Source: a virus. From it: DNA of 22,535 nt. This document shows positions 1 to 22,535 of this stretch, piece by piece. The position numbers were made by a program, and so were the translations under genes. The stretch's first letter is position 1. Every line of letters begins with the position of its first letter. The stretch lies in the IMG/VR virus record IMGVR_UViG_3300025120_000616, positions 1 to 22,535 of that record. One strand, given 5' to 3'. The notes under the pieces were generated by a model. That model searched no databases and had not been told where the DNA came from. It saw nothing but the letters and a program-made list of their open reading frames with translations.

Positions 1-1
1 C

Positions 2-340
2 CAAGCAATAGCAACTGAACAAAGTATAAGCTTTATTCCAAGAAGCCAAACTTATGATACCTTGTTAATTCAGAACGAAGCAACAGGTGTAGAAAAAGAA
101 ATTACAATTACTTCTTTTATTAACGGAGATTACTACGACACAATAAACGCTACATTTGTAAATGGAACTTTTGTTCTAGTACAAAACAATTTTTACAAGT
201 TGACATTAAAAAACGGAACTAAAATAGTACACAAAGACAGAATATTTTGCACAGATCAAACACCTGTTGTAAACTATTCTGTAAATGATGGCGAATTTAA
301 AAGCAACGTTTCTAACAACGAATTTATTATCTATGAGTAA
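2..340 (+). CDS. Small virion/tail protein, 5' end missing
   Basis: The frame is open from base 2 to the TAA at 338-340, so the start codon lies left of the window; about 112 residues are visible. It is a beta-rich, Asn/Thr-rich chain with no signal peptide or membrane segment. Near the left edge is SISFIPRSQTYDTL, followed by alternating hydrophobic strands, KDRIFCTDQ and a C-terminal NEFIIYE. From memory, small proteins of this layout sit in the structural block of flavobacterial phages, so a minor virion or tail role is likely but is an inference from family resemblance and position. It overlaps the portal gene by 8 bases (ATGAGTAA), which suggests translational coupling. The TTG at 62 is an internal codon, not a start. 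Confidence 0.7.
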   Translation, partial: QAIATEQSISFIPRSQTYDTLLIQNEATGVEKEITITSFINGDYYDTINATFVNGTFVLVQNNFYKLTLKNGTKIVHKDRIFCTDQTPVVNYSVNDGEFKSNVSNNEFIIYE

Positions 341-2120
341 CAATATACATTTATTAGAGTTAAGCACTTACGAAGCACCTGTTATCACAGAGAGCAAACG
401 TGAGGACTACGTGGAATACGGCACGGACAATAATTACTATCAGTACCTTATTGATATGTATACTAATAGCACTACTAACAATGCAATCATAAACAACATT
501 AACAGATTGGTTTATGGTCGTGGTTTAAGTGCTACAAACGCAAGTATGAAGCCAAACGACTACGCTGCAATGATGGCTATGTTTGCAAAGAAAGACGTTA
601 GGCAATTAGTTACAGACTTAAAGCTTCTAGGACAATGTGCGATGCAGGTTATTTATTCTAAGGATAGAAAAAGAATTGTAAATGTTCACCATATACCTGT
701 ACAACTTTTACGAGCAGAAAAATGCAACGAAGATGGAAAAATAGAAGCGTATTACTATTCAGATAACTGGGAAGAAGTAAGAAAATTTCCACCTAAAAGA
801 ATTAGTGCTTTTGGATGTTCAAAGGATGCAATTGAAATTTATTTCGTAAAACCTTATTCTGTAGGTTTAAAATATTATGCGCTTGTGGATTATGTAGGTG
901 CGCTTCCTTACTGCGGTCTTGAAGAAGATATAAGCACGTATCTAATTAACGAGGTAAATAACGGCTTTAGCGGTCGTACTGTCGTAAATTTCAACAACGG
1001 AATACCTAGCGAAGATCAGCAACATATGATTAAAAACAAGATGCTAAATACTTTAACAGGAACGGAAGGCGAAAAAATGATTGTTGCATTTAACAACAAT
1101 GCCGAATCTAAGACAACCGTTGATGCGATGCCTGTAAACGATGCACCCGATTTGTATTCTATGCTTAGCGAAGAATGTTTAAGAAAGATAATGTTAGGTC
1201 ACAATGTTACGTCACCTTTATTATTTGGAATCGCAAGTAGTAATGGCTTTTCTTCAAATTCCGATGAATTACAGGATTCATTTGCACTATTCAACAATAT
1301 GGTAATTAAACCAATGCAAGAACTTTTAATAGATGCATTTGATGAAATACTTTCTTTCAATGGAATAAGCCTAAACCTATACTTTAAAACTTTAAAGCCT
1401 TTAGAATTCATTGATATAGATGTAAAGGTAGGAGAAGAAGAACTAGAAGAAGAAACAGGCGTAGAACTAAGCGCAGATGCAGAAGGAGCAGAATTAATTG
1501 CTTTAGGAGAAGATGCTAGTAAAGATTGGCTATTAATAGACGAATACGAAGTAGACTACGACTTAGACGATGAAGAAAATACTTTGTTATCTAAGGAGAT
1601 TAAACTAAGTTTTAAGGATAAATTAGTAAACCTTGTTTCTACAGGTTACGCATCGCCAAATTCAAAAAGTAAGCAAGACGAAATTATAGATGGAATACAA
1701 TTTATAACTAGGTATGTTTATGCAGGAGTTATAAGTGGAAATAGTAGAAAGTTTTGTAGGAATATGATTAATGCTAAAAAAATATATCGTAAAGAAGACA
1801 TCCTAAGAATGTCAGATAAGATAGTAAACCAAACCTACACAAATAAAGAAGGCGTAAAAAAAGGCTTAGGTCCATACGGTTCGCCATTTGTAGACGTTTG
1901 GTTATACAAAGGCGGTGGCGCTTGTCATCATCGGTGGAACAAGCAAGTATATGTATCGTTTGCAGGAACTAAAATAGACGTAAGAAGCAAAGAAGCTAAA
2001 CGAATCGCAGGTGCTAAAGCTGCTAAGTATGGATATGTTATAAAGAATCCTAAGTTAGTTAGTCAAAGACCAATAGATATGCCGAATAAAGGATTTTTAC
2101 CAAGCAATAAAAGAAGATAG
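333..2120 (+). CDS. Phage portal protein with extra C-terminal domain
   Basis: This is the 595-residue portal, the ring at the capsid vertex through which DNA is packaged. The N-terminal half has the typical portal pattern: an early NNIINRL-type helix, a mixed strand region, then an ISTYLINEVNNGFSG helix and a LRKIMLGHNVTSPLLFGI segment before the FNNMVIKPMQELL helix. After about residue 370 comes an acidic hinge, and then a separate domain of about 170 residues containing GNSRKFCRNM, YRKEDILRMS and KGGGACHHRWNKQVY (C531, H532, H533, W535), ending in PIDMPNKGFL. I start it at ATG 333, which overlaps the upstream stop, rather than at the in-frame ATG 285, which lies within the previous gene. 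The connector gene follows after 2 bases. The portal call is firm; the C-terminal domain is of unknown function, possibly a fused head-morphogenesis module. Confidence 0.85.
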   Translation: MSNNIHLLELSTYEAPVITESKREDYVEYGTDNNYYQYLIDMYTNSTTNNAIINNINRLVYGRGLSATNASMKPNDYAAMMAMFAKKDVRQLVTDLKLLGQCAMQVIYSKDRKRIVNVHHIPVQLLRAEKCNEDGKIEAYYYSDNWEEVRKFPPKRISAFGCSKDAIEIYFVKPYSVGLKYYALVDYVGALPYCGLEEDISTYLINEVNNGFSGRTVVNFNNGIPSEDQQHMIKNKMLNTLTGTEGEKMIVAFNNNAESKTTVDAMPVNDAPDLYSMLSEECLRKIMLGHNVTSPLLFGIASSNGFSSNSDELQDSFALFNNMVIKPMQELLIDAFDEILSFNGISLNLYFKTLKPLEFIDIDVKVGEEELEEETGVELSADAEGAELIALGEDASKDWLLIDEYEVDYDLDDEENTLLSKEIKLSFKDKLVNLVSTGYASPNSKSKQDEIIDGIQFITRYVYAGVISGNSRKFCRNMINAKKIYRKEDILRMSDKIVNQTYTNKEGVKKGLGPYGSPFVDVWLYKGGGACHHRWNKQVYVSFAGTKIDVRSKEAKRIAGAKAAKYGYVIKNPKLVSQRPIDMPNKGFLPSNKRR

Positions 2121-2122
2121 AA

Positions 2123-2623
2123 ATGGCTAAAGCATTATTAATATCAAGAAATGACGTAGTACGGTTTACGTCAATCAACGGAAACGTAGACGTAGATAAA
2201 TTTATTCAATACGTTTCTATTGCACAGGACATTCACATACAAGGAATGTTAGGAACAAAGCTTTTAGAAAAGATACAAGCAGAAATAATTGCAGGCACTT
2301 TAGCAGATCCATATTTAAACCTGCTAACGGAATACATTAAACCTTGTTTAATACACGCAAGTATGTTAGAGTATTTGCCTTTTGCTGCTATAACAATTGC
2401 GAACAAAGGCGTATATAAACACGGAGCAGAAAATAGCGAAACGGTAAGCAAAGACGAAATAGATTATTTGGTAGAACGTGAAAGAAAGACTTACGACCAT
2501 TACAAAGAAAGATTTATAGACTACATTTGTCAAAATTCTACTTTGTTTCCCGAATACAATTCAAATAGCGGAAGTGATATGTTCCCAAACACTTATAATA
2601 ACTTCACAGGATGGGTTTTATGA
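2123..2623 (+). CDS. Head-tail connector-like protein
   Basis: A 166-residue, mainly helical protein directly after the portal. The order LISRNDVVRFTSINGNVD, a long helix QYVSIAQDIHIQGMLG, KLLEKIQAEI, then LTEYIKPCLIHASMLEYLP fits gp6-type connector proteins that form a ring below the portal and join head to tail. The C-terminal part has charged helices (DEIDYLVERERKTYDHYKERF) and a Ser/Asn-rich tail. Position after the portal supports the role; there is no catalytic motif. The gene follows the portal stop by 2 bases and ends in an ATGA overlap with a tiny reading frame. The family resemblance is from memory, so the exact ring position is uncertain. Confidence 0.65.
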   Translation: MAKALLISRNDVVRFTSINGNVDVDKFIQYVSIAQDIHIQGMLGTKLLEKIQAEIIAGTLADPYLNLLTEYIKPCLIHASMLEYLPFAAITIANKGVYKHGAENSETVSKDEIDYLVERERKTYDHYKERFIDYICQNSTLFPEYNSNSGSDMFPNTYNNFTGWVL

Positions 2624-2724
2624 AAAAATACAAACCAAAAGAAAAGAACGTTAAACGATTAGAAACATTTTTAAATAAGTATTATGGCAGACATACGGAT
2701 AAGCCAACTAACGGCAAAAAGTAG
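2620..2724 (+). CDS. Possible 34-residue basic peptide
   Basis: A short frame starts at the ATGA overlapping the connector stop and reads MKKYKPKEKNVKRLETFLN and on to a TAG at 2722-2724. It is strongly basic and soluble, with no recognised domain. The classic ATGA coupling, and the fact that it fills the 60-base gap before the next gene, speak for it. Its tail overlaps the start of the next gene by 41 bases, which speaks against it. It could instead be chance coding in an AT-rich spacer. Confidence 0.3.
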   Translation: MKKYKPKEKNVKRLETFLNKYYGRHTDKPTNGKK

Positions 2725-3127
2725 CAACTTAGCGAGTACGGATGAATTAGCTATTGCAGAATTTGTTAGCGGTACAACTTACACAAGTAAAAAAATTACA
2801 GGCGCACAAATAAAAAATAGCACTATTAATGCAATTACTGTAACTACTTATAATTTAGTTTTAACGGATGCACACAAAACGGTAACACTAACAAACGGAA
2901 GTGCAATATCTGCTAGAATACCTACAAACGCAGGAACGGCTTTTCCTATAGGAACACGAATAGAACTTTTACAAGGCGGTGCAGGTCAAGTAACGGTAAC
3001 ACCAACGGCAGGCGTAACGGTAAATTCAAGCGGTGGAAAAACGAAACTTGCAGCACAGTACGCACAAGGAACAATATTAAAAACGGCTACGGATACTTGG
3101 TACTTATTCGGAGACATAACAACATAA
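2684..3127 (+). CDS. Fibre- or baseplate-type structural protein
   Basis: A 147-residue beta-structured protein. The first 40 residues (MADIRISQLTAKSSNLASTD, then SKKITGAQI) match the small head-proximal domain seen at the start of many phage neck and tail adhesins. The rest has the pattern TVTLTNGSAISARIP, FPIGTRIELLQGGAGQVTV, then VNSSGGKTKLAAQYA and WYLFGDI. Such a jelly-roll-like end domain is common in fibres and spikes. No enzyme motif is visible. It lies 3 bases before the LamG protein, so the two probably form one surface structure. Whether it belongs to the tail tip or the capsid surface cannot be told from sequence. Confidence 0.6.
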   Translation: MADIRISQLTAKSSNLASTDELAIAEFVSGTTYTSKKITGAQIKNSTINAITVTTYNLVLTDAHKTVTLTNGSAISARIPTNAGTAFPIGTRIELLQGGAGQVTVTPTAGVTVNSSGGKTKLAAQYAQGTILKTATDTWYLFGDITT

Positions 3128-3130
3128 AAA

Positions 3131-3955
3131 ATGGCAGTAACGAACGGATGGGGACAAGGCGCAAAAGACAATACTATAGAATGGGGTCAAGGTGCTTCAG
3201 ACAATACAATAAGTTGGGGTAAATCACAAACAGTAAGCGCAGCAGGTGACACAAATATTACAGGAAGCGGTGGTACACCTTCTTTTCAAAATTTACATTC
3301 CTATGATTTTGATGGCGTTGATGATACATTTGCAATACAAAGTGCAAGTGCTTACGCATTTACGGGCGACTTTACTATAATGGCTTGGGTGAAAGTTGAC
3401 GCAATAGGTAACAATCATTACATCATAGACACAAGCACAAGTGCAAGTTTTGGTAATGGCTATTCTTTTCGCGTTCGAACAAATGGTAAAATTAGATTTT
3501 GGAGTTACAACGCAGGTTCAACAGGTTTAAATAGCGCAACTGCATTAAGTGCAGGTTCTTGGTATCACATTGCTTGTGTTCATACATCTACGCAAAACAA
3601 AATTTACATAAACGGAAGTTTAGACGCTACACTAAATTGGAGTAGTGGACATTCTACAAGCAACACGACAAATTTAAAAATTGCAAGTAGTAACGTTTTA
3701 AGTGGATTCACAAACGGACACATTGACGAAGTCGCTTTTTTTAATAATGACCAAAGCGCAAACATCAGTGCAATTGGTTCTACAATACCTACGGACTTAT
3801 CAAGTTATTCTCCTTTGGGATGGTTTAGAATGGGTGACAATTCTCCAGTATGGAATGGTTCTACTTGGACTATGACAAGCGTAGGAAGCCAAACCAATAC
3901 TGCTATAAGTGCAAATATGTTAGAAGCTTCAAGAACAACAGACGTACCAACATAA
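3131..3955 (+). CDS. LamG/concanavalin-like lectin surface protein
   Basis: A 274-residue virion surface protein. Residues 7-29 hold two copies of an 11-residue repeat, WGQGAxDNTIx, plus the beginning of a third. From about residue 55 a LamG / concanavalin A-like jelly roll follows: SYDFDGVDDTFAIQ, FTIMAWVKVD, SWYHIACVH, KIYINGSLDATL, and HIDEVAFFN with the closing WFRMGDN. These are the hallmark strands of the LamG_3 family, which binds sugars. Binding of host surface glycans by the phage particle is therefore likely. The chain has no signal peptide, as expected for a virion part. Which particle structure carries it is not shown. Confidence 0.75.
   Translation: MAVTNGWGQGAKDNTIEWGQGASDNTISWGKSQTVSAAGDTNITGSGGTPSFQNLHSYDFDGVDDTFAIQSASAYAFTGDFTIMAWVKVDAIGNNHYIIDTSTSASFGNGYSFRVRTNGKIRFWSYNAGSTGLNSATALSAGSWYHIACVHTSTQNKIYINGSLDATLNWSSGHSTSNTTNLKIASSNVLSGFTNGHIDEVAFFNNDQSANISAIGSTIPTDLSSYSPLGWFRMGDNSPVWNGSTWTMTSVGSQTNTAISANMLEASRTTDVPT
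3149..3214 (+). repeat. 33-base tandem repeat, two units plus a partial third
   Basis: Units at 3149-3181 and 3182-3214 encode WGQGAKDNTIE and WGQGASDNTIS; a third unit begins at 3215 with WGKS. The copies differ at synonymous and a few nonsynonymous sites, so the repeat is old or held at protein level. It forms the N-terminal arm of the LamG protein and may be an attachment or oligomerisation stalk. Confidence 0.8.
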
Positions 3956-3966
3956 AAAATAAAAAA

Positions 3967-4275
3967 ATGAGTTTAAAAATAGCAGACGTATACGCAACAA
4001 TTAACATTGCAGACTTGCCTTTAATAGATTTTTCACAGATAGGAGAAACTAACGAAAACACGATTAGAAAAAGTATAGACTTATCGGAGTTTATAATTAA
4101 GTATAATGCTTTGCCTAGTTTTATAGTAGATGGATCAGTAGTGCCTTTACAGATAATGACACACGATGAAGCTTTAGTGCTTATGAATACTTCTGCTTGG
4201 ACTGAAGATATTGACGATTTAGAAAGCCAGAATAAAATAAATGAGGAAGTAAACAACAAAACAAACAACACTTAA
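3967..4275 (+). CDS. Small protein of unknown function in the structural block
   Basis: A 102-residue protein starting at the ATG after an A-rich run at 3956-3966. The frame also runs open upstream to 3850, but that part lies inside the LamG gene and reads as an unnatural Cys/Lys/Arg-rich chain, so it is rejected. The product is acidic with helices KIADVYATINIADLPL and ENTIRKSIDLSEFIIKY, then MTHDEALVLMNTSAWTEDIDD and an Asn/Lys tail. No domain is recognised. Its place between the surface lectin and the lysis genes suggests an accessory virion protein or a chaperone for the fibre. Confidence 0.65.
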   Translation: MSLKIADVYATINIADLPLIDFSQIGETNENTIRKSIDLSEFIIKYNALPSFIVDGSVVPLQIMTHDEALVLMNTSAWTEDIDDLESQNKINEEVNNKTNNT

Positions 4276-4279
4276 AACA

Positions 4280-4432
4280 ATGCATACAAATATCCTTGCG
4301 GTTCTTTATTTTCTTAGCGGTTATTCTGCTGCCTTCTTTATGGTAATAGCTACAGAATATCACGTAAAGGCTTTTGGTATATTTCTATTAATTTATCTAA
4401 CTTACCAACTGGTGCAACAACTAGAAGAATGA
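4280..4432 (+). CDS. 50-residue membrane protein of the lysis cassette
   Basis: This short gene encodes 50 residues with two hydrophobic stretches, ILAVLYFLSGYSAAFFMVIA and AFGIFLLIYLTYQLV, separated by EYHVK. Two membrane passes with short ends and the charged tail QQLEE are expected. It starts 4 bases after the previous stop and its TGA overlaps the holin ATG (ATGA), so it is probably translated with the holin. A second holin, pinholin or antiholin role is plausible from position and topology; nothing in the sequence proves it. Confidence 0.6.
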   Translation: MHTNILAVLYFLSGYSAAFFMVIATEYHVKAFGIFLLIYLTYQLVQQLEE

Positions 4433-4899
4433 AAACGCAGTTACTACTTCTGACAACTAAACTACAAACCTATTCAATCCAACTAATGGCTATTGTATCT
4501 TCTTTCTTTTTGCCTATTAGTGGCATTTTAATTTTAATCGGTGTTTCTGTAATTCTTGACACGATCACAGGAGTATGGAAATCATACAAACTGAAAACCA
4601 AAGTAACAAGCAGAAAACTAAGTGCAGTTATTTCTAAGATTCTACTTTATGAGGTAACTGTAATGCTTTTCTATTTAATAGATTACTACATTTTAAACGA
4701 TATAGTGTTAACATTTTTTAGTGTTTCATTGTTGACCACTAAAATACTAGCGTTAGTTTTAGTATCTATAGAAGTGATCAGTATAAACGAAAATGTAAAA
4801 AAAGTAAAAGGTTTAGATATTTGGTCTTCATTAAAGAACCTGTTTGCTAGAGCTAAAGAAGTAACCCAAGACTTCAAAGACATTAACAAAAATGAGTAG
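4429..4899 (+). CDS. Phage holin
   Basis: A 156-residue inner-membrane protein with three hydrophobic segments at about residues 18-48, 68-89 and 91-117. The loop after the first, VILDTITGVWKSYKLK (residues 41-56) followed by SRKLSAVISK, matches the D-x-x-T-G motif of a holin family widespread in Bacteroidota and Firmicutes phages. Holins gather in the cytoplasmic membrane and open holes that trigger lysis. The charged C-terminal tail (residues 118-156) should be cytoplasmic. The amidase gene follows after one tiny membrane frame, forming a lysis cassette. Confidence 0.8.
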   Translation: MKTQLLLLTTKLQTYSIQLMAIVSSFFLPISGILILIGVSVILDTITGVWKSYKLKTKVTSRKLSAVISKILLYEVTVMLFYLIDYYILNDIVLTFFSVSLLTTKILALVLVSIEVISINENVKKVKGLDIWSSLKNLFARAKEVTQDFKDINKNE

Positions 4900-4972
4900 A
4901 TTCGAAATCTATTTGTTTTTTTTGGTTGCTTGTCTATGGGTTTTTAGTATTCATAAGATAACTAAACAATGA
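4892..4972 (+). CDS. 26-residue single-span membrane peptide
   Basis: A tiny frame starts inside the holin end (ATG 4892) and ends in ATGA shared with the amidase start. It encodes MSRFEIYLFFLVACLWVFSI and then HKITKQ: one hydrophobic span with a positive C-terminus. The chain of overlapping ATGA junctions from holin to this peptide to amidase supports real translation. It could be an antiholin, a lysis modulator, or a coupling frame whose product does not matter. Confidence 0.5.
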   Translation: MSRFEIYLFFLVACLWVFSIHKITKQ

Positions 4973-5382
4973 GAAAAATAGATAAAATCATAATCCATTG
5001 CAGCGCAACACCCGAAGACAGAGAAGTAAGCGTAAAAACTATTCGGAAATGGCATTTACAAAGGAGGTTTTCAGACATCGGTTACCATTACGTTATACAC
5101 CTTGATGGAACTATCGAACCTGGAAGACCGATAGAAAAAAACGGAGCGCATTGCTCATATAATAATATAGGTAGTATTGGAATTTGTTATGTTGGTGGAA
5201 TGTCTAAGGATATGAAGAAATCTAAAGACACCAGAACACAGGCGCAAAAGGATTCACTTATAAAGCTTATGCACGAATTAATATACAAGTACAATAAGGA
5301 TATGACAATTCACGGACACAACGAATTTGCAAACAAAGCCTGCCCAAGTTTTAACGTACAAGAAGAATATGCGAATTTATAG
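4969..5382 (+). CDS. Endolysin: N-acetylmuramoyl-L-alanine amidase
   Basis: A 137-residue amidase_2 (T7 lysozyme-like) enzyme that cuts the bond between N-acetylmuramic acid and the L-alanine of the peptide stem at the end of infection. Zinc ligands are visible by alignment to T7 lysozyme: H10 in IIIHCSAT, H117 in HGHNEFANKACPSF and C125; the catalytic pair is Y39 in DIGYHYVI and K123. The spacing H117-K123-C125 is exactly that of H122-K128-C130 in T7. There is no signal peptide, so it should reach the wall through the holin lesions. The gene overlaps the spanin gene by 14 bases. Length is short but normal for a bare amidase domain. Confidence 0.9.
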   Translation: MRKIDKIIIHCSATPEDREVSVKTIRKWHLQRRFSDIGYHYVIHLDGTIEPGRPIEKNGAHCSYNNIGSIGICYVGGMSKDMKKSKDTRTQAQKDSLIKLMHELIYKYNKDMTIHGHNEFANKACPSFNVQEEYANL

Positions 5383-5767
5383 TCTTATCTTCGTTCTAAC
5401 GCTATTTAGTTGTTCTGCTAAGTATCACTATAGGAAAGCATTAAAGAAAGGCTTAGAAGTGATTAAAACGCAAGACACAATTAGAATTACAACTTTAGAT
5501 TCAATTCCGATAATTCATCACGACACAATTGTATACGAACATTTCTATTCTAGTAAAGACACCGTAATAATTTACGACAATATTTATGTTCCCAAGACAA
5601 GGTTAGAAACACGGATAGAATATAAAATAATAAGAGATACAATACGCCAAACTAAAGTAATAGAAAAGGCAAAAGCAAAAGCAAGTAAACAACCTAACTA
5701 CTTGCTATGGATCTTTCTTATTGTTCTGGTTTTGGCAGGTTCACAAATACTTAAAAAATTCCTATGA
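5369..5767 (+). CDS. Predicted unimolecular spanin (u-spanin)
   Basis: I start this 132-residue protein at ATG 5369; the open frame further upstream lies within the amidase gene. The N-terminus MRIYSLIFVLTLFSC is a lipoprotein signal with the lipobox LFSC (lipidated Cys15, followed by Ser). The C-terminus has a membrane helix at about residues 111-127 (YLLWIFLIVLVLAGSQIL) with basic KK after it. Between them lies a roughly 90-residue periplasmic linker, rich in beta pattern (DTIRITTLDSIPII, DTVIIYDNIYV) and ending in a basic helix. A lipidated outer-membrane end plus an inner-membrane C-terminal helix in one chain is the u-spanin plan, which fuses the two membranes in the last step of lysis. 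The place right after the endolysin agrees. Function is predicted from topology and context only. Confidence 0.7.
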   Translation: MRIYSLIFVLTLFSCSAKYHYRKALKKGLEVIKTQDTIRITTLDSIPIIHHDTIVYEHFYSSKDTVIIYDNIYVPKTRLETRIEYKIIRDTIRQTKVIEKAKAKASKQPNYLLWIFLIVLVLAGSQILKKFL

Positions 5768-6795
5768 ATAAAAGATATAGACTAACGGCAGACGAACAAG
5801 AAATACTTTTTAAGTACAGAGGAGTCAAAGCTGCATCCGAACAAGCAGGAGTAGATATTGAAAGCGTAAAGCACGGATGGCTAAAAACAAAAGAAGCAAG
5901 TTTATTCTTTAAGAATCCACTACATAAAGACGAAGCAGAAAACAAAATAGAAGAACTAAGTAAAAAGCTTATAGAAGACTTAAAGCAATTTGCGCCTGTT
6001 TATCCTACGTTAAAACGAACCAAAGAAACCAAAGAACATTTATTAGTAATTGATCCTGCGGACATTCACATAGGCAAACTAGCAGATAGTTTTGAAACAG
6101 GCGAAGACTACAACAACCAAATAGCCGTTAAACGTGTCAAAGAAGGCGTACAAGGCATTTTAAACAAAGCGCAAGGCTTTCCCATAGATAAAATTTTATT
6201 CATCGGTGGAAACGATATTTTACACATAGACACACCGCATAGAACTACAACAGGAGGAACGCCACAGGACACCGATGGAATGTTCTATAGTAATTTCTTA
6301 TTAGCCAAGCAGCTTTATGTAGATATATTGCTTCAACTTATTGCAATAGCACCTGTGCATTTTACTTTTAATCCTAGTAACCACGATTACCAAAGCGGTT
6401 TTTTTCTTGCCGATGTGATCCAAACATATTTTAGGAACAATAAAGAAATCACTTTCGACTGTTCTATAGCGCACCGTAAAGGCTTTAAGTATGGAAAGAA
6501 CCTTATAGGCACAACGCACGGAGATGGCGCAAAGAAACAAGACTTGCCTTTGCTTATGGCTACGGAATTTCCTAAATATTGGGCAGAAACTAAGCACAGA
6601 TACGTTTATACACACCACGTTCACCACAAAACAAGCCACGATTTTCAATCAGTAACCGTTGAAAGCTTGCGTTCACCATCGGGAACGGATTCTTGGCATC
6701 ATAAAAAAGGATTCCAACACGCACCTAAAGCCGTAGAAGGCTTTATACATCACCGTGAAAACGGACAAATAGCAAGACTTACGCATTTATTTTAA
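5764..6795 (+). CDS. Calcineurin-like metallophosphoesterase with N-terminal HTH-like region
   Basis: A 343-residue protein with the metal-binding motifs of the SbcD/Mre11 and phosphatase superfamily: DIH (residues 100-102), GGND (148-151), NHD (206-208), THGDG (251-255) and HHVHH (284-288). Residues 1-45 (RLTADEQEILFKYRGVKAAS, then VDIESVKHGWLKTKEASLFF) look like a helix-turn-helix or winged-helix domain, which suggests DNA contact. A DNA nuclease or 3'-phosphatase acting on phage DNA is the most likely role; the exact substrate cannot be read from the sequence. It overlaps the spanin gene by ATGA and is the last gene of the left block, an odd place for a DNA enzyme. Proteins of this type are frequent in flavobacterial phages. 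Confidence 0.75.
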   Translation: MNKRYRLTADEQEILFKYRGVKAASEQAGVDIESVKHGWLKTKEASLFFKNPLHKDEAENKIEELSKKLIEDLKQFAPVYPTLKRTKETKEHLLVIDPADIHIGKLADSFETGEDYNNQIAVKRVKEGVQGILNKAQGFPIDKILFIGGNDILHIDTPHRTTTGGTPQDTDGMFYSNFLLAKQLYVDILLQLIAIAPVHFTFNPSNHDYQSGFFLADVIQTYFRNNKEITFDCSIAHRKGFKYGKNLIGTTHGDGAKKQDLPLLMATEFPKYWAETKHRYVYTHHVHHKTSHDFQSVTVESLRSPSGTDSWHHKKGFQHAPKAVEGFIHHRENGQIARLTHLF

Positions 6796-6802
6796 AGTTT
6801 TT

Positions 6803-6833
6803 TTGTTGATAATGTAACTTTTATTGTTGATAA
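6803..6833 (+). repeat. Paired direct repeat TTGTTGATAA
   Basis: TTGTTGATAA occurs at 6803-6812 and again at 6824-6833. The offset is 21 bases, two helical turns, so both copies face the same side of the DNA. The second copy overlaps the -33 region of the promoter at 6849. This fits an activator or repressor site; no protein is assigned. Confidence 0.55.
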
Positions 6834-6856
6834 GTAGTAAATAGTTTGTATATTTG
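6824..6856 (+). promoter_or_regulatory. Promoter of the early block
   Basis: TATATTTG at 6849-6856 matches the Bacteroidota -7 element TAnnTTTG exactly. TTGTTG at 6824-6829 lies 19 bases upstream and fits the -33 element. Transcription should start near 6860, about 20 bases before the ATG at 6881. The upstream lysis block shows no obvious terminator before it. Confidence 0.7.
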
Positions 6857-6865
6857 TGTATACAA
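6854..6865. promoter_or_regulatory. Candidate operator TTGTGTATACAA
   Basis: This 12-mer with perfect TTGT/ACAA arms overlaps the end of the -7 element and the expected start point. Its exact reverse complement occurs in the same place at the promoter before the ERF gene (12088-12099). Shared position and sequence suggest one regulator controls both promoters. Confidence 0.45.
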
Positions 6866-6880
6866 TTTAAATTAACACTT

Positions 6881-7099
6881 ATGAACAGACAAGAAAAATT
6901 AGAATTACTTATTGAAATTGACGAAGCGGTACAATACTTTAAAAGAAAGATTGATGCAGATGCTTGGTCTAATGAATTCGGTGCAGGATTAGAGTTTAAA
7001 TCTATACGCAACAAAAACACGAATAACATACACACTTATAAAAAGTGCATAGACAGACTTAACGAAAGATTTATTAAACAACTTAACACACTTAAATAA
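6881..7099 (+). CDS. Early protein of unknown function, 72 residues
   Basis: First gene after the early promoter. I start it at ATG 6881, about 20 bases after the expected transcription start; the ATG at 6854 lies within the -7 element. The product is charged and helical: MNRQEKLELLIEIDEAVQYF, KRKIDADAW, then TYKKCIDRLNERFIKQLNTL. No domain is recognised. Heading an operon of tiny unknown proteins suggests a host-takeover or regulatory role, which is only an inference. Confidence 0.7.
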   Translation: MNRQEKLELLIEIDEAVQYFKRKIDADAWSNEFGAGLEFKSIRNKNTNNIHTYKKCIDRLNERFIKQLNTLK

Positions 7100-7106
7100 A
7101 TAGATT

Positions 7107-7295
7107 ATGACAAAAAGAATGAATGATATAAATACGTTTATGGCTACAAAAGACAACGAAACGTGTTTAGTAGGAACTGATGAAATGGGAGAAGACTTTC
7201 AGGTATGGTTTAATACAATTGAATTATTAGAATGGCTAGACATCAATTATATGAAATCACAGAGCAAGAAATATATTAATGACTTAAATAAATAG
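7107..7295 (+). CDS. Early protein of unknown function, 62 residues
   Basis: A small acidic protein: NTFMATKDNETCLVGTDEMG, then FQVWFNTIELLEWLDINYM and a Lys/Asn tail. No domain is recognised. Eight bases separate it from the gene before and 2 from the tiny membrane peptide after. It is predicted cytoplasmic. The single Cys and the aromatic patch around WFNTIELLEW are the only notable features. Confidence 0.6.
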   Translation: MTKRMNDINTFMATKDNETCLVGTDEMGEDFQVWFNTIELLEWLDINYMKSQSKKYINDLNK

Positions 7296-7297
7296 AT

Positions 7298-7393
7298 ATG
7301 GATAAGAAAGAATTTATAGAAGACTTAATAGTTTTTATTGTAGGCATCACAGGATTAATTTTAATAGGAATTTTAACATCTATAATATTATGA
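7298..7393 (+). CDS. 31-residue single-span membrane peptide
   Basis: This tiny gene encodes MDKKEFIEDLIVFIVGITGL followed by ILIGILTSIIL: a charged cytoplasmic start and one long hydrophobic helix. It begins 2 bases after the preceding gene and ends in ATGA with the next, so co-translation is likely. Small membrane peptides in phage early operons can act on host envelope or entry machinery (for example superinfection exclusion), but nothing here fixes a function. Confidence 0.5.
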   Translation: MDKKEFIEDLIVFIVGITGLILIGILTSIIL

Positions 7394-7656
7394 AGCCAGA
7401 AATAGAAATATACGAGAACCAAGACGAAATAGTAGAATTTGGCGTAGGAGATACCTGCTTTCGTGTTTGCATAGAAACGGAAGGATATTGGATAGATGTA
7501 CCCGATGGCTACAATTCTTTTACAGATCAATTAATGTACAAGGAATACTACGTTAAAGATATCTACGTTAAAATGGATACTTTAGAAATTGAAGGAGAGC
7601 TGCTTTATACTCCGGAAGAAATATGCGGAGAACTAGAAAGAATATTAAACCTATAA
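7390..7656 (+). CDS. Early acidic protein of unknown function, 88 residues
   Basis: A strongly acidic protein: MKPEIEIYENQDEIVEFGVG, two Cys in DTCFRVCIETEG, then WIDVPDGYNSFTDQL, a YYVKDIYVKMDTLEIEGELL strand region and PEEICGELERI. It overlaps the membrane peptide before it by ATGA. High acidity and small size are common for DNA-mimic or inhibitor proteins, but no specific resemblance is seen and I do not assign one. Confidence 0.65.
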   Translation: MKPEIEIYENQDEIVEFGVGDTCFRVCIETEGYWIDVPDGYNSFTDQLMYKEYYVKDIYVKMDTLEIEGELLYTPEEICGELERILNL

Positions 7657-7668
7657 ACCAAATTAAAG

Positions 7669-7824
7669 ATGAGTAAAAAAGACATTATAAAATTATACTA
7701 CAAAACAAATACTGTAGTGTATTGGTCAGATAATAGGTATTCTAAAGAGTACGTGGAATGGTTAGAGAGAAAATTACTTAAACAATTAAACCAAAACAAA
7801 GAAGATGACACAAGAAATATTTAA
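7669..7824 (+). CDS. 51-residue basic protein of unknown function
   Basis: The frame reads MSKKDIIKLYYKTNTVVYWS, then KEYVEWLERKLLKQLNQ and ends at TAA 7822-7824. It starts 12 bases after the previous stop and overlaps the next gene by 20 bases. The product is basic, with one likely amphipathic helix. Regular packing and in-frame length support it; no family is recognised. Confidence 0.5.
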   Translation: MSKKDIIKLYYKTNTVVYWSDNRYSKEYVEWLERKLLKQLNQNKEDDTRNI

Positions 7825-8050
7825 AAAAGAATGGTGGGATAAATTCGACAATAGTTTATATTTTGACTACCTACTAAACAGAGAAGAAATGCTAAACACT
7901 TATAGAGTAACATACAAAACTTATAAAGGCAGCGACACAAGCGCACCTGTAAGCTATGCGATAAAATACATTAAAGCGCAGGACAAGCACGATGCCAGGA
8001 AAGCTTTTGGTTTATGGGAAGGCTTAATAATTAAAATAGAAATGATATGA
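7805..8050 (+). CDS. Early protein of unknown function, 81 residues
   Basis: The product begins MTQEIFKKEWWDKFDNSLYF and contains EEMLNTYRVTYKTYKG followed by VSYAIKYIKAQDKHDARKAF. The second half (a strand with VTYKTYKGS, then a helix KAQDKHDARKAFGLW) resembles the small alpha-beta fold of many phage accessory proteins, without a specific match. It ends in an ATGA-type overlap with a 20-codon frame. Confidence 0.6.
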   Translation: MTQEIFKKEWWDKFDNSLYFDYLLNREEMLNTYRVTYKTYKGSDTSAPVSYAIKYIKAQDKHDARKAFGLWEGLIIKIEMI

Positions 8051-8109
8051 AACTAATCGAACATATTTACTGCACATTAATAACTTGGATATATGGTAGA
8101 CTTAATTAA
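8047..8109 (+). CDS. Possible 20-residue coupling peptide
   Basis: ATG 8047 overlaps the previous stop (ATGA) and reads MKLIEHIYCTLITWIYGRLN before TAA 8107-8109. It overlaps the start of the DnaA-like gene by 17 bases. It may serve only to carry ribosomes across the 42-base gap. Weakly supported. Confidence 0.25.
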   Translation: MKLIEHIYCTLITWIYGRLN

Positions 8110-8455
8110 AAAAATAATACAGAAAGACGAACTAGATAAAAAATGCCGAAAAGTAACAACTGTAAACAAAAGAATATTTCTTTTTAATGCATTAAGAAAT
8201 CGTGGCTTAACACTTTATCAGATCGCAGAAATGTTTAAAATGAATCATTCAACTATTATACACGGCATAAAAAGGTATAATGAATTTACTGCTGCGCTAG
8301 ATGTTTCATTAAAATTAGACACGGAAGCATACAGGCAAATCTTAGAAAATGCGCCACAACAAAAATATAGTTTAGAAAAAGATATTTTAGAAGCGGAAAC
8401 AATGCAAGAATTAAGAACAATTAAAAGAAGACTTTATAACGATTTATACGAATAA
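8093..8455 (+). CDS. DnaA domain IV-like HTH protein
   Basis: A 120-residue DNA-binding protein. Residues 28-62 hold a helix-turn-helix ending in NHSTIIHGIKRY, close to the DnaA signature (H-[ST]-T-[VI]-x-H) of the C-terminal domain that binds DnaA boxes; RGLTLYQIAEMFKM forms the helices before it. There is no AAA+ domain, so it cannot be a full DnaA. The remainder is charged helix (KYSLEKDILEAETMQELRTI). It lies directly before the replication initiator-like and helicase genes, so origin recognition, interference with host DnaA, or early transcription control are all possible. Confidence 0.7.
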   Translation: MVDLIKKIIQKDELDKKCRKVTTVNKRIFLFNALRNRGLTLYQIAEMFKMNHSTIIHGIKRYNEFTAALDVSLKLDTEAYRQILENAPQQKYSLEKDILEAETMQELRTIKRRLYNDLYE

Positions 8456-8459
8456 TTTT

Positions 8460-8467
8460 TATATTTG
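8460..8467 (+). promoter_or_regulatory. Promoter -7 element before the replication leader
   Basis: TATATTTG matches TAnnTTTG and is identical to the boxes at 6849 and 12083. It lies just after the stop of the DnaA-like gene. A -33 element is less clear because it would fall in the end of that gene. Transcription would start at about 8471-8475, exactly where the structured leader begins. Confidence 0.6.
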
Positions 8468-8496
8468 CGAAGTTGTTGGGGCAATCAAAATTTTTC

Positions 8497-8538
8497 ATGT
8501 GTTACGTTAGTAAGAGACCCCAACCTCCGAAAGCGTAG
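8497..8538 (+). CDS. Possible 13-residue leader peptide MCYVSKRPQPPKA
   Basis: ATG 8497 is the first codon of the 5' arm of the terminator stem, and the TAG at 8536-8538 lies in its 3' arm. A ribosome on this frame would cover both A' and B and so block terminator and pseudoknot. The proline-rich end (RPQPP) could slow translation. Weak: any short AT-rich spacer may carry such a frame. Confidence 0.25.
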   Translation: MCYVSKRPQPPKA

Positions 8539-8550
8539 CACATTTTTTTT
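8497..8550 (+). terminator. Intrinsic terminator within the replication leader
   Basis: A 10-12 bp stem (8497-8508 with 8532-8543) is followed by T8 (8543-8550). The loop is long (about 23-27 bases), which fits a regulated rather than a simple terminator. The next gene starts at 8562 with no promoter in between, so read-through would be needed to express it. Confidence 0.6.
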
Positions 8551-8561
8551 ATCAATAAATT

Positions 8562-9128
8562 ATGGCAGAAAACAAGAAAGGCTTTTTACTTTATTGTGAT
8601 TTAATACATACGGTGGAAAAGTTAGACGATGAACAAGCAGGAAAGCTATTTAAACACGTTTTAGAGTACGTTAACGACTTAAATCCTATTACTGAAGACT
8701 TGCTTACACAGGTTTGCTTTGAACCAATTAAACAAAGTTTAAAGCGAGATTTGAAGAAATGGGAGAAACAACACGAACAACGAATAGCAGCAGGAAAGAA
8801 AAGCGCACAGGTTCGTAAACAGAATTCAACGCTCGTTAACGCTCGTTCAGTTTCGTCTACTGTAAGTGGTAGTGTAAGTGTAAGTGTAAAAGAGAAAGAT
8901 ATATATAGGAGCTTCGCTCATTTGTCTATGTCTTTAACAGAATTTAACAAGTTAGAATTAGAATACACTAAACAACAAATAGACGAGGTAATAGATTCAA
9001 TTCAGAACTTTGCAAATAACAAGAAATACAAATCATTATATTTGACTGCAAAGAATTGGCTTAAGAAACTGCCTAAAGAAGAAGAAGATAAATTAACAAC
9101 AAAAGCAAAAAGGTTAGGATATGCTTAA
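8562..9128 (+). CDS. Replication initiator/helicase-loader-like protein (DUF6291-type N-terminus)
   Basis: A 188-residue two-part protein. Residues 1-75 (KKGFLLYCDLIHTVEKLDDE, KLFKHVLEYVNDLNP, FEPIKQSLKRDLKKWE) resemble the DUF6291 domain found before helicase genes in Bacteroidota phages. A low-complexity Ser/Val linker follows at about 90-110 (VSGSVSVSVK). The C-terminal helical domain contains SLTEFNKLELEYTKQQIDEV and KYKSLYLTAKNWLKKL, similar in layout to the C-terminal part of phage replication and helicase-loader proteins. Its place right before a helicase gene (8-base overlap) supports a role in replication start. The repeats in the linker DNA could mark the origin. Confidence 0.65.
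   Translation: MAENKKGFLLYCDLIHTVEKLDDEQAGKLFKHVLEYVNDLNPITEDLLTQVCFEPIKQSLKRDLKKWEKQHEQRIAAGKKSAQVRKQNSTLVNARSVSSTVSGSVSVSVKEKDIYRSFAHLSMSLTEFNKLELEYTKQQIDEVIDSIQNFANNKKYKSLYLTAKNWLKKLPKEEEDKLTTKAKRLGYA
8828..8888 (+). repeat. Short tandem repeats inside the initiator-like gene
   Basis: AACGCTCGTT occurs twice back to back (8828-8837, 8838-8847). Further on, AGTGTA occurs three times (8871-8888) after an imperfect copy. They encode the Ser/Val-rich linker. In lambda-type phages the origin iterons lie inside the initiator gene between its two domains, the same position as here; that comparison is an inference. Confidence 0.5.
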
Positions 9129-9975
9129 AAAAGGACAACAAACAAAATACTTACTTGATTATAGAGATGGTAAAATAAGACAAGGTTTAGAGATAGGTTG
9201 CGAACTAGACAAGAACATAGTTTTTAAACCTAAACAACTTAATATTATTTTAGGACACGATAACGTTGGAAAATCTTACTTCGTTTTTTTCTACTTTCTC
9301 ACACTTGCACTTAAACACGAATTAAAATTTTGCTTATGGGCAGGAGAAAATAGTTACGGTCAGATTCTTCGTGATATGATTCAGATGTATACAGGTAAGC
9401 CTTACAAGACTTTAAGCCATACGGAAATAAGAAGCACGGCTACGTTCCTAGAGCAATACTTTGATTTTATAGACAATTCCAAACTATATAAGCCTCACGA
9501 ACTTTTAGAGTTGTTTAGGCAATCAGATGCGGATGCTTGTTTGATTGATCCATATACAGGCTTAGATAGAAAAATGGGTTACGAAGGAAACTACGAATTC
9601 TTAAATATGGCTAGGCAGTTTGTAAACGAAACAGGAAAGACCATTTATATGAATACGCATCCAACAAGTGAAAGCGGTAGAGGTGGGAATATATTTCCTA
9701 CAGGTCATAATTGGGCAGGACATTTAAAGCCACCAATGGCAGCGCACATCGAAGGCGGCAAAAGTTTTTTGAATCGCTGCGACGACTTCATAACTATCCA
9801 CAGGCTAGTAAAACACGAATCAATGAAATATGTAACTTTGATTTCAGTAGACAAAATTAAAGACACGGATACAGGAGGACAACAAACCTTGTTAGAAGAT
9901 TATATATTTTGTGAATTTAATAGAGGTTTAGGATTTGAAATAGGCGGAGTAAATCCATTAAAAAAATTAAGATGA
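9121..9975 (+). CDS. DnaB/RecA-type replicative helicase ATPase
   Basis: A 284-residue RecA-fold ATPase. The Walker A motif is GHDNVGKS (residues 45-52), the Walker B strand ends in ACLID (139-143), and NTHP (about 178-181) fits the sensor strand. AHIEGGKSFLNRCDDFITIH, just after residue 205, matches the DnaB-family segment before the arginine finger. The DnaB N-terminal domain is missing, as in many phage helicases, so it is a bare motor domain unwinding DNA at the fork. The neighbouring initiator-like gene overlaps its start and may act as loader or primase contact. An ATPase acting in recombination (RadA/KaiC-like) is the main alternative. Confidence 0.75.
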   Translation: MLKKGQQTKYLLDYRDGKIRQGLEIGCELDKNIVFKPKQLNIILGHDNVGKSYFVFFYFLTLALKHELKFCLWAGENSYGQILRDMIQMYTGKPYKTLSHTEIRSTATFLEQYFDFIDNSKLYKPHELLELFRQSDADACLIDPYTGLDRKMGYEGNYEFLNMARQFVNETGKTIYMNTHPTSESGRGGNIFPTGHNWAGHLKPPMAAHIEGGKSFLNRCDDFITIHRLVKHESMKYVTLISVDKIKDTDTGGQQTLLEDYIFCEFNRGLGFEIGGVNPLKKLR

Positions 9976-10265
9976 ATACACTAGAAATACTAAAAGCAAA
10001 GATTAACTTAAAAACTACGGTTCTAAAGTTTCGAATTTCAATAGAAGAACTAGAAGAAAAACACGGACACAGAAAGGACTTAATAAATTCAATGAAAGAA
10101 AGCTTAAACGACTTAGAGCATTTTCATTCTGTATTTAGTCAATTTGAAGATGAATACTATTTAGAATGTAAATCTAATTTAAGGCATCAAATTATCATTG
10201 CAGAACAGAAACACGAAATAGACAAGTTAAACAAATTAGTAACCAACTTACACGAAGGATTATGA
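9972..10265 (+). CDS. Coiled-coil protein of unknown function, 97 residues
   Basis: A charged, all-helical protein with heptad-like spacing throughout: TLEILKAKINLKTTVLKFRI, ISIEELEEKHGHRKDLI, SMKESLNDLEHFHSVFSQF and AEQKHEIDKLNKLVTNLHEG. It probably dimerises as a coiled coil. ATGA overlaps with the helicase before and the methyltransferase after place it in the replication operon. No domain is recognised; it may be an accessory factor for helicase or primase. Confidence 0.65.
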   Translation: MNTLEILKAKINLKTTVLKFRISIEELEEKHGHRKDLINSMKESLNDLEHFHSVFSQFEDEYYLECKSNLRHQIIIAEQKHEIDKLNKLVTNLHEGL

Positions 10266-10903
10266 AAGTATTAAATTTATATGCTTGTTTAGGCGGTAAC
10301 AGATTGCTTTGGGATAACTGCCAAGTTACTGCGGTAGAATTAGACGAAGAACTTGCAAGACTATACCAAGAGCGTTTTCCGAATGATACAGTAATTGTAG
10401 CGGATGCACATCAATATTTATTAGACCACTACAAAGAATTTGATTTTATTTGGTCTTCGCCACCTTGCCCAACGCATAGCAAAGTTAGATTTTCGCAACA
10501 TACTAAAGATAGTCATATACCTAAATATCCTGATATGAATTTGTATCAAGAGATTTTATTTTTAGATAATTATTTTAAAGGTAAGTATGTTGTAGAAAAT
10601 GTTATTCCATATTACCAACCTTTAATACCTGCAAAAAAACGAGGTAGACATTTGTATTGGACTAACTTTAATTTACCAACAGATGTCGGAGAAAGAAAAT
10701 TATTTAAAAATATGATTGAATCAGGTAGTATTAAAGATTTATCAATTTTTCATCAATACGATTTTACAAAATATAAAGGAGAGCAAAGAAGTAATAAAAT
10801 TGCAAGAAATTTAGTAGATTTTGAAGTAGGTAAAACCATATTTGATACTGCACTAGGCATAATAGTAAACAAACAAAACACGAATCAATCTAAACTATTT
10901 TAA
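10262..10903 (+). CDS. Short C5-cytosine DNA methyltransferase
   Basis: A 213-residue protein with the m5C methyltransferase motifs in order: motif I LNLYACLGGNRL (4-15) for S-adenosylmethionine, SSPPCPTHS (65-73) with catalytic Cys69, VVENV (110-114) and KKRGRHLYW (125-133) as motif VIII. The C-terminal segment with RSNKIARNLVDFEVGKTI may be a reduced motif X region. Typical family members exceed 300 residues, so the target recognition part is very small. No restriction enzyme is adjacent, so it is an orphan methyltransferase, probably masking phage DNA from host restriction; the recognised sequence is unknown. Starts in ATGA overlap with the preceding gene. Confidence 0.8.
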   Translation: MKVLNLYACLGGNRLLWDNCQVTAVELDEELARLYQERFPNDTVIVADAHQYLLDHYKEFDFIWSSPPCPTHSKVRFSQHTKDSHIPKYPDMNLYQEILFLDNYFKGKYVVENVIPYYQPLIPAKKRGRHLYWTNFNLPTDVGERKLFKNMIESGSIKDLSIFHQYDFTKYKGEQRSNKIARNLVDFEVGKTIFDTALGIIVNKQNTNQSKLF

Positions 10904-10904
10904 T

Positions 10905-11057
10905 ATGAAATGCCCACAATGCAGCCAAACTTTAAATTGGAATGAAAATGAAGAATTTGAAGACTTTGATTTAATAGGTACAGGCATAATTATGAATATG
11001 AACTGCATAAACACGAAATGCAGCGCAGAAGATGTTTACATATTTATTCCCGACTGA
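10905..11057 (+). CDS. 50-residue zinc-ribbon protein
   Basis: The product reads MKCPQCSQTLNWNENEEF, an acidic stretch, then NCINTKCSAEDVYIFIPD. Four cysteines (C3, C6, C34, C39) form a CxxC and a CxxxxC pair, as in a small zinc ribbon. It starts one base after the methyltransferase stop, and its TGA shares a base with the NinG start codon (TGATG). It may bind nucleic acid or a protein partner; no specific role is visible. Confidence 0.6.
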   Translation: MKCPQCSQTLNWNENEEFEDFDLIGTGIIMNMNCINTKCSAEDVYIFIPD

Positions 11058-11590
11058 TGCCTAGATGTAAAAACTGCAAAGACAAATACGAAGCAAAGCA
11101 CTTTAATCAAAAATATTGCTTTAAAAGTGAATGCGTTAAAGTATGGGTAGAAACTGCAAAGGTTAAGAACTGGAAGAAAGAAAAAAAAGAACTAAAGCAA
11201 GAAATGGAAACGGTGCAAAGCTTAACTAAAAAAGCACAGACGTATTTTAATTCGTTTATTCGTAAGCGTGATCATAACCAACCTTGCATAAGTTGTGGAA
11301 AGCCATTAAGACAAGGAAACGTAGACGCAGGACATTATTTTAGTGCAGGTGGTCACAATGCGGTTAGGTTTTCAGAACTAAACGTACACGCACAATGTAG
11401 TAGACCGTGCAACAAAGATAAAAGCGGAGACTTACTTAATTATCAAATAGGAATAGAAAAACGAATAGGCGGAGAAGAACTATTTAAACTACACGAAGAA
11501 GCACACAAAACACGAAAGTATACAAGAGAAGAATTGAAAGAGATAATAGAATTGTACAAACAAAAAGTAAAGAATGAAAGTAACAGATGA
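11057..11590 (+). CDS. ninG: NinG/Rap-type recombination nuclease
   Basis: A 177-residue protein of the NinG (lambda Rap) family, a structure-specific endonuclease acting on recombination intermediates. An N-terminal zinc site is given by C4, C7, C21 and C26; a long charged helix follows; then CISC (77-80), VDAGHYFSAGGHNAVRF (89-105) as the HNH-like core with D90 and H93, and C114/C118. The rest is basic helix. I start it at ATG 11057, which overlaps the previous stop; the in-frame ATG at 11018 lies inside the zinc-ribbon gene. It overlaps the next gene by 17 bases and fits the recombination and replication setting. Confidence 0.85.
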   Translation: MPRCKNCKDKYEAKHFNQKYCFKSECVKVWVETAKVKNWKKEKKELKQEMETVQSLTKKAQTYFNSFIRKRDHNQPCISCGKPLRQGNVDAGHYFSAGGHNAVRFSELNVHAQCSRPCNKDKSGDLLNYQIGIEKRIGGEELFKLHEEAHKTRKYTREELKEIIELYKQKVKNESNR

Positions 11591-12053
11591 AATGTTAAAG
11601 GAAGCTAAAGATTGGGGTTTATTTGAAAGTAATAAAAACACAGTTTATCAAGGAAGTAAAGATGCACAAAATGAATTTCAAATTGCAGGTAATTTAGGCG
11701 AAATGAAATTTAAACAAATGTATTTGAAAGCACAACGAATTAGCAATGTAGACTATGAAGCAGATTTTATTGTAAATCATAAAAGAATAGATGTTAAAAC
11801 AAAGCTTGGTAATTATGAATGTAAAGATTTTTATAATGTAGACGTACAAGCACATCAAAAAGACTATAATGTAGACTGGTATGTTTTTTTTCATTATAAC
11901 AGAAAGAAAAAAGAACTACAATATTTAGGTGGGATAACAAAAGAAGACTATTTCAAAGATTGTAAATTTGTAAAAAAAGGCGATGTTTTTAATAATGGTC
12001 ACGTTGTGCAACAAGATCAATATGAATTGCCTATAAGACAATTAAAAAAGTAA
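11574..12053 (+). CDS. PD-(D/E)XK nuclease-fold protein
   Basis: A 159-residue protein with the active-site layout of the PD-(D/E)XK fold: GNLGEMKF (E43), DYEADFIVNHKRIDVKTK with D64, D73 and K75 (the D-x-K signature), then a WYVFFHY strand. It has no recognised target-binding domain. A nuclease acting on phage or host DNA, or a Holliday-junction-type enzyme, are options. It closes the replication operon, right after NinG, and the next promoter follows about 30 bases downstream. The fold assignment rests on a few motif residues. Confidence 0.55.
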   Translation: MKVTDEMLKEAKDWGLFESNKNTVYQGSKDAQNEFQIAGNLGEMKFKQMYLKAQRISNVDYEADFIVNHKRIDVKTKLGNYECKDFYNVDVQAHQKDYNVDWYVFFHYNRKKKELQYLGGITKEDYFKDCKFVKKGDVFNNGHVVQQDQYELPIRQLKK

Positions 12054-12082
12054 AGTTACTTGTTTTGTATGCACATAAACAT

Positions 12083-12090
12083 TATATTTG
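12083..12090 (+). promoter_or_regulatory. Promoter of the recombination operon
   Basis: TATATTTG matches TAnnTTTG. A TTG at 12060-12062 (or TTTTG at 12063-12067) lies at -33-like distance. The ATG of the ERF gene follows at 12119. The same 8-mer is used at 6849 and 8460. Confidence 0.65.
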
Positions 12091-12099
12091 TATACACAA
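12088..12099. promoter_or_regulatory. Candidate operator TTGTATACACAA
   Basis: This is the exact reverse complement of the 12-mer at 6854-6865 and takes the same place relative to the -7 box. TTGT and ACAA arms flank an ATAC centre. Confidence 0.45.
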
Positions 12100-12118
12100 A
12101 CACTTAATAAAATACACT

Positions 12119-12637
12119 ATGAAACATTTATTTAAAGCACTTGCTGCATTTCAACAGGAAGTAAAACCAATTTTTAAAGGCACTAAAGGCTACGGTTATT
12201 CGTATGCAGATTTGCCGACAATCTTTGAAAAGATTAATCCGTTACTAGAAAAACACGGACTAGGATTTACGCAACTAATTAACACAAGCGAAGAATCAAA
12301 CTACTTAAACACTATTATCTTTCACGTTGAAAGCGGAGAACTATTAGAATCAAATACTTTAATTCCACAGGTAACGCTTAAAGGTATGAACGACTATCAA
12401 GCTTTCGGAAGTGGTGTAACTTATTTTAGACGTTACGCACTTTCTTCTGCGCTTGGATTAGTAACTGACAACGACACGGATGCAGCAGGCGAACAAATTC
12501 CAACAAAAGAAAAGCTAACTGCACCACGTTTTAAAGATGCCTTAAAAGCAATACAAGACGGCAAGATTACAAAGGATAAACTTATTGAAAAGTTTGATTT
12601 AACTAATGTACAATCTAAAGCACTTGAATTATGTTGA
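12119..12637 (+). CDS. erf: ERF-family single-strand annealing protein
   Basis: A 172-residue recombinase that anneals complementary single strands. The ERF signature is clear: ALAAFQQEVKPIFKGTKGYG, YSYADLPTIFEKINPLLEKH, GLGFTQLI, then YQAFGSGVTYFRRYALSSAL and GLVTDNDTDAAG. The C-terminal 40 residues form a separate charged helical tail (LTAPRFKDALKAIQDGK). I start at ATG 12119, shortly after the promoter; an ATG at 12065 lies upstream of the -7 box. It shares 7 bases with the exonuclease gene, so the two make a classical annealase-exonuclease pair like lambda Beta and Exo. Confidence 0.9.
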   Translation: MKHLFKALAAFQQEVKPIFKGTKGYGYSYADLPTIFEKINPLLEKHGLGFTQLINTSEESNYLNTIIFHVESGELLESNTLIPQVTLKGMNDYQAFGSGVTYFRRYALSSALGLVTDNDTDAAGEQIPTKEKLTAPRFKDALKAIQDGKITKDKLIEKFDLTNVQSKALELC

Positions 12638-13311
12638 AGATTCGCTGCTCTTCCATTGGCAAAATAATGACCAATTCACGAAGTAAAACAGAAACACTAA
12701 GCAAGACCACAAAGACATACTTACAGGAACTTGCAATAGAAGAAATGTACGGTAAGCGTAAAGAGTTTTCTAGCCGTTACACCGATAAAGGAAACCAAGT
12801 AGAAGACGAAGGAATTAGACTATGCGAAAGCGTTTTAGATTTAGGCTTTATGTATAAGAATGAAGAACATTTTACAAATGATTTTCTAACAGGTACTCCC
12901 GATGTGAACACGGATATAATCCTAGACGTTAAGTCTTCCTGGGATGCTACAACGTTTCCATTCTTTGCAGAAGACATTCCTAATCCTGCGTATTTTTTTC
13001 AGTTGCAAGGTTATATGGCTTTAACTGGTAAGCGCAAAAGCTACTTATGTTATTGCTTGATTAACACACCCGAACTTATGGTAGAAGATGAGGTAAGACG
13101 TGCGCATTGGAAAGAGAACTTAATAGATGAAAGCGAAGAACTACGATTACACGTTGAAGCGCAGCACAACTTCGATAACATACCTACGGAAAGACGGATT
13201 AAAACGTTTGAAGTAAGATATGACAAAGACGTAGTAAAAGCAATCTACGACAGAGTAAAAGAATGTAGAGAATATTACAAAACTTTAATAGATGAAAACA
13301 CGGAAGACTAA
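12631..13311 (+). CDS. YqaJ-type (lambda Exo-like) exonuclease
   Basis: A 226-residue PD-(D/E)XK nuclease of the YqaJ viral recombinase family. Active-site features: GNQVEDEGI (E58/E60), GTPDVNTDIILDVKSS with D91, D99 and K101, and YFFQLQGYMAL (Q124, Q126), the conserved helix of this family. It digests one strand from double-strand ends and hands the single strand to the ERF protein. The C-terminal 60 residues are charged and helical (AIYDRVKECREYYKTLI). Its stop lies 17 bases past the start of a small DNA-binding protein gene. Confidence 0.85.
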   Translation: MLKIRCSSIGKIMTNSRSKTETLSKTTKTYLQELAIEEMYGKRKEFSSRYTDKGNQVEDEGIRLCESVLDLGFMYKNEEHFTNDFLTGTPDVNTDIILDVKSSWDATTFPFFAEDIPNPAYFFQLQGYMALTGKRKSYLCYCLINTPELMVEDEVRRAHWKENLIDESEELRLHVEAQHNFDNIPTERRIKTFEVRYDKDVVKAIYDRVKECREYYKTLIDENTED

Positions 13312-13423
13312 AGTAATTCACATAAGAGTAAGTGAAGAAGAAAAGAAGCTTTTAGAATTAAAGGCAAGGCGCACACGAAAGACGTTAAGCGCATACATTT
13401 TAAGTAAAACAATAAATAAATAA
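13292..13423 (+). CDS. Small ribbon-helix-helix-like DNA-binding protein
   Basis: A 43-residue protein, MKTRKTKVIHIRVSEEEKKL then LELKARRTRKTLSAYILSKT. This follows the ribbon-helix-helix plan of Arc/CopG proteins: a strand with alternating residues (KVIHIRVS), a first helix starting EEEKKLLELKA, a turn, and a second helix starting LSAYIL. Such proteins bind operators as dimers through the strands. It overlaps the exonuclease gene by 20 bases and precedes the SSB-like gene by 3. It is the best visible candidate in the window for a regulator of the paired TTGT-N4-ACAA sites, though no direct evidence links them. Confidence 0.6.
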   Translation: MKTRKTKVIHIRVSEEEKKLLELKARRTRKTLSAYILSKTINK

Positions 13424-13426
13424 GTT

Positions 13427-13669
13427 ATGGAACAGAAAGACAACACAGGAGCAATCTTTAAGAACGATTACAAAAAAACGGAAACACAACCTGACTACAA
13501 AGGAAAGTGCCTAGTAGATGGAAAAGAAAAAGAAGTAGCAATGTGGCTAAACGAATCTAAGGCAGGAAAGAAATACTTTAGCGTTAAATTTAGTTTGCCT
13601 TATCAAGCAGAAGTGGAGCAAGGTGGAGAATTGCCGAAGCAAGAAGAAGGCAGCGATTTACCATTCTAA
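13427..13669 (+). CDS. SSB-like protein with acidic C-terminal tip
   Basis: An 80-residue protein. The body, NTGAIFKNDYKKTETQPDYK then KEKEVAMWLNESKAGKKYFS, is a short beta barrel-like pattern as in DUF736-type and small OB proteins. The tail EEGSDLPF closely resembles the SSB C-terminal tip (acidic, ending in PF) that recruits replication proteins. Together with the annealase and exonuclease genes upstream it would complete a recombination set, holding single strands. Full SSB length is about twice this, so function is inferred from tail and context. A terminator follows at 13691. Confidence 0.55.
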   Translation: MEQKDNTGAIFKNDYKKTETQPDYKGKCLVDGKEKEVAMWLNESKAGKKYFSVKFSLPYQAEVEQGGELPKQEEGSDLPF

Positions 13670-13690
13670 CATATTTTGGTGTGTTCGGAG

Positions 13691-13718
13691 AAGCGTACAG
13701 AGATGTGCGCTTTTTTTT
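13691..13718 (+). terminator. Intrinsic terminator after the recombination operon
   Basis: AAGCGTAC (13691-13698) pairs with GTGCGCTT (13705-13712), 8 pairs with one G-U and a 6-base loop, followed by a T8 run (13711-13718). It separates the early/recombination genes from the sigma factor gene. Confidence 0.85.
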
Positions 13719-13771
13719 GTTAACAACGTTTCGTTAAAAACTACGTCTTTATACTATTAGAAAATAATCGT

Positions 13772-13779
13772 TACATTTG
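13772..13779 (+). promoter_or_regulatory. Promoter -7 element of the sigma factor gene
   Basis: TACATTTG matches TAnnTTTG; the ATG follows at 13795. The -33 region (CTTTATAC around 13747) is weak. It lacks the TTGT-N4-ACAA operator seen at two of the other promoters, so it may be timed differently. Confidence 0.55.
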
Positions 13780-13794
13780 TTTAATATCTAATCA

Positions 13795-14328
13795 ATGAAG
13801 TGGCTAGAAAAGGTAGCGGAACATCACGAAGACTATTTAGAAATAGTTAGAAAGTTTGGCGAACAATTTTTAGCAGAAGATATAGTACAGGAAATGTATA
13901 TTAAGTTAAGCAAGTATTGCACACCCGAAAAGATTATACGGAAAGACGGAGAAGTAAATAAAAGCTACGTCTATTTTGTTTTAAGAAATTTATTCCTAGA
14001 CTATCAAAAGGAAAAGAACAAACACCGAAAAGTAAACATAGACGATATGAAAAACATCGGAGTAAGTTACGACTACATAAGTAAGAATAAAAGCTTTAGT
14101 GCTTTAGTTGAAAGAGTAGATGCAGAAGCTTCTACTTGGAATTGGTACGATGAAATGCTATTTAAGCATTACTACGATAGCGGAATGTCAATTAGGCAAC
14201 TTTCTAAGGAAACACGAATAAGTTGTAGCAGCATATTCCAAACCATAAAGTATTGTAAACAACAACTACGGGAGAACGTAGGAGAAGACTACGAGGATTA
14301 CAGGAACGAAGACTACGAATTATTATGA
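13795..14328 (+). CDS. Sigma-70 family RNA polymerase sigma factor
   Basis: A 177-residue group 4-like sigma factor. Region 2 is visible as EQFLAEDIVQEMYIKLSKY (23-41) and SYVYFVLRNLFLDYQKEKNK (57-76), covering the core-binding and -10 melting helices. Region 4 is at about 120-160: FKHYYDSGMSIRQLSKETRI and SCSSIFQTIKYCKQQLRE, a helix-turn-helix for the -35-like element. The acidic tail EDYEDYRNEDYELL is unusual. Placed just behind a terminator with its own host-type promoter and before packaging and tail genes, it probably directs host polymerase to late phage promoters. ATGA overlap couples it to the next small gene. Confidence 0.8.
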   Translation: MKWLEKVAEHHEDYLEIVRKFGEQFLAEDIVQEMYIKLSKYCTPEKIIRKDGEVNKSYVYFVLRNLFLDYQKEKNKHRKVNIDDMKNIGVSYDYISKNKSFSALVERVDAEASTWNWYDEMLFKHYYDSGMSIRQLSKETRISCSSIFQTIKYCKQQLRENVGEDYEDYRNEDYELL

Positions 14329-14501
14329 ACGAAAAAGATGTTAAAGCGGAAATCAAAAGGCTAAAGACAAAAATCACAGGCGAAATGTTTAATGATATGG
14401 AAACCTTGCAACAGATTTACGAATTGAAGTTAATATTGAATCCCGAAATTAAAAACGACCCAAGCTTAGACGAAGACGACTGTTTAAGTTGTGGTGCTTA
14501 A
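14325..14501 (+). CDS. 58-residue protein of unknown function
   Basis: Begins MNEKDVKAEIKRLKTKITGE in ATGA overlap with the sigma gene, continues with METLQQIYELKLILNPEI and ends DEDDCLSCGA. It is a short helical, acidic protein with a terminal CxxC. Its position suggests it could modulate the sigma factor (anti-sigma or cofactor), but no family is recognised. Confidence 0.6.
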   Translation: MNEKDVKAEIKRLKTKITGEMFNDMETLQQIYELKLILNPEIKNDPSLDEDDCLSCGA

Positions 14502-14510
14502 ATAAACAAA

Positions 14511-14903
14511 ATGGAAAAGAAACCTAGAAAAAAACGAACTACTAAAAAGTCTGAAGGATTAGGAGACACAATAGAAAAGTTTACTGAAGCAACAGGAATA
14601 AAAAAAGTAGTTAAATGGATAGCAGGAGATGACTGCGGATGTGAAGAACGAAAAGCCAAACTAAACGCCTTGTTCAGATATACGCAACCTTTATGCCTAC
14701 AGGAAGACGAACACCAATGGCTAGATGAATGGTACACTAGAAGAAGTGAAACAATGAAGCCAAGCGAACAGAGAGCAATGCTAGATATTTACAATAGAAT
14801 ATTCAATGCAAAGCAAACACCTACGCAATGTTCAAGTTGTTTAAGAGAGATCAATAATAAAATGATGAAAATTTACGAAACTTACGACAATGCCAATACC
14901 TAA
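14511..14903 (+). CDS. 130-residue protein of unknown function with Cys pairs
   Basis: The N-terminus MEKKPRKKRTTKKSEGLG is very basic. Then GDTIEKFTEATGIKKVVKWI leads to DDCGCEERKAKLNALF, and CSSCLREINNKMMKIYET lies near the end. Cys pairs CGC (at about 42-44) and CSSC (at about 107-110) may bind a metal. I associate this layout with small proteins often seen near packaging genes of Bacteroidota phages, from memory only. The last bases overlap the next gene by 14. Confidence 0.6.
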   Translation: MEKKPRKKRTTKKSEGLGDTIEKFTEATGIKKVVKWIAGDDCGCEERKAKLNALFRYTQPLCLQEDEHQWLDEWYTRRSETMKPSEQRAMLDIYNRIFNAKQTPTQCSSCLREINNKMMKIYETYDNANT

Positions 14904-15087
14904 ACCAAAAGCAGGAGAAAAGCGCAGAGATTTTATGGCTAGATGTATGTCTGACAATACGATGGTCAACGAATACGGCAAAGACCAACGCCTAGCAATA
15001 TGCAGCACAAGCTATAAAGACAATTTAAATAAACAAGATGAAAACAGAAGCAGTAAAAATAAAGGAAGTAAAGACAAATCCAAATAA
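14890..15087 (+). CDS. 65-residue protein, PKPKxGE/RCMSD-type
   Basis: Starts MPIPKPKAGEKRRDFMARCM and continues SDNTMVNEYGKDQRLAICST before a Lys/Ser-rich tail. The P-K-P-x-x-G-E...RCMSD...QRLAIC pattern resembles a short domain at the front of many phage head proteins and proteases; here it stands alone. The low-complexity tail is encoded in the 50 bases shared with the methyltransferase gene, so tail sequence is probably shaped by that overlap. Function unknown. Confidence 0.65.
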   Translation: MPIPKPKAGEKRRDFMARCMSDNTMVNEYGKDQRLAICSTSYKDNLNKQDENRSSKNKGSKDKSK

Positions 15088-16312
15088 TCCAAGATTCATA
15101 AAAGACGATAAGTTTAAAAAGCTTGTAAGGTCAATTAAGGAATTCCCGGAGATGTTAGAACTGCGACCAATAGTTGTAGACAAAGACAATATTGTGCTAG
15201 GAGGTAATATGAGATTAAGAGCTTGTAAGGAAGCAGGACTTAAAGAAGTGCATATAGTAAAGGCAGACCAATTAACAGAGGAACAACAAAGAGAATTTAT
15301 TATTAAAGATAATGTAGGCTTTGGCGAATGGGATTGGGATAACTTGGCTAATGAATGGGATACAGAAAAGCTTGAAGATTGGGGTTTAGATTTGCCTTTA
15401 GATTTAGCAGTTGAAGAACTTGAAGCGGAGGAAGACGATTACGAAATGCCTAACGAAATAAAAACGGACATCGTACTTGGCGACTTAATAGAGATAGGAG
15501 AGCATAGATTACTTTGTGGCGATAGTACGGATTCAGACCAAGTTGCTAAATTAATGAATGGAGAAAAGGCAGAATTGCTTTTTACATCTCCTCCTTATTC
15601 AGATATGAGAGAATACAACGGAGAAAAAGACTTATCTATTAATAACCTTGTAGAATTTATACCTACATTCTTGCCTTATGTTGAATATCAAGTAATTAAT
15701 TTAGGTATTCAAAGAAAAGAAAATGATATTATTCAATATTGGGATGATTATATATCTAAAGCTAAATCTTGTGGATATAAGTTGCTAAGTTGGAATACTT
15801 GGATTAAACCAAACGCATCAAGTCTTGGTCAACAAACAGCAATGTTTCCAATTAACATAGAGTTTATTTTTGTTTTTGGAAATTATACTAAGGAATTAAA
15901 TAGGACAATACCTTGCGAACAAGCAGGTAAAGAATACACAAGGCAACAAAGAGCCAAAAATGGAGTAATAAACAAAGGCAAAAAACACAAAAGAAACGAT
16001 TACAAAAAGTTACATTCTGCTATCCTCTTAAATCAAGAAACAAAGCCTTTTGGAAATCACCCCGCACCATTTCCAATTCAATTACCAAGTGAATACATAA
16101 AAGCAATGACAAATGAGAAAAAAACTATATGCGATTCGTTTTTAGGTAGCGGTTCAACAATGGTAGCAGCACACCAACTTAAAAGAAAATGCTACGGAAT
16201 GGAATTAGACCCAAAGTATTGTCAAGTGATAGTAGACCGTATGATGAAGCTTGATAGTGCGTTAGAAGTAAAGATAAACGGTAAACCATACAAAAACACG
16301 AACAATGGCTAA
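15038..16312 (+). CDS. ParB-like domain fused to DNA amino-methyltransferase
   Basis: A 424-residue two-domain protein. Residues 1-95 are a ParB/sulfiredoxin-like domain: VKTNPNNPRFIKDDKFKKLV, RPIVVDKDNIVLGGNMRLRA (43-62) and EEQQREFIIKDNVGFGEWDW. After an acidic linker comes an exocyclic-amine methyltransferase of the beta arrangement: motif IV TSPPY (183-187) precedes motif I DSFLGSGST (366-374) with GMELDPKYC (387-395). SPPY is commonest in N4-cytosine enzymes, but N6-adenine specificity cannot be excluded. Such fusions are frequent next to phage terminase genes and may modify phage DNA before packaging. It overlaps the small terminase gene by 8 bases. Confidence 0.85.
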   Translation: MKTEAVKIKEVKTNPNNPRFIKDDKFKKLVRSIKEFPEMLELRPIVVDKDNIVLGGNMRLRACKEAGLKEVHIVKADQLTEEQQREFIIKDNVGFGEWDWDNLANEWDTEKLEDWGLDLPLDLAVEELEAEEDDYEMPNEIKTDIVLGDLIEIGEHRLLCGDSTDSDQVAKLMNGEKAELLFTSPPYSDMREYNGEKDLSINNLVEFIPTFLPYVEYQVINLGIQRKENDIIQYWDDYISKAKSCGYKLLSWNTWIKPNASSLGQQTAMFPINIEFIFVFGNYTKELNRTIPCEQAGKEYTRQQRAKNGVINKGKKHKRNDYKKLHSAILLNQETKPFGNHPAPFPIQLPSEYIKAMTNEKKTICDSFLGSGSTMVAAHQLKRKCYGMELDPKYCQVIVDRMMKLDSALEVKINGKPYKNTNNG

Positions 16313-16625
16313 CGAAGAAAACTTAATACCATACGAGAAAGGTCAAAGCGGCAATCCAAAAGGAAGACCCGTAGGAAGTAAGAACAGAAGCACAGTAGCA
16401 AAGAAGTGGCTACAGATAGAACAGAACTTAAAGAATCCATTGACTAGCGAAATGGAAACAATGAGCCAGGAGGACTTAATGACTTTAGCGTTGATTAAGA
16501 AAGCAAGAGATGGCGATACTTCTGCTTACCAAAAGCTTTTAGATTCTGCCTATGGGCAACCTATCCAACAGATAGAACAAACCAATATAGAACAACCTTT
16601 ATTTCCCGATGTTAAAGAGGACTAG
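16305..16625 (+). CDS. Putative small terminase subunit (DUF5681-like)
   Basis: A 106-residue protein with the N-terminal motif KGQSGNPKGRPVGSKNRSTV (13-32), typical of the DUF5681 domain often found directly before large terminase genes. A helical part follows (EMETMSQEDLMTLALIKKAR) and a short tail. It probably binds the packaging site and feeds DNA to the motor. Overlap with the large terminase gene by 17 bases supports this. A separate HTH is not obvious, so the subunit call rests mainly on motif and neighbour. Confidence 0.7.
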   Translation: MANEENLIPYEKGQSGNPKGRPVGSKNRSTVAKKWLQIEQNLKNPLTSEMETMSQEDLMTLALIKKARDGDTSAYQKLLDSAYGQPIQQIEQTNIEQPLFPDVKED

Positions 16626-17766
16626 AGCGATAAACAAAATCTTAGCGTTAAAAAAACGAATCAAGATTATACAAGGAGGTACATCGGCAGGTAAGACTTT
16701 CGGCATACTTCCAATCCTAATAGACAAAGCAGCCAAGACAGGCGGACTTGAAATTAGTGTAGTAGCAGAATCCATTCCACATTTAAGGAGAGGTGCGTTA
16801 AGAGACTTTTTAAAGATAATGAAGTGGACTAATAGGTTTGTTGCAGAAAGGTATAACAAATCATATTTAAGATATGACTTTGCAAATGGAAGCTTTATAG
16901 AATTCTTTAGCGCAGACGACAGTAGCAAACTTCGTGGCGCAAGGCGTGATATTCTTTACATCAATGAGTGCAACACAATTAATTTTGATGCTTACAACGA
17001 GCTAAGCATACGAACAAAAAAAGAAGTCTACTTAGATTTTAATCCTGCGAATGAATTTTGGGTAGAAGAAATAAAAGAAGACAAAGAAGCAGACTTTATA
17101 ATTTTGACGTACAAGGACAACGAAGCCTTAGACAAAGGAATTGTAGACCAAATAGAAAAGAACCGCTTAAAAGCGGAGACAAGTACATATTGGCGCAATT
17201 GGTGGAAAGTTTACGGACTCGGAGAATTAGGAATGCTTGAAGGCGTTGTATTCAGTAATTGGAAACCTATAGACATTATACCAAAGGAAGCAAGATTAAT
17301 AGGCATAGGAATGGATTTCGGTTACACGAATGATCCAACGTCAATTATAGAGGTTTGGAAACATAACGAAACACGAATATTAAACGAAGTAACCTATCAA
17401 ACAGGATTGCTAAATAGCGACATAGCAAAACTACTTCCAAAAGACGTTCCTGTTTACGCAGATAGCGCAGAACCTAAAAGTATAGCAGACATCCAACGCT
17501 ATGGGATAACGATTAAAGGCGTAACGAAAGGCAGAGATAGCATTAATTACGGAATAGATGTAATGCAAAGAGAAAACTATTTGGTTACGTCTAAGAGCAT
17601 AAACCTAATTAAAGAACTTAGGAGCTATTGTTGGGATTCAGACAAGACAGGAAAACGATTAAACAAACCTGTAGACAATTACAATCACGCCATTGATGCG
17701 GTGCGTTATCACGAGATGGAAACGCTAGGAATGAATAAAAATTATGGAAGTTATAGCATTCTGTAA
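16609..17766 (+). CDS. terL: Terminase large subunit
   Basis: A 385-residue DNA-packaging motor. ATPase: Walker A GGTSAGKT (23-30), Walker B DILYINE (114-120) with catalytic E120, and the coupling segment EVYLDFNPANEFW (139-151). Nuclease of RNase H fold: GMDFGYTNDPTS (234-245) with D236, VYADSAEP (282-289) with D285, and NHAIDAVRY (359-367) with D363. All acidic nuclease residues are present, so it should cut concatemers during packaging. Start codon lies within the small subunit gene. Length is at the short end for the family but all motifs are complete. Confidence 0.95.
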   Translation: MLKRTRAINKILALKKRIKIIQGGTSAGKTFGILPILIDKAAKTGGLEISVVAESIPHLRRGALRDFLKIMKWTNRFVAERYNKSYLRYDFANGSFIEFFSADDSSKLRGARRDILYINECNTINFDAYNELSIRTKKEVYLDFNPANEFWVEEIKEDKEADFIILTYKDNEALDKGIVDQIEKNRLKAETSTYWRNWWKVYGLGELGMLEGVVFSNWKPIDIIPKEARLIGIGMDFGYTNDPTSIIEVWKHNETRILNEVTYQTGLLNSDIAKLLPKDVPVYADSAEPKSIADIQRYGITIKGVTKGRDSINYGIDVMQRENYLVTSKSINLIKELRSYCWDSDKTGKRLNKPVDNYNHAIDAVRYHEMETLGMNKNYGSYSIL

Positions 17767-17799
17767 AGTACAAAAACACGAAAACTAAGTTATATACAT

Positions 17800-18555
17800 A
17801 TGAAGTTAGATATTCTACTACCATCGTCACTCTCGGAAATACCTTTAAGCAGGTATCAAGAGTTTATCAATATGAAAGATAATAGTAATGACGAAGAATT
17901 TATTGCACAGAAAATGATACAGATATTCTGTGGAATTAAGTTAGGTGATGTTGCAAAAATAAAGATGAAACACTTGAACGAATTGATAGCACACTTCACA
18001 AAGATATTTAGTGAGAAGCCTCAGTTGGTAAGAAAGTTTAAGATCAAGAATATTGAATTCGGATTCATTCCAAAGTTTGACGATATAAGCTTTGGTGAAT
18101 ATGTAGATTTAGAACACCACTTAAAAGATTGGAAGACGTACCACAAGGCTATGGCGGTTTTATACAGACCAATTAAAAACACGTACAAAGATAAATACGA
18201 AATCGTAGACTACGAACCTACAGAAGAAATGCAGGACTTAATGAAGTTTGCACCTTTAGATGTAGCGATAAGCAGCAGTTTTTTTTTGTCGAATTTAGGA
18301 ATAGAATTACTAAAAGCTATTCCTCCTTATTTGAAGAAAGAAATGAAGACGATGACGAAGGATTCAACCAATTCTCCGAGCGACATCAGTTTGGAAAAAA
18401 TTGGGGATGGTATTCAAGCATCTATGGACTCGCTTCAAACGACATTACAAAGTTTGACGAAGTTACAGGATATAAACTTACTAAATGTCTTACCTATCTC
18501 AGTTTCGTCAAGCAGAAAAACGAAATCGAAGCAAGAGAACTTAAACAACAAATGA
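17800..18555 (+). CDS. Tail assembly chaperone, unshifted (G-like) product
   Basis: A 251-residue protein starting MKLDILLPSSLSEIPLSRYQ, then EEFIAQKMIQIFCGIKLGDV, FIPKFDDISFGEYVDLEHHL and HKAMAVLYRPI. This is the soluble helical pattern of a tail assembly chaperone family in Bacteroidota phages, as I recall it. At codons 161-163 lies a T9 run. After it the unshifted frame continues with LSNLGIELLKAIPPYLKKEM and SLEKIGDGIQASMDSLQTTL, and ends in a Ser/Lys-rich tail. Its stop at 18553-18555 leaves 7 bases to the next gene. The same DNA is also open in the -1 frame (see next entry), as expected for lambda G/GT-type genes. Confidence 0.7.
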   Translation: MKLDILLPSSLSEIPLSRYQEFINMKDNSNDEEFIAQKMIQIFCGIKLGDVAKIKMKHLNELIAHFTKIFSEKPQLVRKFKIKNIEFGFIPKFDDISFGEYVDLEHHLKDWKTYHKAMAVLYRPIKNTYKDKYEIVDYEPTEEMQDLMKFAPLDVAISSSFFLSNLGIELLKAIPPYLKKEMKTMTKDSTNSPSDISLEKIGDGIQASMDSLQTTLQSLTKLQDINLLNVLPISVSSSRKTKSKQENLNNK

Positions 18556-18563
18556 AAAGATAA
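17800..18563 (+). CDS. Tail assembly chaperone, predicted -1 frameshift (GT-like) product
   Basis: If ribosomes slip back one base on T_TTT_TTT (18279-18285), residues 1-162 are joined to 92 residues of the -1 frame, total 254. The -1 frame is open from 18195 and has a protein-like, tryptophan-bearing domain: EDDDEGFNQFSERHQFGKNW, GWYSSIYGLASNDITKFDEV, TGYKLTKCLTYLSFVKQKNE, IEARELKQQMKR. It stops at TAA 18561-18563, sharing its last base with the ATG of the next gene (TAATG), the junction type used elsewhere in this block. Unlike lambda, both products would be of nearly equal length. A missing or extra T in the run from sequencing error would give the same picture and cannot be excluded here. 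Confidence 0.65.
18279..18288 (+). promoter_or_regulatory. Candidate -1 ribosomal slippery site in T9 run
   Basis: T9 at 18279-18287 followed by G. In the zero frame it reads aGT TTT TTT TTG, giving T_TTT_TTT (18279-18285) and overlapping T_TTT_TTG (18282-18288), both of the canonical X_XXY_YYZ form. Transcriptional slippage on nine T is also possible. No clear downstream hairpin was found by eye. Confidence 0.6.
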
Positions 18564-19015
18564 TGGATTATTTCGACTTAATAGACAAACTAAAAACGCA
18601 CTTTGATAATGATGTTCTAGTAAACACCGTTACACAAGGCAACCTGTTCGATGTTGATTTAAACAAGCAGGACATTTTTCCGATGGTGCATTTAATTGTT
18701 AACACCGCCTCGCTTGAATCTAACGTAGTAAGGTACAACATAAGCATCCTTGCAATGGATATTGTAGACATAACAAAAGACGAAACCGTAAGCAAGTTTG
18801 ATGGAAACGATAACGAGCTTTATGTATTGAATACGCAGTTACAGGTATTGACTAGGTGCTACGAACTTTTATTAAGAGGTGACTTATGGTCTGACAAATT
18901 CCAAATAGACGGCAATCCTACTTGTGAACCTTTTGTAGATAGGTTTGAAAACAAGCTTGGCGGATGGACTATGACGTGTGACATTCTTATACCAAACGGA
19001 ATGACAATCTGCTAA
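18563..19015 (+). CDS. Tail completion/terminator-like protein
   Basis: A 150-residue alpha-beta protein: MDYFDLIDKLKTHFDNDVLV, NLFDVDLNKQDIFPMVHLIV, VVRYNISILAMDIVD, NELYVLNTQLQVLTRCYELL, and a C-terminal DRFENKLGGWTMTCDILIPN. The order helix, strands, long helix, strands is that of tail terminator or completion proteins (lambda U-like) that cap the tail tube. Its ATG shares a base with the -1 frame stop of the chaperone gene. It also shares one base with the next start (TAATG). Role inferred from layout and neighbours. Confidence 0.6.
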   Translation: MDYFDLIDKLKTHFDNDVLVNTVTQGNLFDVDLNKQDIFPMVHLIVNTASLESNVVRYNISILAMDIVDITKDETVSKFDGNDNELYVLNTQLQVLTRCYELLLRGDLWSDKFQIDGNPTCEPFVDRFENKLGGWTMTCDILIPNGMTIC

Positions 19016-19563
19016 TGGATGAATTCAAAAACATACAAGACTTACTAGATGACTTTAAGAATAAGGTTATAAGCCAAGCGAAAAGCAACCTAAAAACGAA
19101 CGGTGCGCTTAAGAGCAGTTTAAAAGGATATGTTAAAGAATCTAAGAACAGTATACAGATAAGTTTTGAAATGGAAAGCTACGGTGCTTTCGTAGATCAA
19201 GGAGTAAAAGGAAATAAAAGCAGCAACAAAGGAAACAAACAAAATCAATCACCTTTTAAGTTTGGTACTAATTCTTCTTTGATAGGAAAAGCCAAAGGTG
19301 GGATGTCAGGCATTATGACTAAGTGGGTTAAGCAGAAAGGTTTCCAATGGAAAGACAAAAAGACAGGTAGGTTTATGTCGTATAAATCTATGGGTTACAT
19401 TATAGCACGAAGCATTTATAGCAAAGGACTAAAGCCTAGTTTATTTTTTACTAAGCCATTTGAAAAGTATTACAATCAATTACCTAATGAACTTGTAGAA
19501 AAATACGGATTAGATATGGAAAACCTATTTAACCAAATAACAAAAGAAAACTTTAAAAAATGA
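19015..19563 (+). CDS. HK97 gp10-like head-tail joining protein
   Basis: A 182-residue protein. The start MDEFKNIQDLLDDFKNKVIS leads into NLKTNGALKSSLKGYVKESK, then QISFEMESYGAFVDQGVKGN: the alternation of N-terminal helix and a strand followed by YGAFVDQGVKG is characteristic of HK97 gp10-type proteins. A flexible Asn/Lys/Gly-rich insert comes next (about 65-90), and RSIYSKGLKPSLFFTKPFEK near the end matches the family's C-terminal helix. It should sit at the head-tail interface. It shares 4 bases with the next gene (ATGA). Confidence 0.65.
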   Translation: MDEFKNIQDLLDDFKNKVISQAKSNLKTNGALKSSLKGYVKESKNSIQISFEMESYGAFVDQGVKGNKSSNKGNKQNQSPFKFGTNSSLIGKAKGGMSGIMTKWVKQKGFQWKDKKTGRFMSYKSMGYIIARSIYSKGLKPSLFFTKPFEKYYNQLPNELVEKYGLDMENLFNQITKENFKK

Positions 19564-20651
19564 GTATAAATTTATCACGTTCACCTTTTATAATCGAAAT
19601 TGCGGAAACAGGACAAACAGGAAGCAAGATAGAATTGTTTTTATGGACTACAGGAAGTCAACCTGCTTCACCACAATACACGCTAAGCAAATTAATTCCT
19701 GCTTCTAATAACATAAGCACGTTTTATAATATTTCTCCTTATGTAAAAGAATACTACAACTTTACCACCTGGCAAAATTTATATAATACTTATGATGCTG
19801 CTATAAGCACAGATTACGTTGTGCAGTATGCAGTAAAAAGATATAAGAATGTAGGTGGAACATATACGCTTTTAAGTACGGTTACAGGAGAATTTATGGA
19901 TGGCTATACTGAATTTATGGATGGGATGAATTCAGATTCAGATTTTTATGTATTCCTAGACGAAGGTACATACTTATATAACTACGATTCAGATTTACCA
20001 ACAGATCAAGCCAATGCGATGGCAGGAACTATTGACGTAAACTTTACAGATGTAAATGAATTTATTAGATACACCAACCTAAGAACAGGAGTAATTACAA
20101 ATATTGCTTTTTCATCTTTAGGAATAAAGACTTTTAGCAGAGTACATTTAACTAATATCGCAGATGGAAACAAAGTAGAATTTTTAAGAGGTGCTTCTTT
20201 AAGATGGGCAGGAAAATTTAAGGCACAATGTGAACCTAAATACCAACCTGTACAAGTAGACTTCATAAACAAATACGGTTCCTGGTCTAGGATATTTTTT
20301 CAAAAGGCAAAGTCAAGAAATATAAACGTAAAAGCAGACTCCTATAAATTGAATCCTGCGGCACTTCCATATACGCCATCTAATCAAGGACAAGTAAAAG
20401 AATTTAACAAGACAGGAACGGAAAGCATTAAGCTTAATACAGGATGGGTTAACGATGGCTATGCAGAATATTTGCAACAACTTCTGCTAAGTGAAAAAGT
20501 TACTTTGTTAGATTATGAAAAGAATATTTTATACACACCTGTAAACGTACAAACCAAAAGCTTAAAGAAGCAGACAGGTTTAAATGATGGCACAATGAAT
20601 TACGAACTTACATTCGATTTTGCTTATGATCTAATTAATAACGTAGTATAA
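19560..20651 (+). CDS. Tail structural protein, 363 residues
   Basis: A beta-rich virion protein starting MSINLSRSPFIIEIAETGQT. Visible blocks are KIELFLWTTGSQPASPQYTL, NISPYVKEYYNFTTWQ, VQYAVKRYKNVGGTYTLLST and FINKYGSWSRIFFQKAKSRN. No enzyme or membrane motif is present. It lies between the head-tail joining protein and a long tail protein and resembles, from memory, a conserved tail/baseplate protein of flavobacterial phages. Distal tail, tube or baseplate wedge are the options. Shares one base with the next gene (TAATG). Confidence 0.65.
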   Translation: MSINLSRSPFIIEIAETGQTGSKIELFLWTTGSQPASPQYTLSKLIPASNNISTFYNISPYVKEYYNFTTWQNLYNTYDAAISTDYVVQYAVKRYKNVGGTYTLLSTVTGEFMDGYTEFMDGMNSDSDFYVFLDEGTYLYNYDSDLPTDQANAMAGTIDVNFTDVNEFIRYTNLRTGVITNIAFSSLGIKTFSRVHLTNIADGNKVEFLRGASLRWAGKFKAQCEPKYQPVQVDFINKYGSWSRIFFQKAKSRNINVKADSYKLNPAALPYTPSNQGQVKEFNKTGTESIKLNTGWVNDGYAEYLQQLLLSEKVTLLDYEKNILYTPVNVQTKSLKKQTGLNDGTMNYELTFDFAYDLINNVV

Positions 20652-22535
20652 TGAGAACGGTTCAAGTATACATAGAAGGACAACGCTTAGACTTATTTGA
20701 TGACGAAACTATAAACGTCACAAGTACACAACAAAACGTTCAAGATATTTCAAAAGTATTCACCGACTTTTCGCAATCGTTTAGTGTTCCTGCTTCAGTA
20801 AAGAATAACCAAATCTTTCAACACTTCTACGAGAACGATATTGATAGCACATTAGATTTTAACCTACGGAGAAACGGAAACATAGAAATAGACTTTACAC
20901 CTTTTAGAACAGGAAAGATAAGCCTAGAGAAAGCAGAAGTAAAAAACAATAAAGCTTATTCCTATCAAATAACTTTCTACGGTGAGTTAGTAAGTTTAAA
21001 AGACCAATTTGGAAATGACAATCTTGTAGACTTAACATACTTAAATAATTTAGAACACGAATATTCTGCACTTGAAATAAAAAATAGAATTATAGATGGT
21101 TCTACAGATTACTCTGTTCGCTATCCTTTAATTGTTAATAGGAATTTAACCTATGGAGATGGTGGAAGCACAGACATAAAGCCAAGCACAGGAACAGGTG
21201 CAATACATTATGATGAGTTATTTCCTGCTATTAAGTTGTCGCAGATGTTTGCAGCAATAGGAACAAAATATAGTGTTGCTTTTCAAGGTACTTTTCTAGG
21301 AAGCAAAAGGTATAAAAACGCATTTTTGCAATGTCAAAATAGTGATAGTTTTACTTTTAATACAACTTCAACATTAGCAAATTTAGGCAACCTATATAAA
21401 GATCCATCAAACAACAATACGGCTTTAAACGCTTCAGACTTTTTTAATGAAACTACAGAAACACTTACCATAAGTCAATATAATAATACGGCAACGTTTC
21501 CTAATCCAACACAAAGCGGAGGTGTTTTCCTTTTCCCACGACACATAATAAGACTAAGCGTTCAAAACGTTAGTGTTGCAGATGTAACCTATTACATTGA
21601 TGTGCATTTAAACGGTCAACTTGTACAAACATTAGAAGGCGTTGGCGGTGGTGTTCTTGATGCAGTTAATATTGTAAACAACCAATTAACAACACCAAGA
21701 GAATACAAATTTTTTGTAAGAGCAACTGCTAGTATTGATTTAGATTTATATGTAATATATGAGCAAAGCACGGATTACACTTACGAAGTTTTAGGTATAG
21801 ACCAAGTAGAAACCTTAAGAAACTATTTTCAAGCCAAAGCACCTTATGTAATTACTGCACAAATTAGCGTATTAAATTACTTGCCTAATATGACTGTAGA
21901 AAGTTTCTTTGCAGGTATTTTGAAGATGTTTAATTTAACTTGTTATCCTATAGCTTCAGATATTTATCAAATAGAACCGTTAACGGATTGGTACGATAAA
22001 GGTGCGGTTGTAGACATTACCAAATACACGGATATAGAAAGCATAAACGTAGATAGAATAAAGTTGTATGAAAACATAGAATTTAAGTATCAAGAAAGCG
22101 AGAGCGCAACAAATACAATTTTTAGAGATTTAACCAGTAGAGGATACGGAAATACTTCTGAGAATTTCTCATATGATGGTGGTGATTTTAAAATAGAATT
22201 GCCGTTTGAAAATATGATGATGCAAAAGTTTACAGGTACAAATCTACAGATAGGCGAAACGATAAACACGGATGGGAACAAATACACACCTAAGCCAATG
22301 ATTGTTTATATGTATGACGAACTAGCTGCGGATTGGAGTTTTAACGATGGTGCGCATACTGCACAAAGTGAATATATGCCTTTCGGGCAAGACTTGATAG
22401 ATTCAAACATAAATTACACGCTAAACTTTAACGCAGACATTTCTACATTGCTAGATGCAATTATCCCAAATACTTTATTTAGTGTTTATTATTCACCTTA
22501 TCTAAGCAACCTTTACAATTTAAAGAATAGAGAAA
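20651..22535 (+). CDS. Long tail/baseplate protein, 3' end missing
   Basis: The frame from ATG 20651 stays open to the right edge, giving at least 628 residues. It begins MRTVQVYIEGQRLDLFDDET, then DISKVFTDFSQSFSVPAS, a segment I associate with tail proteins of flavobacterial phages. The rest is Asn/Thr/Tyr-rich beta structure with ISVLNYLPNMTVESFFAGIL and KMFNLTCYPIASDIYQIEPL, a helix-strand unit reminiscent of baseplate hub proteins. Its length and place at the end of the tail block fit a hub, fibre or tail-tip role. The protein may be much longer than seen; domains at its end are unknown. Confidence 0.75.
   Translation, partial: MRTVQVYIEGQRLDLFDDETINVTSTQQNVQDISKVFTDFSQSFSVPASVKNNQIFQHFYENDIDSTLDFNLRRNGNIEIDFTPFRTGKISLEKAEVKNNKAYSYQITFYGELVSLKDQFGNDNLVDLTYLNNLEHEYSALEIKNRIIDGSTDYSVRYPLIVNRNLTYGDGGSTDIKPSTGTGAIHYDELFPAIKLSQMFAAIGTKYSVAFQGTFLGSKRYKNAFLQCQNSDSFTFNTTSTLANLGNLYKDPSNNNTALNASDFFNETTETLTISQYNNTATFPNPTQSGGVFLFPRHIIRLSVQNVSVADVTYYIDVHLNGQLVQTLEGVGGGVLDAVNIVNNQLTTPREYKFFVRATASIDLDLYVIYEQSTDYTYEVLGIDQVETLRNYFQAKAPYVITAQISVLNYLPNMTVESFFAGILKMFNLTCYPIASDIYQIEPLTDWYDKGAVVDITKYTDIESINVDRIKLYENIEFKYQESESATNTIFRDLTSRGYGNTSENFSYDGGDFKIELPFENMMMQKFTGTNLQIGETINTDGNKYTPKPMIVYMYDELAADWSFNDGAHTAQSEYMPFGQDLIDSNINYTLNFNADISTLLDAIIPNTLFSVYYSPYLSNLYNLKNRE

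Follow-up and report, generated by a model that had tools for sequence, protein, structure and literature searches.

A Covarying, Pseudoknotted Leader RNA With a Presumed Terminator Ahead of the Replication Genes of a Bacteroidetes Phage

Introduction

A 102-nt segment lies between a DnaA-like gene and a replication-protein-like gene in the genome of a Bacteroidetes phage, and the question raised by this locus is whether it encodes a structured RNA and what such an RNA would do there. The window, i.e., the whole stretch of DNA that was analyzed (22,535 nt, the IMG/VR record IMGVR_UViG_3300025120_000616), also carries portal, terminase, ERF and replication genes. A first-pass annotation of the sequence had placed in this segment a promoter box, a 7-pair helix GTTGGGG/CCCCAAC interleaved with a 10-pair stem including one G-U pair, a T8 run, and a gap of 11 nt to the ATG at 8562 in which a second promoter box was absent. 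All of these elements are present as placed. Little is known of how Bacteroidetes phages regulate their genes, and the class of RNAs to which this element belongs is missing from Rfam, yet common in viral contigs (at least 120 for one subfamily pattern). It places a defined, covarying structure in front of replication and early operons and, since it is present in isolated phages with cultured hosts, it makes control of early gene expression directly testable. The phage seems to produce a tightly folded RNA some 75 bases long, with a likely stop signal at its end, before the replication genes.

Layout of the Leader

The locus comprises the following features.

8093..8455, + strand: upstream gene encoding a DnaA domain IV-like HTH (PF08299, E = 8e-6, 26.2 bits, below the Pfam cut-off of 31.5)
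8460..8467, + strand: promoter -7 box TATATTTG, which by its sequence fits the Bacteroidetes consensus TAnnTTTG
8471..8550, + strand: predicted leader RNA (covariance model match 8471-8550), with a presumed start at about 8471-8475 and a presumed 3' end in the T run
8475..8481, + strand: pseudoknot 5' arm GTTGGGG, covarying with 8518-8524 (both bases vary in 4 of 7 pairs; pairing kept in 96% of cells)
8482..8496, + strand: A/T-rich linker, whose initial CAATC is invariant in the 32-sequence alignment
8497..8506, + strand: 5' arm of P2, the terminator stem, ATGTGTTACG (both bases vary in 6 of 10 pairs)
8507..8512, + strand: internal loop, 5' side, TTAGTA; AGTA is invariant in the 32 sequences and would be the AGUA half of a bulged-G-like motif
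8513..8516, + strand: P3 5' arm AGAG, with GAG paired and A opposite C (both bases vary in all 4 P3 columns among relatives)
8518..8524, + strand: pseudoknot 3' arm CCCCAAC, in the P3 apical loop, covarying with 8475-8481
8525..8528, + strand: P3 3' arm CTCC, covarying
8529..8533, + strand: internal loop, 3' side, GAAAG, invariant in the 32 sequences
8534..8543, + strand: P2 3' arm CGTAGCACAT, covarying; 10 pairs with ATGTGTTACG, one of them G-U
8543..8550, + strand: U tract T8, presumed intrinsic terminator, the first T also serving as the final paired base of P2
8562..9128, + strand: DUF6291 gene (replication-protein-like), the first after the RNA (Pfam PF19808, E = 1.3e-23; PHROG replisome organizer/primosomal matches)

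The P3 helix and the AGUA/GAAAG internal loop had been missed by the first-pass annotation. P3 is formed of 3 bp plus an A.C opposition and holds the pseudoknot 3' arm in its loop, while the internal loop resembles, by its sequence signature, a bulged-G (loop E / sarcin-ricin) module. With its 10 bp running straight into T8, P2 has the form of an intrinsic terminator, i.e., a stable stem with a U tract at its 3' end, and is predicted to act as one. Further downstream, within the DUF6291 gene (window 8830-8889), short direct repeats CGCTCGTTAA/CGCTCGTTCA and GTAAGTG units encode a low-complexity linker; these repeats are possibly an origin region.

A fold descriptor (8 bp or more in the stem, T5, and at least 7 pairs between the loop and upstream sequence) found no match when the 102-nt segment was dinucleotide-shuffled 5,000 times, nor in 40 shuffled whole windows searched on both strands; the real window contained exactly one. 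When the pseudoknot was left out, the minimum free energy had a z-score of -2.2. The predicted energies were -13 to -16 kcal/mol for the terminator hairpin, with about -11 kcal/mol more for the pseudoknot duplex.

Relatives and Covariation

A search with the DUF6291 protein gave 80 viral loci, most of which carry the same RNA immediately 5' of the start codon (locus numbers, here and below, are inflated by near-identical contigs), and a DNA pattern search enlarged the window's family to 58 distinct sequences. The DnaA-like protein retrieved only 3 loci; the exact pattern of the 3' part of the window RNA had no match in viral contigs, and a nucleotide search of the window RNA in phage records gave chance-level matches only. 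When the 700 nt before DUF6291 genes were considered at 92 mostly divergent loci, such a fold was present in 29, vs. none of 460 shuffled segments.

Covariation, which the first-pass annotation had proposed as a check, was scored on an alignment of 32 distinct relatives and bore out the fold. Cells of the three helices were paired in 93.9% of cases, vs. 35–49% with slid partners, and both sides changed in 14 of 21 pairs (pseudoknot 4/7, P2 6/10, P3 4/4). None of 500 shuffles reached the covariation score; this shuffle control ignores relatedness, whereas the slid control does not. One position of P3 alone showed five standard pair types, and the pseudoknot arms changed together (GGTAGGA/TCCTACC, GGTCGGA/TCCGACC, GCTGGGA/TCCCAGC, GGCGGGA/TCCCGCC, TTGGGG/CCCCAA). 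Since all three helices covary across 32 distinct relatives, the window RNA is a real RNA, and since G.U cells outnumber A.C cells on the + strand (49 vs. 19 in the window's family; 31 vs. 2 in subfamily II, described below), it lies on this strand. The covarying helices form one stack, with no junction. A P1 hairpin GUUG/CAAU was also considered in the window's subfamily and was rejected, as 10 of 32 sequences break one pair and no covariation was found. With this covariation and the negative Rfam scans, the view that the replication operon is headed by a pseudoknotted, terminator-ended RNA of no known family is strongly supported.

A long T run follows the stem in nearly all relatives of the window's family, and is lost in two of them, L099 (IMGVR_UViG_3300030380_004383) and L114 (3300030103_003195). 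Both keep the promoter, the pseudoknot, P3 (GGGG/CCCC) and the internal loop. In L114, GCGCGCAAATATTAAGCTT precedes the ATG. The two are natural variants without terminator. Because these two relatives keep fold and promoter without the T run, and because a few members of subfamily II have weak T runs of only T3-T4, the fold may do more than terminate transcription, or the mechanism may vary.

The Wider Class

The search was widened with a covariance model, then with a structural descriptor that gave no match on either strand of 2 Mb of Markov sequence. The architecture was found in Olleya phage Harreka_1 (30092-30169), two genes 5' of the DUF6291 replication gene and directly before the first of those two, in Flavobacterium phage 11b (33643-33718) before gp62-gp63, and in the contigs L198, L225, L229, L234, L250, and L256. 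A related arrangement with another sequence was present in Flavobacterium phages tooticki9-1 and filifjonk9-1, an elemoA phage, and Cellulophaga phages phi13:2 and phi19:3. The leader before DUF6291 in phi13:2 (L178, 1887-1990) has a promoter TACATTTG, a pairing CTCTCACA/TGTGAGAG and a terminator stem ACCGCTAAA/TTTAGCGGT; its layout is the same, with an unrelated sequence and without the AGUA loop. Also, interleaved arms outside the described subfamilies were observed upstream of DUF6291 in L071-L073 (GGGG/CCCC with CGTGTTT/AAACACG) and in L074 (AGTGCAG/CTGCACT).

The second subfamily, subfamily II, is very common, with at least 120 contigs by pattern, and about 76 of the 80 examined were real. 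At its 5' end it has an extra hairpin, P1; the pairing arm forms the loop of P1 and therefore makes a kissing-loop contact. Paired cells amounted to 96.2%, vs. 28–47% with slid partners, and both sides changed in 6/6 pairs of P1, 7/10 of P2, 3/4 of P3, and 3/8 of the kissing helix, the rest of which is invariant, this invariant core being partly a product of the search pattern. The internal loop of subfamily II is AAUGAA/GGAUU. L252 and L267 carry GAA and AGUA on exchanged strands. One contig, L303, carries two RNAs with different pairing sequences (~3834-3930 and 5560-5670), one of the AGUA type, preceding the gene of a DUF4326 protein, and one of subfamily II, preceding DUF6291. The subfamilies share one architecture, a kissing loop or pseudoknot on a predicted terminator-ended stem, and may or may not share descent.

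Covariance models of both subfamilies gave no match in 395 Bacteroidota genomes, in scans run without a positive control genome; DUF6291 was found in 4 of the same 395. Given this difference between none and 4 of 395, the element may belong mainly to phages that seldom exist as prophages.

Promoter and Gene Context

The TAnnTTTG box was found in 100 of 119 distinct upstream segments, 98 of these having it 6–15 nt before the pairing arm, vs. 6.6% in shuffles. This motif is the -7 consensus published for Bacteroides and confirmed in Flavobacterium johnsoniae (PMC7366714). From the T run to the next ORF or ATG, the median distance was 16 nt, it was at most 40 nt in 106 of 114 cases, and a second promoter box occurred once in the gap. 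These short gaps may partly reflect the compactness of phage genomes.

The first genes vary: DUF6291, DUF6378, a winged-helix initiator-like protein, BT4734-like primase, SNF2-type helicases, NUMOD4-HNH endonucleases, DUF4326 and small unknowns. Where DUF6378 comes first, thymidylate synthase-like and MazG-like genes follow (both named from sequence). Genes of the NUMOD4-HNH type stand directly 3' of the RNA in L281, L304, L318, L323, L324 and similar contigs, which looks as though homing genes had inserted time and again immediately 3' of the putative terminator. The first-pass annotation had set the leader between DnaA-like and initiator-like genes. This setting holds in the window, but among the loci with enough flank (near-identical contigs counted), a DnaA-like gene lies within 1.5 kb upstream in no more than 69 of 130 for the window's family and 22 of 83 for subfamily II. 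It is not an invariant neighbor, and its link to the RNA is incidental.

Possible Function of the Leader

The reading that we prefer, to which we give about an even chance, is that a structured leader RNA gates transcription by means of a dedicated promoter, a compact terminator and partial read-through into the replication operon. It is based on three observations: the fold covaries in three helices, it has a fixed place behind the promoter, and the gap is short despite differing first genes. The promoter at 8460 would start an RNA near 8471-8475, which would fold into a compact terminator made of P2, the bulged-G-like internal loop and P3, the apical loop of P3 pairing to the 5' end of the RNA. 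Polymerase would mostly halt at the T run (8543-8550) and release a stable RNA of about 75 nt, and the fraction reading through would transcribe the replication operon, for which the gap holds no other promoter. Under this gating, the gap would be short and devoid of a second promoter because the leader itself ends in a terminator. Since relatives of the RNA head early genes in many other phages, it probably controls the amount of early or replication gene product.

The back-pairing would set the efficiency of termination. The pseudoknot is compatible with P2 and does not compete with it, and so is not by itself a switch; more likely, it strengthens P2. Read-through might be altered by an antitermination protein, by a pairing that competes with the terminator, of the kind suggested for subfamily II, or by the released RNA itself if it acts in trans like IsrK. 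The linker of subfamily II is complementary to the inner 5' arm of P2 (AAGG/CCTT, AAGA/TCTT, CGGA/TCCG, ACAGA/TCTGT), with a complementarity of 3.92 vs. 3.48 expected, a value reached by none of 2,000 linker swaps (relatedness uncorrected). This pairing, exclusive with the terminator, could be a competing antiterminator. The same proposal was rejected for the window's subfamily, where complementarity was below the swapped controls (a few linkers being mis-cut). As for the attenuator or riboswitch-like timer suggested by the first-pass annotation, the anatomy agrees with it (constant promoter, short gap, no second promoter), but the window's subfamily shows no antiterminator, no ligand is indicated, and nothing is specific to a timer.

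The same observations can be read in other ways. The RNA of about 75 nt could be the product itself, a stand-alone phage small RNA acting in trans on host or phage RNAs or proteins, with the next gene transcribed from upstream and near only through genome compactness. A promoter and terminator of its own are the usual anatomy of an intergenic small RNA (PMC7366714), the fold is kept with unrelated downstream genes and without the T run, and at least one contig (L303) has two such RNAs with different pairing sequences. However, the gap to the next ATG is short nearly everywhere and lacks a second promoter box, no conserved unpaired seed was seen beyond the loop motifs, and the pairing arms are occupied by the pseudoknot. 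We hold this alternative, which the first-pass annotation had raised as a free RNA of ~80 nt, to be less likely than gating, though the nearest rival to it. If most transcripts continued instead, the folded 5' end would guard the mRNA from decay or control translation of the first gene, and the T run would be a spacer or a weak terminator. Such a 5'-UTR element would fit with the presumed RNA start close to the pairing arm, which folds the 5' end away, with the missing T run of L099 and L114 and the T3-T4 of some subfamily II members, and with first genes that mostly begin at most 40 nt away. We find it unlikely, as nearly every relative retains a stem that runs straight into a long T run, which an intrinsic terminator would lead one to expect.

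Control of the terminator by a ligand-binding riboswitch would account for the combination of pseudoknot, invariant internal-loop bases and terminator, and a bulged-G-type internal loop is also present in glutamine riboswitches. Nevertheless, the downstream genes have no common metabolite pathway, no ligand is indicated and Rfam gave no match. Also, the subfamilies differ in their internal loop (AGUA/GAA, the same two strands exchanged, or AAUGAA/GGAUU), which argues against a conserved ligand pocket and better suits a structural spacer; we hold a riboswitch to be very unlikely. It is scarcely credible that the element is a chance repeat or acts as DNA (an origin or a protein-binding dyad): the replication genes adjoin, but no shuffle reproduces the fold, G.U exceeds A.C on the + strand, and promoter and T run are both oriented on this strand.

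These data describe what is, as predicted, a new class of structured leader RNAs of the terminator type, well supported as RNA and with a putative mechanism. A broader proposal, which we make tentatively and regard as doubtful, is that of an undescribed class of Bacteroidetes-phage RNAs with many subfamilies and one architecture with an exchangeable internal-loop module, serving generally to control early and replication operons; loop-loop pairing would set or sense termination and the released RNA would act in trans on the same operon. An exchangeable internal loop together with a loop-loop lock on a terminator would, if true, be an unusual terminator design.

Comparison With Known RNAs

The first-pass annotation had recognized no known RNA family, and Rfam 15 at the gathering cut-off agrees, with no match in the window and only a tRNA in 20 relatives. 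Permissive Rfam scans gave chance-level matches only, and searches of open-licence literature found no description of such RNAs.

The CI RNA of phage P4, a temperate satellite, is an immunity RNA processed from the replication-operon leader, where transcription ends prematurely and segments are complementary to one another. The window RNA would likewise be a short RNA from a replication-operon leader, with internally complementary segments and a predicted premature termination. However, no RNA of its type was found in the 395 Bacteroidota genomes scanned and no role in lysogeny is indicated. The antitoxin RNAs of type III toxin-antitoxin systems (ToxI) consist of tandem repeats that form successive pseudoknots, with a terminator and a ToxN-like gene nearby. 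The likeness lies in the pseudoknotted RNA, the terminator and a gene at short distance; this identity was rejected, as the window has a single unit without tandem repeats, and its downstream genes vary, with DUF6291 here and not a ToxN-type toxin.

Glutamine riboswitches have a long-range pairing beside a bulged-G-type loop. The glnA and Downstream-peptide classes (RF01739, RF01704) were found in marine sequences (PMC2864571). The window RNA has in common with them a long-range pairing and may share a bulged-G-type internal loop, of which it carries the sequence signature, but it gave no match at the gathering cut-off or at E ≤ 10, has no three-way junction, and differs in downstream genes and host phylum. 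The STAXI motif is a pseudoknot near genes of DNA-handling proteins, repeated two or three times (PMC2864571). The window also has a pseudoknot adjoining genes for DNA-handling proteins; STAXI was rejected, as there is one unit, not two or three tandem pseudoknots, and the Rfam scan was negative.

For IsrK of the Gifsy-1 prophage, part of the transcripts are reported to read through the small RNA terminator, and the short form to act in trans (PMC4825925). Sequence and host are different, the downstream genes of the window are replication or early genes, and a pseudoknotted terminator is not known for IsrK. Nevertheless, IsrK and orf45-anrP present the succession that is predicted here, of a phage promoter, a short RNA, an intrinsic terminator and partial read-through to downstream genes (PMC4825925). 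The predicted anatomy of the window RNA thus resembles that of IsrK, with a trans step that is putative here.

Follow-up and report, generated by a model that had tools for sequence, protein, structure and literature searches.

A conserved run of nine Ts at the junction of two overlapping, selected reading frames in a family of phage tail-module genes is a candidate site of transcriptional slippage

Results and Discussion

A tail-module gene is open in two frames

The DNA analyzed here is a viral sequence of 22,535 nucleotides (IMG/VR record IMGVR_UViG_3300025120_000616; referred to below as the window), in which one gene of the tail module is open in two frames over its 3′ part (Table 1). The -1 frame is open from 18195 to 18563 and contains a run of nine Ts (T9), the first base of which is the third position of a serine codon. 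Across the run, the zero frame reads AGT TTT TTT TTG and the -1 frame TTT TTT TTT GTC, with an in-frame T_TTT_TTT heptamer inside the T9. A shift at this site would give a trans-frame product of 254 amino acids (162 zero-frame codons followed by 92 codons of the -1 frame), and both frames end no more than 10 nt from the next start codon. The two open frames, the T9, the heptamer, the TAATG junction and the nearly equal lengths of the two products (251 vs. 254 residues) were already part of the original prediction for this locus, and their coordinates were confirmed on the window sequence.

Table 1. Features of the two-frame gene and its 3′ neighbor in the window.
Feature	Position	Strand	Remarks
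Zero-frame ORF	17800..18555	+	251 aa; conserved N-terminal domain (up to roughly residue 160) followed by the zero-frame C-terminal extension
T9, putative slip run at the frame junction	18279..18287	+	Only A/T run of at least nine in the window
-1 frame tail	18279..18563	+	94 codons from the run; stop TAA 18561-18563; W-G-W-Y and F-D-E-V-T...K-C-L-T-Y-L motifs
Dual-coded stretch	18288..18552	+	About 88 codons; signs of purifying selection in both frames
Zero-frame stop TGA	18553..18555	+	Closely followed by the -1 stop (18561-18563) and by the ATG of the next gene (18563)
Next gene	18563..19015	+	ATG overlaps the -1 stop (TAATG); relative of P12024L gp42 (phrog_30964)

The length of the T run is conserved among relatives

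A scan of IMG/VR yielded 52 close relatives of the gene, and more came from profile scans and from scans based on the Nonlabens phage P12024L; a profile search of GTDB genomes for relatives found none. Among 126 distinct homologous genes, which reach down to about 27% protein identity, include those of Nonlabens phages P12024L and P12024S and exclude one misparsed entry, the run is T9 in 124 and T10 in two, with no shorter or longer form. Pattern scans permitting other run lengths gave T9 in 59/60 loci, in 28/28 and, in the third scan, in 80/80 among the matches listed (at least 80 loci), with one T10, the three sets overlapping. Forms with T7 or T8 would have shown up in these searches, since the loci were located via the upstream protein or the flanking DNA. 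The proposal of a -1 shift at the T run is supported by more than 100 homologous genes.

A run of nine Ts is prone to error in single reads, and a sequencing error, a pseudogene or a chance overlap could in principle create such a locus. This explanation is scarcely conceivable given that well over 100 contigs and the P12024L genome as deposited share the same run length, and that selection acts on both frames (see below).

The position of the run is less fixed than its length. Clades of two phases (1 and 2) differ by 2 nt in its placement, which by parsimony takes four changes on the tree, at least two of them forced by the starred branches, and the length was held at nine through these moves with the exception of one T10. 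T_TTT_TTT is in frame in both phases. In 85/85 T9 sequences of phase 1, the phase not used by the window, a change of the eighth T to C would be silent in both frames, yet C is seen in none of them; at a comparable site 39 nt on, likewise silent in both frames, both T and C occur. In the window's own clade, each T of the run is also held by the amino acids of one or other frame.

Fewer A/T runs of at least nine occur than chance would give, both in the window (one observed vs. a mean of 7.7 expected from dinucleotide shuffles) and in 550 kb of loci, where few lie off-site and 117 T9 runs were counted for 115 loci, as if slippage-prone runs were avoided. For the window, the deficit suggests that such runs have been avoided and a single one kept.

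The frame junction lies at the T run

Conservation of the -1 frame begins at the T run, with FF, then R.R, then LF or LY, then W.WY, P12024L included, while the -1 frame 5′ of the run is closed within three codons in 33/116 sequences. The window's -1 frame lacks any start-type codon (ATG, GTG or TTG) ahead of an ATG at 18552, close to its end, which indicates that it must be entered by a shift. Taken together, these two observations indicate, at the level of sequence, that the shift point is the T run.

The original prediction considered the first 25 or so residues after the run less protein-like than the zero frame, and suggested that the shift might occur further downstream. The alignments refute both ideas: the FF, R.R and following L-F/Y motifs persist through the family as far as P12024L, and the run is where homology in the -1 frame begins. 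A later shift point was also rejected because point estimates for the -1 frame are already below 1 in the first 25 codons, although the intervals there are wide.

An independent start of the -1 ORF was likewise rejected. The annotation of P12024L treats gp41 as a separate gene, starting at an ATG within a TAATG, and one might suppose that the -1 ORF is generally translated from a start of its own. We regard this as very improbable: besides the lack of an early start codon in the window, a -1 frame ATG is mostly absent from the relatives or close to the frame end, and in P12024L itself conservation starts at the T run, 28 codons 5′ of the annotated gp41 start.

Both frames are under selection over the overlap

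With the -1 protein held fixed, about 7 zero-frame stops would be expected in the 88 codons of the overlap and 0 are present; the probability that the zero frame would stay open over these codons by chance, given the -1 protein and phage codon usage, is 9e-6. The converse probability, that of the -1 frame being open by chance given the zero-frame protein, is 3e-5. Of the Leu, Ile and Val codons that precede a purine, 0/973 end in TA in the overlaps vs. 66/103 in the single-coded -1 tail past the zero-frame stop, counts to be read with the relatedness of the sequences in mind and with the overlap by definition ending at the first stop.

In comparisons of substitutions among homologous loci, a check that the original prediction had proposed, purifying selection was seen in both frames, in three clades. 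For the -1 frame, dNN/dSN in the overlap was 0.22, 0.33 and 0.14 in the three clades, and changes silent in the -1 frame were 2-3.5 times rarer in the overlap than silent changes upstream. For the zero frame, dNN/dNS was 0.59 [0.40-0.80], 0.53 [0.38-0.73] and 0.27 [0.08-0.66], compared to 0.87, 0.67 and 1.25 in a geometry-matched upstream control. The zero-frame values are thus just moderately under the control, and zero-frame constraint is weaker than that on the -1 frame. It is also segmental: counted from the run, codons 0-25 and 45-70 show the strongest constraint and codons 25-45 none. These data support selection on the same DNA in both reading frames for about 90 codons, in keeping with the dual-coded stretch of that length originally predicted.

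The length of the zero-frame extension differs by lineage: it is short in P12024L and its nearest kin and 44-91 codons elsewhere. An AlphaFold2 model of the zero-frame protein (mean pLDDT 79) has an N-terminal domain mostly at 84-93 per ten-residue block, followed by a helix at 153-190, a gap of low pLDDT at 192-200, a second helix at 199-223 and a disordered end. The segmental constraint fits the predicted helices at 153-190 and 199-223; the model is supporting rather than independent, since its alignment carries the shadow of the -1 frame.

The zero-frame extension might also have no function as a protein and be kept open merely to spare most ribosomes an early stop, for reasons of polarity, mRNA stability or coupling through the TAATG. 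The two window stops so close to the next start codon, the weaker constraint on the zero frame and its short form in P12024L would all agree with this. We nevertheless consider it unlikely: the zero-frame stop precedes the -1 stop by 20-30 codons in many lineages, so that coupling to the next gene is not general, and the amino-acid constraint on the zero frame is segmental in a manner that matches the predicted helices.

Polymerase slippage and ribosomal frameshifting as routes to the second product

We propose that a single tail-module gene with one start codon would give two proteins that share their N-terminal part and differ in their C-terminal part. Standard reading would yield the 251-aa protein, composed of the N-terminal domain and the helical zero-frame extension, while RNA polymerase would slip on the nine Ts and add one U to part of the transcripts. 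It is on the sequence that we infer both the slippage and polymerase as its agent, and we hold a two-product gene with polymerase slippage at the T9, rather than a ribosomal shift, to be somewhat probable. Programmed transcriptional slippage is recognized by an A/T run of about nine whose length is conserved among homologs, and the T9 has both properties. Such slippage would also yield mRNAs with bases gained or lost. In vivo, runs of nine As or Ts support efficient slippage (PMC5009743), and Baranov et al. considered a run of 9 As or Ts with its length conserved among homologs very likely to be used for slippage (PMC1088944).

A programmed -1 ribosomal frameshift on T_TTT_TTT, in an unaltered mRNA as in lambda G/GT, would yield the same trans-frame protein and is a real possibility, albeit one to which we give rather less than an even chance. 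The in-frame heptamer has the X_XXY_YYZ form that marks such shifts and occurs in the window's clade as well as in the other phase; moreover, the eighth T is the last base of the A-site codon, and the ribosome too may be sensitive to it. Ribosomal shifts to the -1 frame are used by known tail chaperones (PMC5009743), and 7% frameshifting was measured in tests of a phage tail chaperone cluster (PMC3711429).

Several observations are harder to reconcile with a ribosomal agent. Seven Ts are all that the heptamer needs, so that runs of T7, T8 or T11 would do equally well, yet just T9 and, rarely, T10 are found; the run switched phase and still kept nine; and the doubly silent eighth T is never C, though T_TTT_TTC should remain slippery. 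A downstream stimulatory RNA structure, which is frequent but not obligatory for -1 ribosomal frameshifting, was not found in 22 sequences (mean folding z of 0.04, 0.20 and 0.02 for three stretches, pseudoknots being outside the model). The conserved length, the 2-nt move that still gives nine, the unchanged doubly silent T and the lack of RNA structure make polymerase a more likely agent than the ribosome, and the rarity of other A/T runs of nine also favors it. Thus, of the lambda-like shift originally proposed, the -1 shift itself is supported, whereas for its ribosomal agent the length and evolution of the T9 favor, short of proof, polymerase instead.

Slippage runs of this kind are known from bacterial genes. 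In Shigella mxiE, two overlapping ORFs are joined once polymerase adds a base in a U run, and the slippage run of Thermus dnaX is nine long (PMC1088944; PMC5009743). In contrast to these two, the T9 gene belongs to a phage tail module, both of its C-termini are selected over a long overlap, and slippage is deduced from sequence. A search of the open literature found no papers on slippage in phage tail genes.

A probable tail chaperone pair

Lambda gpG/gpGT suggest, by analogy, a role for the pair as tail-assembly chaperones in a set ratio, and we think it likely that the two products work like a tail chaperone pair. As in lambda and other siphophage -1 frameshift chaperones, there would be two products with a common N-terminal domain and a short second, C-terminal domain in the -1 frame, encoded in the tail module; at the level of sequence, the shared N-terminal domain and -1 shift are reflected in the T run and the conserved -1 tail. 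The lambda shift sits near the 3′ end of g (PMC5009743), whereas here the zero frame continues for about 90 codons beyond the shift and is under selection there as well. The T9 gene further differs from lambda-type chaperones in its length-kept run of nine Ts, in having no significant sequence match to a known chaperone family and in not being adjacent to the tape measure gene. Lambda-type chaperones are further marked by binding to the tape measure and the tail tube, by their absence from virions and by a fixed ratio of the two products.

The lambda-type gene lies directly upstream of the tape measure, which is not the case here. The gene order is large terminase, T9 gene, then relatives of a Neck1/tail completion protein (P12024L gp43, phrog_5), with the tape measure further along on the same strand: P12024L gp40/41 are several genes away from the tape-measure gp50, tape-measure-like matches lie about 6 kb downstream in two related contigs (G002 and G004), and the window ends before its tape measure. 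No curated tail-chaperone family in Pfam was matched significantly (Phage_TAC_7 gave E = 0.12 in one member), and of the phrogs only phrog_166 'tail protein' was matched, in 6 members (best E 6.8e-4). Comparison with PDB structures gave no match at E <= 0.001 for either the -1 tail model (pLDDT 68) or the zero-frame protein, the BFVD matches of the latter were uncharacterised phage proteins, and tblastn of the -1 tail against deposited phages gave no match. Membership in a named chaperone family is therefore not established, with neither tape-measure adjacency nor a clear match to a known chaperone family, and the tail chaperone label attached to the gene at the outset is retained as a proposed function.

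Flavobacterium phage 6H (L198) was considered as a bridge to a known chaperone and rejected, the resemblance being weak and lacking a T9. Its gene at 10352-10927 on the minus strand is a weak structural relative of the N-terminal domain. An unannotated open frame (YPGLGMKGVLLSMAESGVYGPEQG...) follows this gene before the next one; 6H may perhaps have a frameshift chaperone with a different slip site.

A close known counterpart is in P12024L, where gp40 and gp41 have the homologous N-terminal domain and -1 tail, an exact T9 and the same place after the large terminase. They differ from the window gene in that the zero frame ends about 25 codons past the run, making the overlap short, and in being annotated as two hypothetical genes. 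In JQ823123 (P12024L), positions 23946-24640 (L054:2926-3620), gp40 corresponds to the zero frame of a single T9 frameshift gene and gp41 to its -1 tail. Phages carrying the T9 gene probably infect Bacteroidota, a host assignment drawn from P12024L (Nonlabens/Persicivirga) only.

Frameshifts in tail chaperone genes are textbook cases of ribosomal recoding. In a large family of phages whose hosts are probably Bacteroidota, a polymerase slip run appears to take the place of the ribosomal shift and to come with a long, doubly selected overlap. Our tentative proposal, which we rate a little short of an even chance, is that this widespread family sets the ratio of two chaperones at the level of the transcript, through polymerase slippage at the T9, with some 50-90 codons encoding two alternative C-terminal domains, both of them selected. 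The standard product would then be a second full protein and not a mere truncated form. The way in which the chaperone ratio is set becomes testable in one cultured phage, P12024L; with such genes annotated as two unrelated hypothetical proteins, the family has escaped notice.

Elsewhere in the window, a single ORF at 15038-16312 seems, when read by eye, to fuse a ParB-like N-terminal part to a DNA methyltransferase-like part.
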